NCBI GenBank assembly: GCA_030832185.1 | Contig: JAURJQ010000009.1 | Coordinates: 1 to 64,000, forward strand | Reading direction: 5' to 3' | Origin: Chitinophagales bacterium | Lineage (GTDB): Bacteria > Bacteroidota > Bacteroidia > Chitinophagales > JADJOU01 | Length of the DNA: 64,000 nucleotides | In this document: positions 1 through 64,000 of the stretch, piece by piece | How positions within the stretch are numbered: the stretch's first letter is position 1 | Layout of the letters: the number at the start of each line of letters is the position of its first letter | The notes under the pieces: model-generated | The model's database searches: none | The model's input: the letters and a program-made list of their open reading frames with translations, nothing else | Told to the model about the DNA's origin: nothing | Position numbers and translations under genes: made by a program

Positions 1-336
1 AATGACGGTGGAATTGATGGAATAATAAATGAAGACAAACTAGGACTTGACAAAATTTATATTCAGGCTAAAAGGTTTAATGAAGGTAAAGTAAGAGAAA
101 AGGACATTAGAAACTTTATTGGAGCAATGAGCGGTGACACAAATAAAGGTGTCTTTGTAACAACCTCTGATTTTGACGAAAAAGCCTTAGAAAAAGCACG
201 TTCGGCTCATCACAAAATCATCTGTATTGACGGACAAAAACTTGTGACATTAATGCATGAATTTAATGTAGGAATTCAAGTTCGGACGACTTATGAAATA
301 AAACAAATTGATGAAGACTTTTTCAACGAACAATAG
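1..336 (+). CDS. Mrr-type restriction endonuclease, C-terminal part
   Basis: The reading frame is open from base 1 and enters from outside the window; 111 codons are visible. It carries the Mrr-family nuclease core of the PD-(D/E)xK fold: a DGGIDG motif at residues 2-7 of the visible part, followed by QAKR at about residues 22-25, which supplies the Q/E-x-K half of the active site. The rest fits the end of the Mrr catalytic domain, including a GVFVTTSDF strand and a final helix. Mrr-family enzymes cleave modified or foreign DNA. It is the gene of the first, incomplete cassette of the array, and an attC-like palindrome starts 15 bases after its stop codon. Eight of its 11 visible Asp codons are GAC, unlike the chromosomal gene at 5284. 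Start and N-terminal recognition domain are outside the window. Confidence 0.8.
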   Translation, partial: NDGGIDGIINEDKLGLDKIYIQAKRFNEGKVREKDIRNFIGAMSGDTNKGVFVTTSDFDEKALEKARSAHHKIICIDGQKLVTLMHEFNVGIQVRTTYEIKQIDEDFFNEQ

Positions 337-350
337 AAGAGAACAACGAC

Positions 351-483
351 CCGCTAACAACTATTTTGCATAATGCTGGCTAGTTTACAGAATTTTAAAC
401 GTCTTACAATAATTAACTTTGGGCTTGTCTGACAATCTCGGGCTCCTAACCCAGCACTATGCAAAGTAGCCATACGTTGGCGG
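351..483 (+). repeat. attC-like site 1 (cassette A)
   Basis: Imperfect palindrome of 133 bp. The left core CCGCTAAC is at 351-358 and the right core GTTGGCGG at 476-483. The inner arms at 361-379 and 451-469 pair at 17 of 19 positions. The spacer between inner arm and core is longer on the right (470-475) than on the left (359-360), giving the asymmetric unpaired bases typical of attC sites. The predicted exchange point is between 476 and 477. Confidence 0.8.
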
Positions 484-582
484 TAATGGTAGCAAGACCT
501 AACTATACTTTAAAGACAAAATGAAAGTAACCTTATAGACATATCTCGAACGTTCTAGTAATAAAACTAAATCAGGAGAAAA

Positions 583-993
583 ATGGCAAAGAAAAAAACT
601 TGGTTAGAAAAATTAAATGAAAAAAAACAGCCAAAAATTAAACGAATTGAATTTGATTTTGCAGACATTCCTGCTGGAAGCAATATGTTTATCGCTACAC
701 CTAAACTAATTGACCAGTATATTAAAGAAATTAGGTTTGGAAAGCGTATAGACACAAAAACTTTACGGAAAGACCTTGCTTTGGAACATAATGCAGACTA
801 TACTTGTCCTGTAACAACAGGATTTTTTTTAAGAATTGTTGCTGAAGCCAATTATGAAAAATGGCAGCAAGGAGAAGCGTTAGAAGAAATTACACCTTTT
901 TGGAGAGTGATTGAACCGAATAGTGCATTAGCAAAAAAGCTTACTTTCGGACAAGACTTTTTATTGAAACAAATTGACAAGGAAAATGAATAA
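583..993 (+). CDS. Small MGMT-like family protein (cassette B)
   Basis: 136 codons, with a good ribosome binding site (AGGAG at 574-578) in front of the ATG. The N-terminus is lysine-rich, a central segment reads CPVTTGFF, and a later PFWRV motif follows. This pattern resembles, from memory, a family of roughly 130-residue bacterial proteins that databases label as MGMT family (O6-methylguanine-DNA methyltransferase-like). The classical PCHRV active-site motif of true alkyltransferases is not present, so repair activity cannot be claimed; the Cys in the CP motif is the only candidate nucleophile. It is the sole gene of cassette B (477-1175), and seven of its eight Asp codons are GAC, which differs from the chromosomal gene at 5284. 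Confidence 0.6.
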   Translation: MAKKKTWLEKLNEKKQPKIKRIEFDFADIPAGSNMFIATPKLIDQYIKEIRFGKRIDTKTLRKDLALEHNADYTCPVTTGFFLRIVAEANYEKWQQGEALEEITPFWRVIEPNSALAKKLTFGQDFLLKQIDKENE

Positions 994-1003
994 AACACCA
1001 CTA

Positions 1004-1182
1004 CCGCCAACAGCACCTAAAACCAATGCGGGGTGACGGAAGTTCACGCGCCGAACTTTCAGCGGTGTAAACTTTTGTTGGGCGCGTTCAATAACGGATA
1101 GGATTTTTTTATTAAGTTTGGGAAGTAAAGAATGGAAAGTGCTCTAAAGCCCTCACTGGCTTTAGATGCGGACCGTTAGCGG
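1004..1182 (+). repeat. attC-like site 2 (cassette B)
   Basis: Imperfect palindrome of 179 bp, the longest of the five. The left core CCGCCAAC is at 1004-1011 and the right core GTTAGCGG at 1175-1182. The inner arms at 1013-1028 and 1154-1169 pair at 13 of 16 positions, the differences being transitions. The left core is an exact complement of GTTGGCGG at 476-483, where cassette B begins, and the match extends to ten bases with the flanking TA. The predicted exchange point is between 1175 and 1176. Confidence 0.8.
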
Positions 1183-1227
1183 TAAGTTTACTAATGACAT
1201 TAAACCAATTAGACAATAGTAAGTCTA

Positions 1228-2085
1228 ATGAAAAAACAAAGATATATGAGATTTCTAATTTTACTTTCAGTAATACTTTTTTCTTGCAGTAAGGACAATA
1301 GCACAGATACACCAATCCCAACTGCTTACCGACAAACTAAAACCATTTCTTATAATTCGGTTAGTGTTGATGTTATAATAGATAAACCAGCAAGAAACGA
1401 CCTAGATGTTTTGCTAGTATTTCACGGAAGTGTAACCTCAGATAGTGAAATTCTCACTGCTGCAAATAACACCCTAGATAAATTCAAAGGAATTTTGGAT
1501 AGAAATGACATGATGATTGTAAGTGTAGCTTATCCGCAAGAATTTGTCTTGTTAGGTGATAATATTGTCAAATGTGAGGCTGCATTATTATGGTTGAAGA
1601 ATAAAGCAAATCAAGAATTAGGGATAACTGTAAAAAAAATATTCTTGGGAGGACATTCGCAAGGAGGCTATATGGTAACAAGGCTTAACACAATGCATCA
1701 GACAAATGGAGTTATTGCAAATGCACCTGGTCCATTAAATCTTGTTTATAGATGTCAATTAGAGGAAAATGGGCAAATTCAACCAAGTGCTGTATGCACA
1801 AAATTGAAAAACGTATATGGGACTACATCAAGCAATCCTAATCCATATTTTCAAAGATCCTTACTTAATTTTGCCAATGGGTTTAAGTCTGACATTTTAT
1901 TTGTTCAAGGATTAAGTGACTCTCCGATTCAACTATACACTTGGCCAACTTTTAAACAAGATGTACTAAGTTGTACAAATTGCCAAAACAGCCAGTTTGT
2001 TGAGATTACAGGTGGTGGACACGGCTCTTTATTTGAAAGCCCGATTGGGAAGACTGAATTTAACAACTTTATAAATAACCATTAA
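1228..2085 (+). CDS. Lipoprotein alpha/beta-hydrolase, esterase-like (cassette C)
   Basis: 285 codons. The N-terminus is a lipoprotein signal peptide with lipobox Cys20 (LFSC), followed by a short polar linker, so the protein should be lipidated and sit on a membrane face. The hydrolase fold shows an oxyanion-loop HGS near residue 67, the nucleophile elbow GHSQG with Ser144, and a GGGHGS motif with a likely catalytic His265. It is a distant relative of the PHB-depolymerase/CE1 esterase group, closest in layout to the two following cassette genes but clearly divergent. The substrate is unknown. It is the only gene of cassette C (1176-2224), and an attC-like site begins 12 bases after the stop codon. 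Asp codons here are mixed (5 GAC, 9 GAT), unlike cassettes A, B and E. Confidence 0.72.
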   Translation: MKKQRYMRFLILLSVILFSCSKDNSTDTPIPTAYRQTKTISYNSVSVDVIIDKPARNDLDVLLVFHGSVTSDSEILTAANNTLDKFKGILDRNDMMIVSVAYPQEFVLLGDNIVKCEAALLWLKNKANQELGITVKKIFLGGHSQGGYMVTRLNTMHQTNGVIANAPGPLNLVYRCQLEENGQIQPSAVCTKLKNVYGTTSSNPNPYFQRSLLNFANGFKSDILFVQGLSDSPIQLYTWPTFKQDVLSCTNCQNSQFVEITGGGHGSLFESPIGKTEFNNFINNH

Positions 2086-2097
2086 TGATAAAACCTA

Positions 2098-2232
2098 CCG
2101 CTAACAGCAGTTTGGCAAAATGGCGGGTTCGGTGCTAAATTGAACACTCGATTTTCAAATGAACATTACTGCTAAATTGAAAGCAAATACTTCTAAATCC
2201 CCCACTGCGTCAAGCCGAAAAACGTTATGTGC
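2098..2232 (+). repeat. attC-like site 3 (cassette C)
   Basis: Imperfect palindrome of 135 bp. The left core CCGCTAAC is at 2098-2105 and the right core GTTATGTGC at 2224-2232. The inner arms (about 2107-2126 and 2201-2217) pair less perfectly than in sites 1, 2 and 5. The left core is the exact complement of GTTAGCGG at 1175-1182, where cassette C begins; the match runs ten bases. The loop region carries an 11-base direct repeat, GCTAAATTGAA, at 2134-2144 and 2171-2181. Confidence 0.75.
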
Positions 2233-2315
2233 TATTTTAAAAAAAAACGTACCAAGATTAAACCTTTCAATGAAAATAATATCTAACCGAGAATAACACT
2301 CTAAATAAATGAAAT

Positions 2316-3302
2316 ATGATTAGAATATTTTTATCATTGATCGTGATTATTATCCTTGGTTGTAACAAGGATGACGACAATCCAAATCCTTCAAATCCTA
2401 ATTTTATTCCATACCAAGAAGGTTTGACAACAAATTATATAACAATTAACAACATTACCAGAAAATATTTAGTTTATAGACCAACAGGAATGACAGCTGT
2501 AAATGCTGTTGTAATAGTTCTACACGGTGGCGGTGGACTTGGTATTGGAGTTTCAGAAATAGGCGCTCATCCATTATCCGTTTTTCGGACAATTGCAGAC
2601 AATGAAAAGTTTTTAGTAGTCTATCCAGAAGGTTCACTCGACATTCAAGGAAATCCTGGATGGAATGATTGTAGAAGTGATGATATATCAGGAAGTCAAG
2701 GTGACGACATTACCTTTTTGAAACAGTTAAATTCAAAATTAATCTCAGAGTTAAATATTAATTCAAACAAAATGTTTTTAACAGGGACAAGTAATGGTGC
2801 TTTAATGACCTATTCTTATGCTTTTCAATTTCCTGAAACTATTAAAGCGATAGCCGTTTCAAGTGGGAATTTACCTGAGTTTCCTGAAAGCGGACTTTGT
2901 ACAAATGGCTCTAATCTACCATTGCCAATCTTGATAACTCACGGAACAAGCGACCCTGCAATGCCAGCAAATGGGGGTTGTGTAGCAAATATTGGTGGCA
3001 ATTGTAATCGTGGAAAAGTAATATCTCAAACTGCAACTTTAAATTATTGGTTACAAAGAAACGGTTTACAAAATATTACTCCGACTATATCAACTTTTAA
3101 TGTGAACACAACTGATGCAGGAAATGTAGAAAAAAGAATTTATGGTGGCGCAAAACCTTTGGGTTACTTTGTTCTAAATAACGCTGGACACGCTGTGCCA
3201 AGTAAGACAGTTTATACCGATTCTTCACCTGCAAGTGGAATTCAAAATAGAGATATAGAATATGCGGAAGAAGTTTGGAACTTTTTTAAAGGAATTCCAT
3301 AA
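2316..3302 (+). CDS. Lipoprotein esterase, PHB-depolymerase/CE1-like (cassette D)
   Basis: 328 codons. The signal peptide ends in lipobox Cys16 (ILGC) followed by an Asp/Asn/Pro-rich linker, so it is a lipoprotein. The domain is the alpha/beta-hydrolase of secreted PHB depolymerase/feruloyl-esterase type: an HGGGG oxyanion motif near residue 70, a YPEG motif near 105, WND near 118, the nucleophile elbow GTSNG with Ser159, an ITHGTSDP motif containing the likely catalytic Asp, and AGHAVP with His292. The substrate could be a polyester or an esterified polysaccharide; the sequence does not decide. It is the only gene of cassette D (2225-3434) and is paralogous to the gene at 3495. Confidence 0.8.
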   Translation: MIRIFLSLIVIIILGCNKDDDNPNPSNPNFIPYQEGLTTNYITINNITRKYLVYRPTGMTAVNAVVIVLHGGGGLGIGVSEIGAHPLSVFRTIADNEKFLVVYPEGSLDIQGNPGWNDCRSDDISGSQGDDITFLKQLNSKLISELNINSNKMFLTGTSNGALMTYSYAFQFPETIKAIAVSSGNLPEFPESGLCTNGSNLPLPILITHGTSDPAMPANGGCVANIGGNCNRGKVISQTATLNYWLQRNGLQNITPTISTFNVNTTDAGNVEKRIYGGAKPLGYFVLNNAGHAVPSKTVYTDSSPASGIQNRDIEYAEEVWNFFKGIP

Positions 3303-3307
3303 AAACA

Positions 3308-3442
3308 GTACACAACAGCAGTTTGGAAAATGGCGGGTTCGATGCTAAATTGAACATTTGGTTTTCAAATGAGGTTTAGTGCTAAATTGAAAGTAAGTGG
3401 TCCGAAAACTCCCACTGCACCAACCGCCAAACCGCAAGTGGC
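3308..3442 (+). repeat. attC-like site 4 (cassette D), right core degenerate
   Basis: Imperfect palindrome of 135 bp, closely similar to site 3 through its left arm and loop. The left core GTACACAAC is at 3308-3316. The right core reads GCAAGTGGC at 3434-3442, so the normally invariant GTT is GCA. The loop again holds GCTAAATTGAA twice (3344-3354 and 3381-3391), at the same 37-base spacing as in site 3. The left core resembles the complement of GTTATGTGCT at 2224-2233, where cassette D begins, with transitions. Confidence 0.7.
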
Positions 3443-3494
3443 AATTAAACCAAACGACACTTAAAAAGTCTAATTGAAATAAATTTAAGAAATA

Positions 3495-4442
3495 ATGAGA
3501 CAAATAATTTTACTTTTAACAGTTCTGTTTACACTTCTCTCGTGTAATAAAAATGACAACCCAACTGCAACTGCTGACAAAGCAAGTGAACAAAAAACAG
3601 TAAACCTCACAGTTGACGGAAACGAAAGAAGTTTCATAGTTTATCTTCCGAAAGGTTACAACAACGCAGGTAAAATGCCTATGATTTTTGCCATTCACGG
3701 AGGAAGTGGAACACCAGAAGGAATGATAAACATTGCTAATTTCAAAACTATTGCCGACAGAGACAAGGTTGTTTTGGTTTATCCAGCAGGAATTCAAAAT
3801 AATTGGAACGATGGAAGACCAACAACACCAAATCAATTAGGAATTAACGATGTTAATTTTTTCAACCAATTGTGCGATTATATGATTGCAAATAATTCAG
3901 TTGACGGAACAAAAATCTATGCAACAGGTATTTCTAACGGTGGTTTTATGTCTTCGCGTTTGGGCTGTGAATTAAGTAATAGAATTGCAGCTATTGCGGT
4001 GGACGCTGCCACAATAGAAGCAACAACAATAGCCCCAAGCTGTAATCCAGGCAGACCAGTTCCCGCAATTTATATTCACGGAACAACCGACCCTCTTGTT
4101 CCTTTTACGGGAGGACAAATGACCACAGGTGGAACAGCAGGTGGAACTATTTTATCTCATTTTCAAGCCATAGACAAATGGGTAACAATTAATGGCTGTA
4201 ACTCTACACCAACAATTACTGATTTACCCGACATTGCAAATGACGGAACAACAATAAAACAAAGGGTTTATTCGGGAGGTACAAACGGAAGCGAAGTAGT
4301 GAGTTACGTTGTTTTGAATGGCGGACATACTTGGCCACAAGGTTATCAATATTTGAATGAAGCCATTATTGGCAAAACAAGTCAAGATATGAATGCTTGT
4401 GAAGTAATTTGGACATTTTTTAAACGATTTAAACGACAATAA
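3495..4442 (+). CDS. Lipoprotein esterase, PHB-depolymerase/CE1-like (cassette E)
   Basis: 315 codons. The signal peptide ends in lipobox Cys17 (LLSC) with a polar linker. The hydrolase domain shows HGGSG near residue 74, YPAG and NWNDGR near 100-112, the nucleophile elbow GISNGG with Ser147, IHGTTDP with the likely catalytic Asp near 203, and GGHTWP with His278. HGTxDP and GGHTWP are characteristic of the LpqC/PHB-depolymerase and feruloyl-esterase group. It is probably a cell-surface or periplasmic esterase. Eleven of 16 Asp codons are GAC, against 1 of 14 in the chromosomal gene at 5284, which fits a separate origin. It is the last cassette of the array (3435-4543). Confidence 0.82.
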   Translation: MRQIILLLTVLFTLLSCNKNDNPTATADKASEQKTVNLTVDGNERSFIVYLPKGYNNAGKMPMIFAIHGGSGTPEGMINIANFKTIADRDKVVLVYPAGIQNNWNDGRPTTPNQLGINDVNFFNQLCDYMIANNSVDGTKIYATGISNGGFMSSRLGCELSNRIAAIAVDAATIEATTIAPSCNPGRPVPAIYIHGTTDPLVPFTGGQMTTGGTAGGTILSHFQAIDKWVTINGCNSTPTITDLPDIANDGTTIKQRVYSGGTNGSEVVSYVVLNGGHTWPQGYQYLNEAIIGKTSQDMNACEVIWTFFKRFKRQ

Positions 4443-4451
4443 AAATTAACT

Positions 4452-4550
4452 GCCACTAACAGGGGTTTTGCAAAAAAGCGGTTTCATTGCTAAATTTGAA
4501 CATTTGTGCTTCTAATTCCGCTTCTTCGCAAAGCTGTAAAACGTTATGAC
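4452..4550 (+). repeat. attC-like site 5 (cassette E), end of array
   Basis: Imperfect palindrome of 99 bp. The left core GCCACTAAC is at 4452-4460 and the right core GTTATGAC at 4543-4550. The inner arms at 4467-4481 and 4518-4532 pair at 13 of 15 positions. The left core and its flank are complementary to the start of cassette E (AGTGGCA at 3437-3443 and the TTAA that follows). A loop motif GCTAAATTTGAA (4489-4500) is shared with sites 3 and 4. No partner for the sequence after 4543 is seen downstream, so the chromosome resumes here. Confidence 0.78.
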
Positions 4551-4702
4551 ACACAATCATCAAAAGGATCAATATAACAGCATTACTTATTGGAAGATAA
4601 CTATCTTGTGAGAGGATAGTAATTAGTCAAAAAGAAATTTATACTGGCGAAAAAGAGCTTACTTTTTAAAGTTTCCACCAGACTCATTGCTAAATAAAAA
4701 CG

Positions 4703-5239
4703 ATGAAATACCTCCTTATCCTATTCACACTTAGCCTATCCAATGAGAGCAATAAGAAAGAAATTTATGCATTTACCGCCCAGTCCAAGGTGAATGAATG
4801 GCGCATAGTCAACGATGATGTAATGGGCGGTATATCAGAAAGTTCTATAGCGCGCACTGCTGCCGGACATGGTCTATTTTCTGGTCATGTGTCCTTGGAG
4901 AATAACGGAGGATTTGCTTCGATACAATTGAATATAAGGATACAACTAGCTAAAGAACAGAAGTATATCGTGATACGAATAAAAGGAGATGGCAAAGCCT
5001 ATGAATTTCGCATGAAGAGTGAAATCTCGCAGTATGAGTCTTACGTGCACTCATTCGCTACGTCAGGAGAATGGCAAACTATCAAATTACCCATAAGTGA
5101 ATTTTACCCTCAGTTTCGAGGACGAAGATTGAACAGTCCCAATTTCAATTTTGATACTATTGAACAAGTTAGTTTTTTAATAGCGAACAAGCAAGAAGAA
5201 GACTTCAAACTATGGATAGATAGGATAGATATAGAGTAA
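4703..5239 (+). CDS. CIA30-family protein, probably exported
   Basis: 178 codons. After a short hydrophobic N-terminus (residues 1-13, a weak signal peptide) the protein matches the CIA30 fold, a galactose-binding-like beta sandwich first described for the complex I assembly factor 30. Recognisable elements are VNDDVMGGIS near residues 36-45, FSGHVSLENNGGFAS near 59-73 and a C-terminal VSFLIANK strand. In bacteria such proteins are common, stand alone and have no established role; a link to NADH dehydrogenase here would be guesswork. It is the first gene outside the cassette array and lies 44 bases before nnrD on the same strand, so the two may be co-transcribed. Confidence 0.75.
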   Translation: MKYLLILFTLSLSNESNKKEIYAFTAQSKVNEWRIVNDDVMGGISESSIARTAAGHGLFSGHVSLENNGGFASIQLNIRIQLAKEQKYIVIRIKGDGKAYEFRMKSEISQYESYVHSFATSGEWQTIKLPISEFYPQFRGRRLNSPNFNFDTIEQVSFLIANKQEEDFKLWIDRIDIE

Positions 5240-5283
5240 ATTTGAGTAAATTAAAAATGTCAATCATATAAAATCCACAATAG

Positions 5284-6156
5284 ATGTCTCGAGAAAATCC
5301 ATTTAAAAATATAGAGCCCTATAAAATTATTCCCAAAACTTATATTCAATCACTATTAAAGCAGCGTCCGAGAGATTCTAGCAAAGGGGATTATGGACAT
5401 GCTTTACTAGTAGCAGGACATCAAGGAACAATGGGTTCGGCTGTCATTGCATCTAGAGCTTGTTTTCGATCAGGGGTGGGCTTATTAACTGTAAAAATCC
5501 CTAAAGAAGAGCGATTTATTCTTCAAACATCCATACCCGAAGCGATGCTCATTTTCAGTGAAGGGGTAAAAACGGATTATAATTTTTTCAATGCCATTGG
5601 AATTGGTCCTGGGATTGGTGTCAACCCTGAATCAAAAGATGTATTGTCCGAAATTTTAATGAATGGTAAAAAACCTTTATTGCTTGATGCCGACGCGTTG
5701 AATATTCTTTCAAAGAACAAAGATCTCATCCATAAAATTCCAAATAAAACCATACTCACACCTCATTCAAAAGAATTTGATCGGCTATTTGGAATACATG
5801 ATAACATCGATGAGCGAATAGAAACGGCCTTTCGAAAAGCGAAAGAACATAATACTATTATAGTATTAAAGGGACACGAAACATTTATAACAAATGGAAT
5901 AGATGGATTTTTCAATACGACAGGTAACGCAGGACTAGCGAAAGCTGGCTCGGGAGATGCCCTTTCTGGTATTATAACCTCATTTTTAGCCCAAAATTAT
6001 GAACCCTATACTGCTGCAAAAATTAGTGTTTTCATTCACGGCCTAGCAGCAGATATAGCTATCGAAAAACAAAGCATGGAAAGTGTGCTTATTACGGATA
6101 TAATTGAATTTCTAGGTGAGGCATTTAAGCAAATACAAGCTCCATTGAGCCATTAA
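5284..6156 (+). CDS. nnrD: ADP-dependent NAD(P)H-hydrate dehydratase
   Basis: 290 codons of the YjeF C-terminal, ribokinase-like family. The enzyme repairs hydrated NAD(P)H by ADP-driven dehydration. Visible motifs are KGDYGHALLVAG near residues 33-45, GIGPGIG near 106-112, LLLDADALN near 133-141, TPHSKEFDRL near 159-168 and the nucleotide-binding GNAGLAKAGSGDALSG near 215-230, which corresponds to the usual GTGDVLxG with Ser for Thr. The NnrE epimerase domain that is often fused at the N-terminus is missing. Asp codons are almost all GAT (13 of 14), the chromosomal style of this window. Confidence 0.9.
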   Translation: MSRENPFKNIEPYKIIPKTYIQSLLKQRPRDSSKGDYGHALLVAGHQGTMGSAVIASRACFRSGVGLLTVKIPKEERFILQTSIPEAMLIFSEGVKTDYNFFNAIGIGPGIGVNPESKDVLSEILMNGKKPLLLDADALNILSKNKDLIHKIPNKTILTPHSKEFDRLFGIHDNIDERIETAFRKAKEHNTIIVLKGHETFITNGIDGFFNTTGNAGLAKAGSGDALSGIITSFLAQNYEPYTAAKISVFIHGLAADIAIEKQSMESVLITDIIEFLGEAFKQIQAPLSH

Positions 6157-6259
6157 ATATTTACTAGTATTCCATTGAATAGCAGTCTGCATGATAAAAT
6201 TTGTAAATAGTAGAACTAGTCCGTCTAGTTTGGTTAATTTTGCCATTCAAATATAATCT

Positions 6260-9136
6260 ATGTTCAAATCATTACTTACTGCGCTATCCCTTCTTTTGAT
6301 CACCCATCTATCTGCCCAGTCAGTCTCGGGTATGGTCCAGGATAGCAAAACAGGTGAGCCGATGGAACGGGTACTCATTGTAATCTTAGAACAAAAAAAA
6401 ACCGTCCCTGTAGCTACTACCTATACCAATGCCAAGGGCCAGTTTAGCTTTGAGAATTTGAAATTTAAAGATCAAGAATTTACCTTGACTACCAAAATGG
6501 TGGGCTATACAGAATTTCAAGAAATCTATAAAACCAGCCAATTTCCGCTAAAAATCAATATAAAACTAGATCCCACAGCCAGCCAGCTAAAAGAAGTAGA
6601 TATAGAAGGAACGAGAGCCCGAGTGACCATAAAAGATGATACCGTGAGCTACGATGCGAAAGCATTTAAGACCCATAAAGATGCCAATGTAGAAGACCTG
6701 GTGACTAAAATGCCAGGAATCACTCGAGAAGGTGGAGAGGTAAAAGCCTATGGTGAGAAGGTCCAAAAAGTATTAGTGGACGGACAAGAATTTTTCGGTG
6801 AAGATGCCAATATCGCTCTTAAAAACCTGCCTGCCGAGACGGTAGATAAGGTGGAGATATTCGATGCAATGAGTGATAGAAATGCCTTTACAGGCTTCAA
6901 CGATGGGAATACAACCAAGACGATGAATCTCAAAACGAAACCTGGCATGAATAAAGGGAATTTCGGCAAAGGGTATGCTGGATATGGTACCACAGGCAGA
7001 TATCAGCTAGGAGGGAACTATAACTATTACAATGGCTCAAAGCGCATATCCATGCTAGGTATGGCTAATAATATCAATAACCTTAATTTCTCTACCTCTG
7101 AGATAGTAGGAGCAATGACGGGTTCTAGCAATATGGGGGGAGTAGGTGGCGCTAATATGATGCGCGGAATGAGTTTCGGGATGAGTGTATCGGGAGCAGG
7201 AGGCCGCAGAGGTGGTTTCGGCGGACCAATGTCTAATTTTACGGTATCGAACCGCGATGGTATCAATGATGCATATTCCTTCGGAATGAACTATAATGAC
7301 AAGTGGGGTAAAAACAAAAACACGACTGTGAATATGAGTTATTTCGGAAATAGAACGGATAACACAATGCTAGGCCAAACCAATCAAAGAAACCTGCTGG
7401 ATACCTTAAACACATTGACTACAAATCAGAATGAGGGCAATACGGACGCTAATTTTAAGCACCGCTTCTCTAGTAGAATAGACGGTAAACTAGACCATAA
7501 GAATAGCTATATCTGGACGAATAAACTCAATTTCGGAGATAATAATGGAGTCTACAGAACAGAGGTGAATAACTTTTTCGAACTCAGCGGAGGTAGCTTG
7601 AAAAATATTAACCAAACTAGTACCATTTCGAGGTCTGTTGATTTTAATACTAACTTTTTATACAAATATGCTTTTAATAGAAAAGGTCGAACCTTTTCCC
7701 TCAACTCTATAGTAGATGTCAATTCCCAAAAAGGAAATTCTCTTCAAAATATAAATACAGAGCGCGGGGGTCTAACCAACATCTTTGGTCTAGATTACGT
7801 GACCAATCAGTGGACATCTACTTTTACCAATATTCTGACCTATACAGAACCTAGCGGTAAATATGGCCAGTGGCTCATCAACTATAGTCCATCTTTTACT
7901 AATAGAAGAAATGATCGTGAGGTCAGTACCTTTAATAATGCAAACCCTTCTCCTTTATTGGCAGATAGCTTATCCAATAATTTTACGAATAATTTATTTT
8001 ACAACATCGGCGGACTGAGCTATCGATTACAATATAGCAAATGGAGAATTATGTTTGGATCTAACGTACAAAATATCAATTTTCAAGGTCAAGAGCGATA
8101 TCCGGGTAATAGCCGCCTAGAGCGAAATTTCTTTGGCGTCTTGCCTTATTTCAATATTCAGTTCAATTCCTCCCCGATGAATCGATTGAGATTGACATAC
8201 AATACCAATATGAATGTGCCGTCTATAAGTCAGATACAGCCGGTGCTCGATCTATCTAATCCGGTATCTATCTATAGAGGTAATGAAAATCTAACGAATG
8301 AATACAGTCACAATCTATTCTTTCATTATATGAAGCCAAATATAGTGAAGGGTACATTTCTAATTTTTGTATCTAATCTAAACTATACATCGAATAGAAT
8401 TTCGAGCTACAGCTATACCGCTGTCAATGATACTACCATAGACAATATTGGGCTCAGAAGAGGAATCACCTACAATAAAAATGTAAATATGGATCATGCC
8501 TTTACTGGTTTCTTATTTGCCAACTATACGCTACCTATTAAGCCCTTAAAATCTAATTTTAGTATCAATGGAAATTATACCTATTCTCAGAATCCATCAA
8601 CCATTAATCTTAGGGAGAATATGACCCGCTCGAATATGTTCTCCATAGGATCTATGCTATCGAGTAATGTGAGTCCTGATGTAGATTTTTCTCTGAGTTA
8701 TAATCCCAAATACTTTATTAATACATTCAGTCTAGAAGGCTTGCCAAATAATAACTATTGGATACATACGGTAGCTAACAACATACGTCTTACTTTATTC
8801 AAAAACTTCGTCTGGAGTTATGACTTTTCCTACAACTACAATAGCCAAATAGATGCCGCTATTAATCAACATGTATTTCTCATGGGGTCTAGTCTTGCAT
8901 TTAAGTTCTTAAAAAATAGACAACTAGAAGCTAAAATCAGTATCTTTGACCTACTAAATCAAAATCAAAATATCAGCAGAACCATCACTAATAATGCGAT
9001 CATAGATTCGAGAGTCAATGCTATGAATAGATATGGAATGTTTACCCTGACCTATAGCATAAAGAAATTTCAAGGCTCTGACCCAGATAAAAAAGCAGGG
9101 GGATTTATGCAAATGATGACGCCAAAAAGCGACTAA
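6260..9136 (+). CDS. TonB-dependent-receptor-like outer membrane beta-barrel protein
   Basis: 958 codons. A signal peptide (residues 1-19, ending in AQ) is followed by a carboxypeptidase-like regulatory domain (about 20-110), a plug-like region (about 110-240, with VLVDGQEFFGED) and a long barrel rich in aromatic and Asn residues up to the C-terminus. This layout is that of the Bacteroidota outer membrane beta-barrel family related to SusC. No SusD partner follows, so the substrate cannot be guessed from context. A segment at residues 284-327 is very rich in Gly and Met (many GG, MGG and RRGGFGG runs) and may be a surface loop. The next gene begins at the base after its stop codon, so the two are translationally adjacent. 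Confidence 0.85.
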   Translation: MFKSLLTALSLLLITHLSAQSVSGMVQDSKTGEPMERVLIVILEQKKTVPVATTYTNAKGQFSFENLKFKDQEFTLTTKMVGYTEFQEIYKTSQFPLKINIKLDPTASQLKEVDIEGTRARVTIKDDTVSYDAKAFKTHKDANVEDLVTKMPGITREGGEVKAYGEKVQKVLVDGQEFFGEDANIALKNLPAETVDKVEIFDAMSDRNAFTGFNDGNTTKTMNLKTKPGMNKGNFGKGYAGYGTTGRYQLGGNYNYYNGSKRISMLGMANNINNLNFSTSEIVGAMTGSSNMGGVGGANMMRGMSFGMSVSGAGGRRGGFGGPMSNFTVSNRDGINDAYSFGMNYNDKWGKNKNTTVNMSYFGNRTDNTMLGQTNQRNLLDTLNTLTTNQNEGNTDANFKHRFSSRIDGKLDHKNSYIWTNKLNFGDNNGVYRTEVNNFFELSGGSLKNINQTSTISRSVDFNTNFLYKYAFNRKGRTFSLNSIVDVNSQKGNSLQNINTERGGLTNIFGLDYVTNQWTSTFTNILTYTEPSGKYGQWLINYSPSFTNRRNDREVSTFNNANPSPLLADSLSNNFTNNLFYNIGGLSYRLQYSKWRIMFGSNVQNINFQGQERYPGNSRLERNFFGVLPYFNIQFNSSPMNRLRLTYNTNMNVPSISQIQPVLDLSNPVSIYRGNENLTNEYSHNLFFHYMKPNIVKGTFLIFVSNLNYTSNRISSYSYTAVNDTTIDNIGLRRGITYNKNVNMDHAFTGFLFANYTLPIKPLKSNFSINGNYTYSQNPSTINLRENMTRSNMFSIGSMLSSNVSPDVDFSLSYNPKYFINTFSLEGLPNNNYWIHTVANNIRLTLFKNFVWSYDFSYNYNSQIDAAINQHVFLMGSSLAFKFLKNRQLEAKISIFDLLNQNQNISRTITNNAIIDSRVNAMNRYGMFTLTYSIKKFQGSDPDKKAGGFMQMMTPKSD

Positions 9137-9430
9137 ATGAAGCGCAATAAAGAAGTCACTAAAGTATCAGATAGTTTTGACCAATGGTTGGACAAAAATC
9201 ATTATAAGGAAAAGTCCCTCAATTTTAAAATAGCGGAAAACTGGCAGGAAATAGCAGGGAATACGATTCATAACCATACAGAACGAATTGATGTGAGGAT
9301 TCCAAAAATTTTTTTAAAAGTTAATAATTCGTCTTTAAAAGAAATGCTCTACCATGATAGCCGCCTGCTCATAGATAAGATAAATCAATATTTGGGGCAA
9401 AATTGTGTCAAAGAGATTATCTTTACGTAA
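9137..9430 (+). CDS. DUF721/DciA-like protein
   Basis: 97 codons beginning at the base after the upstream stop codon. The length and the pattern WQEIAGNTIHNHTERIDVR, then a hydrophobic FLKVNNSSLKEML segment and a C-terminal helix ending in VKEIIF, match the small Bacteroidota DUF721 proteins. The larger DUF721 family includes DciA, which loads the replicative helicase DnaB in bacteria lacking DnaC-type loaders. A role in replication initiation is therefore plausible but has not been shown for this short form. The tight coupling to a barrel gene looks accidental rather than functional. Confidence 0.8.
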   Translation: MKRNKEVTKVSDSFDQWLDKNHYKEKSLNFKIAENWQEIAGNTIHNHTERIDVRIPKIFLKVNNSSLKEMLYHDSRLLIDKINQYLGQNCVKEIIFT

Positions 9431-9485
9431 TCTTTAACCTATTAATTAATGGTCTTAATCATTCACAAAAGGTATTATTTTTCTA

Positions 9486-10745
9486 ATGAGATTTAAGCGT
9501 AACTTCTTTCTATTTAGTCTTTGTTTTTACTCCATCTCGCTATTGGCACAGACCTATGTGCATATAGTCACCGATAGAGATAATATATACAAAATAGCAC
9601 GTATCTATGGCGTCACACCACAGCAGATACTAAAAATCAACAAGATGGACACTTCCAATCTAAGACTCATGGAGCATTCTATCTTGATAGTTCCAGATAA
9701 AAACTACCATGTCAATGGATCTGCTGGGAGAATGATTAAGAACCTACAGCACAGAATAGTTAAGGGAGAATCTTTGTATTCCATTGCCCGTAAATATGGC
9801 GTGACCGTATATGATATCCTAATGTTAAATCCGCACTTAAGCCGAGGAGCGCCTCTTCCTGCTGATGAAGATATCAATATTCAGGTGACAACCAATGCAG
9901 AATCACAATATAGCCGTCAAATCATCTATCTCAATGGTGATCTCTATAAATATAATCTAATAGAAGTAAGAGATACCGCGGAATACGAGCTAGTAAAAGA
10001 GTTTAACTCTACATTAGATGACAGAATAGCCTCTATCTATGATGCGCAAAAAGTCGAAGTTGCCTTCGATTCTTTTCCCTATCCTGAAGACGATAGTGAC
10101 CTGATGACCAGACTCATATATCACCTCGTAAAAAATGGCGCGGATAGTACTGTTCATAAGCAACTATGGCTGGACTCTCTTTATGAGGAAGTATTCTATG
10201 TAGGCTCAGAGCTCAATGAAAAGAAAATCAATGCAGATGCGGTATTTCTCTCTCGTGCCTTTCATATTCTAGCTAAATTGAATAATGCACACCCAAAAAA
10301 TGATTTACTATTTGGCATACGGAGTGCGCTCTATTATTGGTTAGAAAATTATTCAAAAGCTTCAATTATTGCAGACGAAGCCTTAGACCTCAATCCTAAC
10401 TGTGAATCTGCTATCATAGTGAGAGCAGCTCTGGGTCAGACGGATAATCATATTTCCTATGCTAGAGAGTTATATAAAAAAGTGGAGAGTATGAGACCCA
10501 ATAGGGATTTTATTACGTACAATTTAGCTACACTCCATTATTCTGAAAATGAATTTACTCCTGCCATAGAACTCTATAGTCAACTAGTGAAAAAAGAACA
10601 CCGACTGGCTCCAGAAATTAACTTTAGGATCGGACACTCATATATACTCAATGGTAATGATGATGCAGGCTGTGAATACATTCGAGCCTCCGAAAGGCAG
10701 CTATTTCATAAGGCCTTATCTATAAGAACTAGGATGTGTAAGTAA
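9486..10745 (+). CDS. Exported LysM and TPR repeat protein
   Basis: 419 codons. A signal peptide (residues 1-21, ending in LLAQ) is followed by two LysM modules, about residues 24-70 and 86-132, each with the YxIA-xxYGVT-xxIxxxN pattern of peptidoglycan-binding LysM domains. The C-terminal half (about 255-410) is helical with TPR-like repeats around ADEALDLNPNCESA and YNLATLHYSENEFTPAIELY. The protein should sit in the periplasm on the cell wall and act as a scaffold. It ends before the convergent nusB gene. Confidence 0.82.
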   Translation: MRFKRNFFLFSLCFYSISLLAQTYVHIVTDRDNIYKIARIYGVTPQQILKINKMDTSNLRLMEHSILIVPDKNYHVNGSAGRMIKNLQHRIVKGESLYSIARKYGVTVYDILMLNPHLSRGAPLPADEDINIQVTTNAESQYSRQIIYLNGDLYKYNLIEVRDTAEYELVKEFNSTLDDRIASIYDAQKVEVAFDSFPYPEDDSDLMTRLIYHLVKNGADSTVHKQLWLDSLYEEVFYVGSELNEKKINADAVFLSRAFHILAKLNNAHPKNDLLFGIRSALYYWLENYSKASIIADEALDLNPNCESAIIVRAALGQTDNHISYARELYKKVESMRPNRDFITYNLATLHYSENEFTPAIELYSQLVKKEHRLAPEINFRIGHSYILNGNDDAGCEYIRASERQLFHKALSIRTRMCK

Positions 10746-10841
10746 AGGCCGAAAACAGCCTATCCTACATTTCTACGCAAGATGAAATTTCATTACTTTT
10801 CTTCACAAGGCAAGAGACTATACATTTCTCTAAATTTATTT

Positions 10842-11774
10842 CTAATCCAATCCTCTTCCTGTCTTCAAGATTTTACCTTGAGACTGCAGATCTCGCATGA
10901 TTCTATCCATGATACCATTGACGAAGTCTTTGCTCTTGACAGAGCAGAATAGCTTAGTGAGGTCTATATATTCATTGACCGTCACCTTGAGTGGTATGGT
11001 AGAAAAATGTATCATTTCACTCATTGCCATTTTGATGATGGTCATATCTAATATGGGTATGCGCTCTGCCTCCCAGCCTTTGAGCTTGGGCTTGATGATT
11101 TCCATATATTCGAGATGCTGCTCCAGAGTTACTTTGATCAGGTCATAGGCAAAGTTTTTCAACTCTTTAGTCTCCTCTAGCCCGTATGATATCTCGAGGG
11201 GTCTACTCTCTATGATAGCCTTGATAGATCTCTTAAGTGTAAAGTGAACGAGGTCTGCATCTTCCTCTATATTGGCATAATAAGATTCTAAATAATCTAA
11301 AAGGTCTTCATTACTAAAAAGAATTTTTTTGAAAAATGCATTGTAAAGATTGTACTCTGTTTGTGTTTTTCTAGATAGAATAAATTCTTTGTACTCCTGT
11401 GTTTTCAGCAATTCCGCGAACATTTTCTTTACATACTCAGTCTGAATATACTGATCTAGTTTGTTTTTCTTGAGTAGTTTATGGAATTCTACATTGTTTT
11501 GGAGATAGAGATATAAATCTGCATCTAACAGGCTTGTATTGATATTTTTTTCTTCATCGGTTAGCAAATACATCTGACTTTGCTGCACTGAATACTCCTC
11601 TATATATTTAAATGTGAGGTAGAAATAATTGAGAAATATGAGATTGATTTCTATGACATCTTGAATACTTCTATCATAAACATTCTTCGCCCCTTCTGTA
11701 TTGGTATCATTTAGCAATAGCTGACTATAAATGGCTTGTAAGACCTTAATTCGAATACTTCTTCTGCTTATCAT
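10842..11774 (-). CDS. nusB: Transcription antitermination factor NusB, long form
   Basis: 310 codons, about twice the length of E. coli NusB but normal for Bacteroidota, where an N-terminal helical region precedes the NusB domain. The N-terminus RRSIRIKVLQAIYSQLL is the RNA-binding first helix; the C-terminal part (about 190-300) carries the conserved WEAERIPILDMTIIKMAMSE and TVNEYIDLTKLFCSVKSKDFVNGIMD motifs. NusB with NusE/S10 binds boxA in rRNA leaders and suppresses termination. It begins six bases after the dehydrogenase gene upstream on the same strand. Confidence 0.93.
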   Translation of the reverse strand: MISRRSIRIKVLQAIYSQLLLNDTNTEGAKNVYDRSIQDVIEINLIFLNYFYLTFKYIEEYSVQQSQMYLLTDEEKNINTSLLDADLYLYLQNNVEFHKLLKKNKLDQYIQTEYVKKMFAELLKTQEYKEFILSRKTQTEYNLYNAFFKKILFSNEDLLDYLESYYANIEEDADLVHFTLKRSIKAIIESRPLEISYGLEETKELKNFAYDLIKVTLEQHLEYMEIIKPKLKGWEAERIPILDMTIIKMAMSEMIHFSTIPLKVTVNEYIDLTKLFCSVKSKDFVNGIMDRIMRDLQSQGKILKTGRGLD

Positions 11775-11780
11775 AGTTGA

Positions 11781-12863
11781 TTAATTAGCCATTGATTTTG
11801 ATTTGGCTTGTTTTATTCGATCTTTCGCGATTGCCATAGCAGCTAGTTGTGGATTGATATGATCTTTTTCTGATTTGTTAAATATCTCTATTACCTTGTC
11901 ATAAATTGGCTCTATAAAATGCATAGTTTTTTCCTTACTATACTCTCCTGTCGCTTCTATATAGCAGTTGATGACTCCGCCAGCGTTGATAAGAAAATCT
12001 GGAGCATATAAAATGCCTCGCTGCATAATGGCATCGCCATCTACTACCTCATCTTTCAGTTGATTATTAGCGGCCCCGCAGACCACTTTGCACTTCAATA
12101 ATGGAATAGAACTAGCATTAAGCGTAGCTCCGAGCGCACATGGAGAATATACATCTACATCAGAGGTAGCTATATCATTTGGTGCCACCACCTGAATAGT
12201 AGAATATTTACTAGTGACTAATTCTAGATTAGCTTGATTTATATCGGCTATAGACACTATAGCTTGTTCACTCATCAAATGTTCTATCAAGAACTGACCT
12301 ACGTGGCCAGTGCCCTGGACTGCTACTTTCACACCACTCAATGAATCATTCCCAGTTAGTTTTTTCCATGATGCTTTCATTGAAACGTATACACCGTATG
12401 CAGTAAATGGACTAGGATCTCCGCTACCACCTAGGTGAAATGGTTTTCCTGCCACGTGCTTGGTTTCTTTAAATATATATTCAATCTCTTTAGTAGAAGT
12501 GCCTACATCTTCCGCGGTGATATATCGTCCGCCTAGACTATTTACAAATTCACCGTATTTTCTCCAATACCTCTCATCTCGTTTTACATTATCATCGGCT
12601 AGTATGACAGCCTTACCTCCACCTAGATTTATGCCGCTGATAGAAGATTTAAAGGTCATCCCTCTCGATAGTCTCAGGACATCCTGCAGCGCGTCAGCTT
12701 CATTACTATATTTCCACACACGCGTACCGCCCAATGATGGACCTAATACTGTATTATGAATAGCAATAATAGCTCTAAGGCCAGTCTCTTTGTCAAAGCA
12801 ATGCACTACCTGCTCATGCTCCATCTCATCGAGAATAGAAAAAAGATTTGATGTTAACTCCAT
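11781..12863 (-). CDS. Leucine/valine/phenylalanine dehydrogenase
   Basis: 360 codons of the Glu/Leu/Phe/Val dehydrogenase family, in the short form typical of leucine dehydrogenases. The dimerisation and substrate half shows LGGTRVW near residues 44-50, MTFKSSISGINLGGGKAVI near 70-90 (Lys of GGGK is the catalytic lysine) and TAEDVGT near 116. The NAD-binding half carries VQGTGHVGQ near 188, then GAANNQL near 269 and YAPDFLINAGGVINCYIE near 291-309. It catalyses reversible oxidative deamination of branched-chain amino acids. It probably shares a transcript with nusB. Confidence 0.88.
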   Translation of the reverse strand: MELTSNLFSILDEMEHEQVVHCFDKETGLRAIIAIHNTVLGPSLGGTRVWKYSNEADALQDVLRLSRGMTFKSSISGINLGGGKAVILADDNVKRDERYWRKYGEFVNSLGGRYITAEDVGTSTKEIEYIFKETKHVAGKPFHLGGSGDPSPFTAYGVYVSMKASWKKLTGNDSLSGVKVAVQGTGHVGQFLIEHLMSEQAIVSIADINQANLELVTSKYSTIQVVAPNDIATSDVDVYSPCALGATLNASSIPLLKCKVVCGAANNQLKDEVVDGDAIMQRGILYAPDFLINAGGVINCYIEATGEYSKEKTMHFIEPIYDKVIEIFNKSEKDHINPQLAAMAIAKDRIKQAKSKSMAN

Positions 12864-12949
12864 TTGTTTTTTGAATTATGATATTTGATTATTGTTTGAT
12901 CATTTAATTTTCATACTGAACTAATTACTTTGCCTAACTTCATAGTGGA

Positions 12950-14065
12950 TTATAAATAAGAAATCAATAATTTCGCATTACTTTCATTGGAGTAGGATTC
13001 TAAAAGTACTTTTCGTCTTTCTTCTATTTTTTCCAAACTTTTTTCTTCACCCCATACCTCATTTATTTTGGCTAATATTTCATCTGGTGTATTCGCTATT
13101 CTGCACAGTAAATTAAGACCTGAATTCATCACCATCTTATCATTTGCTATTACAAATCTGCCCTTGTAGAGCGCATTGATTAGTTTATGCTTTAGCCCTG
13201 TAGCTTGAAAGGTAAAAAGAACATTACATTGAGCATTTTGAATGAGCTCATCCATTTCTTTTTGAGGTACATTAGCTTTTAATTTTATATTGGGATACGT
13301 CTTTATGAGTTCAATTAAACTAGATTTTGGTTCTTTGCCAGCTATTATGACATCCTTATCCATTTTTGAAAATACTGATTTGATAAGATAAACTGCTGCT
13401 TGGTGATTTTCTACTACATCTAAACTTCCATGGTATAGAATGTAGTTCCCTACTCCAGATTTTACCTTCACCTCTTCATTGAGATGAAATGGCGGAATAA
13501 AAATAGATTGCTCACAATACTGTTCCATATACTCAGCGTCGGCCTGATTGACGCTAAAAATTGTCTGCGCTGTATTGAGGTATTTTTCAAATAGTTTGAG
13601 CTTCTTACTCTCTACATTGAAATGAATCTTATGTATGAAGTTCTTATCCGCTTCACTGAGATTTTTGTAATAATCTGCTTCAATATTATGCATCCAGACT
13701 ACTTTATTTCTGTTTTTCAATTGCGGATGTGCTAGGTAAAAACAAGTATGAAGTCCTTCGAAAATAATCGTATCATTATCTTCTAATAGATTGGATAGCA
13801 AATCATCAGAAGAACGAGAACTGATGATATATGGAATAACACTAAAAAATACTTTATATACTTTTTTTCTTGGATAATATATCACGCGCTCACAGTATTC
13901 ATTAAGCACAGTTTGCTCATCTTTAGCCTTGTATTGAAAGCAATGCAGAGTTATAGTATAGCCTAACTTATGAAGAGATTTTATTTTGTAAAAAACATCT
14001 ATAATACCACCGTAGACAGGTGGGTATGGTATATCAAAAGAAATGATATGTATATGCTTAGGCAT
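12950..14065 (-). CDS. Glycosyltransferase (GT4-like)
   Basis: 371 codons from the ATG at 14063-14065. The frame stays open further upstream, but this start puts the sequence KHIHIISFDIPYPPVYGG, a typical GT-B N-terminal strand with glycine loop, right at the N-terminus and overlaps the upstream gene by only eight bases. The C-terminal half shows YHGSLDVVENHQAA, the nucleotide-sugar domain strand IIAGKEP, and NVLFTFQATGLKHKLINAL in place of the usual EX7E loop. The donor and acceptor are unknown. Together with the adjacent glycosyltransferase and LpxK it suggests cell-envelope glycan synthesis. Confidence 0.78.
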   Translation of the reverse strand: MPKHIHIISFDIPYPPVYGGIIDVFYKIKSLHKLGYTITLHCFQYKAKDEQTVLNEYCERVIYYPRKKVYKVFFSVIPYIISSRSSDDLLSNLLEDNDTIIFEGLHTCFYLAHPQLKNRNKVVWMHNIEADYYKNLSEADKNFIHKIHFNVESKKLKLFEKYLNTAQTIFSVNQADAEYMEQYCEQSIFIPPFHLNEEVKVKSGVGNYILYHGSLDVVENHQAAVYLIKSVFSKMDKDVIIAGKEPKSSLIELIKTYPNIKLKANVPQKEMDELIQNAQCNVLFTFQATGLKHKLINALYKGRFVIANDKMVMNSGLNLLCRIANTPDEILAKINEVWGEEKSLEKIEERRKVLLESYSNESNAKLLISYL

Positions 14066-15152
14066 TTTTATAGATAGAACACAGTTTTTCTTCTTGGTTT
14101 TCCCATGTGAGAAAAGATGCTGCAATATCAACATTTTTAAGCAAATCAAGATAGTTATTTTCAATAGAAATTACTCGATGAAGAGCTGATAAATATTCTT
14201 CTTCGTCTAGCGCATTGATTAAAATAGCGCAGTTATACTCTCTCTGAATTCTATAATATTCAGGAAAATTCATGGTTATAGGAATCACGCCCGCCTGCAT
14301 GTAATCAAAAAACTTATTTGCTAGAGAGTAATAATAATTTAAACCCTTATTTTCTAAGAGATTAAGTCCAAAGCGAGCTTTTTGGGTATAACTTTTAAGC
14401 TCACCAGGTGTCAGCTTTCCTATGAATTCTACACGTTCATTGACTCCACATTGGGTCGCCCAATTTTCCAAAAATAGTCTATGATAACCATCTCCAATAA
14501 TAACTAAATTATAACCTTCTAATTTTCTCATAGCCTGAATAGCAAGCTCTAAACCTCGACCCATATTCAGATCGCCTTGATATAGTATTAAATCTTCTTT
14601 TTGTGTAGCAGTGTTCTTATTTAATGAAAATGGGTAATTATAAATTATGTCTACCTTCCGATTATATTCTCGAGTAAATAAATAAGCTAGCTGATTGGAT
14701 ACAGTATACATTGATCGACATTGCGGAATTGCCTTCTTCTCGATCCACTTCCATATAGATATTTCAATCCTTCGGTCAGCTAATTCTGGCACTTCTGTAA
14801 AATACTCATGCGCATCATAAATCACCGGAATCCTTCTTAATCTTCCTATAATTATGTTAGGTAGTATCGTGTCTAAATCTACGGCACAGAATATCGTTGC
14901 CTTTTGTTTCAATAAATAGAAAAGTAATCGAAGATTGTACTCAAGATAAAAAAACTTACCCTTAGTAAACCATAATTTAAATCTATATGAATTAAAATCT
15001 CTACCATCTAGCTGATCGGGATGGCTATCCTTCTTAAGTCTCCCTATAATATGTACCTCAAATCCGCAACGAATAAGACTGCGAGCAGTCTTAAGCATAC
15101 GCTGGTCATAGACTATATCATTGGTAACAGAAATGACAATTTTTTGCTTCAA
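14058..15152 (-). CDS. Glycosyltransferase family 4-like, TTG start
   Basis: 364 codons. The N-terminus KIVISVTNDIVYDQRMLKTA matches the start of a Bacteroidota GT4 subfamily, which supports the TTG start at 15150-15152; that codon overlaps the LpxK stop as TTGA. No in-frame ATG lies near. The domains are GT-B N-terminal (about 1-190, with IIGRLRRIPVIYDAHEY) and C-terminal (about 195-364, with LYQGDLNMGRGLELAI and VIIGDGY). A second glycosyltransferase follows with an eight-base overlap, so the three genes are probably translated in a coupled way. Confidence 0.8.
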   Translation of the reverse strand: MKQKIVISVTNDIVYDQRMLKTARSLIRCGFEVHIIGRLKKDSHPDQLDGRDFNSYRFKLWFTKGKFFYLEYNLRLLFYLLKQKATIFCAVDLDTILPNIIIGRLRRIPVIYDAHEYFTEVPELADRRIEISIWKWIEKKAIPQCRSMYTVSNQLAYLFTREYNRKVDIIYNYPFSLNKNTATQKEDLILYQGDLNMGRGLELAIQAMRKLEGYNLVIIGDGYHRLFLENWATQCGVNERVEFIGKLTPGELKSYTQKARFGLNLLENKGLNYYYSLANKFFDYMQAGVIPITMNFPEYYRIQREYNCAILINALDEEEYLSALHRVISIENNYLDLLKNVDIAASFLTWENQEEKLCSIYKNA

Positions 15153-16189
15153 TTTATATCGTAGGTTTTAATGTAGGTCTCTATTTTTTGGAAAAAATCT
15201 ACCATTTCATTCTCTGCCATTGTTATTTGAATAGGCAATACAAGAATAGCGACCTTCGCTTTATCCAATATATCCTTAAAATCTTTCATTTTTACGGCAT
15301 CTTTCTCCGTAGTTAGTATTTGAGTAATTCCATTTTCTTGACAATAGATCAACCATTCGTTCAAATCAGCTTCGGTATATTGATAATGGTCTCTGTACTC
15401 ATATTTCTTCTTAATAATGGTCCTCTCCTGGAGAATTTGATAAAAGGTATAAGGATTGGCGATAGCAGAGACTACAAGCACTTTGGGATTTAAAAATGCT
15501 TCGTCATTTGTTAAATTATCTTTTATGCCCATGCTAGATAAAGAAGTGTGAAAAACAGGTGCTTGACTATATCGAAGTATAGCCTCATCTGCTCTAGTCG
15601 TATCATCAGTGAGTGATTTTAGCTTAGACACTACTATAATATCTACTTTAGAAGCTCTAGACTTTAGATCTCGCAATCTGCCAGCAGGCAATAAGTAATC
15701 AACACAAAATATGCGATTAATATCCGACAATAACACCTGGAGCCCTCCTGCCAGTGATCTATGCTGCAAGCTGTCGTCTAATAATACAATTTTTCTGTCC
15801 GGATCTAAGGTATTTATATGGCGAATGCCGGCTACCCGATCATTAGAGACGAAAATACGAACCTTCGGCAGACGATGTTTCATCATAAGAGGTTCATCTC
15901 CTACCTCATCTGCAAGACTAGTTATTCTGACCTCTTGGATACCTCGACTTCTTCCACCATAACCTCTACTTAATATATACACGTTATATCTATCACTCAG
16001 ATATTCCGCTATAAAAATAGTCATAGGCGTCTTCCCTGTGCCACCTAAACTCAAATTTCCTATCCTAATAATAGGTTGATCAAAAGAGTTAGAACATAAA
16101 AGACCTCTATCGTATAGCCAATGTCTAATCCAGAGAATCAAACCATATAACCATGATAGAGGTCTTAAAAGAAGAGAAAGAATTCTCAT
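15149..16189 (-). CDS. lpxK: Tetraacyldisaccharide 4'-kinase
   Basis: 346 codons. LpxK phosphorylates the 4' position of the lipid A disaccharide precursor at the inner membrane. The N-terminal hydrophobic stretch (residues 6-22) is the membrane contact; the Walker A region GNLSLGGTGKTPMT spans about residues 43-56; DDSLQHRSL near 137-145 is the conserved DDGxQH-type motif; TTEKDAVK near 297 is conserved near the C-terminus. It belongs to the overlapping run DUF2723 / lpxK / glycosyltransferase / glycosyltransferase. Confidence 0.92.
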   Translation of the reverse strand: MRILSLLLRPLSWLYGLILWIRHWLYDRGLLCSNSFDQPIIRIGNLSLGGTGKTPMTIFIAEYLSDRYNVYILSRGYGGRSRGIQEVRITSLADEVGDEPLMMKHRLPKVRIFVSNDRVAGIRHINTLDPDRKIVLLDDSLQHRSLAGGLQVLLSDINRIFCVDYLLPAGRLRDLKSRASKVDIIVVSKLKSLTDDTTRADEAILRYSQAPVFHTSLSSMGIKDNLTNDEAFLNPKVLVVSAIANPYTFYQILQERTIIKKKYEYRDHYQYTEADLNEWLIYCQENGITQILTTEKDAVKMKDFKDILDKAKVAILVLPIQITMAENEMVDFFQKIETYIKTYDIN

Positions 16190-16202
16190 TCTATGTTTAA
16201 TA

Positions 16203-19200
16203 TCAATTCAGTACCATATTGTACTGATTCATTTTTTGTTGTACTTTTGCAGCCATGGCAGTGTCACCAGTTCTGGCAAGTATTTCCTGCATACCATTGA
16301 GTGAACTTAAGTAAAGTCTCAATTCTTCCTGGGCTACCTTCGCCTTCTTAGCATTATTAGGTCCGGTTATCCAGTCCAGATTAGCTGTACAATTCTTATA
16401 TAAATCCTCGGAAATTAATTTTATATACTTCTGATTCTTAGCTATCGTAGCAGCTTGAAGTGCCGGTAAATCCACATAATTAATTGGCATTTTACTTGGT
16501 GGGATGTTCGTATAGAGATGGTTCAGCAGTTTATCTACTCTTTCAGGGTTATTATTGACCGCATAGTACATAGCTAAATTAGCAATAGCAGGTTTCATTC
16601 CGCCATTAAAACTAATTAGAGTATGCTCATCTAGTAAAATATCATTTTCTTTTATTTTTCCAAAATCATATTTAAATACTAGATTGTAGATCCTTTCTGC
16701 ATCCATTGCTTCTAATCCATTGATATCAGTAGCTCCTGTAGGTGAAAACATGACTAGCATTCCTTGACTCATCAGATAGTTCTTCAGCCCTAAACCCGCC
16801 ACAGACGGGTTAGAAGAAGCAAAACAAATTGGTCTTTCGTATAAATTATTGACTATAACATCTAACTGTAAAATAGAGCCTCTTGACATGCTAGAAGGCA
16901 ATTGCAAATATACTCTAGTAGGAATCGCAGCTAACTTATCCTTAGGAACTAAAAATCCAGTTTGGGCTGCTTTAAATGGGTCTATATCAATATATACATT
17001 CGTTGTAGGCAGATAATTCTCTGCTGGATAATTAGGATTATACTGCACTTTGGCATTAGGGTCGTCACTCATCATAAAGGCTATAACATCTTTAAGAGCC
17101 ATAGTATCCGCGGATATAGCTGATTGATTTAATCTGAAATAAGAGCGTTTATCTCCTTTTATTTTATCCTGAGGCATAGATAGTTTGACGGCCTTGCTTT
17201 CGTTCATTGGCAGTCTTAACTGGCTGATATATGCGTCTCCCTCTATCAGACTAGTATTAATTACTCGAACATCAGGTCGGATATTTTCAATTTCTTGCGC
17301 ATACCATAGAGGATATGTATCATTATCTCCATAGCAGAATAAAATCGCATTAGGAGGACATGCCTCTAACATATTTTTAGCAAAAGCTAAGGTAGTGGAT
17401 CTATTTCCTCTATCATGATCATCCCAACCTTGCGAACCCATGAGGACTGGAGCAGCTAATCCCATGCACAATGATACTGCCATAGATATGCTCGAAGACA
17501 ACTTGTCTTTAAGCTTATTGTAAATAAACATAATCCCAAAAGGCAACCAGAACATCAAAGCCCAGTAGGACGGGGCATATACATAATCTCGCTCTCTAGG
17601 CTCCACTGGAGGCTCATTGTGAAATATAACTTGCATAATACCCGTAGCAAAAACCAGCAATAAAATAATAGAAAATGTTTTTTTATCGGACTTGTAACTA
17701 TAGAAAAGACCTAAAATACACAGTAAAAAAGGTATCATATAAAATACATTGTGCGATCGAGTAGTTTTAGCCTCTGCAGGTTTATTTGATTGATCTAGGT
17801 TTGCATTACCCCAGAAGTCTCCTACCAATTTATCTATCATACCTATTCCCGATGTCCATCGACCATAGTCATTGGTAGCTCTTCCTTGATGATCATCAAC
17901 TCGGCCTGCCGTATTCCACATCATATATCTAAAATACATAAAACCTATCTGATACTTAATCATATAGAGAACGTTATCTACAAAGCTAACTTTGTCTTTC
18001 ACAACATATTGCTGCTGACCACTCGTTCCATTCATTTGCTGAGCTGTCTGCTCAGCCTGCTCGGCTTGACCACGTTCAAAGGTCTGAACCGAATTACCTG
18101 TAGCTCTGTCAATTATTTCAGACTTAGGATCTATCCATGCTCTATAAAAGCTCTTCTTATCCTCTCCCTCATGGCCTACACGAGGGAAGAATTTCTTCAC
18201 TCTCGAAGGATATTTATATTGCTTATTCGTACCCACAAGTTCATATTTCTTGGTCTCATTATTCTTGACGTAAATATCACTTTTATCCTCTACTTCTTCT
18301 ACTTCCTGCACATCATAGTAGTGTGGACCAAAAAGTAAAGGTCTATCTCCATATTGCTCTCTATCTATGTATGATTTTAAGGTAAGAAAGTTATCTGGCA
18401 CATTCATGTTGATAGGAAGATTGGCATTCGCGCGAATAACTACCATGAAATAACTGGTGTAACCCATCAATAAAAACGCAAAAAATAAGACGACTGTATT
18501 TAAAGGAATTTTTGTGACATTTTCACTCCAAAAAGGGAAACTTCTTCTACCATCTGTCAATCTAATAATATAATAGAAAATAAAAATAATTATTAGAATT
18601 CCAACAATAGTACCTGTATAAAATGGGGTTTCAAATGAATTAACAAACAGTAAATCCATTTTGCCTAGAAAAGCGGACGTCATACTCAGCACTACCTTCA
18701 TGACTACCTGGATTAAGACAACAGATATTACGAAAGATATGAACGCACCTAGCAAAGTTGGTTTGAATCTTTTGTAGTAAAATATGAGCGCAATAATTGG
18801 GAAAACTAAAAGTGAAAGCAAGTGAACACCAATGCTCATTCCTGTGCAAAGCGCAATTAATAATAACCAATAATCTGCTTTTGGACTATCGTCTTCATTC
18901 CACTTTAATATAGCCCATACGTTGAAGGCCATAAAGAAAACTGAAAAGGCATATACCTCTCCTTCCAATGCATTAAACCACATAGAATCAAGAAATGTAG
19001 CTCCCAATGCACCAATAAATGAGCCGTAGAGTATCAGATTAGATTTAACAGAAGTCATTTCCTCCCCCTGTTTCAAGAAAGCCTGCTTCAAGAGCATAAC
19101 TGCTGACCAAAAGAAAAACAGAGTGCAGAATGCCGTAGATAATGCACTAAGGAAATTTATAGATTGAGCTACTTTAGTGATATCACCGAATGAAAATAGA

Positions 19201-19394
19201 GAGAATATTTTTCCTACAAGCATAAAAAATGGAGCTCCTGGTGGATGGGCTACTTGAAGTTTATAGGTACAACTCAAAAATTCACCACAGTCCCAAAGAC
19301 TTCCTGTCTTCTCCATAGTCAATGTATAAGTAGCTAGGGCTATAAAAAAGACTAGCCATCCTAATATTTTATTTAACTTATTAAATTGATTCAT
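16203..19394 (-). CDS. DUF2723 multi-pass membrane protein, GT-C-like
   Basis: 1063 codons. The N-terminal 310 residues are strongly hydrophobic with about eight to ten membrane helices and include TGSLWDCGEFLSCTYKLQVAHPPGAPF, the DUF2723 signature with its acidic DCGE pair resembling the catalytic acidic residues of GT-C glycosyltransferases. More helices follow at about 560-660 and then a large soluble domain. DUF2723 proteins of Bacteroidota have been linked to protein O-glycosylation, but the substrate is not shown here. It lies 13 bases upstream of lpxK on the same strand, so an envelope role is reasonable. Confidence 0.82.
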   Translation of the reverse strand: MNQFNKLNKILGWLVFFIALATYTLTMEKTGSLWDCGEFLSCTYKLQVAHPPGAPFFMLVGKIFSLFSFGDITKVAQSINFLSALSTAFCTLFFFWSAVMLLKQAFLKQGEEMTSVKSNLILYGSFIGALGATFLDSMWFNALEGEVYAFSVFFMAFNVWAILKWNEDDSPKADYWLLLIALCTGMSIGVHLLSLLVFPIIALIFYYKRFKPTLLGAFISFVISVVLIQVVMKVVLSMTSAFLGKMDLLFVNSFETPFYTGTIVGILIIIFIFYYIIRLTDGRRSFPFWSENVTKIPLNTVVLFFAFLLMGYTSYFMVVIRANANLPINMNVPDNFLTLKSYIDREQYGDRPLLFGPHYYDVQEVEEVEDKSDIYVKNNETKKYELVGTNKQYKYPSRVKKFFPRVGHEGEDKKSFYRAWIDPKSEIIDRATGNSVQTFERGQAEQAEQTAQQMNGTSGQQQYVVKDKVSFVDNVLYMIKYQIGFMYFRYMMWNTAGRVDDHQGRATNDYGRWTSGIGMIDKLVGDFWGNANLDQSNKPAEAKTTRSHNVFYMIPFLLCILGLFYSYKSDKKTFSIILLLVFATGIMQVIFHNEPPVEPRERDYVYAPSYWALMFWLPFGIMFIYNKLKDKLSSSISMAVSLCMGLAAPVLMGSQGWDDHDRGNRSTTLAFAKNMLEACPPNAILFCYGDNDTYPLWYAQEIENIRPDVRVINTSLIEGDAYISQLRLPMNESKAVKLSMPQDKIKGDKRSYFRLNQSAISADTMALKDVIAFMMSDDPNAKVQYNPNYPAENYLPTTNVYIDIDPFKAAQTGFLVPKDKLAAIPTRVYLQLPSSMSRGSILQLDVIVNNLYERPICFASSNPSVAGLGLKNYLMSQGMLVMFSPTGATDINGLEAMDAERIYNLVFKYDFGKIKENDILLDEHTLISFNGGMKPAIANLAMYYAVNNNPERVDKLLNHLYTNIPPSKMPINYVDLPALQAATIAKNQKYIKLISEDLYKNCTANLDWITGPNNAKKAKVAQEELRLYLSSLNGMQEILARTGDTAMAAKVQQKMNQYNMVLN

Positions 19395-19530
19395 TTAGCT
19401 TAATAATTTAAGAGCAATGGACAAAAATATAAAAATGAATGTTTCTACACCTATATTTAAACTAAAATATTCATTTTAAATTCAATATAATAAGAATTTA
19501 TTATTATTTTTACAGTATAAAGTCTAAACT

Positions 19531-21120
19531 ATGCCTATAGTATCAAGTAAAGGACTGGCTGCTTACACAGGCACCTTCGGTCCCAAAGAAGTTAAACATC
19601 TCCTTAGAAGAATTAAATTCGGCATCAATAGGCAGGATTTGATCACTTATAATGGAATGAACTTAAATCAAGTATTGAGTTCTATACTTGTTTTGACACC
19701 TGAACCAGCGCCACCTCTCAATCATTATGAGAGTATAATCAATCCAGCCTATAAAGAAGCCAGTATTCCTCTGGGAACTACCTGGGTCAATACAGCACCT
19801 CAGTTTCCTGAAATTAATTTTCATAAAGTAAACTCTTTTAGAAGCTGGCTAGCGATTAATTATTATAAAGACAATAGTATCACAGAAAAAATGGCGCTTT
19901 TTCTGCATAGCTTTATACCAATCTCTCACGATGTGAATGACCCACGTCATTTGTATAGAAACTATAAAATGCTTCGAGCGAATGCGTTAGGAAATTTTAA
20001 GACTATAATTAAGTCCAGCCTTCTCGATAGTGGTGTATTAAAATATCTCAATGGGGATGTCAATCAGAAGAATGCTCCGGATGAGAATTTAGCGCGTGAA
20101 CTTCAAGAATTATTCACCTTGGGGAAAGGATTTACACCTATATACAACGAATCAGATGTAAAAGAAGCCGCAAAAGTTTTAACAGGCTATACCATTGACA
20201 GAACCACAGGGCTCGTCACATTTAACCCGAATCGGCATGATACCTCGAATAAAACGTTTTCTTCCTACTATAGCAATACAGTCATAACGGGAAAAACTGG
20301 GACTGCTGGTCAGGATGAGTTAGATGATTTGGTCAATATGATTTTTCTGAAAGATGACGTTGCCTTGCATTTTTGCAGAAAATTATATGGATTTTTCGTT
20401 TACTACGAGATAGATAGTACCGTAGAAGCAAATATAATTGTGCCTTTAGCCAATATAATGCGAAGCAACAACTATGCAATTCTTCCAGTGGTTCAAGCAT
20501 TGTTCGCTTCAGAACATTTCTTTGATTTAGACAATTATGGTAGTCATATAAAGTCACCCATTGACTTTATATTTGGGCAGTTTAAAGAAATGGAAATTTC
20601 CCTGCCAGGAAATACAGATATTCTTCAACAATATGAAGTATACGCTGAGCTTTTTGTCGCTACTACCGTTTTAAAACAATCTCCCTATGACCCGCCTAAT
20701 GTCTCTGGATGGGAAGCCTATTATCAGAAACCACTTCTTCATGAAAATTGGATAACGACGGATAGTATAGCCTATCGCAACAAATTTGCCGTATACTATC
20801 TAATTGGATACAATAAAAGAGGATATAAAATCCAAGCAGATATAATAAACTTTACAAAAGGATTTTCTAATCCTTCTGACCCCAATGTGCTGATAGATGA
20901 TGCACTAAATTTTCTCCATACGATTCCCTCCAATGCAGATTTAAAAACCTATTTAAAAACAATACTGCTCTACGGTCAAGCTCAAGATTATTACTGGACC
21001 AATTCATGGAATGACCATATAGCAAGCCCTACAGATGCTGCGAAAAAGAAGCTTGTAACGGATTTATTATTCCTTTTTTATAAATATATTTTAGAATTAG
21101 CTGAATATCAATTGAATTAA
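19531..21120 (+). CDS. DUF1800 family protein
   Basis: 529 codons. The signature of DUF1800 is visible: FGPKEVKHLLRRIKFG near residues 16-32, KMALFLHSFIPI near 119, NLARELQELFTLGKG near 185, KEAAKVLTGYT near 209-219, and PYDPPNVSGWEAY near 390. No signal peptide is evident at this start. The gene is followed by a DUF1501 gene, its constant partner in many bacteria; the pair is thought to act at the cell exterior, but the biochemical role is unknown. Confidence 0.88.
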   Translation: MPIVSSKGLAAYTGTFGPKEVKHLLRRIKFGINRQDLITYNGMNLNQVLSSILVLTPEPAPPLNHYESIINPAYKEASIPLGTTWVNTAPQFPEINFHKVNSFRSWLAINYYKDNSITEKMALFLHSFIPISHDVNDPRHLYRNYKMLRANALGNFKTIIKSSLLDSGVLKYLNGDVNQKNAPDENLARELQELFTLGKGFTPIYNESDVKEAAKVLTGYTIDRTTGLVTFNPNRHDTSNKTFSSYYSNTVITGKTGTAGQDELDDLVNMIFLKDDVALHFCRKLYGFFVYYEIDSTVEANIIVPLANIMRSNNYAILPVVQALFASEHFFDLDNYGSHIKSPIDFIFGQFKEMEISLPGNTDILQQYEVYAELFVATTVLKQSPYDPPNVSGWEAYYQKPLLHENWITTDSIAYRNKFAVYYLIGYNKRGYKIQADIINFTKGFSNPSDPNVLIDDALNFLHTIPSNADLKTYLKTILLYGQAQDYYWTNSWNDHIASPTDAAKKKLVTDLLFLFYKYILELAEYQLN

Positions 21121-21230
21121 AAATTAGAGATATGAAATGAGTATAAAAAAACAGTCATTTTTATGCCAAAAGCAAATGATTTATATTTATGTGAATTCCA
21201 TAAGACCTTCAAAAAACTAAAAATAAACAC

Positions 21231-22835
21231 ATGAAAAGAAGAGATTTTTTAAATAAAACGAGTACTACCATTGCGTTGGGGAGTATTCTACCTGGTTTTA
21301 GTTTTTCAGCTATTCAAAAGGAATCCGCTTTAGCATCCCTGTTGGCAGGTTCTGCTGAAATCAATGACCACGTGCTAGTTATTATTCAGCTAAGCGGTGG
21401 TAATGACGGTTTAAACACCTTAATTCCACTAGATCAATACACCAATCTCAATCTGCATAGAGCTAATATCTTAATACCAGAAAACAAGGTATTGAAATTG
21501 AAAAACAATGATAAGACGGGACTGCATCCTGCCATGACTGGAATTAAAACATTATTTGATGAAGATAAAGTAAATTTTATTCAGAGCGTAGGTTATCCAG
21601 ATCAAAATTATTCTCACTTTAGAAGCACAGATATATGGCTTACAGGATCTGATGCTAAGGTTGTGGAGAATTCTGGCTGGATGGGTAGATATCTCAATCA
21701 TCAATTCCCTAATTATCCAGACGCCTATCCCACTGCCGATATGCCAGATCCATTGGCTATTCAGATTGGAGCTCTTGTATCACCGGGATTTCAGGGTCCT
21801 GTGCCCGGCCCGGGTATGCCTATGGCTATTTCCCTTACTAGTGATAAAGACTTTTATGATATAGTCAATGGCTCTCATTCTAACCCTGGAACCAATGCAA
21901 TAGGTAAAGAATTGGCATACGTGAGGCAAGTAGCTGGTCAGGCCAAAGTATATAATGAAGCTATAAAAAAAGCAGCTAATAAAGTGACTCAGCAAGCGAG
22001 CTATCCTGCGGGTAATGCTCTAGCTGATCAGCTAAAAATTGTAGCCAAGCTAGTTAAAGGAGGCTTGAAGACTAAAATATATATGGTCAATATTGGGGGA
22101 TTTGATACGCATTCTGATCAAGTAGATGCAGCAGACCACACCATCGGAAGTCATGCTAGGCTTCTTTCTCAGTTATCCGCTGCTATAGCCGCATTTCAGA
22201 ATGATTTGAAATTCCTATCTATAGAGGACAAGGTTATTGGTATGACATTCTCTGAATTTGGCAGAAGAATAAAGTCTAATGGCAGTAATGGTTCTGATCA
22301 CGGCTCAGCTTTACCTATGTTAGTTTTTGGCACGAATGTACAGAAAGGTATCATAGGAATAAATCCAGTAATTAACTCAAGTTTTACTGTAGATGATAAT
22401 CTAGCTATGCAGTATGATTTCCGCTCAGTTTATGCTTCTATTCTGAAACAATGGTTCTGCATAGAAGATGCTCATTTAGCTACGATTTTGTTTAAAAATT
22501 ATCAGACCATACCTATAGTTAAAAATTCTGCCTGTGATTCTAGTGTCTTATCTCTATACCAAGCAGAACTAGAAGAAAAGAGATTACAGTGTTATCCAAA
22601 TCCATTTAACTCAACTGATAAAGTCAAAATCAATATAAACTCAAAAGGAGGACACAATTTAATAGAAGTATTCAATACGGAAGGGCGCTTATTATCTACC
22701 ATATTAGATAAAACCTTAGCGCCAGGAGTCTACAACTATACATGGGAAGACGACCAACTTCCATCTGGATTTTACTATTGCAGATACCAAAATGAAGGGT
22801 ACCAATCAGTGTTTACTTTGCAGAAGGTAAGGTAA
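21231..22835 (+). CDS. DUF1501 protein with Tat signal and T9SS sorting domain
   Basis: 534 codons. The N-terminus begins KRRDFLNKTSTTIALGSILPG, a twin-arginine signal. The DUF1501 body has sulfatase/alkaline-phosphatase-like motifs: QLSGGNDGLNT near 52, QNYSHFRSTDIW near 124, IGGFDTHSDQVDAAD near 289, and MTFSEFGRRIKSNGSNGSDHGSA near 339-361. The last 80 residues (from about 455) read CYPNPFN...LIEVFNTEGR...LPSGFYYCRY, a type A C-terminal sorting domain for the type IX secretion system. The protein should therefore be cell-surface or secreted. It is paired with the DUF1800 gene upstream. Confidence 0.9.
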   Translation: MKRRDFLNKTSTTIALGSILPGFSFSAIQKESALASLLAGSAEINDHVLVIIQLSGGNDGLNTLIPLDQYTNLNLHRANILIPENKVLKLKNNDKTGLHPAMTGIKTLFDEDKVNFIQSVGYPDQNYSHFRSTDIWLTGSDAKVVENSGWMGRYLNHQFPNYPDAYPTADMPDPLAIQIGALVSPGFQGPVPGPGMPMAISLTSDKDFYDIVNGSHSNPGTNAIGKELAYVRQVAGQAKVYNEAIKKAANKVTQQASYPAGNALADQLKIVAKLVKGGLKTKIYMVNIGGFDTHSDQVDAADHTIGSHARLLSQLSAAIAAFQNDLKFLSIEDKVIGMTFSEFGRRIKSNGSNGSDHGSALPMLVFGTNVQKGIIGINPVINSSFTVDDNLAMQYDFRSVYASILKQWFCIEDAHLATILFKNYQTIPIVKNSACDSSVLSLYQAELEEKRLQCYPNPFNSTDKVKININSKGGHNLIEVFNTEGRLLSTILDKTLAPGVYNYTWEDDQLPSGFYYCRYQNEGYQSVFTLQKVR

Positions 22836-22861
22836 TCACATTCAATTAACGAAATGATGAC

Positions 22862-24880
22862 CTACTGTCCACCCATTTGGGCCATTATCTGCTGATAATA
22901 ACTCATGTACTGCTGAGCCATGGCAATATTGCCTTGTTGCTGATATATCTGGGCTAATAGCCTATATGGTTCAGGATTGTTTGGATTTTCTTCAATTAAA
23001 TTCATCAATACTGACTGTGCATATGGTAGATTGCCACTTTGCAAATATGCATAAGCTAAATAGTTTTTCGCCATCATGTTTTCAGGAGAAATTTTAAGTG
23101 CATTACTAAGTGATTGAATTGACTCATTCACCTGATTTGAATTCAACTGAGCAAATCCTAAATTTGTCCATGCAATTTCATTATTCGGATCATACTGGAG
23201 TGCCTTGGATAAATACTCCATCGCTCTAGGGAAATTCTGACTATCTAGAGCTTTTTTGCCATAGTAATCATTTCTATCCGTGCGCTTAACAATAGCACAA
23301 AGTGGCACTCCATCCACATCAATTGTTTTAACAGTTCCCTTAGGAGGGAAAGAAATACCATTTTTAACTAAATCATCTTGAATCAATTGGGTAGTCACTA
23401 TGTAGTAATCCCAATCTGAATTATCTCGTTCATTATATCTTACATAATTAAGAACTTGTTTGGGAAATTCTTTTTGAATATAATAATCTCCCAAAATAGT
23501 GGCATAGTTCAATGCAACTTTTTTATCTTTTAATTGATCGCCTTCTAGTTTAATAAGCTCCTCAACACCTTTTCTGATAGTGACTCCAAAGTAATCCGTT
23601 TCATATTTGCCTACAGCATTCTTGACTCCTCCACTGAATGAATTAAAATAAACGGACTGATGCGGATGGTTAGCAATCATGAACTTTAGTGGGAGAACTA
23701 ATCCTATGCCTATTAATGCATATATGGCATATTGACCGTTTTTTGAATTAATCCTATCCAGTAATAACTTAAAGCCAACAGAAGCCAAAATTACAAATGA
23801 AGGGTAAACAAATGTAGTATGTCTCCAGCCGTTGTACATCCCAGATTTCTTATATATGATATAAACTATAGGGAAAAGAAAAGTGAATAAAACCATCAAA
23901 CTATATTTTCTAATCTCTTTATCTTTAGTCATAAAAATCAAGATTATTCCAATGATACCGCCGATGACAATTATTTCCGGCACAGATATGCTGATCCATT
24001 TGAATACATAACTAGCAGGTATTTCCATTGAAGAAATCTTAGCTCCATTGAAAAAGGTTTTAATTTGATAGGTTTGGTTTGTAAAAAAATCGAGGGCATG
24101 CAATGGATTTTCTATTGGCGATACCAAGCCAAAAGGCCAAAAAATAATTCCTAGAATATAACTGCCTAGAATGACAATCCCAGCCCTCTTTAAAAGAGGT
24201 TTAAAGGAGTCTCCAAAAACTTCCGATTTCAATTCTTTATTTGTAAATATCTCGAATAGTAGAAATAATCCCATATAACCGAAAAGTAGAAGTCCGCCTA
24301 CCCTACTTCCTAAGGTAAGACCAAAACCAACTATTAATCCTAAAATAGTTTTATTGGACGGATTCGGTAATTCTTTGCACAATCTAAGAATGAAATATAA
24401 GGACATGACATTAAAAGCAGCATAAGAAGGGTCCTTGAGGTTATTCATGGCGTCTCCAAATAGTCGCGGTGATAAAATTATAAACAGCAGTGCTATCCAT
24501 GCCGCTAAATTACCTGCAATCAATCTAGCTGTGATGACTGTAAAGAAAATCAATAAAACAAAAACCAAGGATGCCACAATATGCCTCACTTCAAATTTAC
24601 TTTCAATATTAAAAACATCTATTATCGCTCCTGACAATAAATCTATAGAGGGTCCATAGCAATGAAGCTGACCCCCATCACCTGTATTAATAAACAAGGC
24701 TGAAGTGTCTTCTCCCATAGTTTTGAAAAAAGACCAAGAGGATTGGCCATAAGGTTCATAGAAGCGCTCGTCTCCTGAAATACCATAGTCTAGGCTTAGA
24801 AATGCAAAAACAAAACAGAGAACAATTGAAATAATCCCAATAGATTTTGAGTCTAACATTAAACTACTTTTTATACTCAT
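22862..24880 (-). CDS. GT39-like membrane glycosyltransferase with C-terminal TPR domain
   Basis: 672 codons. About ten to twelve membrane helices fill residues 15-430; the first external loop has GISGDERFYEPYG, whose Asp-Glu pair corresponds to the catalytic acidic site of GT-C enzymes of the PMT/ArnT class. LFIILSPRLFGDAMNNLKDPSYAAF near 140 is the second conserved loop. From about residue 545 on there are three to four TPR units (AWTNLGFAQLNSNQ, AKNYLAYAYLQSG, PYRLLAQIYQQQGN), an unusual soluble tail. It presumably transfers a sugar from a polyprenyl phosphate. It starts inside the ATGA overlap with the FkbM gene upstream. Confidence 0.75.
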   Translation of the reverse strand: MSIKSSLMLDSKSIGIISIVLCFVFAFLSLDYGISGDERFYEPYGQSSWSFFKTMGEDTSALFINTGDGGQLHCYGPSIDLLSGAIIDVFNIESKFEVRHIVASLVFVLLIFFTVITARLIAGNLAAWIALLFIILSPRLFGDAMNNLKDPSYAAFNVMSLYFILRLCKELPNPSNKTILGLIVGFGLTLGSRVGGLLLFGYMGLFLLFEIFTNKELKSEVFGDSFKPLLKRAGIVILGSYILGIIFWPFGLVSPIENPLHALDFFTNQTYQIKTFFNGAKISSMEIPASYVFKWISISVPEIIVIGGIIGIILIFMTKDKEIRKYSLMVLFTFLFPIVYIIYKKSGMYNGWRHTTFVYPSFVILASVGFKLLLDRINSKNGQYAIYALIGIGLVLPLKFMIANHPHQSVYFNSFSGGVKNAVGKYETDYFGVTIRKGVEELIKLEGDQLKDKKVALNYATILGDYYIQKEFPKQVLNYVRYNERDNSDWDYYIVTTQLIQDDLVKNGISFPPKGTVKTIDVDGVPLCAIVKRTDRNDYYGKKALDSQNFPRAMEYLSKALQYDPNNEIAWTNLGFAQLNSNQVNESIQSLSNALKISPENMMAKNYLAYAYLQSGNLPYAQSVLMNLIEENPNNPEPYRLLAQIYQQQGNIAMAQQYMSYYQQIMAQMGGQ

Positions 24881-25689
24881 TTTAAAAAATTTAAATCTCC
24901 TTTTGTTAAAATAAAATTAAGGTAATTCCTCTCATATTCTGGATTGTTATTAATTTCCTCATAGCTCAATTTTATCAATTTTCTATTTTTGGTATCTATT
25001 TTGTATATATAGAAGTCGAAACTTTTTAATAAGTCAATATACAAGCTTGGTTCTATTCCCAAATTTCTCAATCCTGTAGTCCAATACTCTGAAAAAATAA
25101 TAACATTAGGATTATTTGATAATAGTTTTTTCATACCCGAAAAGGCATAAAATTCCGCTCCTTGAATATCTATTTTTATTATGTCTACTTTTTGATTTTC
25201 AGGTAAAAAGTTATCTAAACAAATCGCTTGAATTGATGTCTGACCATGCTCTGTCTTTTCTTTACGTATTTGGTGATTGCCAGAATTCAATGAATGTGTT
25301 TCAAAAAATATAGTTTCTTCTTTATCACTCACAGCGTAAGGTACAGGATCTATATTCTTAAATTCATTTTTAAGAATATTCTTTTTCAATACTTTGAAAT
25401 TATCATCATCCGGTTCAAACGCTATAATTTTACCCGCATCACCTATAATGTTTGAAGCTGTCAGAGAATAAACACCCATGTTGGCTCCAATGTCAAGCAT
25501 AATTTGCCCGGGTTTAAGACATGAATAAAAAAGGGACATTTCATATCCCTCTAGCCAACCAAACTTCCACAGATAAGCGGCTACCATTCTATCCATTGAA
25601 TTATAATAGACCTTTACTCCTCGAATGATAACATAAAAGGGAAATAATACTGCGAAAAATTTATTGATACTTTGAAGTATATTTTTCAT
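24877..25689 (-). CDS. FkbM-family SAM methyltransferase
   Basis: 270 codons. SAM-binding motif I reads MLDIGANMGVYSLTAS near residues 64-79; the acidic motif II FEPDDDNFKVLKKN is near 95; VDIIKIDIQGAEFYAFSGMKKLL near 167-189 is the FkbM-family signature. Such enzymes O-methylate small molecules or sugars, and several act in polysaccharide clusters. The first 25 residues are hydrophobic and may tether it to the membrane. The gene is flanked by a GT-C protein and other sugar-modifying genes, which supports methylation of a glycan. Confidence 0.85.
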   Translation of the reverse strand: MKNILQSINKFFAVLFPFYVIIRGVKVYYNSMDRMVAAYLWKFGWLEGYEMSLFYSCLKPGQIMLDIGANMGVYSLTASNIIGDAGKIIAFEPDDDNFKVLKKNILKNEFKNIDPVPYAVSDKEETIFFETHSLNSGNHQIRKEKTEHGQTSIQAICLDNFLPENQKVDIIKIDIQGAEFYAFSGMKKLLSNNPNVIIFSEYWTTGLRNLGIEPSLYIDLLKSFDFYIYKIDTKNRKLIKLSYEEINNNPEYERNYLNFILTKGDLNFLK

Positions 25690-25714
25690 TGACTATTAAT
25701 ATTTCTTTTTCTAA

Positions 25715-26488
25715 TTATATTTTTTTAATTTCAATAGTGGCAAACATATTAAATCTTCTACTCGACACTTGTTTTTCTATATACATTAAAAATCCAAACA
25801 TAAAATTGGGTACCAAAGATTTCATAGAAACACCCCCACTAAGGAGATAAGATAATGGGGAATGGTAACGAATATTTGTAATTTGGAGATCAGGATAAAG
25901 TGAATGAAATTTAGCGTAATCTCTTTCGAAAACAATAAAAGGAAGTGCTTGATTGGAACTAGATAATGGTCCATGAGATTCAAACTCCCAATTGGCGGTA
26001 ACGTCAAAAGGTTCGTGATGGAAATTGCCGTTAATAAATCTGCTCCACAAGCAATTATATGGCTCTACCATAACAATCTTACCCCCAACAGGCAAAACTC
26101 TCATAGCTTCGTTTAAAAACAATTTGCAATCAGGGATATGGTGAAAAACATTGACCATTACTATCGCTCCAATGCTATTATCCTCATATGGCATATTTTC
26201 AGCGGCAAAAGTCATGTCGCAGACTTTCAAAGGCATTATATCACTTGTGATTACTTCAGGATAAATATCCTTAATAAAACCACCTCCAGAACCAATCTCA
26301 ATAATTTTATTAATAGGTAAATTTTTGACCCTAGACATTAAATCCGCATACCATCTAAGATAGATTTTCTTTAGAAAAGGTTTTGAAAGAATGACTTCAC
26401 GATGAACCAAAGTCGTATTCGGATCGTCTAAATCAAATTTATCTGAAGTATGATTTAAAGCCAATACCTTTTTAATTAAAGAAATCAT
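25715..26488 (-). CDS. Class I SAM-dependent methyltransferase
   Basis: 257 codons of Methyltransf_11 type. Motif I is IIEIGSGGGFIKDI near residues 61-74, the following acidic strand is VITSDIMPLKV, and motifs IV and V are NSIGAIVMVNVFHHIPDCKLFLNEAMRVLPVGGKIVMVEPYN-like sequence around 98-140. The substrate is unknown. The start codon overlaps the stop codon of the upstream epimerase gene by four bases, so it belongs to the glycan operon. The C-terminal half has no recognised motif beyond hydrophobic patches. Confidence 0.82.
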   Translation of the reverse strand: MISLIKKVLALNHTSDKFDLDDPNTTLVHREVILSKPFLKKIYLRWYADLMSRVKNLPINKIIEIGSGGGFIKDIYPEVITSDIMPLKVCDMTFAAENMPYEDNSIGAIVMVNVFHHIPDCKLFLNEAMRVLPVGGKIVMVEPYNCLWSRFINGNFHHEPFDVTANWEFESHGPLSSSNQALPFIVFERDYAKFHSLYPDLQITNIRYHSPLSYLLSGGVSMKSLVPNFMFGFLMYIEKQVSSRRFNMFATIEIKKI

Positions 26489-27534
26489 GAATTTGCACCC
26501 TGGATTTGATCAATAATTTGTTGAGTAATTTCTTTCAACGAATATCTAATATTCCATTCTGGGTAGTCTGTTCGCATTTTTTTCAAGTCTGATATATAGC
26601 AGATATGATCTCCAATGCGATTATCATCCGATAAGGTATAACTTAATTTTTTACCTGATAGTTCAGCAATTAGATTGATGCATTCTAAGACGGATGCTGC
26701 ATTATCTCTACCACCGCCTAGATTATAAACCTCTCCAGGTTTTGGATTTTTTATAAAACACTCGAATGCCTTGACTACATCCTCGCTATGAATTTGATCG
26801 CGAACTTGCTTACCTTTGTAGCCAAAAATAGTATAGTGCTTACCTGTAATAGCACATCTAATTAAATAATTTAGAAATCCGTGAAGTTCTACACCGCTAT
26901 GGCTTGGCCCAGTAAGACAACCTCCGCGAAAGCTCACAGTTGGCATATTGAAATACTTGCCATATTCTTGCGTCATAATATCTGCCGCAACTTTAGACGC
27001 ACCGAAAAGGCTATGCTTCGTACGATCTATTCTAAAATCCTCTGCAATACCATGATAGTATACTTTATCAGCATAATCCCAACGAGTAGGTGTCTCCATC
27101 AGGTTTAACTCATTAGGAGCATCGCCATATACCTTATTTGTACTCATAAATACAAATGGAGAATCAAAAGAAAATCGTCGACTGGCTTCTAATAAATTCA
27201 TAGTACCTACTGCGTTAGTATCAAAGTCTTCAAATGGCATTTTGGCAGCTAAATCATGTGAGGGCTGAGCCGCACAATGAATAGTGGCATCTGGTTTGAC
27301 ATTCTTGTATAAATCAAGAACCGCTTCCCTTTGGCGAATATCGACATCATAATGGGTAAAATTTATTTTAAGATCTTTCAATAGATTGAGATTCCATGTA
27401 GTATCCCCACCTTCTCCAAAGAAAAATTTTCTTAGGTTACTATCTACGCCTATGATTTGATGTCCTTGCTTACCAAAATAGCGAACAGCTTCAGAGCCTA
27501 TTAATCCACTGCTTCCAGTTACTAATATTTTCAT
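26485..27534 (-). CDS. NAD-dependent epimerase/dehydratase, Tyr-to-Phe variant
   Basis: 349 codons of the extended SDR family, nearest in pattern to CDP-paratose 2-epimerase-type proteins. The Rossmann motif is GSSGLIG near residues 7-13; other marks are HCAAQPSHD near 85, FMSTNKVYGD near 128-137, and GKQVRDQIHSEDVV near 236. The usual YxxxK catalytic pair reads FGASK (Phe177, Lys181), so the catalytic Tyr is missing. From memory, relatives in other phyla share this SLFGASK form, which would argue for a distinct subfamily rather than decay. It is probably a nucleotide-sugar modifying enzyme of the surrounding cluster. Confidence 0.8.
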   Translation of the reverse strand: MKILVTGSSGLIGSEAVRYFGKQGHQIIGVDSNLRKFFFGEGGDTTWNLNLLKDLKINFTHYDVDIRQREAVLDLYKNVKPDATIHCAAQPSHDLAAKMPFEDFDTNAVGTMNLLEASRRFSFDSPFVFMSTNKVYGDAPNELNLMETPTRWDYADKVYYHGIAEDFRIDRTKHSLFGASKVAADIMTQEYGKYFNMPTVSFRGGCLTGPSHSGVELHGFLNYLIRCAITGKHYTIFGYKGKQVRDQIHSEDVVKAFECFIKNPKPGEVYNLGGGRDNAASVLECINLIAELSGKKLSYTLSDDNRIGDHICYISDLKKMRTDYPEWNIRYSLKEITQQIIDQIQGANS

Positions 27535-27548
27535 TCTTACTTTATTAA

Positions 27549-28976
27549 TTAGTGAAATTTTATCTTATTCAATGCGGCCCAACACATTTTGAGCATAATA
27601 ATACCGTTTTGAATCCGACCTGTCATTTTTGTCTCGCCATATACCCTTTCATAATAATGAACAGGTAAGTCAATGATTTTTAAATTGAGCTTAGCGGCAC
27701 TAAATATCAACTCATAATCACCCCATCTATCGGTTAAACCCCATGTGCCTCTCAGTTTTTTTATTCTTTGATAATCTCTTCTCCACATGACCTTAGTACC
27801 ACATAAAGTATCTTTGATAGGTCTATCTAATATATAACTAAAAGCTATACTAAAGAACTTATTACCTATAATATTAAAGAGTTTCATTGCATTATTATGC
27901 ATTGGATATACCAGCCTAGATCCGTTTATAAATTCACCATTACGCTTAGTGATAGCTTCATAGAAATAAGGCAATTCTTCTGGAATCACCGTTAAATCTG
28001 CATCTAAAATCAAAACAATGTCACATGCGGCTAAATCAAATCCAGCCCAAACATTTTCAGACTTGGAAATACCGGGTCCATTGTATAATTTGATATCTTT
28101 ATCAGGATATTTTGCTATCATCTCTCGCACCTTGTCAGCAGTTCCATCCGTAGATTTATCGTCTCCAAATAGAATCTCAATATGAGATCCAAACTTCGGA
28201 ATACGTGTAACAGCATCTTCAATATTACCTGCTTCATTTCTACATGGAATGATAATAGAAACTGAATGCTCTTTAGGCTCAAAAGCTTCTTTTCGAGCAA
28301 TGGTGAAATTCAGCATAGTTAACCTACGAAGAATCGGTAATCTAGCTAAATACTTATTTAAAAACCACGATAAAACTGGAATATTAAATGGAAATAGGAT
28401 TGATCTATAGTTAATTATTTTTTCAAACTGACTCAACTCTAGAAATGAGTTTACATCTTTTTCACTAATCCAATTATGCAAATTCTGAGGAATTTTCATT
28501 CCGGTCTTTTCGGCCAATTTTACTAGTGGATTCCAGAGATAATTGTAATTTAAAATTATGACTCTAGTCTGTTCGGTTGAATGTAAATAAATACAATCTA
28601 AAACTGCTTTTATATCTACTACATCTTCTACAGATGTGACTAATATATAATCAAAAGTTCTGTCTAAACTAAAATTTTCTACAGAAGAATGAATAAACTC
28701 AATATCTGAATATTCCTTCTTAGCTTCATAAATTAAATTTTCACTGTCATCAATACCAACTTTCTCACTACACTGAAGTCCATTTAAAATATCTCCAGTA
28801 CTACATCTAAGATGCAAAACACTCGTGTTAGGCTCAACAATAAAATTTAGTGTATTTAACACTTGCTTATAGTAATATGAATTTGTTTGAACCCACTTTT
28901 TACGTTTAAAAGCAATATTGTTGTTTTTTTCTCGAATTGAATCTCGAAGGTGATCTAAATAATTATGTTTTATCAT
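27549..28976 (-). CDS. Fusion of SAM methyltransferase and GT2 glycosyltransferase
   Basis: 475 codons in two domains. Residues 1-210 are a degenerate class I methyltransferase: VLHLRCSTGDILNG near 54-67 in place of GxGxG, then VGIDDSENLIYEAKK and FDYILVTSVEDV. Residues 235-475 are a GT2 domain: VSIIIPCRNEAGNIEDAV near 242, FGDDKSTDGTADKV near 271, and VLILDADLTV near 319-328, the metal-binding DAD. The C-terminal part matches polyprenyl-phosphate glycosyltransferases. It is the first gene of the - strand glycan cluster. Confidence 0.8.
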   Translation of the reverse strand: MIKHNYLDHLRDSIREKNNNIAFKRKKWVQTNSYYYKQVLNTLNFIVEPNTSVLHLRCSTGDILNGLQCSEKVGIDDSENLIYEAKKEYSDIEFIHSSVENFSLDRTFDYILVTSVEDVVDIKAVLDCIYLHSTEQTRVIILNYNYLWNPLVKLAEKTGMKIPQNLHNWISEKDVNSFLELSQFEKIINYRSILFPFNIPVLSWFLNKYLARLPILRRLTMLNFTIARKEAFEPKEHSVSIIIPCRNEAGNIEDAVTRIPKFGSHIEILFGDDKSTDGTADKVREMIAKYPDKDIKLYNGPGISKSENVWAGFDLAACDIVLILDADLTVIPEELPYFYEAITKRNGEFINGSRLVYPMHNNAMKLFNIIGNKFFSIAFSYILDRPIKDTLCGTKVMWRRDYQRIKKLRGTWGLTDRWGDYELIFSAAKLNLKIIDLPVHYYERVYGETKMTGRIQNGIIMLKMCWAALNKIKFH

Positions 28977-29302
28977 GCAAATTTAATATCCATTGAAAAT
29001 GTTTCTAATTTTCTATTTTTTTTAGTGTTAATTAGAATTTGTATTTTTCTAGTTTAATGTCTTTTTTAACTACAAATGATACATGTACAAACTTAAGAAT
29101 TTTGATATAAAAGCCATGTAATAATTAATTTCCGAGTAAATATATTTATCTAATTTTAAGGTTTAAATTTGTAATTCGTTATCAATTTAACCAATTTTTT
29201 CTATCATTAAATCTCCTAAAACATAGTTAAATTAACTATAAAAGAACTTTACACCTTAAATTTTCAGCGCTATTTTCGCGTTTTAAAATTTAAAACCTAA
29301 TC
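28977..29302. other. Divergent intergenic region, no gene seen
   Basis: 326 bases of strongly AT-rich sequence between the divergently transcribed fusion gene and the HtrA gene. It must hold promoters for both directions. One + strand match to the Bacteroidota -7 box TAnnTTTG lies at 29164-29171 (TAAATTTG), 131 bases before the protease start, with no clear -33 box. I see no RNA gene, repeat or broken reading frame. Confidence 0.5.
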
Positions 29303-30748
29303 ATGAATAAACATAAATTTTTCGGTTTATTAATAGTTATTACCACTCTAATTCAATGCCAGGCCAAACCTAAGGAAAATCAGCTTGCCGAGAGTGGTAA
29401 CTACAAAGAAATCACAGAGTTAATAAAAAATTCAGGCCGAAATACAGGAGGGCTCAGCTTTGTAAGTGCTGCTGCACTTTCAACGCCCTGCGTAGTTCAT
29501 ATCAAGACTAGAATACAAATCATGGTTCAATATCAAGATCCATTTCTTGGCTTCTTTGGTTCTGATTTTTACAGACCGAGGACTCATAATCAAGAGTCAA
29601 GCGGATCTGGGGTCATAATCTCTTCGGACGGCTATATTGCTACGAATTATCATGTGATTCAAAATGCTACAGAAATAGAAGTGACACTCCGAAACAAAAA
29701 TAACTATAAGGCGAAGGTCATAGGAATAGATAAAGATACTGACTTAGCATTAATTAAAATAGAAGAAAACGAGCTGCCTGCCATGCAAATAGCCAATTCA
29801 GATAGCGTATTGGTAGGAGAATGGGTACTAGCGGTAGGAAATCCATTTAATTTAGAAAGTACTGTAACCCAAGGCATTGTAAGCGCCAAAGGTAGATCTC
29901 TTAATTTAGGTAAGGAAGGAGGTGCCCCAAGTCAAAATCCCATCCAGTCATTTATACAAACCGATGCCGCAGTAAATCCAGGCAACTCAGGAGGCGCACT
30001 AGTAAATCTCAATGGAGAACTTATAGGAATCAACACCGCTATTTCCTCCCCTACTGGAACCTATGCTGGTTATGCGTTTGCCGTGCCATCCAATATAGTC
30101 AAAAAAGTCATTGAAGACATTAAAAAATATGGCAAAGTACAAAGAGCTTTTTTAGGCATTCAGTCTATTCCATTGACGAGCGAACTGGCGAAAAAACTCA
30201 ACTTACCGTCCCCAAATGGTGTACTCATTAAGAACGTATTTGAAGGGAGTGCAGCAGATGCTTCTGGTCTCAAGGCCAATGATGTTATAACCAAAGTTAA
30301 TACTATGTCGGTGAGCAGTTTCCCAGAATTACTCGAACAGATATCGACTCATAGGCCTGGGGAAATGGTAAAATTAGAATATATTAGAAATGGTTCACAA
30401 GCTTACACTGATGCTATCCTTAAAAATGAGTTAAATACAACTGAGATATTAAAAGCTAATGAAACGTTCGCTCATAAATTAGGTATAAAAACACAAGCCT
30501 TAACAGCACAAGAACTCAATACATATAGAATCACAGGTGGTCTCAAAGTTTTAAAAATAGAGCACGGCGTGATAGCAAAATCGTCAGATATGAAACCTGG
30601 TTTTGTCATAACGAGTGTAAATGATCTGGAAGTAAAAGCCGAAACCGATTTGTATAAAATATTAAGTCAACTGCAAAGTAATAAATTAATCATGGACGGA
30701 TTTTACCCTAATAGGCCTTATATAGTTCGTTATGAGATTTTACTATAG
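29303..30748 (+). CDS. HtrA/Deg-family serine protease, lipoprotein
   Basis: 481 codons. A signal peptide with likely lipobox Cys19 (LIQC) places it at a membrane face of the periplasm. The trypsin-like domain has the complete triad: His117 in ATNYHVI, Asp147 in DTDLAL and Ser229 in GNSGG. Two PDZ domains follow, about residues 280-370 (PNGVLIKNVFEGSAADASGL) and a weaker one about 390-480. DegP/DegQ-type enzymes degrade or refold misfolded envelope proteins. It is transcribed alone; the next gene is 165 bases away behind an inverted repeat. Confidence 0.92.
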   Translation: MNKHKFFGLLIVITTLIQCQAKPKENQLAESGNYKEITELIKNSGRNTGGLSFVSAAALSTPCVVHIKTRIQIMVQYQDPFLGFFGSDFYRPRTHNQESSGSGVIISSDGYIATNYHVIQNATEIEVTLRNKNNYKAKVIGIDKDTDLALIKIEENELPAMQIANSDSVLVGEWVLAVGNPFNLESTVTQGIVSAKGRSLNLGKEGGAPSQNPIQSFIQTDAAVNPGNSGGALVNLNGELIGINTAISSPTGTYAGYAFAVPSNIVKKVIEDIKKYGKVQRAFLGIQSIPLTSELAKKLNLPSPNGVLIKNVFEGSAADASGLKANDVITKVNTMSVSSFPELLEQISTHRPGEMVKLEYIRNGSQAYTDAILKNELNTTEILKANETFAHKLGIKTQALTAQELNTYRITGGLKVLKIEHGVIAKSSDMKPGFVITSVNDLEVKAETDLYKILSQLQSNKLIMDGFYPNRPYIVRYEILL

Positions 30749-30750
30749 AT

Positions 30751-30815
30751 AATACCGCATAAGAATTAGTGTCAGTCCAAAAAAATTAACTAAAAACTAT
30801 TTTTAGCGCGGTATT
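30751..30815. repeat. Nested inverted repeats after the protease gene
   Basis: The outer arms AATACCGC (30751-30758) and GCGGTATT (30808-30815) are perfect complements. Inside lies a second perfect stem, CTAAAAA (30790-30796) and TTTTTAG (30800-30806), with a three-base loop. The element starts two bases after the protease stop codon. It may act as a transcript end or stabilising structure, but no U-run follows, so I do not call a terminator. Confidence 0.55.
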
Positions 30816-30874
30816 GTAGTATAAATTGGTTGGTTTTTATATACTTTATGATGTGGTATAACTCTATTTGCCGT

Positions 30875-30882
30875 TATCTTTG
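30875..30882 (+). promoter_or_regulatory. Putative -7 box for panD
   Basis: TATCTTTG is an exact match to the Bacteroidota -7 consensus TAnnTTTG, 31 bases before the panD start codon. No clean TTG -33 box is present at the right distance. Confidence 0.5.
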
Positions 30883-30913
30883 TAGCTTAATTTATTATCT
30901 GATAATCTAATTC

Positions 30914-31264
30914 ATGTTTTTTCAAGTATTTAAGTCAAAAATCCACCGAGCAGTAGTCACACAGGCAGATCTAAACTATATAGGTAGCATCACGATAGAT
31001 GAAGACCTCATGGATGCAGCCAAGATATATGAAAATGAGCGTGTACAGATAGTCAATGTCAATAATGGAGAACGTTTGGAAACTTATGTCATCAAAGGAG
31101 AGCGAGGCAGTGGAGTAATATGTCTCAATGGTCCTGCAGCCAGAAGAGTGGAACCTGGAGATCACATTATAATCATATCATACGCCTATATGACCCAAGA
31201 AGAAATGATGAATCACACTCCAGTTATGATCTACCCTTCGCAGCCTAATAATCAATTGAACTAG
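30914..31264 (+). CDS. panD: Aspartate 1-decarboxylase precursor
   Basis: 116 codons. The proenzyme cleaves itself between Gly24 and Ser25 (IGSIT) to form the pyruvoyl cofactor, and then converts L-aspartate to beta-alanine for pantothenate and CoA synthesis. Lys9, Tyr58 (in LETYVI) and the [16 protein letters not shown] segment near residues 62-77 match the known active enzymes. The first gene of a short + strand run; the membrane protein gene begins with GTG six bases after its stop codon. Confidence 0.95.
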
Positions 31265-31269
31265 CCTTC

Positions 31270-32241
31270 GTGAAATTTAATTTAGGGTCTATAATCAAAT
31301 TTACCATTTCTCTAGCTTTGGGGTTAGGGCTCGTTTGGTTTTTAAACAGTAAAATTACTGCGGAGCAACGAATCCAGATCATAGAAGGATTAAAAAACAT
31401 ACAACCTTGGCTCCTTGTAGTTTCCATCTTATTGGCAGCCTTAGCCTGCGTGATAAGAGCATTTCGTTGGAAGATGCTACTAGCCCCTATGGGCTACCAG
31501 CCCAGAAATTCAACTCTAATTTCATCCATTTTCATCATGTATCTTGGTAACCTTATCTTCCCACGACTTGGCGAAATACTGCGCTGTTCTGTGCTTCTAA
31601 AAGAAGAAGATGTCCCTCTAGATAAGGGCATAGGAACTATGATCACTGAGCGATTGGTCGATGTGTTTGGTTTAGGAATCTATTTTGTTTTAGCTCTCCT
31701 ATTTGAATATGATAGATTTTTTGAGATCTATTCTAAATACAATGCCATGAAAGGAGAGTCCAGTTATTTGATTCCTATCTTATTGCTCGTAACAATGTTC
31801 CTTGGTGCCATTTTGATTTGGCGAGTGAGTAAATTAAGGCAATTTATACTTGAGAAAATACATGGTGTCTTAGAAGGGTTAAAATCCATACTGAAACTAA
31901 AGAGTCCTATCTTATTTATTCTATACAGTTTAGCCATTTATTTTATTTACTTCATCAGCACCTATATACTGTTTCTCGCATTCTCAGAGACCACTCCCCT
32001 CAGCTTAGGCTGTGGTCTTGTAGTCTTAATTGCAGGCACATTAGGTGTAGGACTCACACAGGGTGGTATAGGCGCCTATCAAGTACTCGTAACCTGGACA
32101 CTAGAGCTCTATGGAATTTCTACTACTACTGCTCAGACCTATTCATGGGCGGCATGGATTTTGCCTACTACTGCACTCGTCATATTCGGCCTGATTTCAT
32201 GGATTTTCCTTTTGAAGAGAAGTCATGGCAAAATCAACTAA
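31270..32241 (+). CDS. Flippase-like membrane protein (LPG synthase TM-region family)
   Basis: 323 codons from a GTG start, five bases after the panD stop codon. Seven or eight hydrophobic segments span the protein. Family marks are ACVIRAFRWKMLLAPMGY near residues 58-75, FPRLGEILRCSVL near 97-109, TERLVDVFGL near 126-135 and the later GCGLVVLIAGTLGVGLTQGGIGAYQ near 248-272. This is the UPF0104/AglD-like family that includes the membrane part of lysyl-phosphatidylglycerol synthase; it probably moves a lipid across the membrane. The gene overlaps the RNase H gene by 17 bases. Confidence 0.85.
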   Translation: MKFNLGSIIKFTISLALGLGLVWFLNSKITAEQRIQIIEGLKNIQPWLLVVSILLAALACVIRAFRWKMLLAPMGYQPRNSTLISSIFIMYLGNLIFPRLGEILRCSVLLKEEDVPLDKGIGTMITERLVDVFGLGIYFVLALLFEYDRFFEIYSKYNAMKGESSYLIPILLLVTMFLGAILIWRVSKLRQFILEKIHGVLEGLKSILKLKSPILFILYSLAIYFIYFISTYILFLAFSETTPLSLGCGLVVLIAGTLGVGLTQGGIGAYQVLVTWTLELYGISTTTAQTYSWAAWILPTTALVIFGLISWIFLLKRSHGKIN

Positions 32242-32854
32242 ATTTTATGCCATATGGCGCGGACATAAACCTGGTGTATACGACACCTGGCTAGAATGCA
32301 AAGCCCAAATAAATGGCTACCAAGGGGCGCAGTATAAAGCATTTCCCAACAAGGCTCAAGCAGAACTAGCTTTGAAAGATTCTTACTGGAAACATATACA
32401 GATAAAAGAAAAATCAGTAACAAAGACACCAAATATCCATCCTAATACCCTAATTAAAAATAGTATCTGCGTAGATGCTGCATGCAGCGGCAATCCAGGC
32501 ATTTTAGAATATAGGGCTGTGGACACAGTAACAAAAGAAGAAATCTTCAGACGGGGACCATTTCCAGAAGGAACAAATAATTTAGGGGAATTTTTAGCCC
32601 TAGTGCACGGTATCTCTTATTTACAAAAAAATAACCTAACTAAGTCGATATACTCAGACAGTGCTACTGCGATCGCATGGTTTAGAAATAAAAAAGTTAA
32701 AACTAAGCTAGAGCCCAATGAAAAAAACAAAGAGCTACTAGCACTAGTCCAGAAAGCAGAGTCTTATCTGCATAATAATACTATCAGTATAGAAGTACTG
32801 AAATGGCCTACAGAAAGTTGGGGAGAGATACCCGCTGATTTTGGAAGAAAATAA
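32225..32854 (+). CDS. rnhA: Ribonuclease H1 with viroplasmin domain
   Basis: 209 codons. Residues 1-45 form a viroplasmin-like RNA/DNA-hybrid binding domain (KFYAIWRGHKPGVYDTW and YKAFPNKAQAELAL). The catalytic RNase H domain follows from about residue 78, with the four acidic residues in CVDAACSGNPG, NNLGEFLAL, YSDSATAI and the C-terminal ADFGRK. It removes RNA from RNA-DNA hybrids. The start codon lies inside the end of the upstream membrane-protein gene, so translation is likely coupled. Confidence 0.9.
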   Translation: MAKSTKFYAIWRGHKPGVYDTWLECKAQINGYQGAQYKAFPNKAQAELALKDSYWKHIQIKEKSVTKTPNIHPNTLIKNSICVDAACSGNPGILEYRAVDTVTKEEIFRRGPFPEGTNNLGEFLALVHGISYLQKNNLTKSIYSDSATAIAWFRNKKVKTKLEPNEKNKELLALVQKAESYLHNNTISIEVLKWPTESWGEIPADFGRK

Positions 32855-32878
32855 AGCTAGTTAGAACTTTAAGAAAAA

Positions 32879-32886
32879 TATCTTTG
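32879..32886 (+). promoter_or_regulatory. Putative -7 box for folE
   Basis: TATCTTTG, an exact match to TAnnTTTG, lies 26 bases before the folE start codon. This implies a short leader. Confidence 0.5.
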
Positions 32887-32912
32887 TTAGACATCCAAAA
32901 GAGATTCTGGTC

Positions 32913-33512
32913 ATGAATTATAAAAAAATAGAAGAATACAATCCAATTGCTTTAGATTTAATTTCTGCAAACATTAAGTCTTCTCTTGACGCCCTTGGAG
33001 AAGATTCCACCAGAGAAGGTCTTGAAAATACCCCACTACGCGTAGCTAAAGCATGGAGTTTTATGACTCATGGCTATCAATTGAATGCTGTAGATATTTT
33101 GCAATCAGCTATTTTCAATGAAAGTTCGCAGGAAATGGTTATCGTAAAAGATATAGAGCTTTATTCGTTGTGCGAACACCACATGGTTCCTTTTTATGGA
33201 AAAGCACACATAGGCTATTTACCCAATGGAAAAATAACAGGTCTTAGCAAACTGGCTCGTGTAGTAGATGTCTATTCACGAAGATTGCAAGTTCAGGAAC
33301 GCATGACTATACAAATACGAGACGCAATTCAAGAAGCATTAAACCCGCATGGAGTAGCTGTGGTGATAGAAGCCAAACATCTATGTATGATGATGCGCGG
33401 CGTTCAAAAACAGAATTCATCTACAGTCACTTCTGCCTTTACCGGACCTTTCTTAGAAAATTCTTCTACTAGAAGAGAGTTTATGAATCTTATTAGTCAT
33501 AAGTTGTCATAG
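32913..33512 (+). CDS. folE: GTP cyclohydrolase I
   Basis: 199 codons. The enzyme makes dihydroneopterin triphosphate from GTP, the first step of tetrahydrofolate synthesis. The zinc site is formed by LCEHHMVPF near residues 90-98 and the second Cys in [12 protein letters not shown] near 152-163. [23 protein letters not shown] near 110-132 is the conserved core of the decameric enzyme. It has its own putative promoter and ends before a convergent small gene. Confidence 0.95.
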
Positions 33513-33539
33513 TATTAAATAAAAAAAGCGTTTGAAGCT

Positions 33540-33938
33540 CTAGTTCCCTCTAGAAGAAACCTCTGGTGTCGAAGCAATAGACTCGATAGATTTCTCTACC
33601 TCTCCACTTTTTTCAGACAGCTGGACTATTTTATTTGCTAATGATTGTAAAGATTCATTATCTAGCGATTTGATATTGAGAATAGAATCTACCATTTGTT
33701 GATTGAACTTAATCTCAACGACCTCTTGATTGAGAATGCTATCTTCGACAGGTATTTTGCTTTCCAGGCGATTTACTTTTTCCTTTAGCTGAGATAACTT
33801 AAATTTGGCATTGGATACCATCATGCTATTACTAGAGTCTTTTCTGTATTTTTTAAAGACTACAAATACAGCAGCTATGTTTATGATGACAAAGAGCAAA
33901 AAAGCTACTAAATAAAATTTTTTATATTTTCCTTTCAT
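33540..33938 (-). CDS. Small membrane-anchored coiled-coil protein
   Basis: 132 codons from the ATG at 33936-33938; the frame is open to a TTG ten codons further up, but the ATG start places the basic KGKYKKF stretch just before a single membrane helix (about residues 7-28), a normal type II signal anchor. The rest is a charged helical region with heptad-like leucine spacing (KLSQLKEKVNRLESK, then VDSILNIKSLDNESL). I do not recognise the family. It lies between folE and the initiator tRNA gene, on the same strand as the tRNA. Confidence 0.55.
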   Translation of the reverse strand: MKGKYKKFYLVAFLLFVIINIAAVFVVFKKYRKDSSNSMMVSNAKFKLSQLKEKVNRLESKIPVEDSILNQEVVEIKFNQQMVDSILNIKSLDNESLQSLANKIVQLSEKSGEVEKSIESIASTPEVSSRGN

Positions 33939-33998
33939 CTTTTTAGTTAAAACAAAAACGGAAACCAATTAAAAAAGGCTTCCGTGTAAAAAATTTAG

Positions 33999-34071
<73 letters not shown>

Positions 34072-34188
34072 ATATGGTTGCAAAGATAAGTATATTTTAT
34101 AAACTTGCAAATCTATTCCATAAATAGTTTGGTTAAGCTTTGTAAATTAAAGGATTTGTTTAGATTCATGAAGAGGCAATTAACCCAA

Positions 34189-34216
34189 AATCAGTGCCGT
34201 ACTTAAGGCACTGATT
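34189..34216. repeat. Perfect 10-bp hairpin
   Basis: AATCAGTGCC (34189-34198) and GGCACTGATT (34207-34216) pair perfectly around an eight-base loop. It sits about 120 bases from the tRNA gene, in a region without genes. No T-run follows on either strand, so it does not look like an intrinsic terminator. Confidence 0.6.
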
Positions 34217-34277
34217 CTTAATTATCGCGCGTGCGGGATTGTATTTTAACTTTTAAAATGTAAAACAAAATCTATCA

Positions 34278-34405
34278 AGGTGTTAATTCCACTTAACGCA
34301 TCAATCTTCTATTCAAAGTAGAGTTTAATATTTATAGCAGTTAATTATCTCACTTAGTTCGTAATCCTTCGTCAGAGCCTAAAGCCTAATGTGGAATTAA
34401 TATCT
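34278..34405. other. Gene-free region with a long-range inverted repeat
   Basis: The region 34072-34542 (about 470 bases) between the tRNA and the TPR gene holds no open frame that I trust. TTAATTCCAC (34283-34292) and GTGGAATTAA (34391-34400) are exact complements, and pairing extends outward to about 15 base pairs (34278-34292 with 34391-34405) with two G-U pairs. A transcript of this stretch could form a closed, branched structure with a small hairpin near 34308-34325. It does not resemble SRP RNA, RNase P RNA or tmRNA as I know them. Confidence 0.35.
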
Positions 34406-34542
34406 GATCATTTGCGTTATATAAAGGTATGCCTGAATAGGAGCTAACAGAATTTAGTTTATAACATGTTGAAAATAAATTCTGTAAAAATCACTCTAAA
34501 TACATTACTTTTATAACTGGCAATTATGTTGCCACATATACA

Positions 34543-35940
34543 ATGAACAAGAAAGAACAATTAGAGTTTGAAACCCTCCAAGAATTGCTAAAACAATTCG
34601 AGTTATCGCTTGCTCAAAGCGAGACTATAAGATTTACTGAAGACGAATTCGAGTCCATCATACATTATTATTTACAAAATAATCAAGCTCAATTTGCGCT
34701 AGATGCCAGTGAAATGGCCCTCATTCTTTATCCATTCTCCTCCGAATTTTGTCTGACCAAGGCCGACGCTCACATAGAACTAGGAGAGCTAGACCATGCT
34801 GAAGAATATCTAACCAACAACTTCAAAATAGATAAAACAGACATAGACCTTTATATCATCCTCTCTGAGGTACATGTATTGCGCAACAACTATGACAAAG
34901 CTATAGAAATTTGCAAGGAAGGAATAGAAGTATGTAGAGAAAATCTAGACGAACTCTATCTTCATTTGGCAGAAATATACGACCACCAAGGCGAGTATGA
35001 AGAGGTCATACCAAATATAGAGGAGGCTATCAGACTCAACCCTGTGAATGAAGATGCACTATACTTATACTCAATTACTATGTCTATATTGGACAAAGTA
35101 GAGGAAAAAATAGTATTTCTTCAGTCTTTGATAAATGAAGATCCGTTTAATGATGAAGCATGGTATTTCATAGCAATATCTTACAGAGAACTAGGATTGT
35201 ATGAAAAGGCTATTGAGGCCCTAGAGTATATAAATGCCATAGATGAGGAGATCAATGTGCTAGGCGATATGGCACAGATATTTTATGATTCGGGCGAGTA
35301 TGTGAAGGCATTAGACTGTCTGAAAGAATTGGAAACAGATGAAGACCTCGAAAGTATAGACTATCAGACGATGGCGAAATGCTATAGAGAACTAGGCAAT
35401 TTCCATAAAGCAAAGATATTCTTCAAGGAGGCGCTCAGTATAGATGAATCCAATGAAGACCTGTATTATGAACTAGCTAATATCTACTATACTGAAGGTA
35501 AATATCAGGCAGCACTCTCTCTTATCAACAAAGCATGTGATAAAAATAAAGAGCTAGCCCATTATCTAGAATTAAAAGCAGATATTCTCATTGGAATGGA
35601 CAAACTAGACGAGGCTTGCGAGCTCTATAAGAATATAATTCTGCTCAACCATTCTACCTCTTATTACATCAGCAAATTTGCCTATGTAGCCGCTCTAAAA
35701 TTTGGGTTAGAAGATGCTCTAGAATTAATAGATAAAGGTATAGAAGACAATCAACACCCAAGTTTACTCTACCATAAGGCTATTCTCTATTTCATATTCG
35801 AAAAAGAGGAGTTGGGCTTTAAGGCCTTTGCTACAGGATTAGAGCACGACTTTTCCTCCCATACTATTCTATTTGAAAAGCTGCCCGAAATGGCAGAAAA
35901 TAGCGTCATTATTGGTTTGATTTCTGATTTTAAAAACTAA
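34543..35940 (+). CDS. TPR repeat protein
   Basis: 465 codons, with no signal peptide or membrane segment, so it is cytoplasmic. About nine or ten tetratricopeptide repeats run from residue 45 to the end, for example ADAHIELGELDHAEEYL, AEIYDHQGEYEEVIPNIEEAI, AISYRELGLYEKAIEALEYI and ANIYYTEGKYQAALSLI. The sequence is very acidic. TPR arrays bind partner proteins; nothing in the neighbourhood identifies the partner. Confidence 0.88.
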   Translation: MNKKEQLEFETLQELLKQFELSLAQSETIRFTEDEFESIIHYYLQNNQAQFALDASEMALILYPFSSEFCLTKADAHIELGELDHAEEYLTNNFKIDKTDIDLYIILSEVHVLRNNYDKAIEICKEGIEVCRENLDELYLHLAEIYDHQGEYEEVIPNIEEAIRLNPVNEDALYLYSITMSILDKVEEKIVFLQSLINEDPFNDEAWYFIAISYRELGLYEKAIEALEYINAIDEEINVLGDMAQIFYDSGEYVKALDCLKELETDEDLESIDYQTMAKCYRELGNFHKAKIFFKEALSIDESNEDLYYELANIYYTEGKYQAALSLINKACDKNKELAHYLELKADILIGMDKLDEACELYKNIILLNHSTSYYISKFAYVAALKFGLEDALELIDKGIEDNQHPSLLYHKAILYFIFEKEELGFKAFATGLEHDFSSHTILFEKLPEMAENSVIIGLISDFKN

Positions 35941-35941
35941 C

Positions 35942-35966
35942 CGCCTTTTACGAATTAGAAAAGGCG
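35942..35966 (-). terminator. Hairpin between convergent genes
   Basis: CGCCTTTT (35942-35949) and AAAAGGCG (35959-35966) form a perfect eight-base stem with a nine-base loop, directly after the TPR gene. On the - strand the hairpin is followed by TTAGTTTTTAAAA, which fits an intrinsic terminator for the receptor gene at 36004. It may act in both directions. Confidence 0.6.
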
Positions 35967-36003
35967 ATCAGCTCATTATTTAAACCGAAAAACTATCACG
36001 GGG

Positions 36004-38166
36004 TTAAAAACTTATTTTCCCACCTATATACATTCTTCTCACATCCATAGGTCCCCAAATCATCCCGGCGTCGAACGATTTGAGATTGGTGTTTTCAAAA
36101 CTCTGAATGCGGTCATACTGATTGTAGGCAAAGATATTTTCCGAACCTATGTAGAAATCCATGCGATCATTCGGCACATAGTTTATCTGTGCATGTACTA
36201 TCGGATACCATGGAGAAAAACTCTCTGAAGCTAAACTCATATTGGGTATTCGAGAGCTTCCATTGACTAAAAGCGTCGTAGAAAATCTCCATTTTTCCTC
36301 CGTGGAAACCCAATAAAGATTGGCTAAAAACTTATCGGTTTTAAGAAGTGGAAGAAGTTTTTCCTTTCCATCATAAACCACTAAAGTTTGATCATTTTTA
36401 TAGGAAAGCCTCAAACTCCAGTTCGCATTTATTTTCATATCATTATCTATTTGAAAACTTTGAGCGCGACTCTTTTCCCGGAGATATTCTATTTTCAAAA
36501 GCTCAGGAGTTTCTAGATTCATTATGAGTTGGTTCTGAAAAAGCGTCAGAAAATAACTTGCATCGAGTGTGGAAGCCATACCAAATAAATTATAACTCAA
36601 TCTATAGCTAAAACCTCCATTAAAGGCTCGCTCTGCTTGGAGATTGGAAGGTAGTTGAACAGTGCGGTTTGAAATTAAAAAGCCGAACGCTTCTGTCAAA
36701 ATAGTGGGCGTTTTGAATCCAAAGCCTCCATTGAATTTGAAACTATGCTGCTCTGTTGGCGCGAAGATAAATGTGGCTCTTGGTGATAAAAAGAATCCAA
36801 GCTCATTATGATAATCTCCGCGAACTCCCAATATAGCTGTCATATCATCCTTCTTTCCCGTCCATTCTGAAAAAGCACCATTGACAATTTCTCTCTTACT
36901 GAAATGCAAACTTCCAATTTGTTCATGCTCATTATTATACAAAGATTGGAAACCAAGCTTTATTTTCGAATTTTCACCATTCAAATTGGTATAATAAATT
37001 GGGGAAATACTCGCATAGACTTGGTCATTATTGATAATTCTCGAAGCAATGTCTCCATTTTGAGTCGCAAAATTAAACTTATATAGGATAGCAAAACTAG
37101 ACTCCTTATCTGTATTTAATTCCCAACCAGTTTTGAACTGGGCTTGCAGCGTTTTGTGATTTTGATTGATGACATAATCTGAACCCAAATGGCTAATATG
37201 ATGCGAATGATCTATCTGTCCAGATTGACTTTCATAGGAAGTTCCTTGTAACGTAGCTTGAAATCTAAATCCGCTTTCACTGAGATACTGCCATTTATTC
37301 ATCAAATTGAAATTCATAAATACAGGCATATCGGTGAATCCATCCTGATTATTATCCATAGTCATTCTCGAAAAAGAGGTGTGTGCCAGGAAATTGGTGT
37401 GTAAATGGTCATTAATCTGAAAACCCTTGACTAGATTGACATCCGTTTTAGTTATTTCAGAAATATAGCCATTTAGAAACCAGTCTAAAGTTTTCTTGGG
37501 TTTGAGAAATTCAATATTCATTGCCCCACTAATATTATCATATCCATTGGTTACAGAACCAATTCCTTTACTGATTCCGATAGATTCTATCCACGGACCT
37601 GGTATGAGCTCTAATCCTATTTTACTCAATATACCTCTGTGATAAGGCATACCCTCATTCATCTGCGCAGAATAACTACCCGCTAGACCTAACATTTGTA
37701 TTTCTCTACCTCCAGTGATGCCGTCCGAGTAATTGACATCAACAGTATTGGTATTCTCAAGACTCTCTGCTAGATTGCAGCAGGCTAATTTCCCAAGCTC
37801 ACACAAATCAATAATTTCCGTGCCCGCTTTACGTAATTCTTGTGTTTTATTGCCAACTATATTAACTTCATTAAGTGGCTTTACCCTCAAGACCACTTTA
37901 TTAAACTCTAATAGCTTTGAGATGACCTCTTCATGATAACCAATCTTCTTTAGACGAATATCATTGCCATTTAAAGGTGGCCTTAAGATAAACAAGCCAT
38001 TAGCATCGGTAGCGCCAATTGTTTTATTATCTTCATCGATAACCAGTACCTTATCTATAGGCTGCCCATCTATATTAATTACTTCTATTCTATACTCTTG
38101 ACCTGAAGCATTAACCGCTGATAAGCTGAACACTAATAGGACAATACTATTAAAAACAAATTTCAT
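36004..38166 (-). CDS. TonB-dependent outer membrane receptor
   Basis: 720 codons. A signal peptide (residues 1-22) precedes a carboxypeptidase-like regulatory domain (about 23-100), a plug domain (about 105-220) and a beta-barrel to the C-terminus. The plug carries Cys122 and the pair Cys129-Cys130 in LGKLACCNLAESLENTN, followed by DGITGGREIQMLGLAG. Plug-domain cysteines are unusual in receptors for sugars. The Cys-rich protein encoded just upstream on the same strand suggests a metal such as copper or zinc as ligand, which is an inference from context. Confidence 0.85.
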   Translation of the reverse strand: MKFVFNSIVLLVFSLSAVNASGQEYRIEVINIDGQPIDKVLVIDEDNKTIGATDANGLFILRPPLNGNDIRLKKIGYHEEVISKLLEFNKVVLRVKPLNEVNIVGNKTQELRKAGTEIIDLCELGKLACCNLAESLENTNTVDVNYSDGITGGREIQMLGLAGSYSAQMNEGMPYHRGILSKIGLELIPGPWIESIGISKGIGSVTNGYDNISGAMNIEFLKPKKTLDWFLNGYISEITKTDVNLVKGFQINDHLHTNFLAHTSFSRMTMDNNQDGFTDMPVFMNFNLMNKWQYLSESGFRFQATLQGTSYESQSGQIDHSHHISHLGSDYVINQNHKTLQAQFKTGWELNTDKESSFAILYKFNFATQNGDIASRIINNDQVYASISPIYYTNLNGENSKIKLGFQSLYNNEHEQIGSLHFSKREIVNGAFSEWTGKKDDMTAILGVRGDYHNELGFFLSPRATFIFAPTEQHSFKFNGGFGFKTPTILTEAFGFLISNRTVQLPSNLQAERAFNGGFSYRLSYNLFGMASTLDASYFLTLFQNQLIMNLETPELLKIEYLREKSRAQSFQIDNDMKINANWSLRLSYKNDQTLVVYDGKEKLLPLLKTDKFLANLYWVSTEEKWRFSTTLLVNGSSRIPNMSLASESFSPWYPIVHAQINYVPNDRMDFYIGSENIFAYNQYDRIQSFENTNLKSFDAGMIWGPMDVRRMYIGGKISF

Positions 38167-38266
38167 TTAATTTTTATTTTATGATGATAAAAATGAATAA
38201 GTTCTATCTAAACTTAAACTTCAGCCTTTCATTGTCCAAAGACAATTTTGAATCATAAAAAAAATA

Positions 38267-38695
38267 CTAACAGCGCCAGATACTCATTTTCGCCAACCGG
38301 TCATTGCACCGATAGCAATGCGCCAGGAAATGAACCCTAGAAGAGGATGGACTCTCTGGCAATAAATAATAAAAAGTCAAACTGCCATCCGCAGTTAAAA
38401 TAGGTTTGATGCGGAGTGCTTTGACACTGACTTTTTGTTTTATTTCCGACTTCGACGAAAAAATAGTAATGGGCAGTCTTGTTTCTACCATACCACAGCA
38501 GCCATTTCCATGACAACAATCATGTGTATTTGTGGTTTCTTCGGAATGACAACTTCCACAGCAGCCTTTACTTTCTTCTGCACAGCAGCTCGTTTTAGTT
38601 TCTAGACTTAGGTTTGAAGCATAGATATTCACATTACCTAAAAATACTAAATAGAGAAAGATAAAGAAATAAGAAACCTTTAACGAGCAATTCAC
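38267..38695 (-). CDS. Small exported Cys-rich protein, possibly metal-binding
   Basis: 142 codons from a GTG start; no internal Met offers another start. A signal peptide (about residues 1-26) precedes a stretch at about 36-70 with nine cysteines in paired CC and CxxC form and several His (SCCAEE, GCCGSCHSEE, HDCCHGNGCCG). Three more cysteines lie at the C-terminus (HCYRC and the final residue). The pattern fits binding of soft metal ions. It lies ten bases after the membrane-protein gene and 100 bases before the TonB-dependent receptor. I do not recognise a named family. Confidence 0.6.
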   Translation of the reverse strand: MNCSLKVSYFFIFLYLVFLGNVNIYASNLSLETKTSCCAEESKGCCGSCHSEETTNTHDCCHGNGCCGMVETRLPITIFSSKSEIKQKVSVKALRIKPILTADGSLTFYYLLPESPSSSRVHFLAHCYRCNDRLAKMSIWRC

Positions 38696-38705
38696 AAAAA
38701 CAAAA

Positions 38706-39182
38706 TTATGGAAAATAACTCAAAACTACCTCATAAAGATTGATATCGAGATATAAACTGAGAATGAAAAATATAGAACTCCATAGAATACAGCAAGAGA
38801 ACATATAGATAAAAATCTTGGTTTTACTGCTAGTGATTTGAAGGGCGAGCATAGCGCCTACAGGCAATGTTATAAGAATAGGAGACAAAATAGAGATTCC
38901 CATCAATCCCATACGGCGTCGAACCCTTACTAGAAAGCGATTCCAGTTATTAAACTTTTGATAGACTTTATTTTTATACCGCAAGGCATAGTATTTTTTG
39001 GTAATAAAACTCCCAAAATTGATGAAAATTAATAAACCAATGGCTCCACCAGCCAGATTAGCAAGTATAGATGGAAAAATGCCCGTATCCAGATTGATAG
39101 CGGTAAATAGTCCTAGACCATACTTCACTATAGAAAAAAGGAATATAGTGATCAGTTTTGACCAATAGGCGACTAAATCCAC
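38706..39182 (-). CDS. Small integral membrane protein
   Basis: 158 codons from a GTG start. Three or four hydrophobic segments are visible, at about residues 8-25, 38-58, 97-117 and 124-150, with a basic cytoplasmic loop (KKYYALRYKNK, RVRRRMG) between. The family is not recognised; the basic loop and the helix packing resemble small-multidrug-export-like proteins, but I would not assign that. It lies 11 bases after fbp and ten bases before the Cys-rich gene. Confidence 0.6.
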   Translation of the reverse strand: MDLVAYWSKLITIFLFSIVKYGLGLFTAINLDTGIFPSILANLAGGAIGLLIFINFGSFITKKYYALRYKNKVYQKFNNWNRFLVRVRRRMGLMGISILSPILITLPVGAMLALQITSSKTKIFIYMFSCCILWSSIFFILSLYLDINLYEVVLSYFP

Positions 39183-39193
39183 AAATAAAAGCT

Positions 39194-40174
39194 CTATTTA
39201 AAACTTATATATTTATCTACTAAATCGCTAGACCCTAAAGCGATAGGAACTCGCTGATGCAGCTCTGTAGGCTCTATTTCCAGTATATCATGACTACCAT
39301 TGGTATATTTTCCACCTGCTTGTTTTTGAATAAAACTCAAAGGATTGCACTCATATTGTAGCCTTAGTTTTCCGTTAGGAGACTCGGTAGTCGCTGGATA
39401 TATAAATATACCCCCTTTTAGCAAATTTCTATGAATATCTGCTACCATAGAACCGATATAGCGCTGAGTAAAAGGGTGCTTACTAGATTTATCAGCATCT
39501 AGACACCAGTGACAAAAATCTATTACAGATTTCTCATAAATATTGTAATACCCAAAATTAATAGACAAAATAGGCGTATAAGCTGGCGTCTGAATATGCT
39601 CATGTGACAGCAAATATTCATTCTCCTTTTGATCTAGTGTGAAGGCATGAGAGCCATTGCCCATTGAATACACTAGAATAGTAGAACTGCCATATATGAC
39701 ATAACCAGCGCTCAATATATCATTTCCTTTTTGTAAAAAATCAGCTAACTCTAATTTTCCTTTGGATATCCGCTTATAAATACTAAAAATAGTGCCGATA
39801 GCCGAGCAGGTATCGATATTACTGCTGCCATCTAGTGGGTCAAATAGGACAATATACTGCGCTTCATCATTATCACTTTGATCGAAGGCTATAAAAGTTT
39901 CCATTTCTTCAGAAGCTACGCCTGCACAATACTTTGAAGACTTCAAAGATTCTATCAGCCAATCATTTGACAACTCGTCAAGCTTCATAACTTCTTCGCC
40001 CTGAATGTTTTCTTTATCTGCTTTACCTAGTATACCTACAAGTGCAGCATGATTTACTACATTACTTATCTTTTTAGTAGCTTCTTCTAGCTTTTCATAA
40101 ATCTCTTTAAGTCCTTTTTCGGAGGCCAGAATTGATTCCTTTTCATTAAAAAAATTGTCGAGAGTAATTTTCAT
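39194..40174 (-). CDS. fbp: Fructose-1,6-bisphosphatase, class I
   Basis: 326 codons. It hydrolyses fructose-1,6-bisphosphate in gluconeogenesis. The metal-binding core is FDPLDGSSNIDTCSAIGTIFSI near residues 110-131; AGYVIYGSSTILVYS near 155 and RYIGSMVADIHRNLLKGGIFIYP near 235-257 are the usual substrate and AMP-loop regions. GKLRLQYECNP near 267 carries the conserved catalytic Glu. The gene follows a histidine kinase gene with 13 bases between. Confidence 0.95.
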   Translation of the reverse strand: MKITLDNFFNEKESILASEKGLKEIYEKLEEATKKISNVVNHAALVGILGKADKENIQGEEVMKLDELSNDWLIESLKSSKYCAGVASEEMETFIAFDQSDNDEAQYIVLFDPLDGSSNIDTCSAIGTIFSIYKRISKGKLELADFLQKGNDILSAGYVIYGSSTILVYSMGNGSHAFTLDQKENEYLLSHEHIQTPAYTPILSINFGYYNIYEKSVIDFCHWCLDADKSSKHPFTQRYIGSMVADIHRNLLKGGIFIYPATTESPNGKLRLQYECNPLSFIQKQAGGKYTNGSHDILEIEPTELHQRVPIALGSSDLVDKYISFK

Positions 40175-40187
40175 CTATATAAATATT

Positions 40188-41723
40188 TTATTCTATTTCT
40201 TCTCGTTGTTTGCCTAGATAGATTTTTGGCAAATAAATAGTAAATATACTGCCTTTACCCAATTCACTATGCACACTTACCTGGCCATCGTGCGCTTCGC
40301 TCATCTCCTTTACATAATTGAGTCCTAATCCAAATCCTTTTACATTATGCACATTACCTGTAGGTACTCTATAAAATTTTTCAAATACTCGCTCCAAAAC
40401 CTCTGTAGGTATACCAATACCATTATCTTCTACCACAATTTCTATTCCTTTAGATTTACTGTAAGTGGCGACATGAACCTCGAGTGGAACATTTTCCTTT
40501 CGATACTTGATAGAGTTTTCAATTAAATTGTGTACCATATTGGATACATGGGTTTTATCTGCCTCTATGATACTCTGCAATGCATTCGGACTATAGGTTA
40601 ATTTTCCTCCGACCTCATCTATATTAATTTGATTTCTATTAACTATCTCTGCTATTATTTCATTGACATCTATTTCTGAAATTTTCAACTTGATACTAGA
40701 TTTTTTCAATCGGGCAGCTTGGAGTACTTTCTCTATATTATTCAATAGTCTTTCATTCTCTTGCTTAATGACGGTAGCATAGTGATAAACTTTTTCTTTA
40801 TTGGTCAATATTTTTTCATTTCGTATCATATTGCTGGCCAAGCCAATAGTAGCAACTGGCGTTTTCAATTCATGAGTCATATTATTGATAAAATCTGTCT
40901 TCATATCGCCTAACTTCTTCTGTTTATATATGGTATAGAGAGTAATCACAAAGGAAGCCAAAACTAGGGCAATAAGAAAAAAAGATGTAAATAGCATAGG
41001 GAGCACTTGCTGATTGATATATCGCTCTTTATTAGGAAAATAAATAAATAAAAGAGCATACTCATTGTAAATACTATTTGGAAATATCTTTGACCGATAA
41101 CTTTTCTCAAGTAAGTCTTGACTTATTTTAGGAAAATCTGAATAAATAACAGCCTTAGTCGTATTGTCGATAATACACATCTTAAAATCTAAATGAATAT
41201 TGCTCTGCTCAGCTAATTGATTGTTTATTAATCTCAGCAAAGTGTCTATAAATATTTTTTCATCCACACAAGTATTTTCAAATAGAAGAATATTGCCTCG
41301 ATTTCGCATAGCTTCATTGAACTCAGTGTAATGTCTTTTCAGACGCTCAAATTCAGCAGGTTTCATATTGAGTATCCTCGACTTCGGTATATTAAGCTCC
41401 GACGTTAGCGTTTTGAAAAAAGCGCTATTTGTGTCCTTTAACTTATAAGTGAAAGTTAATTCGTCCATACTTTCCTCAATAGCACTAGTCTCTTCCTGCA
41501 CACTAAAAGCTTTCTGAGCTATGGGATTATTTTTAAAAAAAATGATATTGGATTGTTTCTCATATTCGTTTAAAGCAGCATGGAGACCCGAATAGATCCT
41601 ATTATCAAAATTTTCTCGCTGCTGATAGTAAGCACTATTTATGAAATAAATTTGTATAGCGATTAGACCCACCATGGAAAATAGGGCTACGATGACTATA
41701 CCAATAATGTACCTAAGATTCAT
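40188..41723 (-). CDS. Membrane sensor histidine kinase
   Basis: 511 codons. Two membrane helices (about residues 5-27 and 242-266) enclose a periplasmic sensor domain of about 210 residues without a recognised fold. The kinase core has the phospho-accepting His in MTHELKTPVATIG near residue 285, the N-box NLIENSIKY, the G1 box DNGIGIP and the G2 box GFGLGL. No response regulator is next to it; the nearest in the window is the NtrC-like protein at 47259. It is followed closely by fbp, which suggests a shared transcript. Confidence 0.9.
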   Translation of the reverse strand: MNLRYIIGIVIVALFSMVGLIAIQIYFINSAYYQQRENFDNRIYSGLHAALNEYEKQSNIIFFKNNPIAQKAFSVQEETSAIEESMDELTFTYKLKDTNSAFFKTLTSELNIPKSRILNMKPAEFERLKRHYTEFNEAMRNRGNILLFENTCVDEKIFIDTLLRLINNQLAEQSNIHLDFKMCIIDNTTKAVIYSDFPKISQDLLEKSYRSKIFPNSIYNEYALLFIYFPNKERYINQQVLPMLFTSFFLIALVLASFVITLYTIYKQKKLGDMKTDFINNMTHELKTPVATIGLASNMIRNEKILTNKEKVYHYATVIKQENERLLNNIEKVLQAARLKKSSIKLKISEIDVNEIIAEIVNRNQINIDEVGGKLTYSPNALQSIIEADKTHVSNMVHNLIENSIKYRKENVPLEVHVATYSKSKGIEIVVEDNGIGIPTEVLERVFEKFYRVPTGNVHNVKGFGLGLNYVKEMSEAHDGQVSVHSELGKGSIFTIYLPKIYLGKQREEIE

Positions 41724-41773
41724 AGACTATTTTCAATTATGTAAATTATGAATGCGCATTAATCTAAAAAACT

Positions 41774-41781
41774 TATTTTTG
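41774..41781 (+). promoter_or_regulatory. Putative -7 box for dnaN
   Basis: TATTTTTG, an exact TAnnTTTG match, lies 21 bases before the dnaN ATG at 41803. This supports that start over the ATG at 41752, which lies upstream of the box. Confidence 0.5.
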
Positions 41782-41802
41782 CGTAAAATTAAGATTAAAA
41801 AA

Positions 41803-42918
41803 ATGAAGTTTACTGTATCTTCACAATTATTAAGAGACAACCTAAGTAAAATCTATGGTGTAGTAGGGTCTAATAACGTTATCACCATTCTAGACAATTT
41901 TCTCTTCACACTCGAAAAAGACAAACTCACCGTCATATCCTCCGACGTAGAAATTTCTATGAAAGTTGAGATAGCCGTTCAGTCGTCTGATTCCGGATCA
42001 CTTGCTGTTCCTGCTAAAAAACTAATGGACACTATTAAGTTTATAGCTGATCAGCCTCTATTGATGTCTATCAACGAAACGGAGAATGCTCTAGACATTA
42101 AAACCAACAATGGTGATTATAAATTAACTGGTTTCAATGCGAAAGAGTTTCCAGAATTGGCACAGATAAAGGATGCACAGCTTGTCAATATTGATTCTAC
42201 CACGCTAAACCATGCGATAGGACAAGCTAGCTTTGCTATAGGTACAGATGAGTCGAGGAAAGCTATGACGGGCTTGTATTGCCAGTTTGACAAAGATGGA
42301 GCAACCTTTGTAGCTACAGATGCTCAGAAACTCGTTCGATTTAAACGAAGAGATGTAAATTCAGATGGAACCTTTAACTTCATACTACCTAAAAAGGTAT
42401 TAGCTCAGCTAAAAACATCCTTATCTGGCGAGACCTCGGCAGTAGAAATTAGTTTTAATAAAAATCATTGTTCGTTTAATTTCGGCAATATATACCTCAT
42501 TTGCAGACTAATAGAAAGTCAATATCCAGATTATAATGCTGTTATCCCTACGAATAATCCGAATATACTAGTGGCAAGCAGAGAAGAATTACTCTCTTCC
42601 CTGAAGCGACTGACCCCATATACTAGCCAAAGTACTCATCAGGTAGTTTTCCAAATAGTAGGTAGTCAGCTCACTGTATCCGCTACGGATATAGACTATG
42701 CCAGTGAAGGTAGAGAAAATTTGATGGTAAATTATAACGGAGAAGATTTCACAATAGGATTTAACTCAAAATATTTATCCGAAATTCTTTCGACCATTCA
42801 TTCAGAAGAAGTGATGATTGAAATGTCTACTCCAGCTAGAGCTTGTCTCATACTGCCTAATGAAACTAATGATAAGGAGAGCATTCTTATGCTTATAATG
42901 CCTATCATGGTGAATTAA
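41803..42918 (+). CDS. dnaN: DNA polymerase III sliding clamp (beta subunit)
   Basis: 371 codons from the ATG at 41803, which gives the standard N-terminus KFTVSSQLLRDNLSKIYGV. Three clamp domains of about 120 residues are recognisable; the marks include LEKDKLTVISSDVEISM near 37-53, TDESRKAMTGLYCQF near 147 and VSATDIDYASEG near 287. The length is typical of a Bacteroidota beta clamp. It encircles DNA and tethers the replicative polymerase. The gene is not next to dnaA or recF in this window. Confidence 0.94.
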   Translation: MKFTVSSQLLRDNLSKIYGVVGSNNVITILDNFLFTLEKDKLTVISSDVEISMKVEIAVQSSDSGSLAVPAKKLMDTIKFIADQPLLMSINETENALDIKTNNGDYKLTGFNAKEFPELAQIKDAQLVNIDSTTLNHAIGQASFAIGTDESRKAMTGLYCQFDKDGATFVATDAQKLVRFKRRDVNSDGTFNFILPKKVLAQLKTSLSGETSAVEISFNKNHCSFNFGNIYLICRLIESQYPDYNAVIPTNNPNILVASREELLSSLKRLTPYTSQSTHQVVFQIVGSQLTVSATDIDYASEGRENLMVNYNGEDFTIGFNSKYLSEILSTIHSEEVMIEMSTPARACLILPNETNDKESILMLIMPIMVN

Positions 42919-43023
42919 TAGCGAAAAGCTAATAACTTACAGTAGAATTATTGGCAACACAACTTACAAAAAGGCACAACGTCTTTATTCAACGTTAAAA
43001 ATTAAACATTCAACATTAGTCAA

Positions 43024-44256
43024 ATGTTAGATAAATTAAATCAATATAAGACCAAAGCTCCTGAAATTGTATTCGAATGGAAGGATGAAGAAACAGGCGC
43101 AGAAGGATGGCTAGTGATCAATAGTCTTCGTGGTGGCGCAGCAGGTGGCGGAACGCGCATGAGACTAGGATGTACGAAAGACGAGGTCCTTTCCTTAGCT
43201 AAAACTATGGAAATCAAATTTACCGTAGCAGGTCCTCAAATAGGTGGAGCCAAGTCAGGAATCAACTTTGACCCAAAAGACCCACGAAAAGAGCTTGTAC
43301 TCAATAAATGGTATAAGAGAGTCGTCCCTATACTTCAGAACTATTATGGTACTGGAGGGGACATGAATGTAGATGAAGTAAAAGATGTAGTACCTATCAC
43401 TGAAAAATATGGACTCCATCATCCGCAAGAAGGTATTGTAGTCGGGCATTATTTGCCTAGTGCAGATCAGAAAAAAATACAGATACATCACCTTCAAAAA
43501 GGAGTAGAACTTGATGTAAAGTCTTTAGTGCTCTCCCCTAACCCTTCCAAAACCTATTTAGTGGCTGACTTAATCACTGGTTACGGTGTATCAGAGTCTG
43601 TTCGTCATTTCTACGATATATACAAAAATCAAAATCTCCAAGGCAAACGTGTTGTTATTCAAGGATGGGGCAATGTAGCAGGAGCTGCGGCCTATTATCT
43701 GGCTCAGCAAGGTGCTAAAATTGTGGGAATTATCGACAAAGACGGAGGCCTTCTATCTGAGTCTGGTTTTGGGGTAGAAGAAGTCAAGCAACTACTAGAA
43801 TCTAGAAATGGAAATGCCTTAGCTCACCCCAATATGATGAGCTTTGCCGAGGTAAATGAAAAAATATGGCATGTCAAGGCCGAGATTTTCATACCAGCAG
43901 CTGCTTCTAAAATAGTTCAAAAGTCTCAAATCGATAGTCTATGCGCTCATGGGCTAGAGGTGATAAGTTGTGGAGCTAATGTGCCATTTGCAGATTCCGA
44001 AGTATTTTATGGTGAAATAGCTCAATATACTGACACGAAATGCAGTGTTATACCTGACTTTATTGCCAACTGCGGTATGGCTCGTGTATTCGCTTATTTA
44101 ATGCAGCCAGAAGGCGTGACACTCACCGAAGAAGCTATCTTCGAAGATGTGTCTGTGACTATAAAAAATGCCTTACATGACTGTTTCCGAACCTCTAGTG
44201 AAGTGAATGGTATACAAAAAGTAGCATTAAGCATTGCAATGGATAAGTTAAGTTAA
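43024..44256 (+). CDS. Glu/Leu/Phe/Val dehydrogenase
   Basis: 410 codons, longer than the leucine dehydrogenase at 11781 and from another branch of the family. The substrate half has LRGGAAGGGTRMRLG near residues 35-49, VAGPQIGGAKSGINFDP near 68-84 (catalytic Lys in GGAKSG) and YGTGGDMNVDEV near 109. The NAD-binding half has VVIQGWGNVAGAAAYYLAQQG near 210-230 and AAASKIVQKSQI near 292. It should deaminate an amino acid to a 2-oxo acid; the substrate, glutamate or a branched-chain amino acid, cannot be read from sequence alone. Confidence 0.85.
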   Translation: MLDKLNQYKTKAPEIVFEWKDEETGAEGWLVINSLRGGAAGGGTRMRLGCTKDEVLSLAKTMEIKFTVAGPQIGGAKSGINFDPKDPRKELVLNKWYKRVVPILQNYYGTGGDMNVDEVKDVVPITEKYGLHHPQEGIVVGHYLPSADQKKIQIHHLQKGVELDVKSLVLSPNPSKTYLVADLITGYGVSESVRHFYDIYKNQNLQGKRVVIQGWGNVAGAAAYYLAQQGAKIVGIIDKDGGLLSESGFGVEEVKQLLESRNGNALAHPNMMSFAEVNEKIWHVKAEIFIPAAASKIVQKSQIDSLCAHGLEVISCGANVPFADSEVFYGEIAQYTDTKCSVIPDFIANCGMARVFAYLMQPEGVTLTEEAIFEDVSVTIKNALHDCFRTSSEVNGIQKVALSIAMDKLS

Positions 44257-44265
44257 ATCCGCTTG

Positions 44266-44934
44266 ATGTATCGCTTCGGCTTTTTATGTATATATTTTCT
44301 TAGCTCATACAACAGCCTATGGGCGCAGCAGGAAATATACAACTATCCAGGCAGCAGCAATACAATAGGAACCCTATGCAGATATTTTCAGACTCAGGAA
44401 GACTTTCTCCAAAATAAAAATGCAGATTCTGCGGTATTGGCTATTAATATGATCAGCGAATTTTCATTCGATGTCCAAGCATTTTTAGATAAGCCTGAAC
44501 GCTGGGAAATTAATGATTTGTTCTGTATCATAACTGCTCTGGACACCTTATATAATCTCAAAAGCTATGGAAAAAGACCCCGATATAGTAAACGTTTTAT
44601 TCAAGATAGTTTCCATATACTCTTCCTTCCGAAAGAAAATAATTCTATGCTTGCCTATGGCATGCTCGGAGGAGCTTTAGGTGTTGCAATAGCCTCTGGA
44701 TCATACAATTCTTCCATGCGCACCAATTTGGCAGACCATACGATATTAGCGGTGAATAAGAATTCTGGTAAAAAAATATATATCACAAAACAAGATCTAC
44801 GCTATAATCTCAAATCACTCCGAGATGAGAAAATTATCGAAGCCTTCAAAGCCGAAAAAGAATACACTCTCGAAGTTATGCTAAAATATTTCCAATACTT
44901 TATGGTGAATAAGGGCAAAATCGAATTTAAATAA
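44266..44934 (+). CDS. Exported protein of unknown family
   Basis: 222 codons from the ATG at 44266, nine bases after the dehydrogenase stop codon. A signal peptide (about residues 1-20, ending in LWAQQ) directs export. The mature part has a short hydrophobic glycine-rich segment (LAYGMLGGALGVAIASGSY near 128-146) that could be a membrane helix, and basic and acidic helices after it. I do not recognise the family. The closeness to the dehydrogenase suggests one transcript. Confidence 0.6.
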   Translation: MYRFGFLCIYFLSSYNSLWAQQEIYNYPGSSNTIGTLCRYFQTQEDFLQNKNADSAVLAINMISEFSFDVQAFLDKPERWEINDLFCIITALDTLYNLKSYGKRPRYSKRFIQDSFHILFLPKENNSMLAYGMLGGALGVAIASGSYNSSMRTNLADHTILAVNKNSGKKIYITKQDLRYNLKSLRDEKIIEAFKAEKEYTLEVMLKYFQYFMVNKGKIEFK

Positions 44935-45076
44935 CCAAAGTGACTCTGCCCTTCTCTATTATATATTTGCTTGAGTTGTTCGTTATCCTCAAGAGTTTTT
45001 AAGTTAACTCAACTCTATCCAACAATTTTATTTAAAGAAAGTCAAGACTTGCTTTAAAGCATCAGTGTATTAGTTC

Positions 45077-45658
45077 TTATGGACTATACAGTAAACTCAA
45101 AAAAGGCAAAATAATCAAGCAATCAATTAAGGCTTTTTTTAACTGGCTTGATGTTCTATCGTAAAAGATGGAGATTAATAAAAGGTAAATAAATAGAAAT
45201 AAATCTAGTGGGCTGGGTTCCCAGCGAGACCATAAATGCATGACTAAAATCCATACAAGCGCTATGACTAAATTTTTCAAATAAGGAATATGCCGAATAA
45301 AAAAATAGTCTAATCCGAAGAGACCTAGGCAAGTCAATGTAATATAGTCGAGGTGTGTATCAGAGTTTTCTATGTTTTTTATCCATAAAAAGCCCCCGAG
45401 AGCTATAGAGCCAATAGTGGCAAAAATCACCTCTGTGAGATTTTCTGAAATCCATTTAAGTCTTTCATCATACATCGCTTTTTGATAGTCGGTCACATAA
45501 ATTATATTACAAAAATTGTAATAAGACCAAGAAGCTAAAAAGATAAGGATAGCTTGAGAACCCTGTTGATTATAAAAATAAAAACAGAGTGCCGCAATCA
45601 GCGCTATATGTATATTACCATACACATATATCTTGGCTATTTTCTTTAGCATCTCCAT
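45077..45658 (-). CDS. Multi-pass membrane protein, UbiA-like
   Basis: 193 codons with six or seven predicted membrane helices. The pattern NFCNIIYVTDYQKA near residues 48-61 and the segment RHIPYLKNLVIALVWILV near 123-140 resemble the small UbiA-like prenyltransferase relatives of Bacteroidota. The full Asp-rich NDxxDxxxD motif of active prenyltransferases is not present, so activity is doubtful. It is transcribed after the DUF2461 gene, with 29 bases between. Confidence 0.5.
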   Translation of the reverse strand: MEMLKKIAKIYVYGNIHIALIAALCFYFYNQQGSQAILIFLASWSYYNFCNIIYVTDYQKAMYDERLKWISENLTEVIFATIGSIALGGFLWIKNIENSDTHLDYITLTCLGLFGLDYFFIRHIPYLKNLVIALVWILVMHLWSRWEPSPLDLFLFIYLLLISIFYDRTSSQLKKALIDCLIILPFLSLLYSP

Positions 45659-45687
45659 ATAATATGTTTTAAAAAGATGGATCTTTA

Positions 45688-46350
45688 TTAATCACGCATA
45701 GCTCTGCGTAAAAATTGATTAATTTCATAACCATGGCTGAAGCAAGTGGCAGCTTTTTTAATAAAATCTTTTTGCAGTACCTCTTTATTGTCAAATTCCC
45801 TCCAGAAATAGAATTGTTTATTGTAGATATAATCCGAATCTGCTGCCCAGTTTTTGATGTCTTTAGGTAATATCTTGGAACGCTCACCTTGTATATCACC
45901 AAAAGTATTTTTAAATTTTTTATCACTCAAAATTTGATGAAACTCATCGGTATTGTAATAAATCTCTGACCTTATTTTATATAGTTTTTCTGGAGACGGG
46001 CACCATGCTCCACCAGCTATATAGCTCTTATCAGCACCCATCTCTAGATAATATCCTGGATCTTCGTGATCCTTTTTTCCATTCAGAGAGTAGGCTACTG
46101 AGCGATTATTCTTATAAGGTGCTTTGTCTTTGGAGAATCTTATGTCCTTATTGATACGAAAAATATTTTTCTTAAAATCACCCTGAATTTCACCATCGAA
46201 ATGGCCCAAAGCATTTCCTAATTCCTGCACGAAAAGTTCGAATGGCTTTTTGACATCTACCTCATAGCGCTGCCTATGAATATCAAACCAATCTTTATTA
46301 TTATTTTTGCTCAAGTCTTTTAAAAAGGTAAAGAAATTATTTGTCAGCAT
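45688..46350 (-). CDS. DUF2461 family protein
   Basis: 220 codons. The family marks are FLKDLSKNNNKDWFDIHRQRYE near residues 9-30, FRINKDIRFSKDKAPYK near 64-80, and GYYLEMGADKSYIAGGAWCP near 100-119. DUF2461 proteins are cytoplasmic, about 220 residues long and of unknown function. It is the middle gene of a - strand run between a methyltransferase and a membrane protein. Confidence 0.88.
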   Translation of the reverse strand: MLTNNFFTFLKDLSKNNNKDWFDIHRQRYEVDVKKPFELFVQELGNALGHFDGEIQGDFKKNIFRINKDIRFSKDKAPYKNNRSVAYSLNGKKDHEDPGYYLEMGADKSYIAGGAWCPSPEKLYKIRSEIYYNTDEFHQILSDKKFKNTFGDIQGERSKILPKDIKNWAADSDYIYNKQFYFWREFDNKEVLQKDFIKKAATCFSHGYEINQFLRRAMRD

Positions 46351-46370
46351 ATCGGCTTATTTTCTAAATT

Positions 46371-47144
46371 CTAATGTATGGTAAAATACTGTTTTGGACT
46401 ATGATTATTTACTTTGAATAAAACACCTATTCGCCCATAATCGACAACATAATTGAAGTCAGCATGCTGGCTAGCCTGCAGCCATGCCTTATACATTTCT
46501 GGGCTCCATCGAATATCATCTAGAATCACCGCAGCATTCTCTGCCAAGGCGGGCATAATTAACTCTATATAGTGCAGCGTAGATTCTAATTTATGATCTC
46601 CATCTATAAATACGAAGTCAACACTACTCAATTCGTTTATAACAATAGGTAAAGTCTTATCGAAATTCCCATTCACGAAATTTACAATATGAGCTGGATA
46701 CCATAGATTAAACAACTCTTTAGACTTATCTATTGCTATGGGATTAGCATCTATTGTTGTTCCTTTGATTATAGAATTTGATGAGTATATATATGCTGTA
46801 CTTACACCGAATGAGGTACCTAATTCTATGAAAGTTTTCGCTTGAATATAGGCTGAAGTGGCCAATAATACTTTGCCATATAAATCCGTAATTGATGTTT
46901 TTAAATAGCGAGCAGAAATGTTTGTAAGATTAATTTTTCCAAAATCTATAAACTTAAATTCTGAATTATCGTTCTCTAAGGAATTTCTATAATTTTTAAT
47001 TGAAGTGATTTCGACTGCTAGCCCCAACTTAATAGCATTTATCCATTCAAAAATAAATGGGGAGTGAATGTATAAATCAGACTGAGCCTTATAATAATAT
47101 TTGGCATAGGAAACTAAACGAAAAAATAATGTGGTTAAGTTCAT
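46371..47144 (-). CDS. SAM-dependent O-methyltransferase-like protein
   Basis: 257 codons. Motif I is FIELGTSFGVSTAYIYS near residues 104-120; the acidic residue after strand 2 is in TTIDANPIAIDKSKELF; VDFVFIDGDHKLESTLHYIE near 181-200 and AAVILDDIRWSPEM near 210-223 are typical of O-methyltransferase and CmcI-type enzymes, with Asp residues that often bind a metal. The substrate is unknown. The N-terminal 50 residues are helical and without clear motif. Confidence 0.8.
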   Translation of the reverse strand: MNLTTLFFRLVSYAKYYYKAQSDLYIHSPFIFEWINAIKLGLAVEITSIKNYRNSLENDNSEFKFIDFGKINLTNISARYLKTSITDLYGKVLLATSAYIQAKTFIELGTSFGVSTAYIYSSNSIIKGTTIDANPIAIDKSKELFNLWYPAHIVNFVNGNFDKTLPIVINELSSVDFVFIDGDHKLESTLHYIELIMPALAENAAVILDDIRWSPEMYKAWLQASQHADFNYVVDYGRIGVLFKVNNHSPKQYFTIH

Positions 47145-47258
47145 ATCGCGCTATAATTATCGCAGTTAGGCAACGTCTATGATTAGTTTACTTTTAACCA
47201 TAAATGTTATAAAACTCCAATTTTATAGATAAAATATTATTATAAGTAAATTGAAAGA

Positions 47259-48626
47259 CTAGTTTTCCCCTCGCTTAAGATTGAACTTTTCTATTTTATT
47301 GTACAAATGTGAGCGCTGAATATCTATTTCATCAGCAGTTTTACTAACATTCCAGTTAAACTGGGCTAGTTTATATTCTATAAACTGCTTTTCAATATGC
47401 TCTTTGAAATCTTGAAACTTAGGATATTGGTCAAAGACCTCTGAGTTTAATGCATTGGAAAATTGAACACCCTTATAAGCATAATTTTGAACGTCCTCTT
47501 CCGTGATTTTTGCTCCACCCAATATGATTAACCGCTCTATAACATTACGCAATTCTCTTACATTACCTGTCCATTCATAATCTTGAAGCATTTTTAGAGC
47601 ATAGGGTGTGATTGTTTTGATAGGTATTCCTTGGCTCAAACATACCTCTTCACAAAACTGCTCTGCTAGCATGGGTATATCGTCTTTACGCTCATTAAGT
47701 GTAGGAACATGAATGAGTATAACACTTAGCCTGTGGTACAAATCCATACGAAAATTACCCACGGATATTTCATGGTTAATTTTCTTATTGGTAGCCGCTA
47801 TCACTCTCACATCTATATTAATATCTTTATCTCCACCTATTCGATTGATTTTAGCCTCCTGAAGTGCTCGTAGAACTTTTGACTGGGCAGCTTGGTCCAT
47901 ATCCCCTATTTCATCTAGGAATAATGTACCTCCATGCGCTAGTTCAAACTTTCCTTTACGCTGATTGATCGCTGAGGTAAACGATCCTTTTTCATGCCCA
48001 AATAATTCACTTTCAATAAGTTCATTTGGTATAGCAGCGCAGTTAACTTCTACAAAAGGACCTTTGCTTCTATGACTTTTTTCATGAATCCAGCGAGCTA
48101 CCAATTCTTTGCCCGTTCCATTTTCCCCAGTAATTAAAACTCGGGCATCTGTTGGAGCTACTTTTTCTATTGTATTTTTTATTTTTTTAATACTTATACT
48201 TTCTCCAGTTATTATAGTTGATTGTTCTATTCTACGCTTCAGTACTTTAGTTTCTTCATTTAGCACCTTATTTTCCATTGCGTTTTTCACTGTAATAAGC
48301 AACTTATTCATATCAGGTGGCTTAGAAATATAATCAAAAGCTCCCATCTCCACAGATTCGATGGCCGATTCTACATTACTATGTCCTGAAATCATAATGA
48401 ACTTAGGAGGTATATCGAGCAATTGAGCTCTGGATAGAAGCTCTTTGCCATCCATCTTTGGCGTTTTGATGTCACATATGACTAAATCATAATCATCATC
48501 TTTGATCATACTAAGTCCCTCTTGACCATTTTCAGCGGTATGTACATCATATCCTTCGAATTCTAAAATTTGCTTCAAAGAATTTCGAATACTTTTTTCA
48601 TCATCAACTATGAGAATTAATGCCAT
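47259..48626 (-). CDS. NtrC-family sigma-54-dependent response regulator
   Basis: 455 codons in three domains. The receiver domain (1-120) has phosphorylation site Asp52 in VICDIKTP. The AAA+ domain (about 138-370) has Walker A GENGTGKE at 167-174, the sigma-54 loop as GSFTSA at 214-219 instead of GAFTGA, and Walker B TLFLDEIGD at 234-242. The C-terminal Fis-type helix-turn-helix covers about 415-450 (NVSKTADEIDIQRSHLYNKIEKF). It activates sigma-54 promoters. No histidine kinase is adjacent; it lies eight bases downstream of lepB on the same strand. Confidence 0.92.
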   Translation of the reverse strand: MALILIVDDEKSIRNSLKQILEFEGYDVHTAENGQEGLSMIKDDDYDLVICDIKTPKMDGKELLSRAQLLDIPPKFIMISGHSNVESAIESVEMGAFDYISKPPDMNKLLITVKNAMENKVLNEETKVLKRRIEQSTIITGESISIKKIKNTIEKVAPTDARVLITGENGTGKELVARWIHEKSHRSKGPFVEVNCAAIPNELIESELFGHEKGSFTSAINQRKGKFELAHGGTLFLDEIGDMDQAAQSKVLRALQEAKINRIGGDKDINIDVRVIAATNKKINHEISVGNFRMDLYHRLSVILIHVPTLNERKDDIPMLAEQFCEEVCLSQGIPIKTITPYALKMLQDYEWTGNVRELRNVIERLIILGGAKITEEDVQNYAYKGVQFSNALNSEVFDQYPKFQDFKEHIEKQFIEYKLAQFNWNVSKTADEIDIQRSHLYNKIEKFNLKRGEN

Positions 48627-48634
48627 TTTAAATT

Positions 48635-50305
48635 TTATTTACCAGGTGTATAATGTTTGGAAACTAAGTTTAATAGTCTATCCCAGCGCACTTTTTTATT
48701 GATACCATCCCAGCTAAAAAAGATAATGAAAGGTTTACCTACAATATGGTCTTCTGGCACAAAACCCCATGAGCGAGAGTCTTGAGAATTATGACGATTA
48801 TCTCCCATCATAAAGTAATAGTCCATTTTAAACGTATAGGTTGTGGATGGTTTATCATTGATGTAAATCACGTTATTTTTTACAACCAATTTATTACCTT
48901 CATAGATCTGTATAATGCGCTCATACATAGATAGATTCTCTTTTCCAATCGCTACAGTTCTTCCTTTTTTAGGTATAACTATTGGTCCGTATTCATCTAC
49001 AGACCACTTATAGTATCTCTTATCATGTGGAAAATTAAAATTGGTCAAATCGGGGGCAGGATTATAAACAAGGACAATCGAATCTACATAAACAAGTTTT
49101 TTAATTTCTGCTAATGTATTAATGTCTGTATGCACTGTCAGAAAATTAGAACCGTCCAGAAAATTAAAACTTTGCTCCGTATTAATTCTTAGTTTTTCAA
49201 AATCAGATTTTATTTCATCCCTATTGCCACTTTGCATTTTAGAAGGGTTATATCGCACAAAGTATGATGTCTGCTGCTTCGGCGCCACATATGCTTCTTT
49301 ACTATTTATAAATAATTTTCCTTTTCTTACTTCCAAGGTATCACCGGGTATAGCTACACAACGTTTAACATAATGATCTCTTTTATCAACCGGTCTGGAA
49401 GTTAATGTAAAATCCTTACCAGATTTTAAATATTCTCTGCCTAACTGATTCACATTATCTATATATTCTTGAGATTGCTTATATTCATCTGTCATATTAG
49501 TATTCATCTCATTGGCAAATTGAGTTCCTATACCATTGATTAGCGTCAAATAAGGCATAGCACTCTGATGCTCTTGCGTCACAGTATCTCCTTCGGGGAA
49601 ATTAAATACTACGAGGTCATTGCGCTTGATATCAGTAAGTTTAGGAAGACGTATATAAGGTATTTTTATCCAATCTACATATGAGTTGATAGTACTACTG
49701 CCTTTAGTCAGTGGCATGGTATTTTGTACTAAAGGGAAAGACAGAGGGGTATTAGGCATTCTCATACCATAGCTAAATTTATCTACAAAAAGGAAGTCTC
49801 CAACTAAGAGCGTTCCCTCAAGTGATGAGGTAGGAATAGTAAAGGCCTCAAATACGAAGAAGCGTATTAGCATAGCGGCAGATAATGCGAAGGTAATAGT
49901 ATCTGTCCATTCACGGAGAGGATTGGACTTTGGTTTGCGAAATTTTTCGCCTTCTATCTCTCCTTGTGGTCCGAAGTATTTAGGGCTAAGCTCCCTCTTC
50001 CAGAAGATGTAAGGAAAAAAGAAGGATCCTCCTAGAATACCGAGATAATGACTTTTGAAATCGTAAATCCTGTGAGCATCTAATAATTCAGACAATATGG
50101 AAACCGCTGCAATAACATTCGCTCCTGGGATAAAAAACCAAACTATAAATGACTTTTTCTGACCCGTCAGTTTGATGAGTTCTAATTTATTAACAAATGG
50201 AAGAAAGGCCTTCCAAGGCTCTATTCCTATTTTCTTGAAGAAGAAATAAAGGCCAGTGTGTATACCGATAACAGTTAACACATAATAAGTGATTAAAAAA
50301 TACAT
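48635..50305 (-). CDS. lepB: Signal peptidase I, long Bacteroidota form
   Basis: 556 codons. Two or three N-terminal membrane helices (residues 1-20, 50-72 and about 85-103) precede the catalytic domain. Ser161 in [11 protein letters not shown] is the nucleophile; the general-base Lys is in [11 protein letters not shown] near residue 311; [18 protein letters not shown] near the C-terminus is the conserved box E. Between the first two catalytic boxes there is an insertion of about 130 residues, as in other Bacteroidota LepB proteins. It removes signal peptides from exported proteins on the periplasmic side. Confidence 0.92.
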
Positions 50306-50496
50306 AATTTATACCTTTCTTTTGTATTGTTTTGTGGACAAATTTGTGAAAAAATAAATTAAACAGACTATATATTTTTATGCCTGCTTCATTCTGAACA
50401 CTTAATAAGCAGTCCAAAGATAGATTTTGTTGGCTAATTTTAAATTTTATTAACTAGTATATAAATAAAAATCTAAAACGTAAATTTCAATGCTAA

Positions 50497-53400
50497 CTAT
50501 ACCTCATAATCCGCTTGCGCTATCTTGTTCATCCTGATATTATGTTTCCATTTACTCACCAAGTAAAACATCACAGGCACCATTACTAAAGTAAGAACCG
50601 TAGCATAAGTTAAACCAAAAATAATGGTCCAAGCCAAAGGTCCCCAGAAGATAACATTATCGCCACCTAGATAGATATGTGGATTCAAATCAGTAAGGAA
50701 GGTGAAAAAATTAAAATTAAGACCTATCGCTAGCGGTATCAAGCCTAAGACTGCCGTAGTAGCTGTCAATAAAACTGGTCTCAAACGAGAACGACCTGCC
50801 TCGACTATGCAGGTTACAAATTGATCCACAGGAATATCTTCATGGGTAGCTAGATTTAACTCCGCTTTTTTCTTATCGAGTAATAAGATAAAAAAGTCCA
50901 TGAGGACTATTCCGTTTTTTACGACCACACCAACCAGAGATATAATACCCATCATAGTCATTAAAATCACAAAATCCATTTGAGCTAAAGTAAGTCCAAA
51001 GAAAACACCAGAGAAACTCAATAAAACAGTAGCCATGATAATAAACGTCTTGGAGGTGGAATTGAATTGTAACACTATAATCAAGGTTACTCCAAATAAG
51101 GCTAATAATAAGGCTCTATTGAGGAAATTTTGATTCTTATCTTGCTCCTCTTGTTCACCGGAAAAACCAAAATTCATTTTGGCAGGTAATTTATACACCT
51201 TCAACTCATTCTTAATTTCTGACATAATTTCATTCGCATTATATCCATCTAAAAGATTGGAATATACTGTCATGATTCGATTCCCACCTTTATGGTTTAT
51301 TTGATTAAATGTATAGGTCTGCTCAGAACGCGCTAGCGTAGCCATAGGTATTTGGATCATTTGCCCGTTCATTTGATTTCGAAATGTGATGGGTTGATTT
51401 AAAATCAAACTTTCATCTTTTCTTTGATTATCATTCAATCGCATCATGATTTTATAATTATCATCTCCCTCTTTATAAGTAGAAATTTCCTGACCATAAA
51501 GAGCACGACGTAAATTAAAACCTACCATACCAGTGGAAGCCATTAAGTTTCCCGCCAACGTTCTATCGATTGACATCTTCAATTCAGGTTTATCTTTATT
51601 GATATCTACAGATAATTGCTCTATCCCTGGGATTCTTTTCGAATTAATAAAATCTATTACCTTTTTACTTTCTGCTAACATCTGATCGTAGTCTTCACCT
51701 TGCAATTCGATACTTATCGGATAGCCTACAGGAGGGCCATTATTATCCTTTTCTATCGTTACCTTCGCTCCAGGTATGGGCTTAATATTAGCACGTAAAT
51801 CATTCAATATTTCTTGACTATTGACACCTTTTCGATCCTTAAACTCTTGGAATAAAACAGTAACCTTTCCCTTAAATGGCGTCTCAGAACTATTGCCCAT
51901 GTCTACCTTTGGATTTCCAGCACCTTCCCCTACTTGAGTAACCACCGATTGTACTAAAAATTTAGGTTCTGATTCATGTCCTTTTTTATATTTGTTTAGA
52001 ATAGATAGGACTTGTTTTTCCACCTGTTTAGTGGCCTCATTCGTCTTTTCTATAGGTGTACCTTGCGGATACTCAATATAAACTATATTTTGGTTAGGTA
52101 TATTATCTGGGAAAAACCATATATCACGTGGGAAAACACCAAACACCATTAAAGAAAGTAAGAGCAGCCATACAATAGAATATAAGGCTATTTGAGGTTT
52201 CGAAAAACTGGCATCTTTTCTCTTTATCATCCATGCAATAGGCAATATCAATAAACCAAAAATCACAGTCAATATGGCGGACTTATATCGCTTATCTTCA
52301 AATATCCAAGTTAATTTTCTTGCATACCAATTTTCAAATCTAGGAAATTTGTCATGCTGAAATGATTGTGTCGCATTGTAAATATATTTATGGTATAACC
52401 ATAAAAATCCAATAAGTAAAAAGCTTAAATGTCCTATTGCTCTGAGAATTCCACTATCTTTTATCCAACCTGGAATGGCAAATAATAACCCAATTAACAG
52501 TAAAAACTTAGAATATTTTTTAAGGCTTTTAAAAGAAATATTTTCATCTTTCAATTTCATAAATCCACCTGTCATGGAGGCATTGATAATCATAGCGACA
52601 ATAAGCGATGCACCCAGAACCACAGAGAGTGTGGCGGGAAAATAAATCATAAATTTACCCATAGTACCAGGCCAAAGACCCAAAGGAAAAAAGGCCGCCA
52701 GGGTTGTAGCCGTGGAGGAAATCACCGGCCACGCTATTTCACCAATTCCAATTTTGGATGCGGTGATCCTATCCATACCTTTTTGCATATTCGCAAATAC
52801 ATTATCTACTACCACAATACCGTCATCGACCAGCATACCCAAGCCCATCACAAGAGCAAATAGGACCATAGTATTCAATGTCACACCAAAGGCATCGAGA
52901 AATGCAAAGGCCATTAACATAGATAAAGGAATAGCAGATCCTACAAAAAGTGAATTTCTAAGACCCATGGTGAACATGAGTACAAGCATTACGAGGACAA
53001 TTCCAAATATAATATGATTTGACAATTCATCTACGGCATGCTCTACACGCGAAGATTGATCTCCAGTGTATTCTATAGATATATCTCCTGGAATATCTTC
53101 CTTCTTTAATTCGGCAACTTTTTCCTTTACTTTTTCTATAGCATGAATCATATTTGTCCCAGATCGCTTCTTTACATTGATCATGACGACTTCTTCTCCT
53201 GATTCACGTGCAAAGGTAGAGCGTTCTTTTTCTTTAAACTGCACATTAGCTATATCACGCAACATCACTGAACCCCCAAATGACTTTACAACAATATTAT
53301 TCAGTTCATTTGGAGAATCAAATTCTCCAATAACTCTTATATTAGATTTCTTACCACTATTCTCAATATTTCCACCCGAAATAGTCATATTCTCTCCCTG

Positions 53401-54057
53401 CACAGCGCGCTGTACATCGTCAAAACTAACAGCCGCGCCAGCCATTTTGAATAGATCCAAGGCTATTTCCACCTCCTTTTCTCCTACGCCTAATATTTCT
53501 ACTTTTTTTATTTCTGATATATTTTCTACATCATCTTTAATGATTTTAGCATAGTCTTTTAGTGTTTGCGCGGGATAATCTCCCTTTAGATTGATATTTA
53601 AAATTGCTACCTCTTCAGCGATATTGATATTAAAAATAGTCGGTTCTACCTTCCCTCCATTATCCATTTTTGGCCAGTCATTGCCAGACTTTACTATATC
53701 TACTTCATCTTTTGTTTTCTGCTTTGCTTGTTCCAACGTATGTTTATCATCAAATTCTGCTACGATAAGCGAAAAGTCCTGAAAGGAACTCGAAGTCACC
53801 TTTGTCACTCCAGATAGATTTTTAATTTTCTTTTCAAGAGGATCTGTTACTAATTTTTCTACATCTTCTGCTGCGTTGCCTGGATAGATTGATGAAATAA
53901 AAATTTTATTCTCAATGATCTCTGGAAAGTCTTCTCTCGGCATAGTAACATAGGCGATAGTCCCTAGCAATACTATAGCAAAGGTAATAATGTAAACCGT
54001 AACACGATTGTCGACTGCCCAGGATGATATTCCGAATTCTTTTGGAATGAAGCTCAT
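50497..54057 (-). CDS. RND-family efflux transporter permease with central insertion
   Basis: 1186 codons, about 140 longer than usual AcrB-type proteins. The first membrane helix (about 18-38), the porter domain (PREDFPEI, YPGNAAEDVEKLV) and the helix bundle at about 340-500 (with GMLVDDGIVVVDNVF, the proton-relay motif) match the family. Residues about 500-650 hold extra hydrophobic segments, four where a normal protein has one. The second half repeats the plan (GVVVKNGIVLMDFF near 1060). It is the last gene of the efflux operon. Confidence 0.92.
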   Translation of the reverse strand: MSFIPKEFGISSWAVDNRVTVYIITFAIVLLGTIAYVTMPREDFPEIIENKIFISSIYPGNAAEDVEKLVTDPLEKKIKNLSGVTKVTSSSFQDFSLIVAEFDDKHTLEQAKQKTKDEVDIVKSGNDWPKMDNGGKVEPTIFNINIAEEVAILNINLKGDYPAQTLKDYAKIIKDDVENISEIKKVEILGVGEKEVEIALDLFKMAGAAVSFDDVQRAVQGENMTISGGNIENSGKKSNIRVIGEFDSPNELNNIVVKSFGGSVMLRDIANVQFKEKERSTFARESGEEVVMINVKKRSGTNMIHAIEKVKEKVAELKKEDIPGDISIEYTGDQSSRVEHAVDELSNHIIFGIVLVMLVLMFTMGLRNSLFVGSAIPLSMLMAFAFLDAFGVTLNTMVLFALVMGLGMLVDDGIVVVDNVFANMQKGMDRITASKIGIGEIAWPVISSTATTLAAFFPLGLWPGTMGKFMIYFPATLSVVLGASLIVAMIINASMTGGFMKLKDENISFKSLKKYSKFLLLIGLLFAIPGWIKDSGILRAIGHLSFLLIGFLWLYHKYIYNATQSFQHDKFPRFENWYARKLTWIFEDKRYKSAILTVIFGLLILPIAWMIKRKDASFSKPQIALYSIVWLLLLSLMVFGVFPRDIWFFPDNIPNQNIVYIEYPQGTPIEKTNEATKQVEKQVLSILNKYKKGHESEPKFLVQSVVTQVGEGAGNPKVDMGNSSETPFKGKVTVLFQEFKDRKGVNSQEILNDLRANIKPIPGAKVTIEKDNNGPPVGYPISIELQGEDYDQMLAESKKVIDFINSKRIPGIEQLSVDINKDKPELKMSIDRTLAGNLMASTGMVGFNLRRALYGQEISTYKEGDDNYKIMMRLNDNQRKDESLILNQPITFRNQMNGQMIQIPMATLARSEQTYTFNQINHKGGNRIMTVYSNLLDGYNANEIMSEIKNELKVYKLPAKMNFGFSGEQEEQDKNQNFLNRALLLALFGVTLIIVLQFNSTSKTFIIMATVLLSFSGVFFGLTLAQMDFVILMTMMGIISLVGVVVKNGIVLMDFFILLLDKKKAELNLATHEDIPVDQFVTCIVEAGRSRLRPVLLTATTAVLGLIPLAIGLNFNFFTFLTDLNPHIYLGGDNVIFWGPLAWTIIFGLTYATVLTLVMVPVMFYLVSKWKHNIRMNKIAQADYEV

Positions 54058-54142
54058 TATTTTCTATTTTTAATTTAAAACTAACCGATTTTCTTAAAGA
54101 CCTTTTTTCGATAAGTACTAATATTATTGACTAATCAGTACA

Positions 54143-55264
54143 TTAGAAATTTACTAGAGACTTATCTACCACAGATTTACTTCCTTCTTTGATAATTACA
54201 TCTCCGATTTTAAGACCCGAAAGCACCTCAGAATATTCTGAATTAGATTCACCTAGTTTGAGAATGGTTTTGGTAGCTTTCCCAGTCTTTTTATTAATAT
54301 TGGATATAGTATATACATATTTATCACCCGCAGCATTCGTTTGAATAGAACTATTCGGAATAGTAATAGCATTAAGATTTTGATAATCTATCAAATTGAC
54401 TTTGGCACTCATATTCGGTTTAATCTGGTTATCTGCATTACTGATAGGAATTTCCAAAGAAAAAGTTCTATTGTTCGGATTGATAGAATTAGATAATCGC
54501 GCCACGCGGCCTTGTATGTTTTTATTGAGCGATGCTAGTTCAATATTAGCTAGTGTGCCTACTTTGATTCTACTCATATACTGTTCAGATACATCTGCCG
54601 TGACTTTAAGATTCCCAAGGCTTACGAGTTTAGCTATAGGCACACCAGGCGCTACGGCCTGTCCTGATTGCATAAAGAGATTATCAATAGTTCCAGAGAA
54701 TGGTGCCTTAACTTTAGTTCTCGATAGTTGAGATTGAATAGCCGAAATAGATTTTAAAGAGGCATCATAAGTAGTTTTAGCCTGCAGATACTGAATCTCA
54801 GAACCTATATTTTCTTTCCAAAGTCGTGCTTGCTTTTCAAACGAAGCTTTGGCAAGCTCGGCTTGTATTGTTACTTGCTGCAGTTGAGAAGACATACCAC
54901 CATCGTTTATGCTTCCTAATATTTGACCCTTGTAGACACGCTGACCTTCTTTCACATTCCACGTGATTGACCCAGCATATTCTGGATATAATATGACATC
55001 TTGTTCGGTCGAGATATTAGACTGCAAAGATATAGTGTGCTGAAAAGGCTGTGCCACAATAGTGTATGGAATAATACTTTCTTGCACATCTATTTTTTGA
55101 ATTCTAGATAATTTAGAATTTATAGAATCCAATTCCAGATTCATTTCCCCTATTTTTTTATTGAGTTCAGCTCTTTTGGATTTCAATTCCTTCAATTCAT
55201 TGTCGCCTTGATCGCATGAAGAAAAAAGACAGGCTAATAATAGGATTAATACTAATTTATTCAT
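54143..55264 (-). CDS. Membrane fusion protein (HlyD/AcrA-like adaptor)
   Basis: 373 codons. The signal peptide ends in lipobox Cys17 (LFSSC), so it is a lipoprotein. A coiled-coil start (about 25-60), the barrel-sandwich strand GSITWNVKEGQRVYKGQILGSI near 93-114, a central helical hairpin (about 120-170), KVKAPFSGTIDNLFMQSGQAVAPG near 178-201 and the C-terminal beta-barrel and MP domains follow. It joins the RND pump to the outer membrane channel. It belongs to the same operon as its neighbours, 31 bases after the channel gene. Confidence 0.92.
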   Translation of the reverse strand: MNKLVLILLLACLFSSCDQGDNELKELKSKRAELNKKIGEMNLELDSINSKLSRIQKIDVQESIIPYTIVAQPFQHTISLQSNISTEQDVILYPEYAGSITWNVKEGQRVYKGQILGSINDGGMSSQLQQVTIQAELAKASFEKQARLWKENIGSEIQYLQAKTTYDASLKSISAIQSQLSRTKVKAPFSGTIDNLFMQSGQAVAPGVPIAKLVSLGNLKVTADVSEQYMSRIKVGTLANIELASLNKNIQGRVARLSNSINPNNRTFSLEIPISNADNQIKPNMSAKVNLIDYQNLNAITIPNSSIQTNAAGDKYVYTISNINKKTGKATKTILKLGESNSEYSEVLSGLKIGDVIIKEGSKSVVDKSLVNF

Positions 55265-55295
55265 ATTGTTATTTTTGATAATGGTGTATTTTAAT

Positions 55296-56621
55296 TTATA
55301 ATTTTCCTTGAATTTTCTTCAATTCAATATGACTATTTAAAAGATTCAATTCGGCCTGTAACAGCCTTAAATACTGCTGTATTCTCTCATTTTGAGCATT
55401 GGCAAATTCAAAACTACTCCCGATTCCTTCTTTGTATTTTACTTGCGTTTTATGCTCTATTTTTTCAGAAAGTTTAAGAATATCTTTCTGATTTTTATAC
55501 TCATTGATATTATTTCGGATAGTTAATAATGTATTCATATTCTGCAGCTTGAGAGCATTAAATAGATTCAATTTATCTATTTCCGCCTTTTCTACGGCCA
55601 ATTTGGCTTGGTTAATTTGGCTTTTTCGAGTAAATCCATCGAAGATGGGAATATTCGCTTGAATGCCAAAATTTCCAAAATTATACCACTTATTATTAAA
55701 GAAATTGAAGCGATCGCTAAATGAATTGTAACCATAATTAGCGGCACCGAATAAACTAGGTAAAGCAGAATAACGCATTTGTTTAAGATCATACTTTTTT
55801 ACTTGAATAGCTTGTTCTGCTAGTTTAGATTCCAATCTATTTTCTATGTTATCTACATAGTTAGTCTGCTGAAATACTTCAGATAAATGGTGACTTATAT
55901 CGTCTGTTAGTCTTAAACTATCTTCCATTGGATAACCCATATTGAGCTTAAGGGCGGATAGAGCTAAATGATTCTGTGTCTCTAGCAGCAGGATGGTATT
56001 CTCTATGGTCTTAACATTATATTGCAGCCTCTCCACGTCTAATTCTTCTATTAGTCCTTGTTTATAGGTTTTATTGGTTTGATCAAATAGCTTATCCATA
56101 ACAGCTTTACTTTCTTTGATAGATTGCAAACTTTTTCGGGCCATGACCGCTTGAAAATAAGATTTAGATATGAGCACCTTCACGTCACGTTCGCTCATTT
56201 TGACTTGAAGATTGGCTAATTCTTTAATAGAGGTTCTCGCCTGAACCCCTACTAAATAGCGTCCATCAAAAAGCAATTGCTGTAGTCCAACATTGGCATT
56301 CATAGAATTGCTGATTCCAAATTTGACAGGAATTAACTGCCCTGGAGCTCCGAATGCATCGCCAGGTATGACGCTAGTAGGCACAATGAATTGATTTTGA
56401 TAGGCGAGAGAACCATTGATTTTTGGAAATCCTTGAGTCAATACTTCTTGTGTTTTCTCGTAGGTAATCGATTTTTCAAGCTGGCTATTTTGATGATTAT
56501 AGTTGTGCTGCAGCGCATATTCTATGGCAGCATCTATTGTAAAAATCCTCTTCTGAGCCAATAAATTGGAAGCGAAGATGAGCGCTAAGACCTTGACAGA
56601 AATTTTAAATACTTTTATCAT
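55296..56621 (-). CDS. TolC-family outer membrane channel
   Basis: 441 codons from the ATG at 56619-56621, which begins two positions past the tetR stop codon. A TTG four codons earlier is possible but overlaps tetR. A signal peptide (about 1-22, ending in LLAQ) is followed by two TolC-type halves with the usual helices and strands: AIEYALQHNYNHQNSQLEKSI near 29-50, a strand pair near 75-90, and the second repeat with NIPIFDGFTRKSQINQAKLAVEKA near 325-348. It forms the outer membrane exit of the pump. Confidence 0.88.
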   Translation of the reverse strand: MIKVFKISVKVLALIFASNLLAQKRIFTIDAAIEYALQHNYNHQNSQLEKSITYEKTQEVLTQGFPKINGSLAYQNQFIVPTSVIPGDAFGAPGQLIPVKFGISNSMNANVGLQQLLFDGRYLVGVQARTSIKELANLQVKMSERDVKVLISKSYFQAVMARKSLQSIKESKAVMDKLFDQTNKTYKQGLIEELDVERLQYNVKTIENTILLLETQNHLALSALKLNMGYPMEDSLRLTDDISHHLSEVFQQTNYVDNIENRLESKLAEQAIQVKKYDLKQMRYSALPSLFGAANYGYNSFSDRFNFFNNKWYNFGNFGIQANIPIFDGFTRKSQINQAKLAVEKAEIDKLNLFNALKLQNMNTLLTIRNNINEYKNQKDILKLSEKIEHKTQVKYKEGIGSSFEFANAQNERIQQYLRLLQAELNLLNSHIELKKIQGKL

Positions 56622-56622
56622 A

Positions 56623-57222
56623 TTATTTCTCAAATTTTATTTTATCTAGATATTTAATACCCTTAGAAGTTCCAATTCCATTGAGGTGATAGTACATGAG
56701 TTCTTTTTCCAAATCTCCAAAAGAGCGTGTGCGCTGCTGTGCAAAAAATTCAATCATATTGAATACACTATGAAAATATTGACTTGCAATAAATTCAACA
56801 TCAATAGTCAATCTATATAAGCCTTCGAGCTGACCTCGCTTCATATTTTCGACAATAGTATTAAGAACGCAGGTTTTAAAAAAGTCTTGCAGTTTTTTCC
56901 AGCAGTCTGGATAATACTTCTGTATATCTGAAACAAAAATGGGCTTCATCTTTTGATGAGACTCCATATCCATCTGATAAATTAATCGCAATTCATCTAT
57001 AGCATTTTTCGATACAGATTTGACTCGCTCTACACCACAGGCATGATCGGAAATATGAGTATCTATTTCACAGGCTACGATTTCATCTTTACTAGAGAAA
57101 TGTGAATAGATAGTTTTTTTTGAAATACCCAATGCAGCAGCTATATCATCCATATTCACAGACTTGGTCCCTCTCTCAAAAAAGAGGTATCTAGCGGATT
57201 CTAAAATAATTTCCTTATTCAT
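56623..57222 (-). CDS. TetR/AcrR-family repressor of the efflux operon
   Basis: 199 codons. The N-terminal helix-turn-helix (about residues 5-50) reads ILESARYLFFERGTKSVNMDDIAAALGISKKTIYSHFSSKDEIV, the standard TetR DNA-binding domain. The C-terminal ligand-binding domain is divergent. It is the first gene of the TetR, TolC, HlyD, RND operon, and such repressors normally control their own operon. A palindrome lies 31-62 bases upstream. A match to the -7 box (CAAAACTA on +, 57231-57238) leaves almost no leader before the start codon. Confidence 0.9.
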   Translation of the reverse strand: MNKEIILESARYLFFERGTKSVNMDDIAAALGISKKTIYSHFSSKDEIVACEIDTHISDHACGVERVKSVSKNAIDELRLIYQMDMESHQKMKPIFVSDIQKYYPDCWKKLQDFFKTCVLNTIVENMKRGQLEGLYRLTIDVEFIASQYFHSVFNMIEFFAQQRTRSFGDLEKELMYYHLNGIGTSKGIKYLDKIKFEK

Positions 57223-57252
57223 CGATGCGGCAAAACTATAAAGAAAAAATCT

Positions 57253-57284
57253 AAGGAAACTAATTTAGTTTTCTAAGTTTCCTT
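57253..57284 (-). promoter_or_regulatory. Palindrome upstream of tetR: operator or uvrC terminator
   Basis: AAGGAAACT (57253-57261) and AGTTTCCTT (57276-57284) are exact complements. A second, overlapping near-palindrome GGAAACTA/TAGTTTTC lies within it. On the - strand the element is followed four bases later by a run of six T, which would suit an intrinsic terminator for uvrC. It would also overlap the -33 region of a tetR promoter with its -7 box at 57231-57238, which would suit a TetR operator. The sequence does not settle the choice. Confidence 0.55.
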
Positions 57285-57310
57285 AAAAATTCACAAAATA
57301 CACTTGACCA

Positions 57311-59116
57311 CTATTCTTTACCATCCAGACGTGCGAAATAGCTGAGTAAAATATCGGAACGCTTTCTCCCGATTAATTCAGTGAGTTCATCGGAAGTGGC
57401 CAACCGCATATTGGCTATGGATTTATAATGCTGGAGTAGCTTCGTAATAGTCGTTTTACCTATGCCGTCGATATCTGTTAAGGATGATTGGATCATAGAT
57501 TTAGAACGTATCTGTCTATGAAAACTTAGACCGAATCGGTGTGCCTCATCTCGCATTTGCTGAATGAGTTTGAGTGCCGGACTTTTCTTATCAATATACA
57601 TAGGTATTGGGTCATCTTTAAAATAGATTTCTTCTAGTTTCTTAGCTACACCTACTATAGTTACCTTAGTTTCTAATTCCAACTCTTTAAGGGCCTCTAA
57701 CGCATGACTGAGCTGACCCTTACCACCATCTATGACTATGAGCTGCGGGAGAGATTCATTCTCTTCTATCATACGCTTATAACGGCGGTTGACTATTTCT
57801 TTCATCGAGGCGAAATCGTCTGGACCTATTACTGTCTTGATATGAAAATGTCTATAATCTCGCTTGGCGGGCTTACCATTCTTAAAAACCACACAAGCAC
57901 TCACGGGATTCGTTCCTTGAATATTTGAGTTGTCAAAACATTCTATATGGATAGGAAGCTGATTCAGTCTCAACTTATCTTGTAGTTCCTTTAATACATT
58001 AAATTCCTTGCGTTTTTTATCAAATTTAGGATCCGTGAAGAGTGTCATAGCAAAGCTTCGCGCATTGGTGTAGGAAATATCAAGTAGTTTTTTCTTATCA
58101 CCTAGCAGGGGAATCACCTGCCTTACCTTATTGGGTAATTCACTAACCTCTTCTGGCAGCACCACTTCTTCTATCTCTGCATGTGATAGAATAAACTGTG
58201 TGATAAATGTTTCCAAAACCTCCGCATTCGATTCATCGAGTTTACGCTCTACCTCTAGACTTTTAGAACTGATAATGGTTCCATTCTCGATATATAGATA
58301 GTTGATAATACACTTGGCCTCTGTAGTATATAAATTGACTGCGAGGATATGATTCCACTTAGGATTAAAGATGACGGATTTTGTTTCAAACTCGTCCAGC
58401 TTTTTTAACTTAACCTTCCATTCTTCTGCCGCCTCAAACTCAAGCTGATCTGCTGTTTTATCCATTTGGGCTTTCATATAATCTTTTACCTGACTGAATT
58501 TACCCTTCAGTATATCCTTAATTTTACGAATGTTTTGTGCATATTCTTCTTCGGTCTGTTTGTTCTCGCAGGGAGCTAGGCAATTACCGATATGATACTC
58601 CAGACAAGCTCTAAATTTCTTCTTATCTATACTTTCTTTCGCTAAACTCAGTGTGCAGGTGCGAAGAGGGAAAAGCGTCGTGATGGTATTAAAAATATCT
58701 TTAGCTGTAATTACAGAAGTATAGGGTCCCAGGTATTCAGAGCCATCCTTATAATATTTTCGCGTGAAAAAAATACGTGGAAAACGCTCGTTTTTGATTA
58801 CTATAAAAGGATACGTCTTATCATCCTTTAAACGAATATTATATTTTGGCTGATTTTCTTTAATGAGACTATTCTCCAAGATAAGCGCATCATTTTCATT
58901 AGGAACTATGGTCACATCTATACGAGCTATTTGCTTAACCATAAGCTTGATTCGAGTAGCTACGATTTTATTCTCCAAAAAATACTGCGATACCCGTTTC
59001 TTAATGTTCTTGGCTTTGCCCACATAGAGCCAGTTTTCCTCACTATCGAAATAGCGATATACACCAGGCTGCTCTGGCAGGCTCTCACGAATCACTAAAA
59101 ACTCATCTAAGGTCAT
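57311..59116 (-). CDS. uvrC: Excinuclease ABC subunit C
   Basis: 601 codons. The GIY-YIG nuclease domain starts at PEQPGVYRYFDSEENWLYVGKAKN near residues 14-37; a UVR motif lies near 205-240; the C-terminal RNase H-like nuclease domain has HIECFDNSNIQGTNPVSACVVF near 382-403 and IDGGKGQL near 460; helix-hairpin-helix motifs end the protein (IDGIGKTTITKLLQHYKS near 553). UvrC makes the two incisions in nucleotide excision repair. The length is typical. Confidence 0.95.
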   Translation of the reverse strand: MTLDEFLVIRESLPEQPGVYRYFDSEENWLYVGKAKNIKKRVSQYFLENKIVATRIKLMVKQIARIDVTIVPNENDALILENSLIKENQPKYNIRLKDDKTYPFIVIKNERFPRIFFTRKYYKDGSEYLGPYTSVITAKDIFNTITTLFPLRTCTLSLAKESIDKKKFRACLEYHIGNCLAPCENKQTEEEYAQNIRKIKDILKGKFSQVKDYMKAQMDKTADQLEFEAAEEWKVKLKKLDEFETKSVIFNPKWNHILAVNLYTTEAKCIINYLYIENGTIISSKSLEVERKLDESNAEVLETFITQFILSHAEIEEVVLPEEVSELPNKVRQVIPLLGDKKKLLDISYTNARSFAMTLFTDPKFDKKRKEFNVLKELQDKLRLNQLPIHIECFDNSNIQGTNPVSACVVFKNGKPAKRDYRHFHIKTVIGPDDFASMKEIVNRRYKRMIEENESLPQLIVIDGGKGQLSHALEALKELELETKVTIVGVAKKLEEIYFKDDPIPMYIDKKSPALKLIQQMRDEAHRFGLSFHRQIRSKSMIQSSLTDIDGIGKTTITKLLQHYKSIANMRLATSDELTELIGRKRSDILLSYFARLDGKE

Positions 59117-59264
59117 AATTTATGTGGTAAAAATACCTAAAGTTCAGGTCTAACCATATAAAATTAAATAATTGTGCGCAATTGAAGACTATTAAAAGAT
59201 ATTCCCAACAGTTAACTTAAAATTGCGGTAACCACAAAGGAAGTGAATATTATATTCTTAAAGA

Positions 59265-60065
59265 CTAAGGCAAAGTAATTTTAGCAGACAATCGAGAATT
59301 ATAAATAGGATTACCATTAAAATCTGGGTCTTTTATAAGCAGATCACAGAGAGTTATTGTTAATCTCCCTGATACATAGCTTACGTATATTGGTTTTTGA
59401 AATTCAGCAGCATACCATGGGCTCATAAAGTTCATATCTTTTATAAATACTTTGTCTATGTCTTCTTTATCCAATAACTGATAATCATTAGACGTATAAT
59501 ATATGCCGGCTTCTAATTTATTTCTTTTCCAAAATTCTGAAAAGGTTAATGTTAATTGACCATTAGTTCCTGCTGCCTTAATTACAAAACCATTTGAAGT
59601 GTCTATTGAAACAGTCGTGAATACTTTATTCGGAATGGGTGCTGAATTATTTATATAGGCTGCAGTATTATTTGAAGGATTACAACTTGGATTTCCTTGT
59701 TTAAGGGTTACATCTACAAATATACTATCGTAAATAGAGGGGCAATTGCTATATTTTGTAGTAACATAGTACCATCCTTGATGATAGGGTGTTGCTTGGT
59801 TTGTAATACCTATTTCTTTTAAATTATATTGGTTAAACCCATTTGGACCAATACAATCATATTTAAGATCTGGAAATGAATCCGTCTTTATTATAATATC
59901 TTCACCAAACGGGATTGGATTCATTGGAAGGATTTTAATAGCTTTAAATTCAGAGCAATTAGGCTTTCTTTTGCTTATTTGAGGTCCATCATCAAACTTT
60001 AAGCAAGAACTATTTAAGGATAGAAAAAAAATGCATACCAATAAGTATTTTATATTTGTCATCAT
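59265..60065 (-). CDS. Lipoprotein of unknown function
   Basis: 266 codons. The signal peptide ends with lipobox Cys21 (NSSC), so the protein is lipidated. The mature part is rich in Asn, Pro and Tyr and has the look of extracellular Ig-like or beta-sandwich domains; several cysteines (CSEF, DCIGP, NCPSIYDS, SCNPSNN) may form disulfides. No family is recognised. It lies ten bases after the gene at 60076, so the two are probably co-transcribed and may work together. Confidence 0.65.
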   Translation of the reverse strand: MMTNIKYLLVCIFFLSLNSSCLKFDDGPQISKRKPNCSEFKAIKILPMNPIPFGEDIIIKTDSFPDLKYDCIGPNGFNQYNLKEIGITNQATPYHQGWYYVTTKYSNCPSIYDSIFVDVTLKQGNPSCNPSNNTAAYINNSAPIPNKVFTTVSIDTSNGFVIKAAGTNGQLTLTFSEFWKRNKLEAGIYYTSNDYQLLDKEDIDKVFIKDMNFMSPWYAAEFQKPIYVSYVSGRLTITLCDLLIKDPDFNGNPIYNSRLSAKITLP

Positions 60066-60075
60066 ATTAAATCAA

Positions 60076-60681
60076 TTAATCTTTAGGATTGGTAATAAAG
60101 AAAACATTAAGACCTAAGGCTGGGTGCAAACCTTCAATATGATTCAATATTGAAAATGCTTTTATACCCATTTTAAACTTTTCTGAAAATCCAAAAATCA
60201 CTCCTAAATTAGGATACAAACCAGAACTACCCGAATTTTGATATTCCCCATCTACATTTTTCGGCAATGATGCGTAAGCATAACCTATGCCACCAAAAAA
60301 ACCAATTTTATCAATATTATCGACAACACTTTGACAACCATAATTGAAATTTAAACTAAAAGGTAACATAAATCCAAAAGAACCCAACCCTCTATCTGGG
60401 GATATATCTGCCATCATCTGAGCTGGTAAACAAGTTGATATTTGTATGGCAAGTCCTGCTGAAATAGACGACTTTTCATTCAGTTCAAAATTTAAACGCT
60501 GTGCAGTTTGGAATGAAAAAGAAATTTCTTTGGAAAGCAATATACCTAGTCCACCATCGTTTGTCGTAGAAATCATTGGACCAAGAACCGCCGTGCCTAT
60601 AGAAGGTCTATCTCGGTTTAATTGAGCGCTTAGCTCTAAGGCTCCTATTAGTAAAATAAGGAAAAGAAAATAATGTTTCAT
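60076..60681 (-). CDS. Exported beta-barrel-like protein of unknown function
   Basis: 201 codons from the ATG at 60679-60681, which leads straight into a signal peptide (about residues 1-20, ending in ELSAQ). An upstream in-frame ATG at 60720 would add 13 residues before the signal. The mature part alternates hydrophobic and polar residues with many Gly and aromatic residues (FFGGIGYAYASL, LYPNLGVIFGFSEKFKMGIKAF), typical of small outer-membrane barrels. No family name can be given. Confidence 0.6.
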   Translation of the reverse strand: MKHYFLFLILLIGALELSAQLNRDRPSIGTAVLGPMISTTNDGGLGILLSKEISFSFQTAQRLNFELNEKSSISAGLAIQISTCLPAQMMADISPDRGLGSFGFMLPFSLNFNYGCQSVVDNIDKIGFFGGIGYAYASLPKNVDGEYQNSGSSGLYPNLGVIFGFSEKFKMGIKAFSILNHIEGLHPALGLNVFFITNPKD

Positions 60682-60724
60682 ATAATTGGTTTTATGAAAA
60701 GAGCCTACTAGTGGTAGCATTTAA

Positions 60725-61095
60725 AATAAAATTTTCTATCACTCGCAATGAGGTTCTACTGCTATTCTTTTTTCGGAACTCTTCAATATAATTTAAAGGC
60801 TAACCGGATGGTTCTTACCTCACCTTCGCTCTCATTTTGTTGGCTACTATGCCCATTGGTTCAAAAGAATTCATTTATGTACTAGCTCTCTCTAACTATA
60901 ATTTAAGGGTTAGCAACATCATTTCCTGTATTATCTGTATAGCTAATAATTTTAACCTTATAGTTGGATAAGCTTTTTGCATATTAACCGTGTTGCCTAA
61001 CTGTTAATTAGAAAAGGAAACTAAAGTATCGTTGCTAGTTTCAAATATCAATGTATCAGAATCAAACCTAGTGACTTTTTCTACCTTTAAATTTT
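60725..61095 (-). pseudogene. Decayed gene with an OmpA-like C-terminal domain
   Basis: Read on the - strand, pieces of an OmpA/MotB peptidoglycan-binding domain follow one another in different frames. SDTLIFETSNDTLVSFSN is followed by an in-frame TAA at 61004-61006. QLGNTVNMQKAYPTI continues, then one base is missing before VKIISYTDNTGNDVANP (the HTDNTG motif region). A TAA, another shift and then ERAST, MNSFEPMGIVANKMRAKV, EP and YIEEFRKKNSSR (matching GIAANRITAKGYGE and EEGRKKNRRVE in intact domains) follow to about 60730. At least two frameshifts and several stops are seen. The upstream part of the gene is missing, and hppA ends right beside it. Confidence 0.75.
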
Positions 61096-61113
61096 TATCC
61101 CCAATGAATTGAA

Positions 61114-63429
61114 TTATTTCATTTCAATACCATTAGCAGAGTCTATAAATTCTTTTCCTGCGCCAGAGAGCATTGCTGATGCTTGATCTTCATTTAAGTT
61201 TGATGTTTTTTCAACAACTTTTAAAACTACTTCATCATGACTTGCTGGTCTCTCCGTCGCTATCATAGGAGCTATTATCAAACCTATTAGAGAAGTCAAT
61301 TTAATCAAAATATTCATAGAAGGTCCTGACGTATCTTTGAATGGATCTCCTACTGTATCTCCTGTTACAGCAGCTTTGTGAGCATCAGAGCCTTTATAGG
61401 TCATTTCTCCATTTATCATGACACCAGCTTCAAATGATTTCTTAGCATTATCCCATGCACCACCAGCATTATTCTGGAATACTGCCCATAAAACACCAGA
61501 TACAGTTACACCTGCCATATATCCCCCAAGCATCTCAGCTATGATCGCATTATTTCCTCCATAAACCAATTTACCTAGAATAACTATCAATATAGGGAAA
61601 CCAATAGTCATTAATCCTGGCAGCATCATTTCTCGTAAAGCCGCTTTGGTAGAAATCGCTACACATTTGCCATATTCAGGCTTACCTGTACCTTCCATGA
61701 TTCCAGGTATTTCTTTAAATTGTCTTCTCACTTCATAAACCATATCCATGGCTGCTTTTCCTACAGAGTTCATAGCCAATGCAGAGAATACAACCGGTAT
61801 CATGCCGCCGACAAACAGCATAGCTAATACAGGTGCTTTAAAGATATTAATACCTTCGATACCTGTAAAGGTGACATAAGCTGCAAATAAAGCTAATGAA
61901 GTTAAAGCTGCTGAAGCAATAGCGAATCCTTTGCCGGTAGCAGCAGTTGTGTTGCCTACTGAATCTAAAATATCTGTTCTCATTCTCACTTCTTTTGGTA
62001 ATTCGCTCATCTCGGCGATACCACCCGCATTATCTGAAATAGGGCCAAAAGCATCAATAGCTAACTGCATAGCAGTAGTCGCCATCATGGCAGACGCCGC
62101 TAGAGCTACACCATAGAATCCTGCTAATGCATAGGAGCCCCATATAGCAGCAGCGAATAAAATAATTGTAGGGAAAGTGGATATCATACCTGTAGCTAAA
62201 CCCGCTATAACATTTGTACCAGCACCCGTACTAGATTTTTGTACAATAGCTAAGACTGGCTTAGTTCCTAGACCTGTATAGTATTCAGTTACAGAGGAAA
62301 TTACTCCACCAACAATTAATCCTACAATAGTAGCATAGAATACTCTCATAGATGAAATTTCTTTTATGCCTTCACCGAAAAATTCCATCTGCATCGTAGC
62401 AGGAAGCATCTTGTTGACTAAGAAATAACAAGCAATAGCTGTTAAAAGAATAGATACCCAGTTTCCAATATTCAAAGCACCCTGTACCTGAGCTTCCTTA
62501 GCCTCATTGCTTGAAATTTTCACTAGTAAAGTTCCTATAATAGAAAATAAAATACCGAAGCCTGCTATAACCATAGGCAATAAGATAGGACCTATACCTC
62601 CGTATATGTCTGCTATACTTCCACCCATGTCCTCGATTACATAATTTCCTAAAACCATAGCTGCTAAAACAGTAGCTACATAAGACCCAAATAAATCAGC
62701 GCCCATACCTGCAACATCTCCTACATTATCGCCTACGTTATCCGCTATGGTAGCTGGGTTACGAGGATCATCTTCAGGAATACCTGCTTCCACCTTGCCT
62801 ACTAGGTCAGCCCCTACATCAGCAGCTTTTGTATAAATACCACCTCCTACTCTAGCAAATAAGGCTATAGACTCGGCACCCAATGAAAATCCAGCCAAGG
62901 TTTCCAATAAAACTGTCATGTCATGCGTATTTGTCCAGGTTCCATTCATAAAGTAATGGAATAGAATAATGAAAAATCCAGCCAAGCCAAGTACAGCAAG
63001 TCCTGCAACACCTAATCCCATTACCACTCCACCACTAAAAGAAACTTTCAAGGCTTGAGGAAGTGAAGTACGAGCTGCTTGAGTTGTTCTAACATTCGTT
63101 TTGGTAGCGATTCTCATTCCCATATTACCAGCCAAAGCAGAAAAAATAGCGCCGAAAATAAAGGCGACTACAATTAAAATATGGGTGGTTGGTACAATAA
63201 ATGAAATCCCAGCTAAAGCAATACTAGCTATTAAAACAAATATTGCGAGTAGTTTATACTCTGCATTTAAAAAAGCTAAGGCACCTTCGTATATATAGTC
63301 AGAAATTTCTTTCATTTTACCATCACCAGCATCTTGCTTCAGCACCCAAGAACGTATAACCACCATGTAAATAAGACCTATCATAGCCATAATTAAAGGA
63401 ATGTAAATCATTATTGAACTCATACTCAT
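61114..63429 (-). CDS. hppA: K+-dependent membrane-bound pyrophosphatase
   Basis: 771 codons with about 16 membrane helices. The enzyme couples pyrophosphate hydrolysis to ion pumping out of the cytoplasm. The catalytic motifs are KAADVGADLVGKVEAGIPEDDPRNPATIADNVGDNVGD near 205-250 and DAFGPISDNAGGIAEMS near 465-482, and GDTVGDPFKDTSGPSMN near 690. The GNTTAATGKG motif near 492-501 has Ala where K+-independent enzymes have Lys, so this is the K+-dependent class, which in Bacteroidota pumps Na+ or both Na+ and H+. The ion cannot be decided by eye. Confidence 0.94.
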   Translation of the reverse strand: MSMSSIMIYIPLIMAMIGLIYMVVIRSWVLKQDAGDGKMKEISDYIYEGALAFLNAEYKLLAIFVLIASIALAGISFIVPTTHILIVVAFIFGAIFSALAGNMGMRIATKTNVRTTQAARTSLPQALKVSFSGGVVMGLGVAGLAVLGLAGFFIILFHYFMNGTWTNTHDMTVLLETLAGFSLGAESIALFARVGGGIYTKAADVGADLVGKVEAGIPEDDPRNPATIADNVGDNVGDVAGMGADLFGSYVATVLAAMVLGNYVIEDMGGSIADIYGGIGPILLPMVIAGFGILFSIIGTLLVKISSNEAKEAQVQGALNIGNWVSILLTAIACYFLVNKMLPATMQMEFFGEGIKEISSMRVFYATIVGLIVGGVISSVTEYYTGLGTKPVLAIVQKSSTGAGTNVIAGLATGMISTFPTIILFAAAIWGSYALAGFYGVALAASAMMATTAMQLAIDAFGPISDNAGGIAEMSELPKEVRMRTDILDSVGNTTAATGKGFAIASAALTSLALFAAYVTFTGIEGINIFKAPVLAMLFVGGMIPVVFSALAMNSVGKAAMDMVYEVRRQFKEIPGIMEGTGKPEYGKCVAISTKAALREMMLPGLMTIGFPILIVILGKLVYGGNNAIIAEMLGGYMAGVTVSGVLWAVFQNNAGGAWDNAKKSFEAGVMINGEMTYKGSDAHKAAVTGDTVGDPFKDTSGPSMNILIKLTSLIGLIIAPMIATERPASHDEVVLKVVEKTSNLNEDQASAMLSGAGKEFIDSANGIEMK

Positions 63430-63467
63430 TTGTTTAATATTTATTGTTTGATTTTTATAAAGGTTGG

Positions 63468-63475
63468 CAAAAATA
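63468..63475 (-). promoter_or_regulatory. Putative -7 box for hppA
   Basis: On the - strand the bases read TATTTTTG, an exact TAnnTTTG match, 38 bases before the hppA start codon. No clean -33 box is seen. Confidence 0.45.
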
Positions 63476-63538
63476 GAAGTTTTTATTTTCTAAAGTCATT
63501 TTTTTTCCCCATATAGAATTACTTCATTTCTTTCATCG

Positions 63539-64000
63539 TCATGAGACGATAGTCACTTTTACCGTATTGGTTTTTGATTTTTCGTCGAATGGCATTGATG
63601 CGGTATTTATGACAATATTCCCTATTTTAAGTAATTTTTTCTCCTTCAAAATGTCTATGACATCTTTAATAGTTTTGTCAGTTCCTTCAAATCCTTCGTA
63701 ATAGAATCCTTTGACGCCCCATATAAGACTCATAGTATAAAGAAGAGGCTTATTATCACTAAAGATATAGATTTTAGACTTGGGTCTAAAGCTTGATACC
63801 CTGAATCCAGTATAGCCAGACCTTGTCATACCTATAATAGCCTCCGCTTTTAAATCTTCTGCTAATGCCACAGCACTATGACAAACCGCGTCGGGAATAT
63901 AATCGTGCGAATTCTCATTGCTAATATAGCTCTCAATATTGTATATATCACTATTATTTTCTACTTGGTCTATGATTTTAGACATAGTCTCTATAACCTT
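63539..64000 (-). CDS. pyk: Pyruvate kinase, C-terminal part
   Basis: The frame runs off the right window edge (153 codons visible). The first visible residues KVIETMSKIIDQVE match the junction after the active-site barrel in pyruvate kinases, and DAVCHSAVALAEDLKAEAIIGMTRSGYTGFRVSSFRPKSKIYIFSDN is the C-terminal regulatory domain with its TRSG motif. The end (FDEKSKTNTVKVTIVS) is the usual final strand. The gene makes the last ATP-forming enzyme of glycolysis. Pyruvate kinase and hppA side by side may reflect a link in PPi and energy metabolism, but this is inference. Confidence 0.93.
   Translation of the reverse strand, partial: KVIETMSKIIDQVENNSDIYNIESYISNENSHDYIPDAVCHSAVALAEDLKAEAIIGMTRSGYTGFRVSSFRPKSKIYIFSDNKPLLYTMSLIWGVKGFYYEGFEGTDKTIKDVIDILKEKKLLKIGNIVINTASMPFDEKSKTNTVKVTIVS

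Follow-up and report, generated by a model that had tools for sequence, protein, structure and literature searches.

A probable integron-like cassette system specific to Bacteroidia, with integrases that lack the I2 domain

When an integron cassette is excised as a circle, its two ends are joined and form one attC site; in an integron array, the two boxes of one site come from two cassettes. The recombining strand of such sites is the bottom strand (PMC2727003). The additional (I2) domain of the integron integrase, which docks extrahelical bases, is held to be a requirement of cassette capture (PMC7790495); surveys and IntegronFinder select for it (PMC2426708, PMC9668308). An integron architecture without the I2 domain would escape tools that select on that domain. 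IntegronFinder 2.0 identified one complete integron in Bacteroidetes proper, in Salinibacter (PMC9024848). Here we analyse 64,000 nt of a Chitinophagales genome (the window; source assembly of 2.2 Mb in 31 contigs). We estimate a probability of about 0.93 that a sedentary cassette array on the chromosome has its distal part at positions 1–4637 of the window, and that this array belongs to an integron-like system specific to Bacteroidia. Comparison of sequences also gives us high confidence that the system would work like an integron. Our search of the literature, which took in few subscription papers and no preprints, found no description of this system, and we claim no priority.

Positions 1–4637 contain five plus-strand ORFs with one imperfect palindrome after each, which bears out an earlier sequence-only reading that had described five single-gene units on this strand with palindromic ends. 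The ORFs stop at 336, 993, 2085, 3302 and 4442, and the palindromes begin 2–10 nt downstream when their 12-nt outer boxes are included; counted with 8-nt cores they are 98–179 bp long. The same reading had correctly given AAC at the end of all five left cores and GTT at the start of four of the five right cores; in site 4 the right core starts with GCA. Coordinates of sites given below take in the 12-nt boxes, and all features lie on the plus strand. Cassette A (1–475) holds a gene for an Mrr-type restriction endonuclease, of which the 3' part is present (ORF 1–336; Pfam PF04471 Mrr_cat, E = 9.8e-24); the cassette is cut on its left because base 1 of the window is base 1 of contig C2. In attC-like site 1 (347–487; 106 bits with R1, the covariance model described below) a 12-nt left box, a 1-nt spacer, stem, loop, stem, a 5-nt spacer and the 12-nt right box GTTGGCGGTAAT follow one another. 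Cassette B (476–1174), delimited from the ORF list and by the pairing of its own ends, contains a 136-aa ORF (583–993) for which family searches gave no match; its end, ACCACTACCGCCAAC, is complementary to its own start, GTTGGCGGTAATGGT. Site 2 (1000–1186) has a long loop. Cassette C (1175–2223), placed from the ORF list and Pfam, encodes a 285-aa lipoprotein-type alpha/beta hydrolase (ORF 1228–2085); its end AAACCTACCGCTAAC is likewise complementary to its start GTTAGCGGTAAGTTT, and site 3 (2094–2235) scores 120 bits. Cassettes D (2224–3433) and E (3434–4542) encode lipoprotein-type esterases of the same family, a 328-aa PHB-depolymerase-like protein in D (ORF 2316–3302; NF050058, E = 2e-34, below the cut-off) and a 315-aa protein in E (ORF 3495–4442; NF050058, E = 7.5e-44). 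Site 4, with the GCA core, spans 3305–3445 (99 bits); site 5 (4449–4554; 82 bits) has a short loop and is the last recognisable site. Comparison with the sister species G003 defines, after site 5, a short remnant without an ORF that leads up to the end of the array (4543–4637), as well as the chromosomal point, TTTATACTGGCG (4638–4649), at which the array stops.

The window itself contains no integrase gene, as had been stated from the sequence. The integron-integrase model TIGR02249 identified one on contig C20 (5.1 kb) of the same genome. From left to right, C20 holds a trmH-type gene and an hsp15-type gene (identities that we assume from our reading of the ORFs), the integrase gene on the minus strand, the first cassette and a palindrome. 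The integrase is a tyrosine recombinase of 358 aa (PF00589, E = 1.8e-37), divergent to an attI that precedes its start by about 157 nt. The first cassette has two genes, a YHYH ORF and a sulfatase ORF, and ends in a sixth palindrome of the same kind. An integrase and an attI were what the earlier reading had proposed to look for next to the array, and the contig that carries both runs into cassette B: its last 119 bp (C20 5016–5134) are identical to window positions 474–592, starting two bases before the core GTT, and the sequences upstream are wholly different. In the genome or population that was sampled, two different cassettes thus stand before cassette B. The length of the overlap suggests an assembly k-mer, so both a strain mixture and a duplicated cassette are possible at the join of C20 and C2; the join is an assembly fork that could have either one behind it.

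Generic scans for AAC/GTT stems and for boxes plus stems returned noise, with similar counts on forward and reversed sequence, and a covariance model was therefore used instead. This model, R1, was built from a structural alignment of 15 sites with 28 base pairs, and its training set included window sites 1, 3, 4 and 5 and the C20 site. Covariation in the 15-site alignment was 0.404, compared with 0.145 ± 0.019 when partners were shuffled and no more than 0.098 when they were slid. When the 2.2-Mb genome was searched, array sites scored 82–120 bits and the next match 17 bits, so that a covariance model of the attC type does recover the array, and chance would fall far short of producing such a pattern; site 2, which was outside the training set, scored weakly (27.8 bits) because of its long loop. 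In 150 sites from eight genomes covariation was 0.471, compared with 0.137 ± 0.006; this larger alignment was fitted to R1 and is biased towards the model, whereas the 15-site alignment (A3) was not so fitted. The geometry of the 150 sites was uniform, with a left spacer of 1 nt in 139, a right spacer of 5 nt in 136 and a loop of 70–79 nt in 124; the longer right spacer noticed earlier in the window is thus real and general. At a single stem position, 144 of 148 sites had a mispair, which was A.C in 130 of them, and the pairs flanking this position covaried. The earlier impression that these sites differ from known attC sites was also correct. They share only AAC/GTT with the classical R boxes RYYYAAC / GTTRRRY, and 6.8% of 148 R boxes fit GTTRRRY, which is the chance level. 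No conserved extrahelical base was found in the 150 sites, any one stem insertion occurring in at most 16 of them. Searches of Rfam at E up to 1 gave no match, and R1 gave no significant match around canonical IntI genes.

From the logic of the excised integron circle we predicted that the two ends of one cassette would pair and that the two boxes of one linear site would not. This was observed in 118 inter-site intervals. The start of a cassette and its own end formed 9.13 Watson-Crick pairs over the 13 positions outside GTT/AAC, whereas the two boxes of one linear site formed 4.89, compared with 4.886 ± 0.138 for randomly matched boxes. As R1, which placed the boxes, holds within-site pairs only, it is biased against this result. 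For the cassettes of the window and C20, the true assignment of ends was the best of 120 permutations. When cassettes were closed as circles, the bottom strand was predicted to be more stable in 98 of 118 cases and the top strand in 14 (Wilcoxon, 9e-17). Relative to the linear form, the circle gained 7.3 kcal/mol in stability. At the level of sequence, these data demonstrate both end complementarity and a bottom-strand bias.

These results bear on the possibility that recombination is of the double-strand Xer/dif-like or invertase-like type, taking place at attI-like sites, and that the palindromes are incidental. The recombinase lacks an I2 domain and stands near the XerA/Xer family, and attI x attI recombination is reported to take the classical double-strand pathway (PMC7790495), both of which would fit this explanation. 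However, it accounts neither for the strength of the compensatory covariation, nor for a geometry kept so uniform (spacers of 1 and 5 nt, 72-nt loop), nor for the bottom-strand bias, and we consider it improbable. In the integron-like mechanism that we favour, a tyrosine recombinase (that of C20) would act on double-stranded attI and on the cassette-borne attC-like sites. Strand exchange beside the core GTT would then excise cassettes as circles or insert them at attI, as in integrons. The single-strand chemistry, the exact cut and the use of the C20 recombinase on these sites are what we infer.

The attI motif TKCGTMTATTTNNGAGTT, located upstream of the integrase start, matched 15–18 of 18 consensus positions in seven genomes, including the genome under study, in which integrases are 52–59% identical to the C20 integrase. 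Conservation runs to GAGTT and cassette-specific sequence begins directly after GTT, which places the cassette boundary at GTT as far as sequence conservation can define it. Where the first cassette could be read (L007, L048, L052 and L057), its start pairs with its own end. The motif was present in 17 of 395 genomes of the class, in up to 22 copies per genome, compared with a handful in all for the reversed control. Most copies are followed by differing cassette starts of the form GTTRNNRGYMAY; pattern matches in G428 and G497 lacked a typical cassette start after the motif and may be chance. Two layouts were found among 80 loci. The integrase is divergent in the first, with attI about 107–176 nt upstream, and co-directional in the second, with attI after its stop codon. 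A scan upstream of the integrases of L053–L056 and L058–L067 (about 45–60% identity) found no attI, a result that is partly explained by the relatives that carry attI downstream of the integrase stop. Several copies of attI are not accompanied by an intact integrase. A TATATTTG-like sequence within attI resembles the Bacteroidota -7 promoter element, and attI may also serve as a putative Pc-like promoter for the first cassettes.

We also considered that the genes are fixed and immobile and that the palindromes behind them are REP-like elements or terminators. The palindromes lie close behind stop codons and could end transcription. However, complementarity tracks cassette identity rather than adjacency, attI junctions fall at GTT, cassettes are exchanged and shared, and gene order is unconserved in relatives; we assign this explanation next to no probability. 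In sister species G003 the right flank is 93–96% identical and the array ends at the same chromosomal point. Its end point, GTTATGCTGGCG, directly follows a different lipoprotein cassette and its palindrome, for which the bottom strand (-24.8 kcal/mol) is predicted to be more stable than the top strand (-15.0 kcal/mol). A search for the order of the five window cassettes in relatives did not find it kept, and the last cassette differs in G003; cassette order had been singled out from the sequence as informative. Together with the sites recovered by R1 and the integrase in the same genome, this supports the earlier integron-like reading on all three points that could have spoken against it. The trmH-hsp15-integrase synteny is retained within the genus, and the integrase side is syntenic in G002. 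Within the genus, only the gene of cassette C has relatives at the DNA level, and these are found elsewhere and in other surroundings; the G001 relative (84%) was set aside as proof of mobility, having only a left half-site that looks decayed and lacking a clear start of the cassette. Sharing was observed over a greater distance for a 1.6-kb DUF6428 cassette with about 90% DNA identity between G289 and two genomes of another family, G524 and G497. The likeness spans cassette and site. The neighbouring attC sites are alike too, and G524 and G497 have some further upstream sequence in common, so that the edges are less sharp than those of a clean insertion. Arrays keep to one strand over tens of kb, with about 95 kb reached in G289, and 98 of 107 cassettes have their largest ORF on that strand. 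Cassette structure, sharing and turnover are thus established from sequence comparison. Plasmid and phage collections contained no close integrase, the best being about 34–44% identical, and a mobile platform is therefore unsupported there.

A further explanation is an ordinary IntI-type integron in an unusual phylum. The architecture is the same, the closest solved relative by sequence and fold is the Vibrio cholerae integron integrase VchIntIA (2A3V), followed by XerA-type proteins, and TIGR02249 matches the integrase. However, this match is in two pieces, with model positions 178–240 skipped, and the 40-residue insert that forms the IntI additional domain (I2) is missing from all 90 integrases of the family. 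The distance from KGxKxR to HxLRH is 58–61 residues in these 90 proteins, compared with 100–101 in 21 IntI proteins and 64–66 in the Xer-like proteins of the same genome. The Bacteroidia integrases form their own clade (support 98) apart from a fully supported IntI clade (100); a putative sister relation of the two has a support of 85, with long branches. With the chance-level fit to GTTRRRY and the blindness of R1 to canonical IntI loci, we regard an ordinary IntI integron as very unlikely. The best NCBIfam match was NF040815 (XerA; 207.9 bits, cut-off 220), and all XerA/XerC/XerD families fell below their cut-offs. An AlphaFold model of L214 (pLDDT 84, pTM only 0.51) lacks an inserted helix and shows an additional alpha/beta domain at the N-terminus. 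The joint absence of the I2 helix and of extrahelical bases would be the expected look of a co-evolved alternative. We did not file the system as an IntI integron because the I2 domain, which defines that group, and conserved extrahelical bases were looked for and found absent, and the classical R box fitted at chance level. In our judgement it is probably a second solution to cassette capture, with an ancestral or independent origin of the integron mechanism. Its integrases lack the I2 helix, strand choice would come from the A.C mismatch, the 1-nt and 5-nt spacers and outer boxes of 12–16 nt, and its sites occur in about two-thirds of the sampled Bacteroidia species.

R1 sites were present at E ≤ 1e-4 in 272 of 395 Bacteroidia species genomes (149 of 197 genera), with up to eight candidates scored per genome. 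A profile search (E < 1e-90) found a close integrase in at least 42 of the 395 genomes, a lower bound because few candidates were scored per genome. In a sample of the whole phylum, 105 of 395 genomes had canonical IntI above the curated cut-off; almost all of these are labelled as not belonging to the class of the window. The many genomes that carry dispersed sites and no close integrase might be explained if cassettes were individual transposons with palindromic ends (IS605-type or MITE-like). Each unit has a single palindrome, however, and the units form head-to-tail arrays on one strand that start from a conserved attI beside a recombinase. The cargo is diverse, and no transposase was seen in the cassettes checked; transposons are therefore a most improbable explanation. 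If the system is integron-like, as we propose, genomes with sites and no close integrase may hold dispersed cassettes, or a different recombinase may contribute as well. The system is apparently widespread in Bacteroidia, where complete integrons are reported to be very rare. It lets the origin of single-strand cassette recombination be tested directly in a natural system, opens a large cassette pool that includes candidate restriction and abortive-infection genes, and is a possible cloning tool for Bacteroidota.

Among known systems, the closest are the integrons (IntI/attI/attC), above all sedentary chromosomal ones like the Vibrio cholerae superintegron. Both have cassettes that are arranged head to tail and have paired ends, GTT/AAC cores, a bottom-strand bias, large arrays, and an integrase next to attI that in many members is divergent to it. 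In contrast to integron integrases, the Bacteroidia integrase is extended at its N-terminus by about 75 residues and lacks the additional (I2) domain. The R box is GTTRNNRGYMAY-like rather than GTTRRRY, and the sites have a fixed A.C mismatch and asymmetric spacers but no conserved extrahelical base. The Bacteroidia system further differs in its second layout, in which the array lies downstream of a co-directional integrase, and in having several attI per genome. XerA, XerC and XerD (NF040815, TIGR02224, TIGR02225) have the same fold as the Bacteroidia integrase. Unlike these, it adjoins attI and arrays and has no chromosome-dimer-resolution setting, and the same genome has separate Xer-like genes. 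For the 'Integron-like' subgroup of tyrosine recombinases, Smyshlyaev et al. (2021) hold the insertion to be essential for integron function; the parts considered here set out no cassette system for members that lack it (PMC8138268). The integron of Salinibacter ruber M1 is a complete one in the wider phylum; unlike the system described here, it was detected with models of the IntI-specific domain and of classical attC sites (PMC9024848).

The loops of the attC-like sites, the palindromes that end each cassette, had a fixed length of about 72 nt (e.g. the sites at 9037-9178 of the compared stretch L114 and at 2094-2235 of the window), and a second, less numerous class had loops of about 110-140 nt. 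Imperfect repeats such as AAATTGAACATTTGTGCT were present within the loops.

A second layout, in which the integrase gene was co-directional with the array, was observed at loci L244, L233, L249, L251, L263 and others, with attI often located 3' of the integrase stop codon. At L244, 9 kb contained a dozen strong sites.

Genome G088 contained 22 exact attI motifs (L098-L100) with similar upstream sequences and different cassette starts, although no integrase was found in this genome at E<1e-45. Apparently, these many single attI stations either are served in trans or were left behind. Decayed or truncated integrase genes adjoined attI copies at L109, L110, L111 and L116, and the same genome often held an intact integrase elsewhere. 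As two contigs (L015 and L016) of G002, a genome of the window's genus, both end at the same codon within integrase genes, we suggest that G002 has two integrase copies sharing a segment; these genes were 94% and 83% identical to that of C20, another contig of the window's genome.

Loci L048 and L052 from two genomes shared a two-gene cassette at different array positions. Its products (676-693 and 957-958 aa) look like a candidate restriction-modification pair, and a small HTH-type ORF preceded the cassette. Cassettes of the G289 array (L173-L177) encoded AIPR, GmrSD_N plus HNH, N6-methylase, NYN and PLD-type proteins; thus, arrays possibly serve as reservoirs of defence genes.

Residues 1-75 of integrase L007:1288-2361:- constitute an N-terminal extension with the motif WSxSxKxWY..D and a predicted beta-beta-alpha-beta-beta-alpha fold. 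This extension, which may be an additional domain for DNA binding, was found in none of the IntI and Xer sequences used for comparison.
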